Positions 1 to 33,465 of a stretch of 33,465 bases of DNA are shown here, piece after piece; within the stretch, counting starts at the first letter, position 1; each line of letters opens with the position of its first letter. The DNA is from a virus. The DNA is taken from IMG/VR virus record IMGVR_UViG_3300045961_000021, positions 1 through 33,465 of that record; one strand, written 5' to 3'. A program made the position numbers and the translations under genes. The notes below the pieces were generated by a model that did no database searches, was not told the origin of the DNA, and worked only from the letters and a program-made list of their open reading frames with translations.

Positions 1-29
1 CACTTGTTTTTTATTTAGAAAATCTAATG
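1..29. repeat. 29-bp terminal direct repeat, left copy (circularisation overlap)
   Basis: These 29 bases recur exactly at 33437-33465. Joining the two copies restores one uninterrupted reading frame (start 33423, stop 322). The repeat is therefore best read as the overlap of a circular or circularly permuted assembly, not as a biological insertion. The unique length would be 33,436 bp. Confidence 0.93.
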
Positions 30-322
30 GCTGGTCAATTGGTTATTGGATGGACTTTAAAACTGAATCAGAATTTGATTCTTGGATGAATGAAAGATTA
101 GCCGAAGGCTTGGTTTATGTAGGCGAGGAGGCTAAAAGAGTTGAACAATATCCACAAGTATTAAAACTAGATTTAAAGTACACCTTTGGCGGATATTCAA
201 CTGTTATAGAAAGATTCGTATCTAAAGAAGATTACACTAGATATTGCGATGATAAATTAAGAAATGGATATAAGGTAATTGGATCAGAGCCTTATTTAAA
301 ACTAGAAAAAAATGTCATATAA
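1..322 (+). CDS. Hypothetical protein, 3' part of a gene that crosses the circular seam
   Basis: The frame is open from the first bases of the window (first full codon at 2) and continues the ATG at 33423, giving MYKDHTCFLFRKSN and then the sequence ending KLEKNVI, 111 residues in all. An internal ATG at 50 would give 90 residues, but the seam-spanning start is preferred: it lies 2 nt after the stop of the SSB-like gene, in the same operon. The protein is rich in Tyr, Lys and Glu, and I see no membrane segment or recognisable motif. Its last codons overlap the next gene by 11 nt, implying translational coupling. Function unknown; position suggests an early accessory protein. Confidence 0.8.
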   Translation, partial: TCFLFRKSNGWSIGYWMDFKTESEFDSWMNERLAEGLVYVGEEAKRVEQYPQVLKLDLKYTFGGYSTVIERFVSKEDYTRYCDDKLRNGYKVIGSEPYLKLEKNVI

Positions 323-521
323 AAGAAAAATTCCAAAGATGGTACTCTATGAGCTGATAGCTGATAGATTAAACAAGAAAGGAATCTTACCTATTACTGC
401 TCGCAAGTTTACACCTGCCTCAGTACAACAGGAGATTTACAACAATAAGAAAGGGCATCTTAGATACCCAGAAGTAATTACAGAGTTCGAACAAGTTATA
501 AACGAATACATAAATTCATAA
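312..521 (+). CDS. Small hypothetical early protein
   Basis: A 69-residue basic protein that starts inside the end of the preceding gene (11-nt overlap) and stops 3 nt before the next ATG. The sequence MVLYELIADRLNKKGILPIT followed by a Tyr/Lys-rich middle looks like a small helical, possibly nucleic-acid-binding protein, but I do not recognise a named family. The tight spacing on both sides supports its being translated as part of the early operon. Function unknown. Confidence 0.65.
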   Translation: MSYKRKIPKMVLYELIADRLNKKGILPITARKFTPASVQQEIYNNKKGHLRYPEVITEFEQVINEYINS

Positions 522-524
522 GAA

Positions 525-779
525 ATGAGAAATGTCACAGACGTATTAAAAGCAGATTCAGGAAGAGAAATCTTTATATTTGAAGTAAAGAAATATAAGC
601 TATCTATTGGCGAAATGTATGAATGCGAGTACAAGATTGGAAGTACAACTGAAATGCTTACAAGCAGATTGATTGATACAACTCCAGAGGATCGCACACT
701 TATATTTAATCATCCTACATTGATTAACAGAACAATCGGGATACCAAACTGGAATATAGTTAAACTAACAAGACTATGA
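525..779 (+). CDS. Small hypothetical early protein
   Basis: An 84-residue protein opening MRNVTDVLKADSGREIFIFE. The start ATG follows the previous stop in the string TAAGAAATG, a start context that recurs at 16687, 20382 and 21745 in this genome and supports the choice. Alternating charged and hydrophobic residues (EIFIFEVKKYKLSIGEMYE) suggest a small beta-rich fold. It has no signal peptide or recognised motif. It overlaps the following gene by 4 nt (ATGA). Function unknown. Confidence 0.65.
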   Translation: MRNVTDVLKADSGREIFIFEVKKYKLSIGEMYECEYKIGSTTEMLTSRLIDTTPEDRTLIFNHPTLINRTIGIPNWNIVKLTRL

Positions 780-964
780 CACCCAAAGAAAAAGCTAAAG
801 ATTTAATTGCTAAATTTTATTTTGGCACTTCATTAAATGATATGAAAGAAGTAGAAAAATGCGCATCAATTGCAGTCGATGAGATATTAAATGCGGTAAC
901 TACTATTGCAGATAAAAAATATGATTATTTTCTAGAAGTAAAAAAACAAATAGAAGAATTATGA
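776..964 (+). CDS. Small helical hypothetical protein (family with 3913-4101)
   Basis: A 62-residue helical protein of the pattern KEKAKDLI, then CASIAVDEI, then a C-terminal EVKKQIEEL. The gene at 3913-4101 has the same length and layout (KEQASSLV, SCALYTIELFI, QVKKELYQL), so the two look like diverged paralogues. I recall proteins of this pattern as common in Bacteroidota phages and prophages, with no known function. It overlaps neighbours by 4 nt on each side (ATGA junctions at 776 and 961), typical of coupled translation. Confidence 0.68.
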   Translation: MTPKEKAKDLIAKFYFGTSLNDMKEVEKCASIAVDEILNAVTTIADKKYDYFLEVKKQIEEL

Positions 965-1089
965 GAGAGCTAACTTTTAATCAATGGCAAGAGCATTTAG
1001 CCAAAGAGCTTCAAAAGAATTACATCAAACTTAAACTTATTAAAAAAGATGAGAGAAACGTTCGAGCAATATCAAGAAAGAAATCCTAG
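961..1089 (+). CDS. Very small basic hypothetical protein
   Basis: A 42-codon frame, MRELTFNQWQEHLAKELQ and then a Lys/Arg-rich tail. Its ATG overlaps the stop of the upstream gene in ATGA, like the other junctions in this operon, and it fills the otherwise empty stretch before 1049. It overlaps the next gene by 41 nt in another frame, longer than usual here, which lowers confidence. Function unknown. Confidence 0.45.
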   Translation: MRELTFNQWQEHLAKELQKNYIKLKLIKKDERNVRAISRKKS

Positions 1090-1315
1090 AATATACAAAG
1101 AGTTTGTTCATTACACTTATCAAATGATTGGTGCAGGACAAAGTAAAATAGGAGCTAAAGCAATCTTTGAACGCATCCGCTGGGAATCTAAGATACAAAG
1201 CAACGATGAGTTTAAGATAAACAATAACTACTCAGCTGATTACGCTCGTAAATTCGAGCAAGACTTTCCGCACTTTGCTGGAATCTTTGAGAAGCGAGTG
1301 TGCAAAATGAGATAA
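1049..1315 (+). CDS. Conserved phage hypothetical protein (FEQYQERNPRIY type)
   Basis: An 88-residue protein with the pattern FEQYQERNPRIYKEF, then AGQSKIGAKAIFERIRWES, then NNNYSADYARKFEQDFP. I associate this pattern (N-P-x-I-Y, an IRWE-type stretch, NNxYSxxYAR) with a small conserved protein widespread in phages of many hosts, usually among early genes and without a proven function. The start at 1049 lies just upstream of the conserved block and fits the family length. The stop (1313-1315) is followed directly by a promoter and the structured RNA, so it closes the first early operon. Confidence 0.72.
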   Translation: MRETFEQYQERNPRIYKEFVHYTYQMIGAGQSKIGAKAIFERIRWESKIQSNDEFKINNNYSADYARKFEQDFPHFAGIFEKRVCKMR

Positions 1316-1322
1316 TAATAGT

Positions 1323-1330
1323 TATCTTTG
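1323..1330 (+). promoter_or_regulatory. Host-type -7 box TATCTTTG
   Basis: TATCTTTG is an exact match to the Bacteroidota -7 consensus TAnnTTTG and lies in the short gap after the stop at 1315. No convincing -33 TTG is seen at the usual distance. Transcription should start near 1336-1338, just before the first hairpin of the structured RNA. Confidence 0.6.
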
Positions 1331-1336
1331 TAAACA

Positions 1337-1430
1337 ATAAGCCTAGAGGGTAGGAGTTCTAGGGTTATTTCAGGGTTAAAAAACCAAAGCCAGCTTGCAC
1401 TCCTACGCAATGTCTGGCTTTTTTTATTTT
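1337..1430 (+). ncRNA. Structured RNA or leader with two loop-complementary hairpins
   Basis: The gap before the replication gene folds into three hairpins. HP1 pairs CCTAGA (1342-1347) with TCTAGG (1358-1363) around a 10-nt loop GGGTAGGAGT. HP2 pairs GGTT (1374-1377) with AACC (1382-1385) around AAAA. HP3 pairs AAAGCCAG (1386-1393) with CTGGCTTT (1414-1421), and within it TTGC with GCAA, leaving an 8-nt apical loop ACTCCTAC (1399-1406). That loop is the exact complement of GTAGGAGT (1350-1357) in the HP1 loop, so a loop-loop kissing contact is predicted. HP3 is followed by a T-tract. The unit runs from a TATCTTTG box to a terminator, so it is either a roughly 90-nt small RNA or the leader of the gene at 1434. 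I know no named family for it. Confidence 0.7.
1386..1430 (+). terminator. Intrinsic terminator directly upstream of the replication gene
   Basis: An 8-bp stem AAAGCCAG/CTGGCTTT, extended by TTGC/GCAA, is followed by seven T, one A and four T (1419-1430). It ends only 3 nt before the ATG at 1434. It could end the small RNA or attenuate transcription into the initiator gene. Confidence 0.7.
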
Positions 1431-1433
1431 ACT

Positions 1434-2168
1434 ATGGCAGCATTTAGAAAAATATCGGTTTCCTTTTGGAGCGATTCATTCGTAGGCGAGCTAACTCCAG
1501 AGCAGAAATACTTTTATCTGTACTTGATGACAAACGACAAGACAACGCAATGCGGAATCTATGAGACATCAATTAGAAAGATTTGCTTTGATACTGGATA
1601 CAACTCAGAAACGGTACAGAAGTTGATTGATTTCTTTCAGGAAAAGAATAAGATCAGGTGGAGTAAATCTACCAATGAAATTGCTCTTTTAAATTGGGTA
1701 AAGTTTAATGATTCAAATTCTCCCAAAGTAATGGCTTGTGTTGAAAAAGAGCTTAAACAAGTCAAAAATAGAGTATTGATAGAGTATCTATACAGTATGG
1801 ATACATATCCACAAGAAGAAAAAGAAAAAGAAAAAGAAGAAGAACAAGAAGAAGAAGAAGTTTTGACTTTTAGAGATGAACTTTGGGAAATTTGGTTTAA
1901 GTATAAATCTGAAAAAAAGAATAAATATACACCAATGGGAAAGGCTAAATTATTTAATGAATGGAGGTATAAATCAGATGAAGAACTTGAGCTTGCAATT
2001 AATTATTCAATATCCAATAATTATCAAGGCTTATTTGCTCCTAAAAAATCAATTGAATCAAAACAACAATTAGGTAAATTAGAGCAAAATATGATAAGTT
2101 TGAAAAATGTTCACGACCAACTAACAGAAGAAATACAAAATGGAACTTTCGTTAATCCCTACAAATAG
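1434..2168 (+). CDS. DnaD/replication-initiator-like protein
   Basis: A 244-residue protein. Residues about 1-115 (FRKISVSFWSDSFVGELTPE, YLYLMTND, TQCGIYETS, a helix around residues 50-70, LLNWVKFND) match the winged-helix N-domain of phage replication initiators and replisome organisers. An acidic/lysine-rich low-complexity linker follows, then a C-terminal DnaD-like helical region (LWEIWFKYKSEKK, YTPMGKAKLFNEW, AINYSISNNYQGLF). The family binds the phage origin and recruits the helicase loader. ATG 1434 is preferred over a TTG at 1395, which would add residues encoded by the terminator hairpin. The start sits in a T-rich context right after the terminator, so expression may depend on read-through. 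It overlaps the next gene by 29 nt. Confidence 0.75.
   Translation: MAAFRKISVSFWSDSFVGELTPEQKYFYLYLMTNDKTTQCGIYETSIRKICFDTGYNSETVQKLIDFFQEKNKIRWSKSTNEIALLNWVKFNDSNSPKVMACVEKELKQVKNRVLIEYLYSMDTYPQEEKEKEKEEEQEEEEVLTFRDELWEIWFKYKSEKKNKYTPMGKAKLFNEWRYKSDEELELAINYSISNNYQGLFAPKKSIESKQQLGKLEQNMISLKNVHDQLTEEIQNGTFVNPYK
1813..1860 (+). repeat. GAAAAA/GAA microsatellite inside the replication gene
   Basis: A purine tract built from GAAAAA and then GAA units encodes a Glu/Lys linker between the two domains of the initiator-like protein. Unit changes in multiples of 3 nt would only alter linker length. Confidence 0.7.
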
Positions 2169-2892
2169 CGACCTGTCAAGTTTATCCAGATACGAAAAGG
2201 ATATAGTCGAAGCTCAGACAACTTTAAAGGTTTCAAGCCTTACAGATGCTGATTTAATGAACCTTGCAATGCGTTCAATTTCATTGGCAAAGATAAAGCT
2301 AGGAAGCAAGCCACTACCAGATGCCGAGCACAAGGCTTTAGTTTTGGTTCTAATGGAAGATATTAAGTCCTTTGGGCAATTGTCTATTGATGAAATAAAT
2401 CTAGCCTTAAAACGAGGTTTAAATGGTGACTACAATTCTGCTGGAAACGATGTCATTTTCTTTTCGCCTAGCAACTTTGTACAATGGATCAAAAAATATC
2501 AAGAACAAAAGCGTGAAGTAATGAGAATTGTAAAGCAAAAAGAGGTAGAACCGGTTGCCCCTATCCCATCCGATGCAGATTTAAAGATGGCAGCGATTAA
2601 TTCGGCTAATATGTATGCGCAGGAAATGATGCGATGTCAAGAAAAGTCAATAAAAATGAACTGGATTGCAGGTGGCCTCCACGTTTTATACGATTACATT
2701 GTTCAATTTAGTATTTACGAAGCATCTGCTGAAGACAAAAAGCGTATTTATGCAACGTTATTACCTAAATATCAGGACAAAGATCAGCTTATTATGGCTT
2801 GCAAAGCTCAATGTTATCGGGAGTTTATTGAAAACTTAGCAGACTTTAAAGCATATTTAACGGAGACTGGAGAAATTAAACCTTGCGAATAA
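2140..2892 (+). CDS. Hypothetical protein, possible helicase-loader position
   Basis: A 250-residue, largely helical protein. An N-terminal block (MNLAMRSISLAKIKLG, ALVLVLMEDIKSFG, SIDEINLALKRGLNG) is followed by FSPSNFVQWIKKYQEQKREV and a charged helical C-terminal half. The pattern of a small helical domain followed by a bounded F-x-P-S-x-F motif is common in proteins encoded next to DnaD-like initiators. Position suggests a helicase loader or replication accessory, but I see no Walker A motif, so it is not a classical DnaC-type ATPase. It starts 29 nt inside the upstream gene and its stop shares bases with the next ATG (TAATG). Confidence 0.6.
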   Translation: MELSLIPTNSDLSSLSRYEKDIVEAQTTLKVSSLTDADLMNLAMRSISLAKIKLGSKPLPDAEHKALVLVLMEDIKSFGQLSIDEINLALKRGLNGDYNSAGNDVIFFSPSNFVQWIKKYQEQKREVMRIVKQKEVEPVAPIPSDADLKMAAINSANMYAQEMMRCQEKSIKMNWIAGGLHVLYDYIVQFSIYEASAEDKKRIYATLLPKYQDKDQLIMACKAQCYREFIENLADFKAYLTETGEIKPCE

Positions 2893-3242
2893 TGAGAAAC
2901 CAAGAAGAACATAAGCTACAAGTAGCGATATGCAGGTATTTAGATTTAGCAGAGAAGTTCCCATTCTTTGCAATCCCAAACGGAGGACAAAGACATTACC
3001 TTGTAGCAGTTAAGCTAAAGATGGAGGGAGTAAAGCGTGGTGTCGCTGATATGTTTTGGATGATTTCAAACGATAATTGGAAAGGAATCTTTGTTGAGGT
3101 TAAAACGGCAAAGGGAGTCAAATCAGAATACCAGCGTGAGTTTGAAAAGCAGGCCATCGCAAACGGTTATTATTACGCAGTCGTTAAATCAATAGATGAC
3201 TGCATTGAGTTGCTAAATAAATTTAAACTAAACCTGATATGA
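2892..3242 (+). CDS. VRR-NUC domain endonuclease
   Basis: A 116-residue single-domain protein of the VRR-NUC type within the PD-(D/E)xK nucleases. Visible motifs are N-terminal EEHKLQVAICRYL, PNGGQR (residues 29-34), LKMEGVKRGVADM with the catalytic Asp (about residue 53), FVEVKT with E-x-K (69-71), then the conserved Gln (81) and GYYYAVVKS. Length fits stand-alone phage members. Such nucleases act on branched or replication-intermediate DNA and are typical of phage replication modules. ATG 2892 is chosen over a TTG at 2883 because it overlaps the previous stop in TAATG and the family begins there. Confidence 0.87.
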   Translation: MRNQEEHKLQVAICRYLDLAEKFPFFAIPNGGQRHYLVAVKLKMEGVKRGVADMFWMISNDNWKGIFVEVKTAKGVKSEYQREFEKQAIANGYYYAVVKSIDDCIELLNKFKLNLI

Positions 3243-3583
3243 AACTAACTGAAAGAGAAACGATTGTAATATATTGCGGATTATTAAATGCTTTAATTGA
3301 CCATATTGAAAGCGACTTTAGGTCAAGCATATTTAACCAGCAGAGTCTTAAAAGCAAAACAAACGGATTGCTTCAAGATTTATTAAAGCTAGAGCAGAAG
3401 CTTTATAGAGGCGATCCGAATGGCGAAGTAAGCGACCAATACTTTCAAGCTGGTAAATTGATGATTCAATTCTTTCGCATTGGAATGGAAATGGAGCTAA
3501 TGGATAAGACTAGAGCTGAGGGATTAAATACCCAGTTAATGATTCTTATGAAAAATTATGGGTTAAATCTTGATTTTAAATAA
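3239..3583 (+). CDS. Hypothetical helical protein
   Basis: A 114-residue all-helical protein (ETIVIYCGLLNALIDHIESD, LLQDLLKLEQKLYRG, KLMIQFFRIGMEMELMD) with no motif I recognise. Its ATG overlaps the stop of the nuclease gene by 4 nt (ATGA), so the two are probably co-translated. After its stop comes a 23-nt gap with a promoter-like sequence. Function unknown. Confidence 0.65.
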   Translation: MKLTERETIVIYCGLLNALIDHIESDFRSSIFNQQSLKSKTNGLLQDLLKLEQKLYRGDPNGEVSDQYFQAGKLMIQFFRIGMEMELMDKTRAEGLNTQLMILMKNYGLNLDFK

Positions 3584-3601
3584 ATAATTAATTAAACTTT
3601 G
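3570..3601 (+). promoter_or_regulatory. Candidate promoter TTG-N21-AAACTTTG
   Basis: TTG (3570-3572) and AAACTTTG (3594-3601) lie 21 nt apart. The second box differs from TAnnTTTG at one base. It ends 5 nt before the ATG at 3607, so the transcript could start at or beside the start codon. Confidence 0.4.
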
Positions 3602-3606
3602 TGATT

Positions 3607-3810
3607 ATGAGCGACTTAGTAAATTCTCCAGCACACTATCAGGGAAAAGGAATTGAAGCAATTGATGTTATTGAGGCATTCGAACTGAATTTTGCATTAG
3701 GTAACGCAGTAAAGTATATCTTGCGAGCTGACAAGAAAGCAAATAAAAAGCAGGATCTTGAAAAAGCAAAATGGTATTTAGAACACGAACTTGAAAAGTT
3801 CAATGGATAA
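3607..3810 (+). CDS. DUF3310 family protein
   Basis: A 67-residue protein, VNSPAHYQGKGIEAIDVIEAF, then GNAVKYILRADKK, then DLEKAKWYLEHEL. This is the full pattern of DUF3310 (PHYxxxGxExIDvI, GNxxKYixRxxxK, DLxKAxwYL), a small phage family sometimes annotated as nucleotide-kinase-associated, with no proven activity. ATG 3607 is preferred to a GTG two codons upstream. Its end overlaps a tiny membrane-protein frame in AATGGATAA. Confidence 0.9.
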   Translation: MSDLVNSPAHYQGKGIEAIDVIEAFELNFALGNAVKYILRADKKANKKQDLEKAKWYLEHELEKFNG

Positions 3811-3916
3811 TTTAATAACTGCGATTGTAGGCTTTGTTTTATTTGAGTTGATAGTTATCTTCTACCTAGCTTATAAAGTGGCGCAGAAAGCCAAGAAAAT
3901 ACGAAAGAACCAATGA
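3803..3916 (+). CDS. 37-residue single-span membrane protein
   Basis: This short frame encodes MDNLITAIVGFVLFELIVIF followed by YLAYK and a basic tail (AKKIRKNQ). Residues about 4-25 form one hydrophobic helix with positive charges after it. The ATG overlaps the DUF3310 stop (ATGGATAA), and its own stop overlaps the next ATG (ATGA), filling what would otherwise be a 100-nt gap. The double coupling and clean membrane topology support a real gene. It could be an early membrane effector; function unknown. Confidence 0.6.
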   Translation: MDNLITAIVGFVLFELIVIFYLAYKVAQKAKKIRKNQ

Positions 3917-4101
3917 ATGCAAAAGAGCAAGCAAGCAGTCTAGTAAATAATTATCTATTCTTCTGCGGATCAAAAGAAAGAGCGGTTTCTTGTGCGCTTT
4001 ATACTATTGAATTATTCATAGGTCATCTAGATGGAAGCGAGGATAATTTGCTAAATTTTTATCAACAGGTTAAAAAGGAATTGTACCAGCTGAATGGATA
4101 A
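3913..4101 (+). CDS. Small helical hypothetical protein (family with 776-964)
   Basis: 62 residues, same length and layout as the protein at 776-964: KEQASSLVNNYLFF, a central Cys-containing helix (SCALYTIELFI), C-terminal YQQVKKELYQL. The two look like diverged paralogues of a small Bacteroidota-phage family of unknown function. It overlaps both neighbours (ATGA at 3913, AATGGATAA at 4094), so it lies in a translationally coupled run that leads into the sigma-like gene. Confidence 0.65.
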   Translation: MNAKEQASSLVNNYLFFCGSKERAVSCALYTIELFIGHLDGSEDNLLNFYQQVKKELYQLNG

Positions 4102-4546
4102 AATTTACTCTCGCCATCGGCATTGGATTAAAATTGTAGAGGGGTTTGGAGAGAAAAACTATGCTGAGGATATAGTTCAGGAGGCATACATTCGGGTACA
4201 TGGTAAGGCCATCAACGAAGCTTACTTCTATTTTACCCTGCGAAGTCTGACAATGGACTTGCATCGCAAGAAAGTAGATAAGATAGAAATTACGCAAGAG
4301 ATAGAATACTCTTTAAAAGAAGATAATTATCAAGAAGAGTTAGCTGAATTTGTTAAACCTTACCAAGAGTTTATAAATACTTGGGATTGGTACGATAAAA
4401 AGATGTATTTAATCTACATTACAAATAACGTTTCGATGCGCAAAATGGCAAAGGAATCAGGAATACCCTTGATGAATATCTTTCAAACTATTCAGCGGTG
4501 CAAATTAAAATTAAAACTATGGCAAAAAGAAAATCAAAAGGGCTAG
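4094..4546 (+). CDS. Sigma-70-like RNA polymerase sigma factor (ECF-type fold)
   Basis: A 150-residue protein with two sigma-like blocks. Residues about 7-60 resemble region 2 (HRHWIKIVEGFGEKNYAEDIVQEAYIRVHGK, then TLRSLTMDLHRKK). Residues about 105-145 resemble region 4, a helix-turn-helix (VSMRKMAKESGIPLMNIFQT then IQRCKLKLK). Size fits ECF-like factors. Phage proteins of this type are thought to redirect host RNA polymerase to later promoters, though near-terminase relatives could instead be DNA-binding packaging factors. It starts inside the previous gene and overlaps the following one by 28 nt. Box-like sequences upstream of the structural units are plausible targets; that link is inference. 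Confidence 0.68.
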   Translation: MDKIYSRHRHWIKIVEGFGEKNYAEDIVQEAYIRVHGKAINEAYFYFTLRSLTMDLHRKKVDKIEITQEIEYSLKEDNYQEELAEFVKPYQEFINTWDWYDKKMYLIYITNNVSMRKMAKESGIPLMNIFQTIQRCKLKLKLWQKENQKG

Positions 4547-4881
4547 GTGATACGATTGAAAAGATAACCGAAGCAACTGGAATCAAAGCAGGTGTGGAGG
4601 CACTATCTAAAGCATTAGACTGGGATTGTGGGTGTGATGAACGCAAGGTAAAGCTAAACGCATTATTCCCATACAAGAAGCCTAATTGTTTAAGCGAGGA
4701 AGATTATAACTATTTAAAAGAGTTCTTTGCTACAAACGTAAACACATTGAGTTTAAAGACACAAAGGGAATTGCAAGCTATTTATCTAGCGGTATTTAAT
4801 ACTCCTTTCGTTGATTCATCTTGCCCATCGTGCTGGAGAGATATGCTTGGGCAGTTAAGAAAAGTTTATAACGAGTTTTAA
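4519..4881 (+). CDS. Conserved phage protein with CxC and CxxC motifs
   Basis: 120 residues: MAKRKSKGLGDTIEKITEAT, then DWDCGCDERKVKLNALFPYK, and near the end SSCPSCWRDML. The Cys pairs CxC (about residues 36-38) and CxxC (about 103-106) could together bind a metal ion. I recall the DCGCxxRKxxLNxLFP pattern from Bacteroidota phages and prophages close to terminase genes, without a known function. ATG 4519 is preferred to an in-frame GTG at 4498 because the conserved basic start MAKRK lies there. A 120-nt gap with a tRNA-like gene follows. Confidence 0.65.
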   Translation: MAKRKSKGLGDTIEKITEATGIKAGVEALSKALDWDCGCDERKVKLNALFPYKKPNCLSEEDYNYLKEFFATNVNTLSLKTQRELQAIYLAVFNTPFVDSSCPSCWRDMLGQLRKVYNEF

Positions 4882-4886
4882 AATAT

Positions 4887-4988
4887 AGTCAGGTGGTGAA
4901 ATGGTAAACGCAAGGACAGTAGGTTGCATAAACCAGCTTATAAAAGAGTAATCCGAAAATGTTACAGGTTCGAATCCTGTCCTGACTA
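4887..4988 (+). tRNA. tRNA-like gene with abnormal anticodon region
   Basis: The tRNA frame is clear. The 7-bp acceptor stem is AGTCAGG (4887-4893) with CCTGACT (4981-4987). The D-arm is GTG (4896-4898) with CGC (4909-4911) and the loop has GGT. The T-arm is ACAGG-TTCGAAT-CCTGT (4964-4980). No full CCA is encoded. Between the D-arm and T-arm there are 51 nt, more than even a long-variable-arm tRNA normally has. The best anticodon-like hairpin is GGT-TGCATAA-ACC (4922-4934), extended by AG.T/G.CT pairs with an A-A mismatch. It offers CAT but with G, not T, at position 33. GGA (4914-4916) can also pair with TCC (4952-4954) outside it. It could be an intron-like insertion, a degenerate tRNA, or a tRNA mimic. 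Identity is unassigned. Confidence 0.65.
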
Positions 4989-5001
4989 CAAAATAATAAA
5001 T

Positions 5002-5580
5002 ATGGAAATCAAAAAAATTAGTGAAGTGAAATTAAATCCTAACAATCCAAGATTGATTAAGGATGACAAATTTAAAAAACTGGTTCAGTCTATTAAGGAT
5101 TTTCCAGAGATGCTATCTATAAGGCCCATTGTGGTTAATAAAGATATGATAATCTTAGGTGGCAATATGAGATTTAGAGCTTGTAAAGAAGCAGGCATTA
5201 CAGAAATACCAGTTATTGTAACAGATTTATCAGAGGATAAGCAGCGAGAGTTTTTAATTAAGGATAATATAAGTGGTGGCGAATGGAATTGGGATTTATT
5301 AGCAAACGAATGGGATAATGAAGAGCTTGTTGAATGGGGTTTAGATGTATGGACTCAGCCTATGGATATTAATGAAATGAATGAATCTGACATTAATATC
5401 GAAGAAGAATTTGATCCAATAGGCAATGCATCAGGATTACAAAGGGTTGTATTTATATTTGATGGGCCAGAGGAAGCAGAGAGTTGGCTTGCTCAACATC
5501 CTAGCTTACCTCTTAAAAAAATGAATATGGCTTGGCAAATTGATTTAAGCACAGGAAAATTATTAGAAAATGCTGAATAA
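5002..5580 (+). CDS. ParB/Srx-like nuclease-fold protein
   Basis: 192 residues. The N-terminal 115 residues carry the ParB-like pattern: ISEVKLNPNNPRLIKDDKF, LVQSIKDFPEML, RPIVVNKDMIILGGNMRFRA (the GGxxRxxA box, residues 53-60) and IPVIVTDLSEDKQREFLIKD. The remainder is acidic. Phage ParB-like domains of this kind sit beside DNA methyltransferases, base-modifying enzymes and terminases and may bind or cut DNA. Here the gene overlaps the glycosyltransferase gene by 11 nt, so a joint role in DNA modification or packaging is a fair inference. ATG 5002 is used; an ATG at 4924 would run through the tRNA-like gene. Confidence 0.82.
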   Translation: MEIKKISEVKLNPNNPRLIKDDKFKKLVQSIKDFPEMLSIRPIVVNKDMIILGGNMRFRACKEAGITEIPVIVTDLSEDKQREFLIKDNISGGEWNWDLLANEWDNEELVEWGLDVWTQPMDINEMNESDINIEEEFDPIGNASGLQRVVFIFDGPEEAESWLAQHPSLPLKKMNMAWQIDLSTGKLLENAE

Positions 5581-6331
5581 ATTTCCAATTTATATAATAT
5601 CAAAAGGAAGATATGAAAAAACTCTAACGGCTGATTGTTTTGAAAAAAGCGGATTAGATTATTTAATAGCAGTTGAGCCACAAGAATATGATTTATATTG
5701 CAAAAAGCTAGGAGAAAAAAGAGTTTTAAAGCTACCTTTTGCCAATTTAGGTGTAGGAAGTTATCCAGCTAGGAATTATTGCTGGGAACACGCAAGAGCT
5801 AGAGGGGCAAAATATCATTGGCTATTTGATGACAATGTACAATACTTTTGTAAATGGATAAACGGTAAAAGAAAAAAGATAGAAATTCTAAATGATGCTT
5901 TAGCTTATATTGAGGCATTTGTTTTAAAAAATAACATTACAATTGGGGGATTTGAAGAGCCTAATTTTGTAGTAAAGCCACCTAAAAATCCTTTTAAATT
6001 AAATTGCCACGTATATTCGGCAATGCTAATCAAAAACAATATACCTTTTAGGTGGAGGCTTAAATATAACGAAGACGTAGATCTATGTTTGCAAGTATTA
6101 CATAACGGAGGAAGCACAGCAAGTTGTGTTTATTATATGGCTGACAAGGTAAGTACTGCAGCAAAAATGAAAGGAGGGAATCAAACAGAACTTTACAAAG
6201 GCAATGCTCCAGAAAAGAATTTATTAAAAGCTAAAATGCTAGAGGCAGTTTGGCCACAATATGCAAAAACCGTAATTAGATTTAATAGGCATCATCATTT
6301 AGTTGACTGGCGAGTATTTAAAAAAAAATAA
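5570..6331 (+). CDS. TET-associated-type glycosyltransferase (TAGT-like)
   Basis: 253 residues matching the TET-associated glycosyltransferase pattern I know from phages: FPIYIISKGRYEKT, YLIAVEPQEYDLY, LGVGSYPARNYCWEHA, WLFDDN (DD at 87-88, probable nucleotide-sugar/metal site), then CHVYSAMLIKNNIPFRWR, YNEDVDLCLQ (167-175), MKGGNQ and HHHLVDWRVF near the end. The full length is present and key acidic residues are intact. Family members are predicted to glycosylate hydroxylated bases in DNA, protecting phage DNA from host restriction. It overlaps the ParB-like gene. No TET/JBP dioxygenase, methylase or hydroxymethyl-nucleotide synthase is visible in this genome, so its acceptor is unknown. 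Confidence 0.8.
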   Translation: MLNKFPIYIISKGRYEKTLTADCFEKSGLDYLIAVEPQEYDLYCKKLGEKRVLKLPFANLGVGSYPARNYCWEHARARGAKYHWLFDDNVQYFCKWINGKRKKIEILNDALAYIEAFVLKNNITIGGFEEPNFVVKPPKNPFKLNCHVYSAMLIKNNIPFRWRLKYNEDVDLCLQVLHNGGSTASCVYYMADKVSTAAKMKGGNQTELYKGNAPEKNLLKAKMLEAVWPQYAKTVIRFNRHHHLVDWRVFKKK

Positions 6332-6362
6332 AATTTTTCTTTCGCATTAATAATCAACTTGT

Positions 6363-6370
6363 TAGATTTA
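6363..6370 (+). promoter_or_regulatory. Weak -7-like box TAGATTTA
   Basis: TAGATTTA in the 62-nt gap after the glycosyltransferase gene matches TAnnTTTG except for the last base and lies 23 nt before the ATG at 6394. No clear -33 element is seen. It may start the terminase operon. Confidence 0.3.
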
Positions 6371-6393
6371 CATCATAATCTAAACATACTTAT

Positions 6394-6651
6394 ATGAGCA
6401 CATTTAACAAATACGGTTTTATTTCTGATCTAGAAGAACAAATCGCACAAGAAAATCCAAGAGATGTTACAGAATTTATTTATGAGCAAATAGAATCTGC
6501 TTGCATTTATTATCGTGATTGCTTTGAAATATGTGAAGCCCTAGCTGCAACTTCATTTGAAACAGATTACGGTTATGCAAAAAACATTACTGAATTAGCA
6601 GCTTATGTTTTAGCAGAATTTGTATTTGAAAACATTTCAATAAATAACTAA
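6394..6651 (+). CDS. Small acidic hypothetical protein
   Basis: 85 residues, acidic and helical (FISDLEEQIAQENPRDVTEF, then ACIYYRDCFEICEALAATSF). The composition, rich in Glu, Asp and aromatic residues and almost without basic residues, resembles DNA-mimic or inhibitor proteins, but this is only an impression and I recognise no family. It is the first gene after the gap at 6332-6393 and heads the run that leads to the terminase. Function unknown. Confidence 0.6.
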   Translation: MSTFNKYGFISDLEEQIAQENPRDVTEFIYEQIESACIYYRDCFEICEALAATSFETDYGYAKNITELAAYVLAEFVFENISINN

Positions 6652-6658
6652 TAAAGAT

Positions 6659-6874
6659 ATGACAACGATAGGATATTTTGAAGAGTTTATTATTGATGGT
6701 AAATTTATAGGATGCAAAAATTGCCAAGAACAAAATAGAGAAATAGGCTATTATGGCAAAATTACTTCAGTAGCTACCGAAGATATTTTTTTAGAGAATA
6801 AAAAGAAAATTAAAAAGGGACAAACATATTACACTAGATACTACCCGTTAAACGGTAGAATAAATAATGGCTAA
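6659..6874 (+). CDS. Small hypothetical protein
   Basis: 71 residues: MTTIGYFEEFIIDGKFIGCK, then NCQEQNREIGYYG and a Lys-rich strand region ending TYYTRYYPLNGRINNG. A single CxxC (CKNC) occurs. It looks like a small beta-rich protein. The gene overlaps the small terminase start by 8 nt, so it is part of the packaging operon. No recognised family; function unknown. Confidence 0.62.
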   Translation: MTTIGYFEEFIIDGKFIGCKNCQEQNREIGYYGKITSVATEDIFLENKKKIKKGQTYYTRYYPLNGRINNG

Positions 6875-7235
6875 CAATGTAAAGTACAATCAAGAGGATT
6901 TAATTAAGTTATCCTTAGATGCAATTAATAAGTACAAGCTATTTTTTATCGATGATATAATAGCATATTTACCATGCTCAAGAGCTACTTTCTACAATCT
7001 AGGATTGGATAAATTAGACACTATAAAAGAGGCTTTAGTTTCTGTTCGTACAGAGATTAAAGTCTCAATGCGTTCTAAGTGGTATAAATCAGACAACCCA
7101 ACTCTTCAGATGGGCCTAATGAAATTAATTGCTAGCCCTGATGAGCTTCGCCAGTTATCAATGACACACGTTGAAAGCAACAATACGCACGAGGTAAACT
7201 TTAATGCAGCAGAGGTTTTTAAATTTAAGGAGTGA
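6867..7235 (+). CDS. terS: Small terminase subunit (probable)
   Basis: 122 residues directly upstream of the large terminase, with a 4-nt overlap (GTGA). The N-terminal half carries a helix-turn-helix-like stretch (LFFIDDIIAYLPCSRATFYN, then LDTIKEAL). A helical segment follows (TLQMGLMKLIASPDELRQLS), then a short tail (NAAEVFKFKE) that could contact TerL. Size, DNA-binding fold and position fit a small terminase, which recognises the packaging site on phage DNA and regulates the motor. The family is not proven by a signature motif, so the call rests on fold and context. Confidence 0.75.
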   Translation: MANNVKYNQEDLIKLSLDAINKYKLFFIDDIIAYLPCSRATFYNLGLDKLDTIKEALVSVRTEIKVSMRSKWYKSDNPTLQMGLMKLIASPDELRQLSMTHVESNNTHEVNFNAAEVFKFKE

Positions 7236-8440
7236 TAATTCTTAATAAAAAATATCAGGCTTTAGGAAATACAACACGATTCTTTATTATTACAGGAGGT
7301 CGTGGCTCATCTAAATCATTTGGGGTTGGCACGTTTGCCAGCCTCTTATCGTTTGAGAAAGGGCATAAGATTCTATTTACAAGGCAGACAATGACATCTG
7401 CACACCTATCTATCATTCCTGAATTTCAGGAAAAAATAGAGCTACTACAAGCAGATAATCATTTTGTAATAACAAAGTCTGAAATAATAAATAACACTTC
7501 AGGCTCCGAAATTATATTCAAAGGTCTTAGAACTTCCTCTGGCGATCAGACTGCAAATCTAAAATCATTGCAAGGTGTTACAACTTGGATACTAGATGAA
7601 GCAGAAGAGCTAACAGATGAGCCAACGTTTGACAAGATAAACTTATCTATAAGACAAAAGGGAGTACAGAACAGAGTCATATTAATACTTAATCCTGCAA
7701 CAAAAGAGCATTGGATTTATCAACGTTTCTTTGAGCAGGCAGGAGTTGAAGAGGGTTTTAATGGTATAAAGAATAATGTTACTTATATTCACACTACATT
7801 TGAGGATAACATTGAGCACTTAGATCAATCTTTTTTAGATGAAATTGAAAGGATAAAGCAATACAATCCTAAAAAATATAAGCACCAGATTCTAGGAGGT
7901 TGGCTAGACAAAGCGGAGGGAGTTGTATTTACTAACTGGAGCTTTGGTAATTTTAACCCTGATAATTTGCAGACATCATTTGGGCAAGACTTTGGATTCT
8001 CTATTGATCCGACTACGCTTGTAGAGGTTGCCATTGATAAGAACAAACGGAAGCTTTATGTCAAAGAGCATTTATACAAACCAAAGCTAACCACTAGCGA
8101 AATTGCAGTTATTAATAAGCAGGTATGCGGAGGCAGTCTAATAGTAGCCGATAGCGCAGAGCCTAGATTAATAGCCGAGCTATCTAACCAGCGTTGTAAT
8201 ATCGTAGCAACAGAGAAAGGAGCTGGAAGTATCACTGCTGGACTAGCATTGATGCAGGATTATGAAATAGTTTTAGAACCTAACTCTCAAAACATTGCAA
8301 AAGAACTTAACAACTACATCTACTCAGATAAGAAGTCTGGGCTGGTCATTGACAACTACAATCACGCAATTGATGCCATACGTTACAACGTGTTCTATCA
8401 CTTATCTAATCCCAATAAAGGGCAGTATTTCGTGTACTAA
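7232..8440 (+). CDS. terL: Terminase large subunit
   Basis: 402 residues with an ATPase and an RNase H-type nuclease domain. Walker A is TGGRGSSKS (residues 21-29). Walker B is TTWILDEAEEL (117-127), with the catalytic Glu after Asp. The nuclease acidic residues are likely those in GQDFGFSIDPTTL, IVADSAEP and YNHAIDAIRY. It resembles the PBSX/Terminase_3 group. It cuts concatemeric DNA and pumps it into the procapsid. Start is GTG at 7232, overlapping the TerS stop. It is followed by a short gap with a promoter-like box. Confidence 0.95.
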   Translation: MIILNKKYQALGNTTRFFIITGGRGSSKSFGVGTFASLLSFEKGHKILFTRQTMTSAHLSIIPEFQEKIELLQADNHFVITKSEIINNTSGSEIIFKGLRTSSGDQTANLKSLQGVTTWILDEAEELTDEPTFDKINLSIRQKGVQNRVILILNPATKEHWIYQRFFEQAGVEEGFNGIKNNVTYIHTTFEDNIEHLDQSFLDEIERIKQYNPKKYKHQILGGWLDKAEGVVFTNWSFGNFNPDNLQTSFGQDFGFSIDPTTLVEVAIDKNKRKLYVKEHLYKPKLTTSEIAVINKQVCGGSLIVADSAEPRLIAELSNQRCNIVATEKGAGSITAGLALMQDYEIVLEPNSQNIAKELNNYIYSDKKSGLVIDNYNHAIDAIRYNVFYHLSNPNKGQYFVY

Positions 8441-8458
8441 TAACAAAAAAAACAACTT

Positions 8459-8466
8459 AACGTTTA
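8459..8466 (+). promoter_or_regulatory. AACGTTTA box 6 nt before the tail chaperone start
   Basis: AACGTTTA ends 6 nt before the ATG at 8473 and the string is AACGTTTATACAATATG. The same box and spacing recur before 14977, and a one-base variant before 18326. It resembles the -7 element TAnnTTTG, but no -33 is obvious. If it is a promoter, the transcript starts almost at the start codon. Confidence 0.45.
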
Positions 8467-8472
8467 TACAAT

Positions 8473-9150
8473 ATGAAGTTAGAGATAACGATTCCAACTG
8501 ATTTAAGCGAAATTAAGCTATCTCAGTACCAAAAGTTTTTAAAGATTTCTGATCAAAATGATGAATCTGATTTTATTCATCACAAGATGATAGAAATCTT
8601 TTGTAACGTAGAATTGAAATATGTATCTAAGTTTAAACGTAAACAGATAGTTGAGATTGTAACGACAATCAATAACCTATTTACCAAGATACCACCGTTT
8701 AAAAATAGATTTACATTAAACGGAATTGAATATGGATTTATTCCAAATCTTGATGATATATCTCAAGGTGAATATATGGATCTTGACAATTATATTGTGG
8801 ATGTTGCTGATCTTCATCGCTCTATGGCAGTAATGTTTAGACCGATAAAGAATAAACTAAAAGATAAATATACGATTGAGTCATACGAAGGCTCAGATGT
8901 TTATGCTGAAAAAATGCTTGATGCACCTTTAGATGTAGTTTTAGCGTCAAGGGTTTTTTTTTATCATTTAGGCAAAGAGTTGCTGAAAAGTACGTTGATC
9001 TATTTGGAGGAGAATCCGCAGATACAGACTATTCTGAACAAGCACAATTCGGCAAACGATGGGGATGGTATTCATCCATTTATGCGCTTGCTCAAGGAGA
9101 TGTCAGGCGATTTGATGAAATATCCAGACTTCCGCTTAATCAATGTCTAA
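8473..9150 (+). CDS. Tail assembly chaperone, short (frame 0) product
   Basis: 225 residues. A soluble, helical and acidic protein (LSEIKLSQYQKFLKISDQND, IPNLDDISQGEYMDLDNYI, HRSMAVMFRPI, VVLASRVFFYHLGKELLKST). It lies upstream of the tail genes. Codons past 8962 overlap a second frame that encodes the conserved C-terminal part of the family. It is thus the equivalent of lambda gpG, with the frameshift form as gpGT. The role is to bind the tape measure and recruit tail tube protein during tail assembly. The start ATG lies just after the AACGTTTA box. Confidence 0.75.
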   Translation: MKLEITIPTDLSEIKLSQYQKFLKISDQNDESDFIHHKMIEIFCNVELKYVSKFKRKQIVEIVTTINNLFTKIPPFKNRFTLNGIEYGFIPNLDDISQGEYMDLDNYIVDVADLHRSMAVMFRPIKNKLKDKYTIESYEGSDVYAEKMLDAPLDVVLASRVFFYHLGKELLKSTLIYLEENPQIQTILNKHNSANDGDGIHPFMRLLKEMSGDLMKYPDFRLINV

Positions 9151-9218
9151 CGTTTTTGACATTTGAAAAGCAAAAGAATGATTTAGAATTAAAAATGCTT
9201 AAAAAACAAACCCGATGA
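8473..9218 (+). CDS. Tail assembly chaperone, -1 frameshift product (8473-8961, then 8961-9218)
   Basis: In the -1 frame an open stretch without its own start runs from about 8940 to the TGA at 9216-9218. It encodes EKYVDLFGGESADTDYSEQA, FGKRWGWYSSIYALAQGDVR and FDEISRLPLNQCLTFL, ending KKQTR. The FGKRWGWY-ALAQGD block is the kind of conserved C-terminal domain I know from phage tail chaperone GT proteins. Slipping on the T run (8954-8962, heptamer T-TTT-TTT at 8955-8961) would join 163 frame-0 residues to 85 -1-frame residues, 248 in all. The -1 frame stops exactly where the next gene starts (ATGA at 9215), the usual coupled junction here. No clear downstream pseudoknot was found by eye. Confidence 0.72.
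8955..8961 (+). promoter_or_regulatory. Slippery heptamer T-TTT-TTT for -1 frameshift
   Basis: Nine T in a row (8954-8962) place the heptamer T-TTT-TTT in the X-XXY-YYZ phase relative to the chaperone frame. After slipping, the next codon is TTA at 8961-8963, and the -1 frame stays open to 9218. The nearest upstream stop in that frame is about 8939-8941, just before the run. Confidence 0.65.
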
Positions 9219-9670
9219 ACGGATACTTTTACGTTGTAAATACTTTAAAGACTTATTTAAAAGCGACACCGTTCGTTAATACTGTTACTATTGGAGACAT
9301 TTTTGCAGTTGATTTAACTAAGCAAACTATCTTTCCCTTAAATCATATCATCGTAAATAACGCTACGCTAGGAGAGGTAACAATGTCAATGAACATTTCA
9401 ATCCTTTTTATGGATATTGTAGATGATTCAAAGTCAGAAATAACCGATTTATGGGAAGGCAATGATAATGAGCAAGATGTGTTAAACTCAACGCTTACTT
9501 TAGCACAAAAGTTATCTGCTGATTTAATGCGAGGCTCTTTATATTCTTCTCAGGTTTTGATTTTAACAGAGCCATCTGCTGAGCCTTTCACAGATCGTTT
9601 TGAAAATAAGATTGCAGGATGGACATTAACATTTGATGTTATTGTTCCAAACGATATGACTATATGCTAG
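9215..9670 (+). CDS. Probable tail terminator/tail completion protein
   Basis: 151 residues: MNGYFYVVNTLKTYLKATPF, IGDIFAVDLTKQTIFPLNHI, VTMSMNISILFMDIVDDSK, then LTEPSAEPFTDRFENKIAG before the end. The pattern of an N-terminal helix followed by strands, and the position between tail chaperone and a second completion-type gene, fit a tail terminator-like protein that caps the tail tube at the head end. I recall similar proteins in Bacteroidota phages but they are usually unnamed. It starts within the frameshift stop (ATGA) and overlaps the next gene by 7 nt. Confidence 0.6.
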   Translation: MNGYFYVVNTLKTYLKATPFVNTVTIGDIFAVDLTKQTIFPLNHIIVNNATLGEVTMSMNISILFMDIVDDSKSEITDLWEGNDNEQDVLNSTLTLAQKLSADLMRGSLYSSQVLILTEPSAEPFTDRFENKIAGWTLTFDVIVPNDMTIC

Positions 9671-10203
9671 AGAAAAGTTACAAACTTCTTGACCAGTACA
9701 AAAAGTATGTAATTCAGCAGGCTAAAGCTAATTTGTCTAAGGGGCGCAATAATATGTCCAAGACACTTTACAATAGCATTAAAGGCGAAGTTGTAACAGA
9801 TGACAACTATGCGATTGTAGCATTCAGAATGGAATACTATGGTCAGTTTTTAGATGAAGGTGTTAAGGGAGCTTTCCCAAATATGGTTAATAATGGAAAG
9901 CAAAAAGCACCAAACTCTAGGTTTAGATTTACAAATAAAAGACCACCAGCAGGAGTGATTGCTGAATGGGCAAAGAAGAGAGGCATAAGATTAAGAGATG
10001 AAGAAGGCAAGTTTAAAAAAGGTAGTTACAAAACTCTTGGGTTTATTATTGCGAATCGTATTTATGCGCAAGGGATAAAGCCTACTTTATTTTTTACTAA
10101 GCCATACGAAGCAGGATTTAAAAAGTATATAACAGATCAAATGCCTACGCAAGTGGCAATAGATGTAGATAGAATAGTTGATCTTAATTTAAAACAACAA
10201 TGA
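9664..10203 (+). CDS. Probable tail completion/head-tail joining protein (gp10-like)
   Basis: 179 residues, basic. An N-terminal helical stretch (LLDQYKKYVIQQAKANLSKG) leads to MEYYGQFLDEGVKG and PPAGVIAEWAKKRGIRLRDE, with KPTLFFTKPYEAGFKKYI near the end. The YGxFLDeGVkG motif with a later helix-rich end is typical of HK97 gp10-type and related neck/tail-completion proteins. Position beside a tail-terminator-like protein supports this. It overlaps the next gene by 4 nt. Exact role in the neck is not settled by sequence alone. Confidence 0.62.
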   Translation: MLEKSYKLLDQYKKYVIQQAKANLSKGRNNMSKTLYNSIKGEVVTDDNYAIVAFRMEYYGQFLDEGVKGAFPNMVNNGKQKAPNSRFRFTNKRPPAGVIAEWAKKRGIRLRDEEGKFKKGSYKTLGFIIANRIYAQGIKPTLFFTKPYEAGFKKYITDQMPTQVAIDVDRIVDLNLKQQ

Positions 10204-11273
10204 TAATTAACGCACGGAGTCCGTATTTTGTAACGGTAAACGAAACAAGCCAATTAGGATCTAAGATTGAATTGTTCTTGTGGAACGATGGAACATCTGA
10301 GCCATCAACTGCAACTTATACATTCTCTAAATCTATTGCCTCCACATCACAAAGAGCAAACGTTTATAACATCTCGCCTTACGTTCGTGAATATATTGAC
10401 AACGTAGCTCCAGATGATACAACTGAGTTAATGTGGGTTAATATCAAAATCAAACGCTACAAAGAAGCAACGCTTGGTTCTTATACGCTATTAGATACAA
10501 CTACTCACGCAGGTGTAAATGGATATACACTTTACACAGATGGCTACAATAAAACAGATGCAAACGATGAGTTTGTTGTTTTAGCAAATACTGCCATTGA
10601 GATTACTTACAAAGAAGGGATTGCGGAGGCAAATTATCCTTATGTGAACGTGTATGCTGATTTAACATCTCCTGCTGAGATTAGAGCAGTTTACAAAGAT
10701 AAGCATGGAAGAAATGAGGTTACTGTTACATACGACACAGGAGACAAAGGAGTTATAAAGATTCCATTCAGAACGACATCAATCAAATACAACAAAGGGA
10801 ATACTTTAGCTATTCAATGGAGACCAACTGGAGAGTACACAGATGTGACTAAAACATTTGTTGTAACTCCTATTTGCGAGCCTAAATTTACTCCAGTTCA
10901 ATGTGCGTTTATTAATCGTTATGGAGGTTGGCAATTCTTGACTTTCTTTAAAGCTCAAAGCAATAGCATCCAAACGCAAGGCACAACTTTTAGAATGCTT
11001 CCTAGTGCAGTCAATTACGACACAAGCAAAGCACAGACAAAATCATTCAATATCAACGGAACGCAAAACATAAAATTGAATACAGGATGGGTTGATGAAA
11101 ATTATTCTGAATTGATTCAGGATTTAATGCTTTCTGAAACTATTCTTTTGGATGGCAAGCCAGTTGAGATATTAACAAATTCAACTGATTTAAAGACTTC
11201 TTTAAAAGATAGAAATATCAATTATGAGATTGATTTCCAATATGGTTATAGCTTAATAAACAACGTGATTTAA
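10200..11273 (+). CDS. Tail structural protein (probable tail-tip/baseplate component)
   Basis: 357 residues, rich in Thr, Asn and aromatics, largely beta. Opening MIINARSPYFVTVNETSQLG, then KIELFLWNDGTSEPSTATYT, NISPYVREYIDN, and a mid region CAFINRYGGWQFLTFFKA. No signal peptide. Its place just before the large tail-tip-like protein, with a shared TAATG junction at 11273, and its beta composition point to a virion tail component. I recall relatives only as hypothetical proteins in Bacteroidota phages. Exact position in the tail is unknown. Confidence 0.6.
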   Translation: MIINARSPYFVTVNETSQLGSKIELFLWNDGTSEPSTATYTFSKSIASTSQRANVYNISPYVREYIDNVAPDDTTELMWVNIKIKRYKEATLGSYTLLDTTTHAGVNGYTLYTDGYNKTDANDEFVVLANTAIEITYKEGIAEANYPYVNVYADLTSPAEIRAVYKDKHGRNEVTVTYDTGDKGVIKIPFRTTSIKYNKGNTLAIQWRPTGEYTDVTKTFVVTPICEPKFTPVQCAFINRYGGWQFLTFFKAQSNSIQTQGTTFRMLPSAVNYDTSKAQTKSFNINGTQNIKLNTGWVDENYSELIQDLMLSETILLDGKPVEILTNSTDLKTSLKDRNINYEIDFQYGYSLINNVI

Positions 11274-13246
11274 TGGTAATTGTAGCGATTTATATTTATG
11301 ATGATGTTACTGGTTTAGCTAATCGTGTTGAGTTATTCAATGATGAGAACATAAGTATCACTTCATCTGTTCAAGATGTAAATGATATCTCTAAAATCTT
11401 TACTGATTTTTCTCAATCGTTTACCGTTCCAGCTTCTAATGCTAACAACAAGATTTTTAGGCATTGGTATGAAAACGCTATTGAATCAGGTTTTGATGCG
11501 AGAACAAGAAAGAGTGCTTACATTGAGCTAGACACAATTCCATTTCGCAAAGGCAAGATTCAACTAGAAAAAGTTTCAGTTGTTAATGGACAAATAGAAA
11601 ATTATCAAATTACTTTCTTTGGATCTCTTATCTCATTAAAAGATGCTTTTGCAGGCAAGTATTTAAAAGATTTAGATTACTCATCTGCAAACTTTACTTA
11701 TTCAGGAGCAGATGTTGTGTCTAAGGTATCAACAACGACATCAAGCGATGTTAAATGGCCTTTGATAAGTTCGTATCGTGTATGGCAATATGATACAAGC
11801 GGAAGCACAATATATAATTGGGATATTTCTAAAAATTCTCATCCAATTTACCATACTGATTTATTTCCTGCTCTTAGACTTTCAAAATTATTTCAAGTAA
11901 TTGCTGAAAACTTAAACATTACGTTTACAGGTAATTTCTTGACAGATGCAAGATTTACAAATGCGTTTCTTTGGTGTAAGAATGCAAATAACTTTGAAAT
12001 TAAGGTAGAAGCTCTTGAGGTTATATTTCAAACTAAATACTCAACGACTGGATCATTAGAGTTGTTTGATTTAGATACTCACACGCTTACTTATGTAGAT
12101 GAGGGAGGCTCAACGTTTATTGAGACACAAACATTTGATATTACTTGTACCGCTAACGGAATTGCATCCGTGTTTTATGTATATCGTAATGGAGTTAAGG
12201 TTTATGCTTTAAACTTTACTTCTTCAACTACTAGCCAGCAATTCGAATTATTGATTCGTTCTTCTGGAGATTATACATTTAAGATTAGCGCCGCAAGTAC
12301 ACTATCATTTACTTCAGAGCTAAACTTTGCAATCTCAGATGGCACTTCTGTTATTCGTGATATTGAAGTAATTCAAAGCACTACTCAAACAACTAACACG
12401 CTTTTAGATTTGGCTAATTATATGCCAGAAATAAAAACTGAGGATTTCTTTGCAGGAGTTTTAAAGATGTTTAATCTTACTTGCTATTCTGATACGGCTA
12501 GTGTGTTTACAATTACTCAGTTAGAAGATTGGTATAATGATGGAGAAATAAGAGATTTAACTGAGCATGTTATATCTGACAATTTTGAAATTGAAAGAGT
12601 AACTCCTTATAAGATGCTAAACTTTACTTATGAAGATAGTGAAGCACTTTTAAACGTAGGATACAAGCAAAACTCTCCTATCCCTTACGGAAATTTAAAC
12701 TACTCATTAGACAATGATGGAGCTGAATATAGCGTAAATCTTCCTTTTGAAAATATGCTATTTAGCAAATTTACAGGAACTAATTTACAGGTTAGTTATG
12801 CTTTAAAGACTGATTATCAGCAATACATTCCAAAGCCTGTTATACTTTACGATTACGGAACGCTTCAAACGGTTTCAACTTATCATATTAATGACGGATC
12901 AACAACTGCCGCCAAAACAACTGCAAACATATTTGGGCAAGATACGGTAGTTTCAAGTGTAAATCATACGTTAAACTGGGGATTAGAGATTTCATCTTAT
13001 ACTCTAAATACCGAAGAGAATACACTATTCAATGATTATTACGAAGCGTATTTAAACAATATATACTCTGTAAAGTCACGAACTTTTATCATTAAGGCTA
13101 TCTTACCAATAAGCATAATATCATCGCTTAAATTAAATGATAGAGTGGTTATAAGAGATAAGAGATATGTTATTAATACGTTCACAACTGACTTGACTAC
13201 TGGAGAAGTAGAACTTAATCTTTTAACTGATTTCAGAGCATTATGA
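11273..13246 (+). CDS. Large tail-tip/baseplate protein
   Basis: 657 residues. The N-terminus has the pattern DVNDISKIFTDFSQSFTVPA followed by SNANNKIFRHWYENAIESGF, then GKIQLEKVSVVNGQIENY and FFGSLISLKDAFAGKYL. I recognise this block from Bacteroidota phage tail proteins upstream of or near tape measures, often annotated simply as tail or structural protein. The rest is beta-rich, with FFAGVLKMFNLTCYSD and a C-terminal LKLNDRVVIRDKRYVINTFT, typical of tail hub or distal-tail proteins. It probably forms part of the tail tip that holds the fibre. It overlaps the next small frame by 4 nt. Confidence 0.68.
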   Translation: MVIVAIYIYDDVTGLANRVELFNDENISITSSVQDVNDISKIFTDFSQSFTVPASNANNKIFRHWYENAIESGFDARTRKSAYIELDTIPFRKGKIQLEKVSVVNGQIENYQITFFGSLISLKDAFAGKYLKDLDYSSANFTYSGADVVSKVSTTTSSDVKWPLISSYRVWQYDTSGSTIYNWDISKNSHPIYHTDLFPALRLSKLFQVIAENLNITFTGNFLTDARFTNAFLWCKNANNFEIKVEALEVIFQTKYSTTGSLELFDLDTHTLTYVDEGGSTFIETQTFDITCTANGIASVFYVYRNGVKVYALNFTSSTTSQQFELLIRSSGDYTFKISAASTLSFTSELNFAISDGTSVIRDIEVIQSTTQTTNTLLDLANYMPEIKTEDFFAGVLKMFNLTCYSDTASVFTITQLEDWYNDGEIRDLTEHVISDNFEIERVTPYKMLNFTYEDSEALLNVGYKQNSPIPYGNLNYSLDNDGAEYSVNLPFENMLFSKFTGTNLQVSYALKTDYQQYIPKPVILYDYGTLQTVSTYHINDGSTTAAKTTANIFGQDTVVSSVNHTLNWGLEISSYTLNTEENTLFNDYYEAYLNNIYSVKSRTFIIKAILPISIISSLKLNDRVVIRDKRYVINTFTTDLTTGEVELNLLTDFRAL

Positions 13247-13401
13247 TAAAATTAATAATAGAAATGTTAAACGTTTTGCCTCATTATAATCAGAGCGAAG
13301 CAATAGAAATTGCCAAAGGTAAACACGAGCTACCAACGACAATAAAAAAAGGATGGAATCAAATTAAACGTAATTACAAATGGCAAAGTCAATCGAAGTA
13401 G
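13243..13401 (+). CDS. Small basic protein between tail tip and tape measure
   Basis: A 52-codon frame, MIKLIIEMLNVLPHYNQSEA and then IEIAKGKHELPTTIKKGWNQ and a basic end. Its ATG overlaps the stop of the tail-tip gene (ATGA) and its end overlaps the tape measure start by 22 nt, so it fills the 133-nt gap exactly. The double overlap is like other genes in this operon. Function unknown; possibly a small tail assembly factor. Confidence 0.55.
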   Translation: MIKLIIEMLNVLPHYNQSEAIEIAKGKHELPTTIKKGWNQIKRNYKWQSQSK

Positions 13402-14936
13402 ATATTAATGTAAACAACAACATTGAAGGATCTATTGCTCAATTAAAAGCTCTAAAAAGAGAGTTAAAAAATACTGCCGTAGGTACAGAAGAATTTAAAA
13501 ACCTATTTAATCAGATAGATGACTTAGAAGACAAGATTAAGTCTGCTAAAAATGTTTCTAGTGATTGGATAGATACTTTAGAATCAGCAGGTGGCCCAGT
13601 AGGAATGCTAGGCGGAGCTTTAAACAAAGCTAAAGTTGCAACGCAATCATTTGGCTCAGCATTAAAAGCGACTGGTATTGGTTTAATTGTTGCCGCAGTT
13701 GGTGGATTAGTTGCGGCATTCTCTGAATCAGAATCTGCAATGAAGAAACTTCAACCTTTGTTTATTGGGTTGGAGAAAATTCTTGGCGGTATTATGAAAG
13801 TATTTGAGCCATTGCTTGATATGTTTATTGAGTTGGCTTTAAAAGCATTGCCATTTATCACAAAAGGTATTGGCGGATTTTATTCAGGATTGTTTGCCTT
13901 ATTTACATTGCTTAAAAATGTAGGTATGGGAGCTGGAAATATCTTAAAAGGTATTTTCACTCTTGATTTTGATGCAATTAAAGAAGGATACAATCAATTA
14001 ACTGGAAGCTGGGGAGCAGCGGTCAAGGATTTTGAAGCAACTAATAAAAGATTTGCAGAAGGAACAAGAGAGCAAACAAAAACTGAAAAGGCAAACTCTA
14101 AAGAAAGAGTTGAAAATAGAAAAGCCGAGAAGAAACAAAAAGATGAAATTGTTGATGCTGAACTTTTAAAGCTCCGTGAATTTCAAGGCGAGTATGAAAA
14201 TTACCTTAAACAAATTGCAGACTTAGAAAAGCAATATACTCTTGAAGCAGAAAATACCCAAGCCGAAACGGAACAACAAAAATTAAACCTTTGGTATAGA
14301 AGACAAAAGGAAGAAATTGATCGCATAACAAAAGCAGGTGGCGAAAGAAATAATTTATATGCTTTACTTGAAATCCAAAGAGCTGCAAAGCAAGAAGAGA
14401 TAAACAAAAAAGCAGCAGAGGAAGAGCAAAAGATTTTAGATGCAAGACTTGCTGCTCAATTAGCTTTTGTTGATGCTCTTCAAGGAGTTCTTCAAGGGAT
14501 AGGTGCTTTGTTTGCACAAGGAAGCGCGGAGGCTAAAGCATTTGCATTGCTTGATATTGCAGTAGGAACTGCAAAAGGATTTATTCAAGGTTTAGATATT
14601 GCACAAAAATCTGCTGCGGCAACTGGTCCTGGAGCTGCGTTTGCTTTCCCTATATTTTATGCACAACAAATTGGTGCAGTATTGGCAGCGGCTGGAAGAG
14701 CAAAAGCAATTTTAGCATCAAGCTCTGCATCTTCAGCAGGTGGAGGATCTGCATCAGCTCCATCAGCACCTCAAGCTCCTTCATTTAACGTTGTAGGGAA
14801 CTCAGGAGCAAATCAAATTGCACAAACAATTGGCAGACAATCACAATCTCCAATTAAGGCTTATGTGGTATCTAAAGATGTAACAACTCAACAAGCACTT
14901 GATAGAAATATCGTTAAAAGTGCAACTTTAGGTTAG
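13380..14936 (+). CDS. Tape measure protein
   Basis: 518 residues. The N-terminus has small coiled-coil segments (AQLKALKRELKNTAVGTEEF, DLEDKIKSAKN). Central hydrophobic stretches (GIGLIVAAVGGLVAAFSESE and PFITKGIGGFYSGLFALFTL) are typical of tape measures. A long charged coiled coil follows from about residue 225 (KTEKANSKERVENRKAEKK), then an Ala-rich helical end and a Ser/Ala/Pro-rich stretch. The protein sets tail length and is bound by the chaperone pair. At 518 residues it predicts a short tail for a siphovirus-like phage. After its stop comes a 40-nt gap with an AACGTTTA box. Confidence 0.85.
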   Translation: MAKSIEVDINVNNNIEGSIAQLKALKRELKNTAVGTEEFKNLFNQIDDLEDKIKSAKNVSSDWIDTLESAGGPVGMLGGALNKAKVATQSFGSALKATGIGLIVAAVGGLVAAFSESESAMKKLQPLFIGLEKILGGIMKVFEPLLDMFIELALKALPFITKGIGGFYSGLFALFTLLKNVGMGAGNILKGIFTLDFDAIKEGYNQLTGSWGAAVKDFEATNKRFAEGTREQTKTEKANSKERVENRKAEKKQKDEIVDAELLKLREFQGEYENYLKQIADLEKQYTLEAENTQAETEQQKLNLWYRRQKEEIDRITKAGGERNNLYALLEIQRAAKQEEINKKAAEEEQKILDARLAAQLAFVDALQGVLQGIGALFAQGSAEAKAFALLDIAVGTAKGFIQGLDIAQKSAAATGPGAAFAFPIFYAQQIGAVLAAAGRAKAILASSSASSAGGGSASAPSAPQAPSFNVVGNSGANQIAQTIGRQSQSPIKAYVVSKDVTTQQALDRNIVKSATLG

Positions 14937-14962
14937 TGAAAATAAAACAAGGGTAATTTTTA

Positions 14963-14970
14963 AACGTTTA
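14963..14970 (+). promoter_or_regulatory. AACGTTTA box 6 nt before the protease start
   Basis: AACGTTTATGCGATATG ends in the ATG at 14977. Box and 6-nt spacing equal those before 8473. It lies in the 40-nt gap after the tape measure gene, so it could start the head-gene transcript. Confidence 0.45.
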
Positions 14971-14976
14971 TGCGAT

Positions 14977-15870
14977 ATGAGAATTGTAGAATTAGTAATT
15001 GAAAAGGACTTAGATGGCATTGATGCCGTTAGCTTAGTAGATGCTCCAGCAATCGAAGAAAACTTTATTGCATTAGCAAAAGAGTATAAAATTAACTTTG
15101 CTGAGGTAGATGCTGAGAAGCGTATTCTTATGGGTGCAGCTTTAATTCCTAACAAGCAAATCTATCGCAAGCACGGCAAAGATGAGTTCTATGTTTTCTT
15201 TTCTGAGAACACAGTTAAGAAAGCAAGCGAGTTATTCCTACAAAATGGCAATCAATCAAACGCTACCTTAGAACACAAGACAAAATTTGATGGTGCAACA
15301 GTTGTAGAATCTTGGATTATAGATAATCCTGAAATGGATAAGTCTAAAAACTACGGATTCTCTTTACCAAAAGGCACTTGGATGATCTCAATGAAAATTG
15401 AAGATGATAAAGTTTGGAACGATGCTAAGGATGGCAAATACAAAGGCTTTTCAATCGAAGGATATTTTGCAGACAAGCTAGAAATGAGTGGACAACTTAA
15501 TTTAGATTCTTATGCAGATTATGGCGATGATGTTAAAAGCAATGCTAAAAGAGGCATTGAATTAAACGATAAGAATGGCAATAAATGTGCTACTCAAACT
15601 GGTAAAGTAAGAGCGCAACAATTAGCTAATGGAGAGGCTATTTCAGTTGAAACAATTAAGAGAATGTATTCTTATTTATCAAGAGCTGAAACTTACTATG
15701 ATAATGCAGAATCTCAAGACGATTGTGGAAACATCAGTTATTTACTTTGGGGTGGTAAATCAGCTCTTAGCTGGTCAAGAAATAAGTTAAAAGAATTAGA
15801 TTTATTAGAGCTACAAGAAGAAGAGGATATAATTAATCAAATCATAAATATCTTAGAAGATGGCAAGTAA
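14977..15870 (+). CDS. XkdF-like prohead protease with an extra C-terminal domain
   Basis: 297 residues. Residues 1-170 show the XkdF-type phage protease pattern: DGIDAVSLVDAPAIEENFIA, ALIPNKQIYR, EFYVFFSENTVKKASELF, NATLEH (His 100), VVESWIIDNPEMDKSKNYGF, PKGTWMISMKIEDD and KGFSIEGYF (Ser 159). His and Ser are the likely catalytic pair. Residues about 178-272 form a second domain (YADYGDDVKSNAKRGIELND, GKVRAQQLANGEAISVETIK, CGNISYLLWGGKSALSWSRN) that I know from other Bacteroidota phage head proteins, with unknown role. The protease matures the scaffold and capsid. It overlaps the next gene by 11 nt. Confidence 0.82.
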   Translation: MRIVELVIEKDLDGIDAVSLVDAPAIEENFIALAKEYKINFAEVDAEKRILMGAALIPNKQIYRKHGKDEFYVFFSENTVKKASELFLQNGNQSNATLEHKTKFDGATVVESWIIDNPEMDKSKNYGFSLPKGTWMISMKIEDDKVWNDAKDGKYKGFSIEGYFADKLEMSGQLNLDSYADYGDDVKSNAKRGIELNDKNGNKCATQTGKVRAQQLANGEAISVETIKRMYSYLSRAETYYDNAESQDDCGNISYLLWGGKSALSWSRNKLKELDLLELQEEEDIINQIINILEDGK

Positions 15871-16045
15871 AAAATCAAGTCCACAAGCAAGCAATAAAGA
15901 GGCTTGTCTTTGTGAGGATGGCACATACTCAAAGGAGTGTTGCAAAGGAGAAGAAATCAATCAAGGCATCGGTGCTTTAGTTGGTCAAGGATCTTCAGTT
16001 GTAATTAACACAAACGAGCCTCGCACAGTAGGTTCTGGAAGCTAG
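15860..16045 (+). CDS. Small cysteine-rich head-region protein
   Basis: 61 residues with CLCEDGTYSKECCKGEEINQ and then GIGALVGQG. The motif CxCxDGTYSxECC followed by QGIG is one I recall from small proteins in Bacteroidota phage structural clusters. It has four cysteines within about 13 residues and could bind a metal or form disulfides. It lies between the protease and scaffold genes and overlaps the protease end by 11 nt, suggesting a virion or assembly role. Function unknown. Confidence 0.62.
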   Translation: MASKKSSPQASNKEACLCEDGTYSKECCKGEEINQGIGALVGQGSSVVINTNEPRTVGSGS

Positions 16046-16066
16046 TAAATTAAACAAACAAATAAA

Positions 16067-16669
16067 ATGAAGTACAAAGACAAATTAAACCAAATCAAAG
16101 CACTTTTGTCGCTTGAGGTTAAACTTGCTCAAATGACTTTGGCAGATGGTATTACTATCATTGAAGCAGAAGAATTTGAGCCTGAATACTCAGTAGGCAT
16201 TGTGACTCCCGATGGAATCGTACCGATGCCAATTGGAGAGTATGAATTGCAAGATGGTTCAATGGTAGTTGTTGAGGTTGAAGGAATCATTGCTTCAGTA
16301 GGCGCAAAAGCCGAAGAAGTAGCACCTGAAGCTGAGCAAGCACCTGAAGAAGTAGTTGCTCCAGAAATGGAAGCAGAAGCATCTGCACCACAACCTAAAA
16401 GAATCGTTGAATCAGTTTCAAAAGAAACATTTTTCGAATCTCAATTGGCAGAATTGAAAGCTGAATTAGATGCTTTAAAAGCAGAAAACGAAGCATTGAA
16501 ATTATCTGCTCAGGTTAAAGAAGAAGAAGTTCAGTTAGCATCTGAAGAAGAAGGAGCTGAGCCAATCGCTTTTAATCCTGAATCAGCAATCAAGCCTGAA
16601 GGTTTCCGTTATTCAAAGAATCGCACAAAAAACATTCAGGATTCAGTTTACAACAAATTATTCAACTAA
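16067..16669 (+). CDS. Capsid scaffolding protein (probable)
   Basis: 200 residues, very acidic. The N-terminal part has a beta-like stretch (IIEAEEFEPEYSVGIVTPDG, VPMPIGEYELQDGSMVVVEV). A Pro/Glu/Ala-rich linker follows (about residues 85-120). A coiled coil with LAELKAELDALKAENEALKL (about 128-150) comes next, and the C-terminus is basic (RYSKNRTKNIQDSVYNKLFN). Acidic, coiled-coil scaffolds with a basic C-terminal capsid-binding end, placed between protease and major capsid genes, are standard in phages. Start follows a 21-nt gap. Confidence 0.75.
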   Translation: MKYKDKLNQIKALLSLEVKLAQMTLADGITIIEAEEFEPEYSVGIVTPDGIVPMPIGEYELQDGSMVVVEVEGIIASVGAKAEEVAPEAEQAPEEVVAPEMEAEASAPQPKRIVESVSKETFFESQLAELKAELDALKAENEALKLSAQVKEEEVQLASEEEGAEPIAFNPESAIKPEGFRYSKNRTKNIQDSVYNKLFN

Positions 16670-16686
16670 AATTAATTAAATAAGAA

Positions 16687-17640
16687 ATGGCAACTACAAC
16701 GTCAATCACAACAACTTACGCTGGCGAGTTTAAAGATAAAATCATCGCAGCGGCATTATTATCATCTCCTACTATTGACAACGGTGGTATTGAGATCAAG
16801 CCAAACGTAAAGTACAAAGAAGTTATCAAGAAAATTGCTACTGATGCAATCTTAAAAGATGCTACTTGTGATTTTACTGCAACTTCAACTGTAACTTTAA
16901 CTGAGCGTGTTTTACAACCAGAAGAGTTCCAAGTTAACTTACAACTTTGCAAGAAAGATTTCCACTCAGATTGGTTATCAGCTCAACAAGGTTACTCAGC
17001 ATTTGATGTATTACCAAAATCTTTTGCTGATTTCTTAGTAGCTCATGTTGCTGCTAAAGTTGCTGCTAAAAACGAAACTAACATCTGGACTGGTGTTACT
17101 GCTAACGCAGGCGAGTTCAATGGTATTATGACATTGTTAGCTGCTGATGCTGCATTGCCAACTGCTAACGAAGTTGCTGGTACTACTGTAACTGCTTCTA
17201 ACGTTGTTGCTGAATTAGGCAAAATCGTTGATGCTATTCCTTCAACTCTTTACACTAACGAAAACCTTTATATCTACGTTTCACAAAACATCGCTCGTGC
17301 TTATGTTCGTGCTTTAGGTGGATTTGGTGCTTCAGGTTTAGGTGCTAATGGTACAAACACACAAGGAACTCAATGGTACAACAACGGATCATTATCATTT
17401 GATGGTGTTAAAATCTTTGTTGCAAACGGTTTAGCTTCTAACACGGCTTGTGCTACATTGAAAGACAACTTATACTTCGGTACAGGCTTAATGTCTGACA
17501 TGACTGAAGTTAAAGTTATTGATATGGCTGATATTGATGGATCACAAAACGTTCGTGTTGTTATGCGCTTAACTGCTGGTGTTCAATACGGAATCGTTGA
17601 AGACATCGTTACTTACGGTATCACAAACTCAGCTAACTAA
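16687..17640 (+). CDS. Major capsid protein
   Basis: 317 residues: AGEFKDKIIAAALLSSPTID, LQPEEFQVNLQLCKKDFHSD, FDVLPKSFADFLVAHVAAKV, IWTGVTANAGEFNGIM and a long YIYVSQNIARAYVRALGGFG region. It fits a HK97-type major capsid protein by size, by position after protease and scaffold, and by composition. Codons are unusually uniform (many GCT, ACT, TTA, AAC), as expected of a highly expressed gene. ATG follows TAAGAA. It is followed immediately by a strong intrinsic terminator, which suggests that capsid mRNA is kept separate. Confidence 0.88.
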   Translation: MATTTSITTTYAGEFKDKIIAAALLSSPTIDNGGIEIKPNVKYKEVIKKIATDAILKDATCDFTATSTVTLTERVLQPEEFQVNLQLCKKDFHSDWLSAQQGYSAFDVLPKSFADFLVAHVAAKVAAKNETNIWTGVTANAGEFNGIMTLLAADAALPTANEVAGTTVTASNVVAELGKIVDAIPSTLYTNENLYIYVSQNIARAYVRALGGFGASGLGANGTNTQGTQWYNNGSLSFDGVKIFVANGLASNTACATLKDNLYFGTGLMSDMTEVKVIDMADIDGSQNVRVVMRLTAGVQYGIVEDIVTYGITNSAN

Positions 17641-17656
17641 TTAGCAAACTAAAAAA

Positions 17657-17686
17657 AGCACCTCGTTAATTCGGGGTGCTAATTTT
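17657..17686 (+). terminator. Strong intrinsic terminator after the major capsid gene
   Basis: A 9-bp stem AGCACCTCG (17657-17665) with CGGGGTGCT (17672-17680), loop TTAATT, one G-U pair. A run of A precedes it and AATTTTT follows. The flanking A and T tracts could let it act in both directions. Confidence 0.85.
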
Positions 17687-17687
17687 T

Positions 17688-17695
17688 AACGTTTT
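17688..17695 (+). promoter_or_regulatory. AACGTTTT box before the tail tube gene
   Basis: AACGTTTT lies just after the capsid terminator and 14 nt before the ATG at 17710. It is a one-base variant of the AACGTTTA box found before 8473 and 14977, but with longer spacing. Confidence 0.3.
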
Positions 17696-17709
17696 AAATA
17701 AAAATTAAT

Positions 17710-18237
17710 ATGGCTTGCGATATTTCATTAGGACGCATTGAGCCTTGCAAAACGAGTACAGGTGGCTTAAAAGCCGTGTACTTTGTGAACTGGGGAGATG
17801 CGACAGGTTACACATACGATGCAACCGATACTGATGTAATTGATGCGGTAACTGGAACTCCTTCAGCTTATAAGTATGAAGTAAAAGGAAACTCTAGCTT
17901 TGAGCAAACAATTACATCTAGCCGTGAGAACGGAACAACTTACTTCGAGCAAGTTATCAACTTGACTTTGAAAAAATTATCAATTGCAGACCACAAGCAA
18001 GTTAAATTATTAGCTTATGGCCGTCCTCAAGTAATTGTTGAAGACACAAATGGTAATTTCTTTTACGCAGGCTTACAACACGGATGTGAAGTAACTGGCG
18101 GAACAATCGTAACAGGTGCAGCAATGGGCGATCTTTCAGGATACACATTGGTATTAACTGGGCAAGAGCCAGTACCTGCTAACTTCTTAGGAGCTTCACT
18201 TTCAAGTGCAGGTTTCACAGTAGTTACAGGATCTTAA
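17710..18237 (+). CDS. Major tail tube protein (probable)
   Basis: 175 residues: MACDISLGRIEPCKTSTGGL, then KAVYFVNWGDATGYTY, SSFEQTITSSRENGTTYFEQ, LTLKKLSIADHKQVKLLAYG, RPQVIVEDTNGNFFYAGLQH and GAAMGDLSGYTLVLTGQEPV. The beta-rich pattern with GTTYFEQ, LTLKKL and a G-x-GDLSGYTL end matches phage tail tube proteins known from this host group. It sits between capsid terminator and a second terminator, as a single-gene unit. That fits high expression of a tube subunit. It is far from the chaperone and tape measure genes. Confidence 0.75.
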   Translation: MACDISLGRIEPCKTSTGGLKAVYFVNWGDATGYTYDATDTDVIDAVTGTPSAYKYEVKGNSSFEQTITSSRENGTTYFEQVINLTLKKLSIADHKQVKLLAYGRPQVIVEDTNGNFFYAGLQHGCEVTGGTIVTGAAMGDLSGYTLVLTGQEPVPANFLGASLSSAGFTVVTGS

Positions 18238-18259
18238 TTAAGATTGTTTTTTGTGTTTT

Positions 18260-18290
18260 GGAGAGGGGCTTGATTGCCCCTTTCCCATTT
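18260..18290 (+). terminator. Terminator-like hairpin after the tail tube gene
   Basis: GGAGAGGGGC-type stem (18260-18269) pairs with GCCCCTTTCC (18276-18285) with one G-U pair and loop TTGATT. The following T-run (ATTTTAT) is short, so efficiency may be moderate. Confidence 0.65.
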
Positions 18291-18311
18291 TATAAACAAA
18301 CGATATTAATT

Positions 18312-18319
18312 TACGTTTA
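18312..18319 (+). promoter_or_regulatory. TACGTTTA box 6 nt before the 18326 gene
   Basis: TACGTTTATCTATTGTG leads to the GTG at 18326. The box differs by one base from AACGTTTA and has the same 6-nt spacing as before 8473 and 14977. It lies after the tail tube terminator and could start the portal operon. Confidence 0.42.
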
Positions 18320-18325
18320 TCTATT

Positions 18326-18652
18326 GTGATAGTATTAAAAGAAATAGGAACTGCACAGACAGTAAGATTCATCCCTACTAGAAAAAGTAGTGGAACTTCT
18401 TTAATTTTAAGAAACGAATCAACAAACGTTTCTACCACATATTCAATTACGACTACATCGACATCTTACTATTCTACATTCTCTAAAATCTTGAGCTTAG
18501 AAGAAGGACACTTTTACGAGATGACTATTAAGGATGGTGAAGATTTAGTTTATCGTGATAAAGTATTTTGCACAAACCAAACGATTGCAACTTATTCGGT
18601 TAATAATGGCGAATATGTAGAAAGCACTCAAAACATAATTTTCTATGAGTAA
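18326..18652 (+). CDS. Small beta-rich structural-region protein
   Basis: 108 residues from GTG 18326: MIVLKEIGTAQTVRFIPTRK, Thr/Ser-rich strands, then HFYEMTIKDGEDLVYRDKVF, a CTNQ stretch, and the end YVESTQNIIFYE. I recall the YRDKxFCTxQ...YSVNxGxY pattern from small Bacteroidota phage proteins near portal genes; it is likely a minor virion or fibre-associated protein. It overlaps the portal start by 8 nt. GTG is the likely start: it is placed just after the conserved box and no ATG follows before residue 60. Confidence 0.6.
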   Translation: MIVLKEIGTAQTVRFIPTRKSSGTSLILRNESTNVSTTYSITTTSTSYYSTFSKILSLEEGHFYEMTIKDGEDLVYRDKVFCTNQTIATYSVNNGEYVESTQNIIFYE

Positions 18653-20378
18653 CGTTCACGTTTTTAATTTTGAATCTCATAAGCCCCCGACAAGCACAGA
18701 ATCTAAAAGAGATAACTGGGTAGAGTTTGGCGATGACAACGATTACTTTCAGTATTTAATTGATAGATATAATAATTCGACAACAAATAACTCGGTTATT
18801 AACTCAATTAATAAACTGATTTATGGTCGTGGCTTAGATGCAACGGATTCAAATAAGAAGCCGAACGATTACGCTCAGATGAAGATGTTATTCCGTCCTG
18901 AGGTATTAAAATGCGTTATTGCAGATTATAAATTACTAGGTCAAGGTTACTTTCAATTAATCTACAACAAGGCTAAAAATGCCATTGTTAGAGTTGAGCA
19001 TATTCCAGCGCAATTATTAAGAGCTGAAAAATGCAATGAGAAAGGCGAAATCACAGGCTATTATTATTCTGATAATTGGAAAGAGACTAAGAAATTTCCG
19101 CCTAAGAGAATACCTGCATTTGGATATGGAGATAAAACTCTTGAATTGCTTTGTGTGCGTGATTATAGCGTAGGACAAAAGTATTATTCCAATGTAGATT
19201 ATATCGGTGCATTAGCTTATGCTACTTTAGAAGAAGAAATTGCTGATTACTTAATCAACGATGTACAAAACGGATTCTCTCCTACATCTGTAATTAACTT
19301 TAACAACGGAGTACCAGATGAAGAGAAACAAAGCCTAATTGCTTCAGATGTTAAGCGTAAACTTTCAGGATCTAATGGTGCGAAGATTGTAGTTGCTTTT
19401 AATAGCGATGAGACTAAGAAAACAACTATTGATTCAGTTCCTTTAAATGATGCTCCTGCTCATTACCAATATCTAAGCGAAGAATCAAGAGGCAAGATTT
19501 TGCTTGGTCATTCAATTACATCTGGATTGTTATTTGGTATCCCATCTGCTAATGGATTTAGCTCTAATGCAGATGAATTAAAGAATGCTTCTATCTTATT
19601 TGATAACTTGGTTATTAGACCAAAGCAATACAGAGTTTTAGAGGCATTAGATGAAATCTTAGCATTCAACGGAGTAACATTAAATCTTTACTTTAAGACT
19701 TTACAACCTTTGGAATTTATTGATCAAAATCCTGTAATGGATTCTGCTACAATGGAAGAGGAGACAGGTGTAAAATTATCTTCTCATATTGATGAGCTAG
19801 ATGTCGAAGAATTTGGTGCAGAAATGAATCCTGATGAGTGGGAATTGATTGATGCTAGACCAGTATCATACGAAGATGAAGAACGCTTAGATGCAGAATT
19901 AGAGGCTTTAAACAATCCTCAAAAATCTATTATGTCTAAGGTTTGGGAGTTTGTAACTACTGGAGTTGCAAGACCAGACTTAAAATCAGAGCAAGATGGG
20001 AAATTGTTTGCATCACGTTACAGATATAGCGGTACAATCACAGATAAATCTCGTGAGTTTTGCAAGAAAATGATTTCTGCTAATAAGTTATATCGTAAAG
20101 AAGATATTATTCGTATGGGAAACAATCCTAAAACGAATGAGGGATGGGGACCAAGAGGAACAGATACTTACGACATATTTCTTTACAAAGGAGGTGGAGC
20201 TTGTCATCATTTTTGGACTCGTGAAACTTATAAGCGTTTTACGGATCCTAGAAGAAAAGGTGCAGAACAAATTACACCAGCTCAAGCTCGTAAAGCAGGA
20301 GAGATTTTACCAACTAATCCGATGAAAGTATATGAGAAACCAATCAATATGCCGAATCAAGGATTTTTACCTAAATAA
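18645..20378 (+). CDS. Portal protein with a C-terminal domain
   Basis: 577 residues. Residues about 1-395 resemble an HK97/SPP1-like portal: FQYLIDRYNNSTTNNSVINS, LIYGRGLDATDSN, YKLLGQGYFQLIYNKAKNAI, EHIPAQLLRAEKC, SEESRGKILLGHSITSGLLF and a helical end. Residues about 430-577 form a second domain (FASRYRYSGTITDKSREFCK, KLYRKEDIIRMGNNP, GWGPRGTDTYDIFLYKGGGA, CHHFWTRETYKRF) that I know as a fused or neighbouring domain in other Bacteroidota phage portals; it has conserved Cys-His-His. The portal ring is the DNA entry gate and binds terminase. It lies unusually late in the cluster. Confidence 0.83.
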   Translation: MSNVHVFNFESHKPPTSTESKRDNWVEFGDDNDYFQYLIDRYNNSTTNNSVINSINKLIYGRGLDATDSNKKPNDYAQMKMLFRPEVLKCVIADYKLLGQGYFQLIYNKAKNAIVRVEHIPAQLLRAEKCNEKGEITGYYYSDNWKETKKFPPKRIPAFGYGDKTLELLCVRDYSVGQKYYSNVDYIGALAYATLEEEIADYLINDVQNGFSPTSVINFNNGVPDEEKQSLIASDVKRKLSGSNGAKIVVAFNSDETKKTTIDSVPLNDAPAHYQYLSEESRGKILLGHSITSGLLFGIPSANGFSSNADELKNASILFDNLVIRPKQYRVLEALDEILAFNGVTLNLYFKTLQPLEFIDQNPVMDSATMEEETGVKLSSHIDELDVEEFGAEMNPDEWELIDARPVSYEDEERLDAELEALNNPQKSIMSKVWEFVTTGVARPDLKSEQDGKLFASRYRYSGTITDKSREFCKKMISANKLYRKEDIIRMGNNPKTNEGWGPRGTDTYDIFLYKGGGACHHFWTRETYKRFTDPRRKGAEQITPAQARKAGEILPTNPMKVYEKPINMPNQGFLPK

Positions 20379-20381
20379 GAA

Positions 20382-20882
20382 ATGGCACAAGCATTATTTA
20401 TAACTCGTGAGGATTTAGTTAAGTTTACTGCGTTAAATGGTAACATTGACACGGATCGCTTTATCCAATGGATTAAAGTGGCTCAAGACATCCACATCCA
20501 AAATTATTTAGGCACAAAATTGTTTAATAAAATCAATGATGGAATCGTAGCAGGCAATCTTGCTGATCCTTACTTGACTTTATTAAACGTGTATATTAAG
20601 CCGATGGTAATACATTGGTCAATGGTAGAGTTTATGCCATTCTCAGCATATACATTTGCAGGCAAAGGAGTATTTAAACACTCATCTGAAAATGCGCAAA
20701 ACGTTGAGAAGGATGAAATAGATTTCTTAATTGAAAAAGAAAGATCAATCGCAGAGCATTACACTCGCAGATTTATAGATTATATGTCGTTTAATCAGTC
20801 TCAATTTCCTGAATATAATACGAACAACAATGCAGATATGTTCCCAGACAAGGATGCAGAATTTTCAGGGTGGTATTTATAG
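20382..20882 (+). CDS. Head-tail connector (DUF6712-like)
   Basis: 166 residues: MAQALFITREDLVKFTALNG, NIDTDRFIQWIKVAQDIHIQ, NYLGTKLFNKINDGIV, a helical middle with KPMVIHWSMVEFMPFSAYTF, and TRRFIDYMSFNQSQFPEYNT. Helical, directly after portal and with the pattern of connector proteins of the DUF6712 or gp6-like type. It should form the adaptor ring below the portal. ATG follows the portal stop in TAAGAAATG. It is followed by the homing endonuclease gene. Confidence 0.75.
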   Translation: MAQALFITREDLVKFTALNGNIDTDRFIQWIKVAQDIHIQNYLGTKLFNKINDGIVAGNLADPYLTLLNVYIKPMVIHWSMVEFMPFSAYTFAGKGVFKHSSENAQNVEKDEIDFLIEKERSIAEHYTRRFIDYMSFNQSQFPEYNTNNNADMFPDKDAEFSGWYL

Positions 20883-20893
20883 ATTAAATTCTT

Positions 20894-20916
20894 ATATTGT
20901 ATAAAAAATACAATAT
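20894..20916 (+). repeat. Perfect 9-bp inverted repeat over the endonuclease start
   Basis: ATATTGTAT (20894-20902), AAAAA, ATACAATAT (20908-20916). The right arm includes the first two bases of the ATG at 20915. A hairpin here would hide the start codon, so it could repress translation of the endonuclease; as DNA it could also be an operator. Confidence 0.7.
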
Positions 20917-21328
20917 GGAAATCTGGAAAAAAGTAAAAGGTTACGAAGATTGTTATGAAGTTAGCAATCTAGGAAATGTAAGAAGTATAACAAGAATAGT
21001 AGAAAGAACTAGCCCAAATGGAGGCAAAGCATTCTATACCTATTATTCAAGGATGTTAAAATCTTGCATTACTAAAAAAGGATATTTAAGACTTGGTTTG
21101 ACTTTAAATGATGTTAAAAATAATCATCAAATTCACAGATTAGTTGCAAGTGCATTTATTGAGAATCCTGAAAACAAGGATCAGGTCAATCACAAGAATG
21201 CAATTAAAACTGATAACAGAGTTGAAAATCTTGAGTGGGTAAGTAATTATGAAAACTTCCGCCATTCAGTTAAATTAGGATTACAAGAAAACGCACATAA
21301 ATATGGCGGTAAAAGAAAGATTGAATAG
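20915..21328 (+). CDS. HNH homing endonuclease (NUMOD4 + HNH)
   Basis: 137 residues. Residues 1-30 match the NUMOD4 DNA-binding motif (MEIWKKVKGYEDCYEVSNLG, NVRSI). Residues about 75-115 form the HNH_3 nuclease core: HQIHRLVASAFIENPENKDQ, then VNHKNAIKTDNRVENLEWVS. These genes are free-standing selfish elements that copy themselves into phage DNA by cutting alleles that lack them. The insertion lies between the connector gene and the fibre genes, with no gene obviously split. ATG 20915 is preferred over a TTG at 20897, because of the family start and the hairpin. Confidence 0.9.
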   Translation: MEIWKKVKGYEDCYEVSNLGNVRSITRIVERTSPNGGKAFYTYYSRMLKSCITKKGYLRLGLTLNDVKNNHQIHRLVASAFIENPENKDQVNHKNAIKTDNRVENLEWVSNYENFRHSVKLGLQENAHKYGGKRKIE

Positions 21329-21413
21329 TGTAATTAGGGGTAAATATGCCACTAAAGACACGAACGTTAAAAAACTAAAGGTTTACCTTAATAAAATAGA
21401 AAATGGCTCTTAA
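21303..21413 (+). CDS. Possible 36-residue basic protein
   Basis: A short frame MAVKERLNSVIRGKYATKDT and then NVKKLKVYLNKIENGS bridges the end of the endonuclease gene (26-nt overlap) and the start of the fibre-linked gene (11-nt overlap), filling a 74-nt gap. It resembles the small basic coupled frame at 13243. It is a plausible but unproven gene; alternatively the frame is chance in an AT-rich spacer. Confidence 0.4.
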   Translation: MAVKERLNSVIRGKYATKDTNVKKLKVYLNKIENGS

Positions 21414-21741
21414 TTTCACGCATACAAAAGGCGATACATTTAACGAAGTAGCTTTTGAAGTTAAAAAGAATGGCACGGCTATTAACTTAACCGGTGCTAC
21501 AATCAAAATGCAACTTAGAAAAGAGTATAGCGATGTCTCGGCGATATTATCTCTTACCTCCGTATCTAGTGCGGGTATTACAATCACAAACGCTACTAGC
21601 GGACAATTTAAAATTAATGCTCAAATTATAGACATTGAGGTTTATAACTACGTATATGACATACAATTTACTTTGTCTAGTGGCGAAGTAAAGACATACG
21701 TAAAAGGAGGATTTAACGTAACACCAGAAGTAACACGCTAA
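21403..21741 (+). CDS. BppU-like/Ig-like fibre-associated protein
   Basis: 112 residues: MALNFTHTKGDTFNEVAFEV, INLTGATIKMQLRKEYSDVS, then SGITITNATSGQFKI-type strands and YDIQFTLSSGEVKTYVKGGF. A compact beta sandwich with the KGDTF-x-n-LTGAT pattern common to upper-baseplate or fibre-base domains (BppU/DUF2479-like). It lies just before the tail fibre gene with a 3-nt gap, so it probably anchors or chaperones the fibre. Confidence 0.65.
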   Translation: MALNFTHTKGDTFNEVAFEVKKNGTAINLTGATIKMQLRKEYSDVSAILSLTSVSSAGITITNATSGQFKINAQIIDIEVYNYVYDIQFTLSSGEVKTYVKGGFNVTPEVTR

Positions 21742-21744
21742 GAA

Positions 21745-24618
21745 ATGGAGGATATTATAGACATCATAGTAACAGAGACTACCAATCTAATTGAAATTAC
21801 TTCACAACCTACGGATGAGGTAATAGATGTCAATATAATCGACAATAGAGAGGATATAACGCTTAACGTTACTCCTAGTGTAGTTGAGATTAATATTAAT
21901 TCCTTAACGGGTAATTTTGGTGTAGAATGGGGCGATATTACAGGTACTCTATCAAATCAAACCGACCTTAATACTGCTTTAAGTTTAAAAGCTGACTTAG
22001 TAGATGGTAAAGTTCCATCTTCTCAATTGCCTAGCTATGTAGATGACGTAGTAGAAGTTGCTAATTATGCTTCTTTACCCGCAACTGGCGAAGTAGGTAA
22101 GATTTACATTACATTAGATACTAATTTTATCTATCGATGGACTGGCTCTACCTATGTAGAAATCAAAGATTCTAGCGCAGTTTGGGGAGCTATAACAGGA
22201 ACATTATCAAATCAAACTGATTTACAATCTGCTTTAAATGCTAAAGAGCCCACTATTACGGCCGGAACTACTTTACAATATTGGAGAGGAGATAAATCTT
22301 GGCAGACATTAAATACAACAATAGTACCTGAGGGTACAAATCTTTATTTTACAGATACAAGAGCGAGAGCGGCGCTTTCTGCTTCGTCTCCTTTGGCTTA
22401 TAATAGTGGCACTGGGGTATTTAGTATTCCTGCTGCGACAAGCTCACAGAACGGATATTTAACTTCGACAGACTGGACTACTTTTAACGGCAAACAAGCA
22501 GCTCTTTCTGGAACTGGTTTTGTTAAAATTAGCGGTACTACAATTAGCTACGATAATACGTCTTATCTTCCTTTAACTGGTGGAACTTTAACTGGTACGT
22601 TAATAGGAACTAGAGCTGAATTTACTACTTCTACTTTAGTAGATGGGGTTTTAGTAAATAATGGCTCAGGAAGAGGAATAAGAATTATAAACGCTGGAGC
22701 TGGTTATGGCTTAATTATCAATAACGAAACGGCATCTTCTGCAATTCCATTTGTAATTCAGAAATCTGGATTAGATAAAATTTATTTTACTGATTCAGGA
22801 GCAGGTAATTTTACTAGCTCCTTAACGGCTTCGTCATTTGTTAAATCAGGAGGTACTTCATCTCAGTATTTAATGGCAGACGGAAGCGTTTCTACTTTAA
22901 CAAATCCAGTTACGGGAACGGGTACAAGCGGAATAGTAGCTAAATTTAATGGCACTTCTAGTATTACTGATTCTATTATTTACGATAATGGAACTAGAGT
23001 TTCAATAGGTGCAGATGTAACGACTTCTAATAAGTTTACTGCAGTCGCTTCGACTACTAGCTCTTATGCGGTAGTGGCTCAAGCATCGGGTGCAGCAAAT
23101 GGTTTTTGGGCTACTCTTTCAGGAACTGGAGAAATCTTCAGAGGTCAAACTAGTGGAGGCAGTTATTTCATTATTAATAACGGGGGTAACGCTTTTCTAA
23201 ACGGTAATTTAAACGTAGGCGATTTTGCTTCTACTTCTTATAAATTAAACGTAGTAGGAACTGCTAATTTTACGGGAGCTTTAAGCGGTACAAGTGCTAC
23301 GTTTACGGGATTAATTGTAAGCAACACCTCAGATGTTTACCCAGAAATCAAAACTTCAGCGGTAGACGCAGATGCTTTTTTAGGATTCTCAAATACGGGA
23401 GACGGAAATTCAGCTTGGAGTATTGGTCGTAGAAATACGGGAGAGTTTTGGATTTCTACTTATACTGGAAACTTTAACTCAGGAACAAGAACAGAGCCTT
23501 TAAAAATTGCAACATCAGGCGCTGCCACGTTTTCGAGTAGTGTTACTGCTGGAAGTAATATAGTAATTCCAAGCGGATACGAATTAGTTTATGGCACTGG
23601 TACAGTTTCTATACTTGGTAATACAACAACTAATATTTTAGATTTTAGAACAAATAATAGCACTAAACTTTATATTAACTCTGCTGGCAACGTAGGCATC
23701 GGAACGACTCCGCCAGCTACTTTACTAGATGTCCGTTCTTCTTCAGCAGCGACTATAAGAGTCGGCTCAGTTACTCACGGAGGTGGTGGAGATGAATTTG
23801 GGAACTTAGAATTCTTCTGGGCAGACCCAGATGCTGCAGGAGTAAAAGCTAAAATTTATGCAAAAAATACGGGTAACGTAGGGCCAGGTGGTGGAGGTGC
23901 TGCAGATTTATTATTTGCTACAGAAACTCCTTTTGGCTCTCTTACCGAACGTATGCGGATTACTAGCGGGGGGGTAGTTCAAATAGGAGGTAGTGCTACG
24001 CCTGCTTTAACTTCTAAGTTATTTATTTCAAGAAGCGACCAATACGGACTTCATTTTAACGTAGTAAGTGGAACTTCCTCTATTATTGCTTCAGATGACA
24101 ATTTAGTTTTAGGAACGAGTGGAGCTGAACGTATGCGTATTACTAGCGGGGGAACGCTTTGTGTAGGCAGAACAACATCTCCAAGTTCAGCATATACTGC
24201 AGCATTTCAAGAAGCGATAGCAATGTATATTAATACAAATGGAAATAATATGATTAACTGGTTTAATGCTAGTGGTACATATATTTCATCTATTGTTATT
24301 AATTCAGCTTCTGTAAATTACAACACTTCTTCTGATTATAGATTAAAAACTGATTTAAAGAGCTTTAAAGGATTAGATTTAGTTTCTAAAATTAACGTTT
24401 ATGACTTTGCTTGGAAGTCAGATAACTCAAGAACTTACGGAGTAATAGCTCACGAATTACAAGATGTTTTACCAGACGCAGTTTCTGGTATTAAAGATTC
24501 TTTAAATGAAGATGGTACTATAAAAAGTCAAGGAGTAGATTATTCTAAAATAGTTCCAGTAATGGTGCAAGCAATCAAGGAATTAAAAGCAGAATTAGAC
24601 ACATTAAAAAATAAATAA
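21745..24618 (+). CDS. Tail fibre with C-terminal S74 intramolecular chaperone
   Basis: 957 residues. The N-terminal 60 residues are beta-like. Two copies of WG(D/A)ITGTLSNQTDL (about residues 62 and 147) are followed by a typical fibre stretch (TAGTTLQYWRGDKSW, YFTDTRARAALS, SSQNGYLTSTDWTTFNGKQ, TSYLPLTGGTLTG). The middle is beta-helical and contains ERMRITSGG repeats. The end is a peptidase S74 domain: SDYRLKTDLKSFKGLDLVSK (Ser-Asp near residue 862), FAWKSDNSRTYGVIAHELQD, VDYSKIVPVMVQAIKEL. S74 trimerises the fibre and then cuts itself off. It is the likely receptor-binding protein. The richer use of ACG/GCG and GGG runs, compared with neighbours, may indicate mosaic origin. Confidence 0.88.
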   Translation: MEDIIDIIVTETTNLIEITSQPTDEVIDVNIIDNREDITLNVTPSVVEININSLTGNFGVEWGDITGTLSNQTDLNTALSLKADLVDGKVPSSQLPSYVDDVVEVANYASLPATGEVGKIYITLDTNFIYRWTGSTYVEIKDSSAVWGAITGTLSNQTDLQSALNAKEPTITAGTTLQYWRGDKSWQTLNTTIVPEGTNLYFTDTRARAALSASSPLAYNSGTGVFSIPAATSSQNGYLTSTDWTTFNGKQAALSGTGFVKISGTTISYDNTSYLPLTGGTLTGTLIGTRAEFTTSTLVDGVLVNNGSGRGIRIINAGAGYGLIINNETASSAIPFVIQKSGLDKIYFTDSGAGNFTSSLTASSFVKSGGTSSQYLMADGSVSTLTNPVTGTGTSGIVAKFNGTSSITDSIIYDNGTRVSIGADVTTSNKFTAVASTTSSYAVVAQASGAANGFWATLSGTGEIFRGQTSGGSYFIINNGGNAFLNGNLNVGDFASTSYKLNVVGTANFTGALSGTSATFTGLIVSNTSDVYPEIKTSAVDADAFLGFSNTGDGNSAWSIGRRNTGEFWISTYTGNFNSGTRTEPLKIATSGAATFSSSVTAGSNIVIPSGYELVYGTGTVSILGNTTTNILDFRTNNSTKLYINSAGNVGIGTTPPATLLDVRSSSAATIRVGSVTHGGGGDEFGNLEFFWADPDAAGVKAKIYAKNTGNVGPGGGGAADLLFATETPFGSLTERMRITSGGVVQIGGSATPALTSKLFISRSDQYGLHFNVVSGTSSIIASDDNLVLGTSGAERMRITSGGTLCVGRTTSPSSAYTAAFQEAIAMYINTNGNNMINWFNASGTYISSIVINSASVNYNTSSDYRLKTDLKSFKGLDLVSKINVYDFAWKSDNSRTYGVIAHELQDVLPDAVSGIKDSLNEDGTIKSQGVDYSKIVPVMVQAIKELKAELDTLKNK
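23947..24152 (+). repeat. Two 26-bp near-identical repeats with G runs in the fibre gene
   Basis: The 26-bp stretch at 23947-23972 (GAACGTATGCG.ATTACTAGCG and G run) recurs at 24127-24152 with one mismatch and exactly 180 bp offset. Each encodes ERMRITSGG. The first copy continues into seven G (23968-23974), which is unusual in this AT-rich genome. Confidence 0.75.
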
Positions 24619-24619
24619 T

Positions 24620-24835
24620 ATGGCATTTGATAAATATAAATTATATACTGAAAGTCAAATTATAGATGCTTTAGAGAATGAAGATTTTTCTTATATAACT
24701 AATATCGTTATAGCACAAATGCAAGAAATAGAAATACCAAGCGAAGAAACAATTTCTAAAGCATCTAGTGGAAATTTAGACCAATATCACGGAGCTATGT
24801 GGCTAAGAAATGAAATAATCAAACAATTAAAATAA
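24620..24835 (+). CDS. Small hypothetical protein after the fibre
   Basis: 71 residues, acidic and helical: MAFDKYKLYTESQIIDALEN, EDFSYITNIVIAQMQEIEIP and a Lys/Leu end. ATG is 2 nt after the fibre stop. Position suggests a fibre accessory or assembly factor, but I recognise no family. Confidence 0.6.
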   Translation: MAFDKYKLYTESQIIDALENEDFSYITNIVIAQMQEIEIPSEETISKASSGNLDQYHGAMWLRNEIIKQLK

Positions 24836-24840
24836 ATAAT

Positions 24841-25152
24841 ATGATACACTGGGTTATATCTCAATTAGATTCTATCCCTTCCCTTGACGGAATGGACAAA
24901 GTAATTAGCGTAATTCACTGGAGAGCGCAAAAACAATACGAAGATTTTACGGCTGACACTTACGGAGCTTTATCCGTAGATGCACCACACGAAGCGAGCT
25001 TCACTCCTTACCATGAAGTCACTAAAGAAATGGTCGAAGGATGGCTTGAAACTGGACTAGACTGCGAGGCAATCGAAGCGAATTTAGATGCACAGATAGA
25101 GAACTTTTTGAATCCTCCCCTGGTGGCTTACCCATTGCCGTGGCAATCATAA
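24841..25152 (+). CDS. DUF7936-like hypothetical protein
   Basis: 103 residues: MIHWVISQLDSIPSLDGMDK, VISVIHWRAQ, FTADTYGALSVDAPHEASFT, EVTKEMVEGWLETGLD, then an end LPWQS. I associate this pattern (IHWRaxa, TAdTYGa, FTPY, VexWLe) with DUF7936-type small proteins near phage tail-fibre genes; function is not known. It ends in a GC-richer inverted repeat (ATTGCC-GT-GGCAAT, 25134-25147) that overlaps the promoter of the next gene. Confidence 0.65.
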   Translation: MIHWVISQLDSIPSLDGMDKVISVIHWRAQKQYEDFTADTYGALSVDAPHEASFTPYHEVTKEMVEGWLETGLDCEAIEANLDAQIENFLNPPLVAYPLPWQS

Positions 25153-25167
25153 AATTTAGTACATTTA
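25135..25167 (+). promoter_or_regulatory. Promoter candidate TTG-N22-TACATTTA
   Basis: TTG (25135-25137) and TACATTTA (25160-25167) lie 22 nt apart; the second box fits TAnnTTTG except the last base. It lies 28 nt before the ATG at 25196, with an A/C-rich leader. It could give separate expression of the lysis region. The -33 sits in the inverted repeat ATTGCC-GT-GGCAAT, a possible operator. Confidence 0.5.
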
Positions 25168-25195
25168 CAACACAAAAAACAAAACAAAAAACAAA

Positions 25196-25480
25196 ATGAA
25201 AATTGATTTAAACTTTGAATTACTTGGTCTTGATGGTGTATCACTATTAGACCAAACAGGCAAAACAATTAATGCAGGAAAAGTAGTAGCAAATTCTTTA
25301 GTTCAGCAATCTAAAGGAGATGCGTTAAAATTCTGGGATTGGGCAGTTGCTTTAAACAAGGGCGAAGTGCTAGATTTAGATACATCCGATCAAGAAACAT
25401 TTAAAAACTTTGTTAAGGATAACGAAGGACTTCCAATTATTACAAAAGCACAAATTTTACATAAACTTAAAAAAGAATAA
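25196..25480 (+). CDS. Small hypothetical protein in the lysis region
   Basis: 94 residues: MKIDLNFELLGLDGVSLLDQ, INAGKVVANSLVQQSKGDAL, KFWDWAVALNKGEVLDLDTS, then an end LPIITKAQILHKLKKE. A small helical protein I recall in Bacteroidota phages between fibre and lysis genes, without known function. It is preceded by a promoter-like sequence and a 43-nt A-rich leader, so it could be the first gene of a lysis or late sub-operon. It ends 4 nt before the holin-like start. Confidence 0.62.
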   Translation: MKIDLNFELLGLDGVSLLDQTGKTINAGKVVANSLVQQSKGDALKFWDWAVALNKGEVLDLDTSDQETFKNFVKDNEGLPIITKAQILHKLKKE

Positions 25481-25484
25481 TACT

Positions 25485-25772
25485 ATGGCATTTTTAGACA
25501 TCTTCAAGGATGACAATGAAATCAACGAGAAAGCAATCTTAGGATTTGCATCGTTTGCAGTTTTAACCGTGTATGGCATCGCAGATGTTGTAACTGGTTT
25601 AGAAGGTCAAACATTTGTTATCGAGCCAATTATCTTAGAGGTATTTGCAGGCTTAACATTTGGTTGCTTTGGAATCGCTTCTTACGAGAAAGTTGCAAAT
25701 CGTAAAACAGATGCAGAACGTGAGAAAAACTTACAAGGAGACTTAAATCCAATTCCTGAAGATGAAGGTTAA
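25485..25772 (+). CDS. Holin candidate, two membrane segments
   Basis: 95 residues from ATG 25485: MAFLDIFKDDNEINEKAILG, FASFAVLTVYGIADVVTG (first membrane segment), IEPIILEVFAGLTFGCFGIA (second) and a charged C-terminus KTDAEREKNLQGDLNPIPED. Two short hydrophobic segments with a charged tail, directly before a membrane-anchored protein and the endolysin, are what a holin looks like. It overlaps the next gene by 11 nt. I know no named holin family for it, so the call is by topology and context. Confidence 0.6.
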   Translation: MAFLDIFKDDNEINEKAILGFASFAVLTVYGIADVVTGLEGQTFVIEPIILEVFAGLTFGCFGIASYEKVANRKTDAEREKNLQGDLNPIPEDEG

Positions 25773-26367
25773 TATCGCTCTTTTCGTGTGTTGTATTATT
25801 GCAATCTTCTATGCTTACACTAAACACGTTCAAGCAGGAGAGACAAAGCCAAACGACACGCTAGTAGTTCACGATACTACTTGGAAAAGATACGATTCAT
25901 TAATTGTCAAAAAAGTGCCTGTATTAAAAGAGATTGTTGTCGAGGTGGCATCTAAACCTGAGATGCTACCAGACACAAACTATGCAACTCTAAAGAGGCA
26001 ATATATGGCTTTGCTTCAGTTGTATTTGAATAAGGTAGTTTATTCCGACACGATACGAGTTGGAAACTATGGTTACATTTCAGTTTTAGACACAGTAAAA
26101 GAAAACAAACTTGCGAGCCGTAAGATTAAGGAGAATTACAACATTCCTGAGATTAAAGAAACGAAGACTATCACACGCTATTTACCGCCATCACGATCTT
26201 TGTTTGTGGGTGGTGGAATTAATACAAGCAACTCAATAGGTATTCGTGGCATCGAAGCTGGCATACTTTACAAGACTAAAAAGGAATCAATTTTTAATAT
26301 CAAGGCTCAAGTTGATTTAGATGGTAAACCGATGTATGGCTTTGGCTATTACACTAAAATTAAATAG
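25762..26367 (+). CDS. Membrane-anchored periplasmic protein, spanin-like position
   Basis: 201 residues. An N-terminal anchor (VNIALFVCCIIAIFYAYTKH) is followed by a periplasmic segment with a helical part (about residues 75-95, NYATLKRQYMALLQLYLNKV), and a C-terminal beta stretch (LFVGGGINTSNSIGIRGIEA, YGFGYYTKIK) that looks like strands of an outer-membrane-type protein. It lies between the holin candidate and the endolysin, as an i-spanin or accessory lysis protein would. Similar DUF6549/DUF6808-like proteins occur in Bacteroidota phages; function unproven. Confidence 0.55.
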   Translation: MKVNIALFVCCIIAIFYAYTKHVQAGETKPNDTLVVHDTTWKRYDSLIVKKVPVLKEIVVEVASKPEMLPDTNYATLKRQYMALLQLYLNKVVYSDTIRVGNYGYISVLDTVKENKLASRKIKENYNIPEIKETKTITRYLPPSRSLFVGGGINTSNSIGIRGIEAGILYKTKKESIFNIKAQVDLDGKPMYGFGYYTKIK

Positions 26368-27216
26368 ATGCTTTTAAGACTAGGTTCACAAGGCGAAGAT
26401 GTAGTTAAGCTCCAAATTAAATTAGGAGTAGATCCTATTGGTAAATTCGGGCCGAAAACTGAAGCAGCAGTTAAAGGCTGGCAATCAGCTCACGGATTAA
26501 CTCCTGATGGAATTGTAGGAGATGCAACGTGGGCGAAGTTATTTGCTCCAGTAATAGAAACACCTACACCGCAACCAATCGTTGCTCCTGTGCCAACTAT
26601 TGAAGCCACAAGCACATTTAAACTTGATAGATTAAAAGGTCACATTCCACAAGGTGTTATAGACCAAATTCCTGACACGGCATCAAAGTTTGGAATCACA
26701 AACAATTTAAGACTTGCTCATTTCTTGGCTCAATGTGGACACGAATCAGGAGGCTTTAGAGCAGTTAGCGAAAACCTAAATTATTCAGCTAAAGGATTGC
26801 TCGGTATATTCAGAAAGTATTTCACAAATGTAAACTTGGCTATGCAATACGAACGTAAACCTGAAAAGATTGCAAATCGTGTTTATGCTTCAAGAATGGG
26901 TAACGGAAATGAAGCATCTGGCGATGGCTATAAGTTTAGAGGCAGAGGTTACATTCAATTGACAGGTAAAGACAATTACTCGTTATTTGATGCAACTGTT
27001 CCAGAATCTATTATTGCACAACCTGATTTAGTTGCTACAAAATATCCTTTGGCATCTGCTGCATTCTTTTTTAAACGCAATAACCTTTGGGCAATTTGCG
27101 ATAGAGGTGCAACTCCTGAAGTTGTAACCGCAGTCACTAAGCGAGTAAATGGTGGGACAATCGGATTAGCAGATAGACAAAAGCATTTTAAAGAATACTA
27201 TAATTTACTAGCATAA
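26368..27216 (+). CDS. Endolysin: peptidoglycan-binding domain + GH19 muramidase/chitinase-like
   Basis: 282 residues. Residues 1-60 form a PG_binding_1 domain (LGSQGEDVVKLQIKLGVDPI, FGPKTEAAVKGWQSAHGLTP, DGIVGDATW). A Pro-rich linker (65-80) follows. Residues about 85-282 are a GH19-type catalytic domain: LRLAHFLAQCGHESGGF (catalytic Glu 126), AVSENLNYSAKGLLGIFRKY (second Glu 135), GYKFRGRGYIQLTGKDNY and NLWAICDRGATPEVVTAVTK. No signal peptide, so export requires the holin. It cuts the glycan chains of peptidoglycan at lysis. ATG directly follows the previous stop. Confidence 0.92.
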   Translation: MLLRLGSQGEDVVKLQIKLGVDPIGKFGPKTEAAVKGWQSAHGLTPDGIVGDATWAKLFAPVIETPTPQPIVAPVPTIEATSTFKLDRLKGHIPQGVIDQIPDTASKFGITNNLRLAHFLAQCGHESGGFRAVSENLNYSAKGLLGIFRKYFTNVNLAMQYERKPEKIANRVYASRMGNGNEASGDGYKFRGRGYIQLTGKDNYSLFDATVPESIIAQPDLVATKYPLASAAFFFKRNNLWAICDRGATPEVVTAVTKRVNGGTIGLADRQKHFKEYYNLLA

Positions 27217-27338
27217 TGGCTAAAGCAACTAATGGCAACTCAAAAATCTCATTCGGATCTAAAAAGAAAGGAAAAGCAAAGAGATCTTATTCAAAGTACG
27301 AACAAAAACCCAAAAAATATAAAGGTCAAGGTCGATGA
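27216..27338 (+). CDS. 40-residue very basic small protein
   Basis: MAKATNGNSKISFGSKKKGK and then AKRSYSKYEQKPKKYKGQGR. The SFGSKKKGKAKRxYxK...KPKKYKGQGR pattern is one I recall in small proteins of Bacteroidota phages near lysis or structural genes. It is extremely Lys/Arg-rich and probably binds nucleic acid or membranes. The ATG shares the base of the endolysin stop (TAATG) and the stop overlaps the next ATG (ATGA), so it is translated with the lysis genes. Function unknown. Confidence 0.72.
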   Translation: MAKATNGNSKISFGSKKKGKAKRSYSKYEQKPKKYKGQGR

Positions 27339-27850
27339 ACAACGCATTTGCAATTACCGCCAAGATTGTTTCTCTAATCATTGGCATGAGTTTTACGGTA
27401 CAAAGCTATTTCATTTATAAACACTTTGTGCCTAGTGAGCCTATCACGGTAGCACCAGTAGAAAACAAAGTTCAAATCGGTGCTTTAGCTGGTAATAGAA
27501 ACATCGCATTTGGTGTTAAAAACATCCTAGAAGAATATCTTGTCGTAAAAGAATACGATTTAGCAGATGGATCTGATAAGGTGTTAAAAGTTGAGATACT
27601 TTACTTAGATGTATTTAAAAGAGAAGCAAACCTTTCTATCTTTCACGGAGCTACGGATGCAGTTGTAATACGATTAAGAGGCACGTTATATGAAAAAGGT
27701 AAGGTAGTAAGCAAGGCAATAGTTGAAGAGAAAGCAGAAGAGGTATCAATGTCCACTTTGCTAGTGGATGAAGGTGGCAAATTTAATCAACAGAATCTTT
27801 CAAGTGCTTTAAAAAAATCGTGCAACTCTTTAATCAATAAATTGCTTTGA
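27335..27850 (+). CDS. Membrane-anchored protein, first of the envelope cassette
   Basis: 171 residues. Residues about 5-30 form a membrane anchor (AITAKIVSLIIGMSFTVQSY). The extracytoplasmic part (NKVQIGALAGNRNIAFGVKN, ILEEYLVVKEYDLA, VLKVEILYLDVFKREANLSI, VVIRLRGTLYEKGKVVSKAI) has the alternating strand-helix character of CsgG/LptE-like lipoprotein domains, and ends in a helix SSALKKSCNSLINKLL. The likeness to CsgG is faint and may only reflect fold. It overlaps the next gene start by 4 nt (TTGA). It is the first of six collinear genes, five of which encode surface or secreted proteins. Confidence 0.55.
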   Translation: MNNAFAITAKIVSLIIGMSFTVQSYFIYKHFVPSEPITVAPVENKVQIGALAGNRNIAFGVKNILEEYLVVKEYDLADGSDKVLKVEILYLDVFKREANLSIFHGATDAVVIRLRGTLYEKGKVVSKAIVEEKAEEVSMSTLLVDEGGKFNQQNLSSALKKSCNSLINKLL

Positions 27851-29616
27851 AAAATCTTCTCGCCTTTGTGTTGTTGCTAATTAGTCTTTCGGCTAACTCT
27901 CAAACAATCAAACTTTACTTTGCTAATGACACTACCAATACAAACGTAGATGGACAAGTAATTAATAAAGGAGACACGTTTGATGTCATAGTTTATGGCG
28001 ATGGCAATAGTAACTTATCAGCTCGTGCGTTATACTTTGACTTTGAATATCAAAACGATGCTTTTGAGTTTATCTCAATTAATCACACAGGTACGGGTGG
28101 CAATGGCGGAATCATTCCTTATGGCTCACAGATTTCTCAATCTCATTATTTATATCACGGTTATTCATTTTATAAAACTGCATCGAATAATACATCAAAC
28201 GGAAATACTAACTACAACTTTGCTCAATACAATTACACTCAAGGAGGCAATAAAACGATTCTACGCTATTATCTTAATTGGGCAGTACAATCAGGCGGTT
28301 TAGGAAAAGATAGGCTATTAGTGCTTAAATTTAAGCTAAAGACAACGGCTCAAGGCTTTGCATGGAATCCAATCTTAATGAACTTTGCGGCTGCATTTAA
28401 TCAGGATGGAAGCTCAGGTGCTACATTAATGGAGATTCCTTTGACAAACGTTATTATGCTGGATCCTACGGCATCTAAATATGTAACGGCAAAGCTAGAA
28501 ACAAATGCTAACATTGACCAGCTTACTCTTAATCGTGTTGTATTTGAGGATACATTAAGAAAGACAATTCATCGTTTTGATGCTTTAAGCGATGGCACTA
28601 TTCCTATTGATCAAACGGTATTGCAACCGAACACAGTTTATCGTGTTTACAACTCAGTAAATGCAGATTCATATCTTGAATTACACTCAGCAGCGGTAAC
28701 AGTTTCCGACTTTACAACTGCACAAGCAGAATTTAATACGCAAAACTTAGATGGCACATTTAAAGGGCAATCAATTATAACTGGGCAAGGCTATCTTGCT
28801 GCGGATATTAACCAAAACAAGAAATTTGATGGTGGCGATGTTGTTAGGATATTTAGTCAAGCAGTAGGAGTAGATCCGATTGTAGCAATGAAGCCTAACT
28901 ACGTTGCAGGAACAGACACTTATTACGGAGTGCCTACATTTACTGATTCTACATTTAATGCTATTACTGCAACCAATTGGAAAGATATTAATAGTGATGT
29001 AGTTTATTTTAAAACGCAAGAGATTGGCAAGAATTTGAAGCTCAATCTTAAATATGGATTAATAGGCGATATTAATAGAAGTCACTCATCTCAAGTAATG
29101 AATGGCACTACTATTGTAAGCAATGCAATACCATCGTTAAAGAAGAATTTTGGTAGTCCAACTTCAAACATCTTAATTAATACAACGCAACCTTTACAAG
29201 CAATTGATGTAACTATCAAGAGCCAAACAATTACTAGCAATACAATAGAGATTCCTGTTGCCATTGACACTAAATCCTTGACACTCTCAGGGCTTCAATT
29301 CGAGTTTATATATGATTCATCTAAATTAAAATTTGAGAGCATTACAAACGATTTACCGAATACTTGGTACACGTTTGTAAATAACAAAGATGGCAAGATT
29401 AAATTCGGATCAATAGACAAAGAAATGAAAGTGCCAGTTGTTGGCAGTCTAGTTCCTTTTAAATTAAAGTTTAGTGCGATTAATAACGGAAGCGACTTAA
29501 ATACGTTTATTAAAGTGAGTCCAGTAATGGATGCTAGTAGCAAAACAGGCTATCAATTAGGCATTAATTTGAACACGGACAACATTAAACTAACAGGAAT
29601 AAATTTATTCAAATGA
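27847..29616 (+). CDS. Secreted cohesin/dockerin-like protein
   Basis: 589 residues from a TTG start (27847) that overlaps the previous stop (TTGA). Residues 1-18 are a signal peptide (MKNLLAFVLLLISLSANSQ; cut before Gln, as in many Bacteroidota proteins). Residues about 20-190 look like a cohesin-type beta sandwich (DTFDVIVYGDGNSNLSARAL, YFDFEYQNDAFEFISIN). About 318-336 contain a dockerin-like calcium loop (AADINQNKKFDGGDVVRIF), with a weaker one near 405 (LIGDINRSHSS). About 450-575 form a second cohesin-like domain (NTIEIPVAIDTKSLTLSGLQ, FEFIYDSSKLKFESI). Such modules mediate calcium-dependent protein binding outside the cell. No membrane anchor is seen at the end. Phage role is unknown: adhesin, toxin or display protein are options. 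Confidence 0.68.
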   Translation: MKNLLAFVLLLISLSANSQTIKLYFANDTTNTNVDGQVINKGDTFDVIVYGDGNSNLSARALYFDFEYQNDAFEFISINHTGTGGNGGIIPYGSQISQSHYLYHGYSFYKTASNNTSNGNTNYNFAQYNYTQGGNKTILRYYLNWAVQSGGLGKDRLLVLKFKLKTTAQGFAWNPILMNFAAAFNQDGSSGATLMEIPLTNVIMLDPTASKYVTAKLETNANIDQLTLNRVVFEDTLRKTIHRFDALSDGTIPIDQTVLQPNTVYRVYNSVNADSYLELHSAAVTVSDFTTAQAEFNTQNLDGTFKGQSIITGQGYLAADINQNKKFDGGDVVRIFSQAVGVDPIVAMKPNYVAGTDTYYGVPTFTDSTFNAITATNWKDINSDVVYFKTQEIGKNLKLNLKYGLIGDINRSHSSQVMNGTTIVSNAIPSLKKNFGSPTSNILINTTQPLQAIDVTIKSQTITSNTIEIPVAIDTKSLTLSGLQFEFIYDSSKLKFESITNDLPNTWYTFVNNKDGKIKFGSIDKEMKVPVVGSLVPFKLKFSAINNGSDLNTFIKVSPVMDASSKTGYQLGINLNTDNIKLTGINLFK

Positions 29617-29969
29617 GATATTTAGCGATTTTGACAATTATGGTGGTGTTTGCATCTTGTACTGAGCCACAAGTTGTCATTAATGAGCCGATTAGTTTAG
29701 GCTCTAAGCCTGAGAATAATGCCCTAATAGGTTATTCTATTGTTGGTAGAACTGCTTACATAAGAGCAAAGACAACTATTGGAGCTAAATACTCGCTTCA
29801 ATTGACTAAACTTGGCAAATCTGAGGCATTAAAAGCACAAGGATTTACTGCTTCAGCAGATGAATCAAACCTAGTAGTGAACTTTGATAATACAAAAGCA
29901 GGCATTTACGACTTAATTTTAATTGATACAGAAGGAAACGTTTCCAAATTACCCATAAACATTTTATAA
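29613..29969 (+). CDS. Lipoprotein
   Basis: 118 residues with a lipoprotein signal: MRYLAILTIMVVFASC, lipid-modified Cys at 16, then TEPQVVINEPISLGSKPENN and a beta-rich domain ending YDLILIDTEGNVSKLPINIL. It should be an outer-membrane lipoprotein of the host envelope. It overlaps the previous gene (ATGA) and is 1 nt from the next start. In CsgG-based systems small accessory proteins sit beside the channel; a similar role is inference. Confidence 0.72.
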   Translation: MRYLAILTIMVVFASCTEPQVVINEPISLGSKPENNALIGYSIVGRTAYIRAKTTIGAKYSLQLTKLGKSEALKAQGFTASADESNLVVNFDNTKAGIYDLILIDTEGNVSKLPINIL

Positions 29970-29970
29970 A

Positions 29971-30276
29971 ATGGCAGAAGAACAAGAAGGTGGAGGCTCA
30001 TTAAAGAGCATCCTTATTGGATTAGTTAGCACGGTAACTATTGCAGTTGGTGGATTTATTACAAAGCAATTAACAGGCGAAGAAGAGGCAGAACAACCTG
30101 CTCAAACTTCAGCACCTGCTCCTGTAATTAACATTACGACTAACAACACTCAGCAACAAAAGCAAGCATCAGGCGGAGGCACAAAGGTAATTGAGCGTGT
30201 GGTAGAAAAACCTGCGAAAGAAAAGCCAAAACCAAAGACTGCAAAAGAAGAATTAGAAGAAGCACCAAAATGGTAA
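29971..30276 (+). CDS. Single-span membrane protein with a Pro/Lys tail
   Basis: 101 residues: MAEEQEGGGSLKSILIGLVS, then a membrane span (about residues 13-31, ILIGLVSTVTIAVGGFI), a Glu/Gln-rich part, a Pro/Ala linker and a Lys/Pro/Glu-rich tail (VVEKPAKEKPKPKTAKEELE). The TonB-like Pro/Lys/Glu composition of the tail suggests a periplasm-crossing stalk, though there is no TonB domain. It overlaps the CsgG-like gene start by 7 nt. Function unknown. Confidence 0.62.
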   Translation: MAEEQEGGGSLKSILIGLVSTVTIAVGGFITKQLTGEEEAEQPAQTSAPAPVINITTNNTQQQKQASGGGTKVIERVVEKPAKEKPKPKTAKEELEEAPKW

Positions 30277-30977
30277 AATGGACTATTTGCTTATTGTTCT
30301 TATCGTTGTCCTGCTTTGGGCAGATAGCTTCGACAAAGACTGAAAGCTACACGGCATCGTTTGAAAAGAAGATCAACATTGATTCTTTGATGGATTACGA
30401 TGGTCCTAAAATTCCTATCCAATTATTATCTCTTGGCATTAGCGAGGAGGTATACGCTTCTTATCCAGAGCTAAAAGATAAGCGTGTTGGATTAGGTGTG
30501 ACTAATATCGTTGTTGAGTTTTTAGAAGAAACAAATCGTTTCACGTTTACTGAAGATAAGGCTGAGATTAAAAATCGAATGGTCAAGCAGTTCCAAGCAT
30601 CACAAGCAGGAATTAGCGAGAACAAATTAGATGGTAGAGGCAAGATAAAGCTCGCACAATATTTTGTTTATATAGAAGTATATGATTTCTCAGTTAGTGA
30701 AGATGAATCAATTAGCTTTAAGGATGGAGTCAAGCAAGTTGTAGTAACTAGACTAGGCTTGCAGGTTAAGTTTGTAAACGCTGAAACAGGCGAATACTTT
30801 ACAGGCTCAGGATTAGGCGAAGCAAAGACAACAAGAGAGGCTACATTGATGAACGATGGCAACTTTGCTGAGATTAAGTTTAATCAATCTACAATAGGAA
30901 GTACAACAAAGAAAGCATTAGAGAACGCATCTGCTAAGATTATTGTTCGAATGATTAAGAAAAAGCTATTCAAATGA
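30270..30977 (+). CDS. CsgG-like outer-membrane secretion protein
   Basis: 235 residues with a signal peptide (MVKWTICLLFLSLSCFGQ; likely cut before Gln, or a non-standard lipobox at SLSC). The mature part has CsgG/curli-channel features: KRVGLGVTNIVVEFLEETNR, then FTFTEDKAEIKNRMVKQFQA, AQYFVYIEVYDFSV, a strand pair (KQVVVTRLGLQVKFVNAETG, EYFTGSGLGEAKTTREATLM) and IGSTTKKALENASAKIIVRM. CsgG forms a ring that secretes curli subunits through the outer membrane. Here it sits next to a lipoprotein, a stalk-like protein and a beta-barrel. Similarity is by motif layout, not by a search; it could also belong to the wider CsgG/HfaB-like superfamily. Confidence 0.62.
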   Translation: MVKWTICLLFLSLSCFGQIASTKTESYTASFEKKINIDSLMDYDGPKIPIQLLSLGISEEVYASYPELKDKRVGLGVTNIVVEFLEETNRFTFTEDKAEIKNRMVKQFQASQAGISENKLDGRGKIKLAQYFVYIEVYDFSVSEDESISFKDGVKQVVVTRLGLQVKFVNAETGEYFTGSGLGEAKTTREATLMNDGNFAEIKFNQSTIGSTTKKALENASAKIIVRMIKKKLFK

Positions 30978-32191
30978 AATGGCTTGTCGTATTGTTTACA
31001 TTTGTAACCGCTACGGCTTCGGCTCAAGTATTAACTCAAACGTTTGTTGATCCGTGTTCTGGGCAAGTAACAGTTGTCACAGTTCCCATTGCTAACGGCA
31101 AGACAACTATTGTCTATCGTGGCAAGTATCGCATCGTAACGGCAAACGATATTACATCGGGAGAGCTTCAGGCTTGGATAAATAATCTAACGGTAAACTT
31201 TCCTTGCCCACAAGCAGAGATAGCAGTTACGCAAACCGTTACTAGAGCAGTTCAACAAGCAGTTGCACAAGCTACGGCTTCAGCTACATCGCAAGCGACA
31301 AGCCAAGCGGCAAGCTCAGCAGTTGCAGCATCAATGCCTGCTCCTCCACCAGTTGCATCGCCTCCTCCTGCACCATCAACACCGCCTCCAGCTCCATCAA
31401 CTAAATCAGAATCATCAACACCTCAAGCCGAAAGTAAAAGTGAAAGCAAAACTGAATCATCTGAAACTAAGGCTGAAAGCAAGAGTGAAGAAAAAAGCGA
31501 ATCGAAAAGTGAAAGCAAATCAGAAAAGAAATCATCGGCAAAGAGTGTGGCTAAAACTAATCCGATTATTTACTCAAGTGATTTTACGATTGCCCCTTCT
31601 ACTGATGTTATATCGGTCATTGCTTCCGCTGGTCTTAGCCAGTCTTCTCTTATGGGAAACACATCGTGGGGAATTAGCACAATGATTTGGAGTACACTAG
31701 ATCAGTTTGCATTAAGTGGTAGATATACCAAGATGAACTTTAATAATGGCAAGTTAGAAAGCATCACGAATTATGGCCTTACAGGAGTTTATTTAGGTGG
31801 ATCTATATTAGGCTTCGGAACGATGGCTTATATCTATCCTATGGGCAAGTATGGAGTCTCAGGTGCTAACTATACGCTGTCATTCTCAGGTGCAGATGTA
31901 GGTTTGAACATAGCAAACAACATTCTGCTATTCTACACAATACCTATCCGTGTAAATAAACGGCTTACTATCTCGCCTGACATATATATTAGTGGCTCAT
32001 CAACTGGATATTTAACTGCGCAAAAGATATTTGTTACAAGCGATGATGTAGGCTTTTTAGGTGGAGCTTCATTTGATATTGCCTTCACAAAACGCTTCAA
32101 ATTAAACTTTGCACTTAAGAGTGGAATTAATACGAATCCTGAGATCCCAATAAATTACCTTATGATGATAGGTACTAAATTAAATTTATAA
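30974..32191 (+). CDS. Outer-membrane beta-barrel protein with a Ser/Lys/Glu linker
   Basis: 405 residues. Signal peptide MKWLVVLFTFVTATASAQ, cut before Gln. Residues about 20-75 form a small domain with two Cys (FVDPCSGQVTVVTVPIAN). About 80-120 are an Ala/Gln/Thr helix, then a Pro/Ala stretch and a Ser/Lys/Glu repeat (about 135-195; ESKSESKTESS). About 200-405 show alternating strands (SWGISTMIWSTLDQFALSGR, YGLTGVYLGGSILGFGTMAY, ITYISGSSTGYLTAQ-like) ending in a terminal strand LMMIGTKLNL, as in an outer-membrane barrel. It follows the CsgG-like gene with a 4-nt overlap and ends the late transcript. Function is unknown; a pore or adhesin partner is plausible. Confidence 0.68.
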   Translation: MKWLVVLFTFVTATASAQVLTQTFVDPCSGQVTVVTVPIANGKTTIVYRGKYRIVTANDITSGELQAWINNLTVNFPCPQAEIAVTQTVTRAVQQAVAQATASATSQATSQAASSAVAASMPAPPPVASPPPAPSTPPPAPSTKSESSTPQAESKSESKTESSETKAESKSEEKSESKSESKSEKKSSAKSVAKTNPIIYSSDFTIAPSTDVISVIASAGLSQSSLMGNTSWGISTMIWSTLDQFALSGRYTKMNFNNGKLESITNYGLTGVYLGGSILGFGTMAYIYPMGKYGVSGANYTLSFSGADVGLNIANNILLFYTIPIRVNKRLTISPDIYISGSSTGYLTAQKIFVTSDDVGFLGGASFDIAFTKRFKLNFALKSGINTNPEIPINYLMMIGTKLNL

Positions 32192-32192
32192 G

Positions 32193-32200
32193 TACATTTG
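32193..32200 (+). promoter_or_regulatory. Host-type -7 box TACATTTG
   Basis: TACATTTG matches TAnnTTTG exactly and lies 2 nt after the stop of the barrel gene. No good -33 TTG is seen. Transcription would start near 32207 and meet the terminator at 32250, giving only a short RNA of about 75 nt. Confidence 0.5.
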
Positions 32201-32249
32201 CAAGGTTAATGACATTTTTCATAGAGTAGGTTTAGAACAGAATTAGTAG

Positions 32250-32280
32250 AAAGACTTGAGGTAATGCTTCAAGTCTTTTT
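32250..32280 (+). terminator. Intrinsic terminator of the late region
   Basis: A perfect 10-bp stem AAAGACTTGA (32250-32259) with TCAAGTCTTT (32269-32278), 9-nt loop, then T's and TATT. It ends the long late transcript (last gene stops at 32191) and separates it from the early promoter. Confidence 0.88.
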
Positions 32281-32290
32281 TATTACACAT

Positions 32291-32330
32291 TAAAAAAAAT
32301 TAAAAAAAATTATAAAAAGATTTTTTTATT
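32291..32330. repeat. Phased A-tracts upstream of the early promoter
   Basis: TAAAAAAAAT occurs twice in tandem (32291-32300, 32301-32310), followed by TATAAAAAGA and a T7 run, so A-tracts repeat every 10 bp, the helical repeat. This predicts curved and easily melted DNA, as seen at strong promoters (UP-like) or replication origins. No gene is present between 32192 and 32392. Confidence 0.6.
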
Positions 32331-32343
32331 CAGAAAATCGTAT

Positions 32344-32351
32344 TACCTTTG
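32344..32351 (+). promoter_or_regulatory. Early promoter -7 box TACCTTTG
   Basis: TACCTTTG matches TAnnTTTG exactly. A T-rich stretch (32321-32330) lies at the -33 distance. It is the only good promoter ahead of the early operon that begins at 32393 and continues through the seam. Confidence 0.62.
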
Positions 32352-32358
32352 ACATATC

Positions 32359-32376
32359 AATAGCAACAAAGCTATT
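32359..32376 (+). promoter_or_regulatory. 5' UTR hairpin at the early transcript start
   Basis: AATAGC (32359-32364), loop AACAAA, GCTATT (32371-32376). With the -7 box ending at 32351, the predicted start falls around 32357-32359, so the hairpin would be right at the 5' end of the RNA and could protect it from decay. Confidence 0.5.
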
Positions 32377-32392
32377 CTAAACTACAAAAAAA

Positions 32393-32503
32393 ATGAGAGA
32401 TTACATCAAAAATTTCGACAAGCAAGATTTAATAGATCTTGTATTTTTAGCCTCAATCATTGGCATTGCATTCCAAGTATTATTTATTGTTCAGGGACTA
32501 TGA
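32393..32503 (+). CDS. 36-residue membrane protein, first early gene
   Basis: The frame MRDYIKNFDKQDLIDLVFLA, then SIIGIAFQVLFIVQGL. A charged start and one hydrophobic helix (about 17-35) reaching the C-terminus. It is the first ATG after the early promoter and leader, in an A-rich context (AAAAAAAATG), and its stop overlaps the next start (ATGA). Small first-in-line membrane proteins are common phage host-takeover genes; function here is unknown. Confidence 0.6.
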   Translation: MRDYIKNFDKQDLIDLVFLASIIGIAFQVLFIVQGL

Positions 32504-32661
32504 AAACTTTAAAAGCAAAGTTCCAAGACAACGCAGGATTTTACACAATGATTTGGTCATTTAATCCTGAGATATGGGAGGTAAAAGATTTACTTGCTCA
32601 CGAGTGTAAAAAATCTAATTCTAAACTAATTGAAATTCTATCGTATGAAAAATCTAATTAA
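32500..32661 (+). CDS. Small hypothetical early protein
   Basis: 53 residues: MKTLKAKFQDNAGFYTMIWS, FNPEIWEVKDLLAHECKKSN and a short end. It overlaps the previous stop (ATGA) and the ERF gene start by 17 nt. It is too short for family recognition. The coupling on both sides supports translation. Function unknown. Confidence 0.55.
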   Translation: MKTLKAKFQDNAGFYTMIWSFNPEIWEVKDLLAHECKKSNSKLIEILSYEKSN

Positions 32662-33172
32662 AGCTCTAAGCGACTTCCAAAATGAATGCCCAATCATCCA
32701 CAAAGACACGAAAGGTCATAACTATACTTATGCAGATCTTCCACAAATTTTTAGTGTTATTAATCCTTTGTTAAAGAAGCACAAGTTATGCTTCACTCAA
32801 TTACTAGAGAATGATGGCATTAAAACTATTCTGTTTCACGTTGAATCAGGCGAGCAGATAGAATCATTCACTACAATCCCATTAGTTAAACTAGGGGCAA
32901 TGAATGAATATCAAAGCTATGGTTCTGGAGTAACTTACTTCCGCAGATATGCACTAAGCTCAATGCTTGGATTAGTAACTGATAAGGATACAGATGCAGC
33001 AGGTGCTAGTTCAAAATACAATCCTAATTTAGACACTTGGGCAACTGCATTAGTGCAAGTACAATCAGTACAAGAGCTAGAGGATTTGTTTTTAAGTAAA
33101 AAGCATCAAATCGCAGGCAATAAAGAAATCATTGAATTATTCACAACTCGTAAACTACAACTATCAAGATAA
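32645..33172 (+). CDS. erf: ERF-family single-strand annealing protein
   Basis: 175 residues from ATG 32645: MKNLIKALSDFQNECPIIHK, GHNYTYADLPQIFSVINPLL (the ERF YxYADLxxIxxxxxPxL hallmark), KKHKLCFTQLLENDGIKTIL, MNEYQSYGSGVTYFRRYALS (GSxxTYxRRYxL), and a C-terminal Leu-rich helical end. ERF proteins anneal complementary single strands and help circularise or recombine phage genomes. It is followed directly by an SSB-like gene (TAATG), its natural partner. The upstream in-frame ATT-type extension to 32630 is not needed. Confidence 0.88.
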   Translation: MKNLIKALSDFQNECPIIHKDTKGHNYTYADLPQIFSVINPLLKKHKLCFTQLLENDGIKTILFHVESGEQIESFTTIPLVKLGAMNEYQSYGSGVTYFRRYALSSMLGLVTDKDTDAAGASSKYNPNLDTWATALVQVQSVQELEDLFLSKKHQIAGNKEIIELFTTRKLQLSR

Positions 33173-33420
33173 TGGCAACTATTTTAAACGCATCGCTAAA
33201 CGTAGCAAAGATTGACAAAACTAAGTTAATCGCAGGCAAGACAGGACAATTCCTAAACGTAACTATTACTATCAACGATGAGGTAGATAAGTTCGGCAAC
33301 AACGCAAGCATCTTTGAATCACAAAGCAAAGAAGAACGTGAAGCCAAAACACCAAAAAATTATCTTGGTAACGGCAAAGTAATTTGGACATCAGAAAAGA
33401 AAAACGACTTACCTTTCTAG
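33172..33420 (+). CDS. Short SSB-like ssDNA-binding protein
   Basis: 82 residues: MATILNASLNVAKIDKTKLI, AGKTGQFLNVTITINDEVDK, FGNNASIFESQSKEEREAKT, PKNYLGNGKVIWTSEKKNDL and terminal PF. The end SEKKNDLPF imitates the acidic D-x-P-F tip of bacterial SSB, which binds partner proteins. A beta-rich core and location after ERF fit a single-strand-binding protein of reduced OB fold. It is shorter than usual SSB, so the fold is not certain. Similar small proteins occur in Bacteroidota phages. Confidence 0.72.
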   Translation: MATILNASLNVAKIDKTKLIAGKTGQFLNVTITINDEVDKFGNNASIFESQSKEEREAKTPKNYLGNGKVIWTSEKKNDLPF

Positions 33421-33422
33421 CT

Positions 33423-33465
33423 ATGTATAAAGATCACACTTGTTTTTTATTTAGAAAATCTAATG
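33423..33465 (+). CDS. 5' end of the seam-crossing hypothetical gene
   Basis: ATG 33423 lies 2 nt after the SSB-like stop and opens MYKDHTCFLFRKSN, which runs to the end of the window and continues at position 30 after closing the circle (see 1-322). The stop of the preceding gene and this ATG are close enough for coupled translation. Confidence 0.8.
   Translation, partial: MYKDHTCFLFRKSN
33437..33465. repeat. 29-bp terminal direct repeat, right copy
   Basis: Identical to 1-29, see the left copy. Only one copy should exist in the closed molecule. Confidence 0.93.

Follow-up and report, generated by a model that had tools for sequence, protein, structure and literature searches.

What is the compact RNA encoded directly before the replication genes of this virus, and is the perfect match between two of its hairpin loops a coincidence or the product of selection? 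The window analysed here is a virus record of 33,465 bases, and the unit in question (1335-1425, + strand) lies in it between the gene of a small protein and a DnaD-like, or replisome-organizer, gene. It runs from promoter to terminator and is predicted to specify an RNA of about 88 nt, composed of three hairpins (HP1, HP2, and HP3) and ending in a T-run (Table 1). The element GTAGGAGT in the first loop is the exact 8-nt reverse complement of ACTCCTAC, the loop of the terminator hairpin. The HP1 core, HP2, HP3, and both loops, with their exact complementarity, were found where the initial annotation of the window had placed them. The extent of HP1 had to be revised: the core was right, but the full hairpin is longer, with an outer 5 bp beyond a G.G mismatch.

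Table 1. Features of the RNA unit and its flanking genes (window coordinates).
Feature	Positions	Strand	Details
Upstream small gene	1049-1315	+	88 aa; PHROG 13625, unknown function (E 4.8e-25)
-7 promoter box TATCTTTG	1323-1330	+	Bacteroidota TAnnTTTG type
HP1	1336-1369	+	5 bp, G1341/G1364 purine-purine mismatch, 6 bp, 10-nt loop; core 1342-1363
HP1 loop GGGTAGGAGT	1348-1357	+	pairing element at 1350-1357
HP2, small hairpin GGTT-AAAA-AACC	1374-1385	+	MFE fold
HP3, terminator hairpin	1386-1421	+	inner 3-4 bp stem, 8-nt loop; paired, with compensatory changes in homologues
HP3 loop	1399-1406	+	partner of 1350-1357
T-run of intrinsic terminator	1419-1425	+	from sequence
DnaD-like / replisome-organizer gene	1434-2168	+	ATG 1434 after terminator; PHROG 6251 (E 1.2e-43), PHROG 1701 (E 2.2e-29)

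The unit had been described as bounded by the promoter box TATCTTTG and an intrinsic terminator; both were located, and both are conserved in homologues. Since the box of mapped Flavobacterium psychrophilum promoters occupies -12 to -5 (PMC9723704), its position in the window places the expected start of the RNA at about 1335, instead of at 1337 as previously proposed. A TAnnTT box lies upstream of 152 of the 157 distinct homologues, and in 131 its end falls 4-7 nt before the base of HP1. Most of these boxes read TATATTTG. About 30 of the 157 (e.g., L017 and L018) read TATATTGC/T, which comes near TAnnTTGY, the SM5 motif assigned to an alternative sigma factor (PMC9723704). The promoter box and T-run occur on the + strand only, and minus-strand matches of the covariance model reflect the palindromic nature of the hairpins. 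As a conserved, GC-rich hairpin with a T-run behind it and a gene downstream, HP3 has the form of an intrinsic terminator or attenuator. The mismatch between the two stem segments of HP1 (1341/1364 in the window), mostly G.G or A.G, is kept in most class I members and is a possible protein-binding or hinge site.

The loop complementarity had been called very unlikely by chance, which is an overstatement for a single sequence. First-order Markov versions of the 33-kb window contain about 0.3 8-nt and 1.5 7-nt complementary loop pairs (counted within 90 nt for stems of 5 bp or more), so that about 0.3-1.5 comparable pairs are expected in a single window, and the fold as a whole reaches a z of only -1.5. 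Taken alone, the locus would leave room for two unrelated hairpins that happen to match, and the argument has to come from homologues.

Immediately before the genes for relatives of the downstream protein there is a comparable RNA, whose loops differ from those of the window but once more match each other. A first look was provided by alignment A1, made of 34 RNAs partly chosen by complementarity: 95.5% of its cells are paired, versus 34-50% after the partners have been shifted by 1-3 columns, and double changes occur in 19 of 33 pairs, including four of the eight loop-loop pairs. In HP1, 98.9% of the cells are paired and nine of 11 pairs have compensatory changes; the corresponding values for HP3 are 96-99% and six of 11. 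HP2 showed no double changes on A1; predicted folds contain it in 124 of 125 homologues, where the alternative stems GGTT/AACC, GGTG/CACC, GGTGA/TCACC, GGTA/TACC, and AGGTTA/TAACCT occur. The pair counts exclude the MAFFT alignment A2, in which the GTGGTAG group was misaligned.

Because A1 was partly selected by complementarity, unbiased sets were gathered by protein homology and by an HP1-only pattern. A covariance model (R1) was built without the loop-loop pairing, i.e. blind to the tested feature, and run on loci collected by homology with DnaD-like, two Lin1244_N-type, and DUF6291 proteins, together with loci of the upstream gene. In all 125 distinct matches, the first and the last predicted loop are perfectly complementary over 6 nt or more, and in 115 of them over 7-8 nt; random re-pairing of the 125 loops gave on average 35 complementary pairs and at most 47 (500 shuffles). 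At least eight loop sequences are present among these 125 distinct class I RNAs, in which the 7-mers follow the scheme GU-NNN-AG / CU-NNN-AC with NNN being AGG, GAG, CGG, GGU, CAG, CGC, GGA, or CGU. An apparent exception to complementarity in a fixed-backbone scan of class I, L485, turned out to be unrelated sequence. We also rejected the idea that the loops mimic Shine-Dalgarno, anti-Shine-Dalgarno, or 16S sequence (ACTCCTACG): other members have CTCTCAC, CTCTGAC, CTACCAC, etc.

A second class, in which the polarity is reversed, carries CUCNNNAC in the HP1 loop and GUNNNGAG in the terminator loop. It was searched by HP1 sequence alone, leaving HP3 unconstrained, and the exact 8-nt complement was present downstream in 28 of 28 distinct cases, which use four loop codes. 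Among 97 protein-homology loci without R1 match, a simple detector reported a complementary loop pair with terminator in 41 (including a few false positives), versus five and one in two non-complementary controls. Further divergent groups have exactly seven paired loop letters, e.g., GUCGCAU/AUGCGAC (L045) and AUGGUAC/GUACCAU (L314-L336); in some of them, the MFE fold does not contain the inner hairpins. Chance is excluded because homologues conserve complementarity by compensatory change: it is kept in all class I and class II RNAs although their loops change, and in several divergent groups. This was the outcome that the initial annotation had required of homologues, and it makes a coincidental match between two unrelated hairpins practically inconceivable. 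The comparison shows selection on the predicted 7-8 bp helix that joins the HP1 loop to the loop of the terminator.

The loop code changes often. On a tree of 46 distinct DUF6291 initiator proteins it requires 17 changes (the minimum being 5), some of which fall between near-identical proteins. The class II RNAs L234 and L237 share 95.8% identity over 96 nt and differ at four places only, namely the two compensated loop positions of either side; the flanks upstream of them show no relationship (53%), and their downstream genes are 88% identical. Repeated switching of this kind is what one would expect of a specificity element; it could also partly reflect drift or the recombination of whole RNA cassettes.

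The RNA had been assigned to the replication region, and this is borne out: it lies directly before the DnaD-like gene, and replication initiators usually follow it in relatives. The genes after the RNA encode DnaD-like, Lin1244_N, DUF6291, or HTH_36 proteins, or else a small ORF is inserted before the initiator; in L178, a contig of a Saprospiraceae MAG, the next gene encodes, by reading, a primase-helicase-like protein. Since unrelated initiator types follow the RNA, it is independent of initiator identity. The PHROG 13625 gene adjoins it in many relatives, and the RNA is present at 15 of the 16 loci found with the PHROG 13625 protein. There is one copy per phage contig of ~30-36 kb where this was checked. 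The constant association with the replication module, upstream of unrelated initiators, would also fit a terminated RNA that marks or primes an origin beside the initiator gene, like lambda OOP or ColE1 RNAII. We consider such a role improbable, as neither an AT-rich nor an iteron sequence was seen to be conserved next to the RNA, which ends at a strong terminator, and the diversity of the loops would be left unexplained.

The distance between the end of the RNA and the ATG is 4-13 nt in 158 of the 161 distinct loci, whichever gene follows; for other terminator-like hairpins of the same contigs, the median is 92 nt. This spacing is compatible with translation after read-through, because Bacteroidota do not use Shine-Dalgarno sequences and need an unstructured region around the start codon (PMC6847099). 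The original description of a compact promoter-to-terminator RNA is supported but incomplete: with the terminator so close to the start codon, the unit is also a leader or attenuator and not merely a free-standing sRNA, and any transcript coming from upstream has to cross the terminator. Loop-loop pairing in the leader of a replication initiator is a feature of the IncI-type repZ pseudoknot. The latter depends on a distinct antisense RNA, on a leader peptide, and on Shine-Dalgarno masking, none of which was seen for the window RNA. An activator pseudoknot of the replication mRNA, in which loop pairing promotes downstream translation as in IncI/IncB repZ leaders, would account for a loop-loop helix just before the initiator start codon; we find it very improbable, given that Bacteroidota have no Shine-Dalgarno sequence to unmask (PMC6847099), that HP3 is a terminator, and that no separate antisense RNA was recognised, in the absence of a dedicated scan for antisense promoters.

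Does the pairing take place within one molecule or between molecules? By a simple length estimate, when HP1, HP2, and HP3 are all formed the linker bridges an in-molecule loop-loop complex, in bent form, in only two of the 125 RNAs; when HP2 is melted, the kiss becomes feasible in 121. Kissing loops within a single RNA, as first proposed, therefore survive in part: the complementarity is kept, but with the three hairpins formed the in-molecule kiss looks sterically hard and is not the geometry to be favoured. Linker length and stem length are negatively correlated (r = -0.50, not corrected for relatedness), i.e. longer stems come without longer linkers. As the linker is too short with all stems formed, switching is favoured, or else pairing between molecules, which can do without a long linker and agrees with the dimer formation that the initial annotation had allowed for. 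In predicted nascent folds, pairing of GUAGGAGU with ACUCCUAC is best before the 3' arm of HP3 is made, and the complete terminator restores the three hairpins.

Two rival explanations bear on this geometry. The first is a purely intramolecular tertiary fold, whereby an in-RNA kiss stabilises or tunes the terminator and the changes in loops are neutral, compensated drift. It becomes feasible once HP2 melts, the computed energy of the loop duplex (-11.0 kcal/mol in the window, -7.6 to -11.9 kcal/mol across RNAs) is in its favour, and the stem pairs of HP1 also covary. We nevertheless think it unlikely: HP2, predicted in nearly all homologues, would have to open, longer stems are not matched by longer linkers, and the loops switch repeatedly between very close relatives. 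The second is a self-assembling free RNA without a role in attenuation, whose loops pair between molecules to give a closed homodimer or ring; like phi29 prohead RNA (pRNA) or GOLLD/ROOL, this would be a particle that binds proteins or acts as a scaffold. There are known examples of kissing-loop RNA oligomers (PMC7357161), and the short linkers between three nearly abutting hairpins, the lack of linker growth with stem length, the mostly purine-purine mismatch of HP1, and the occurrence once per genome with a promoter and a terminator of its own would all suit such a particle. Yet it needs neither a start codon within 4-13 nt nor a position at replication genes, and we give it no more than a small chance of being right.

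It is probable, by inference, that the RNA governs the timing of replication-gene expression. The reading we favour, tentatively and with a probability of roughly 0.38, is that of a conditional attenuator leader of the replication genes in which loop pairing provides specificity and copy number perhaps feeds back on expression; transcription, read-through, action in trans, and dimerisation are inferred. The arguments in its favour are the loop pairing kept in class I, class II, and the divergent groups, the close spacing to a start codon whatever the gene, the unrelated types of initiator that follow, the terminator that upstream transcripts must cross, the switch in nascent folds, the short linkers, and the 17 code changes on the tree. 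The promoter, the terminator, and the loop pairing are predictions that rest on comparison, and read-through, trans action, and copy-number sensing are inference. The process would involve 1) a short terminated RNA as one product; 2) read-through of a leaky terminator, yielding an mRNA for the replication gene, with the start codon about 10 nt downstream; 3) a decision between termination and read-through made by the loop pair, which would also carry the specificity; 4) capture of CUCNNAC by the HP1 loop while the nascent transcript still lacks the 3' arm of the terminator, an event that would favour read-through; 5) accumulation of terminated RNAs with phage copy number, these occupying the same loops in trans or dimerising; and 6) restoration of termination by this occupation or dimerisation, which would cap expression of the replication initiator. 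The loop code would prevent cross-talk between phages. The arrangement may be likened to plasmid copy control or to the CI RNA of phage P4, but with both complementary elements in one small RNA.

Some observations speak against an attenuator. No conserved extended antiterminator helix was seen, the complementarity ending at the loops; a virulent phage need not limit its own copy number; and the in-molecule kiss is possible with HP2 melted. A tyrosine integrase (PF00589) was found neither in the window record nor in 26 relatives, although these contigs may be incomplete. This suggests, without proving it, that phages with the RNA do not integrate, and, judged by the integrase alone, makes a P4-like role in lysogenic immunity unlikely. 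A different reading, possible if rather doubtful, is that of a self-recognising, bar-coded RNA: with both halves of the 7-8 bp loop code in one transcript, it would bind only its own kind and not the RNAs of other phages, measure copy number, and exclude or tolerate co-infecting relatives according to their code. Should the pairing occur between molecules, this would be one of the rare self-pairing small RNAs in nature, and it would give phages a way, based on RNA alone, of counting their genomes or of recognising relatives.

How does the RNA relate to known systems? In ColE1 RNAI/RNAII and other plasmid copy-control RNAs, a 7-nt loop-loop pairing lies next to replication control and the loop is the specificity determinant; the partners there are sense and antisense RNAs from opposite strands, whereas here one strand carries both loops. 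The c4 RNA of P1 and P7 is a same-strand antisense RNA of the P4 CI kind. The P4 CI RNA itself is a short same-strand antisense RNA from the leader of a replication operon, which acts by short complementary stretches and transcription termination (PMC4825925). The window RNA resembles CI and c4 in being a phage RNA in the leader of replication genes, on the same strand. However, the partners of CI, seqA and seqC, lie outside the CI RNA, whereas here both partners are loops of one ~88-nt RNA, one of them the terminator loop; the sequences are unrelated, and no tyrosine integrase was found in the 27 contigs examined. The phi29 pRNA is a small phage RNA with two mutually complementary loops that can pair between molecules (PMC7357161). 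It shares the two complementary loops with the window RNA, but pairs over 4 bp and serves packaging, as a ring on the packaging motor, whereas the helix predicted here has 7-8 bp and the RNA has a terminator end and lies at replication genes, not packaging genes. GOLLD and ROOL, bacterial and partly phage-borne ornate RNAs that form homo-oligomers (PMC12286853), are hundreds of nucleotides long, unlike the window RNA. By analogy, P4 CI and plasmid copy-control RNAs would be the nearest functional counterparts, and phi29 pRNA and the oligomeric ornate RNAs those for self-pairing.

The RNA belongs to none of these systems, because it lacks an Rfam match, holds both partners in one RNA, uses the terminator loop as a partner, and is located at replication genes. 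The sole Rfam 15 match in the window is a tRNA elsewhere, and a permissive search of 1300-1450 gave at most 17 bits, far under every threshold; the divergent members L180, L045, and L039 likewise match no Rfam family. This agrees with the earlier statement that no named family fits, and no description of such a phage RNA was found in the literature. Judged from its sequence, it is a previously unlisted RNA family located before the replication genes of many viruses of Bacteroidota-type bacteria. The family is spread over many phages, the replication initiators that it precedes are of four or more unrelated types, and the evolution of its loop-loop helix is unusually cleanly compensatory.

Among cultured phages, a BLASTN search with the RNA gave nothing relevant, and no such RNA is present at the loci located by tblastn in phages of Polaribacter, Flavobacterium, and Tenacibaculum (L445-L449). 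A draw of 395 genomes from the phylum Bacteroidota yielded one convincing copy, L178/L180 of the Saprospiraceae MAG, the only one in a bacterial assembly, on a contig that may be phage or prophage; weak matches in the same draw (L182-L188) were ordinary terminators by inspection. A divergent copy on the reverse strand of L138 (RNA at 659-743) is followed by a small unknown ORF, and its upstream neighbour encodes a 729-aa protein in which SNF2-type helicase and DNA methylase parts were recognised by eye only. The window (4887-4988, + strand) and L045 (3580-3696) also have Rfam tRNA matches of 40 and 35.8 bits, in which the acceptor, D, and T arms match; in the window, 46 nt stand in place of 17 model positions of the anticodon region. 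ARAGORN reports no tRNA for this element, which is possibly an intron-bearing tRNA or a tRNA-like element. Finally, the contigs 3300027969_000114 (59 kb; L075/L204 and L323/L438) and 3300043436_001856 (63 kb; L316 and L331) have about twice the usual length and contain two RNAs and two replication modules each; they probably represent either an assembly that fused two related genomes or a concatemer.
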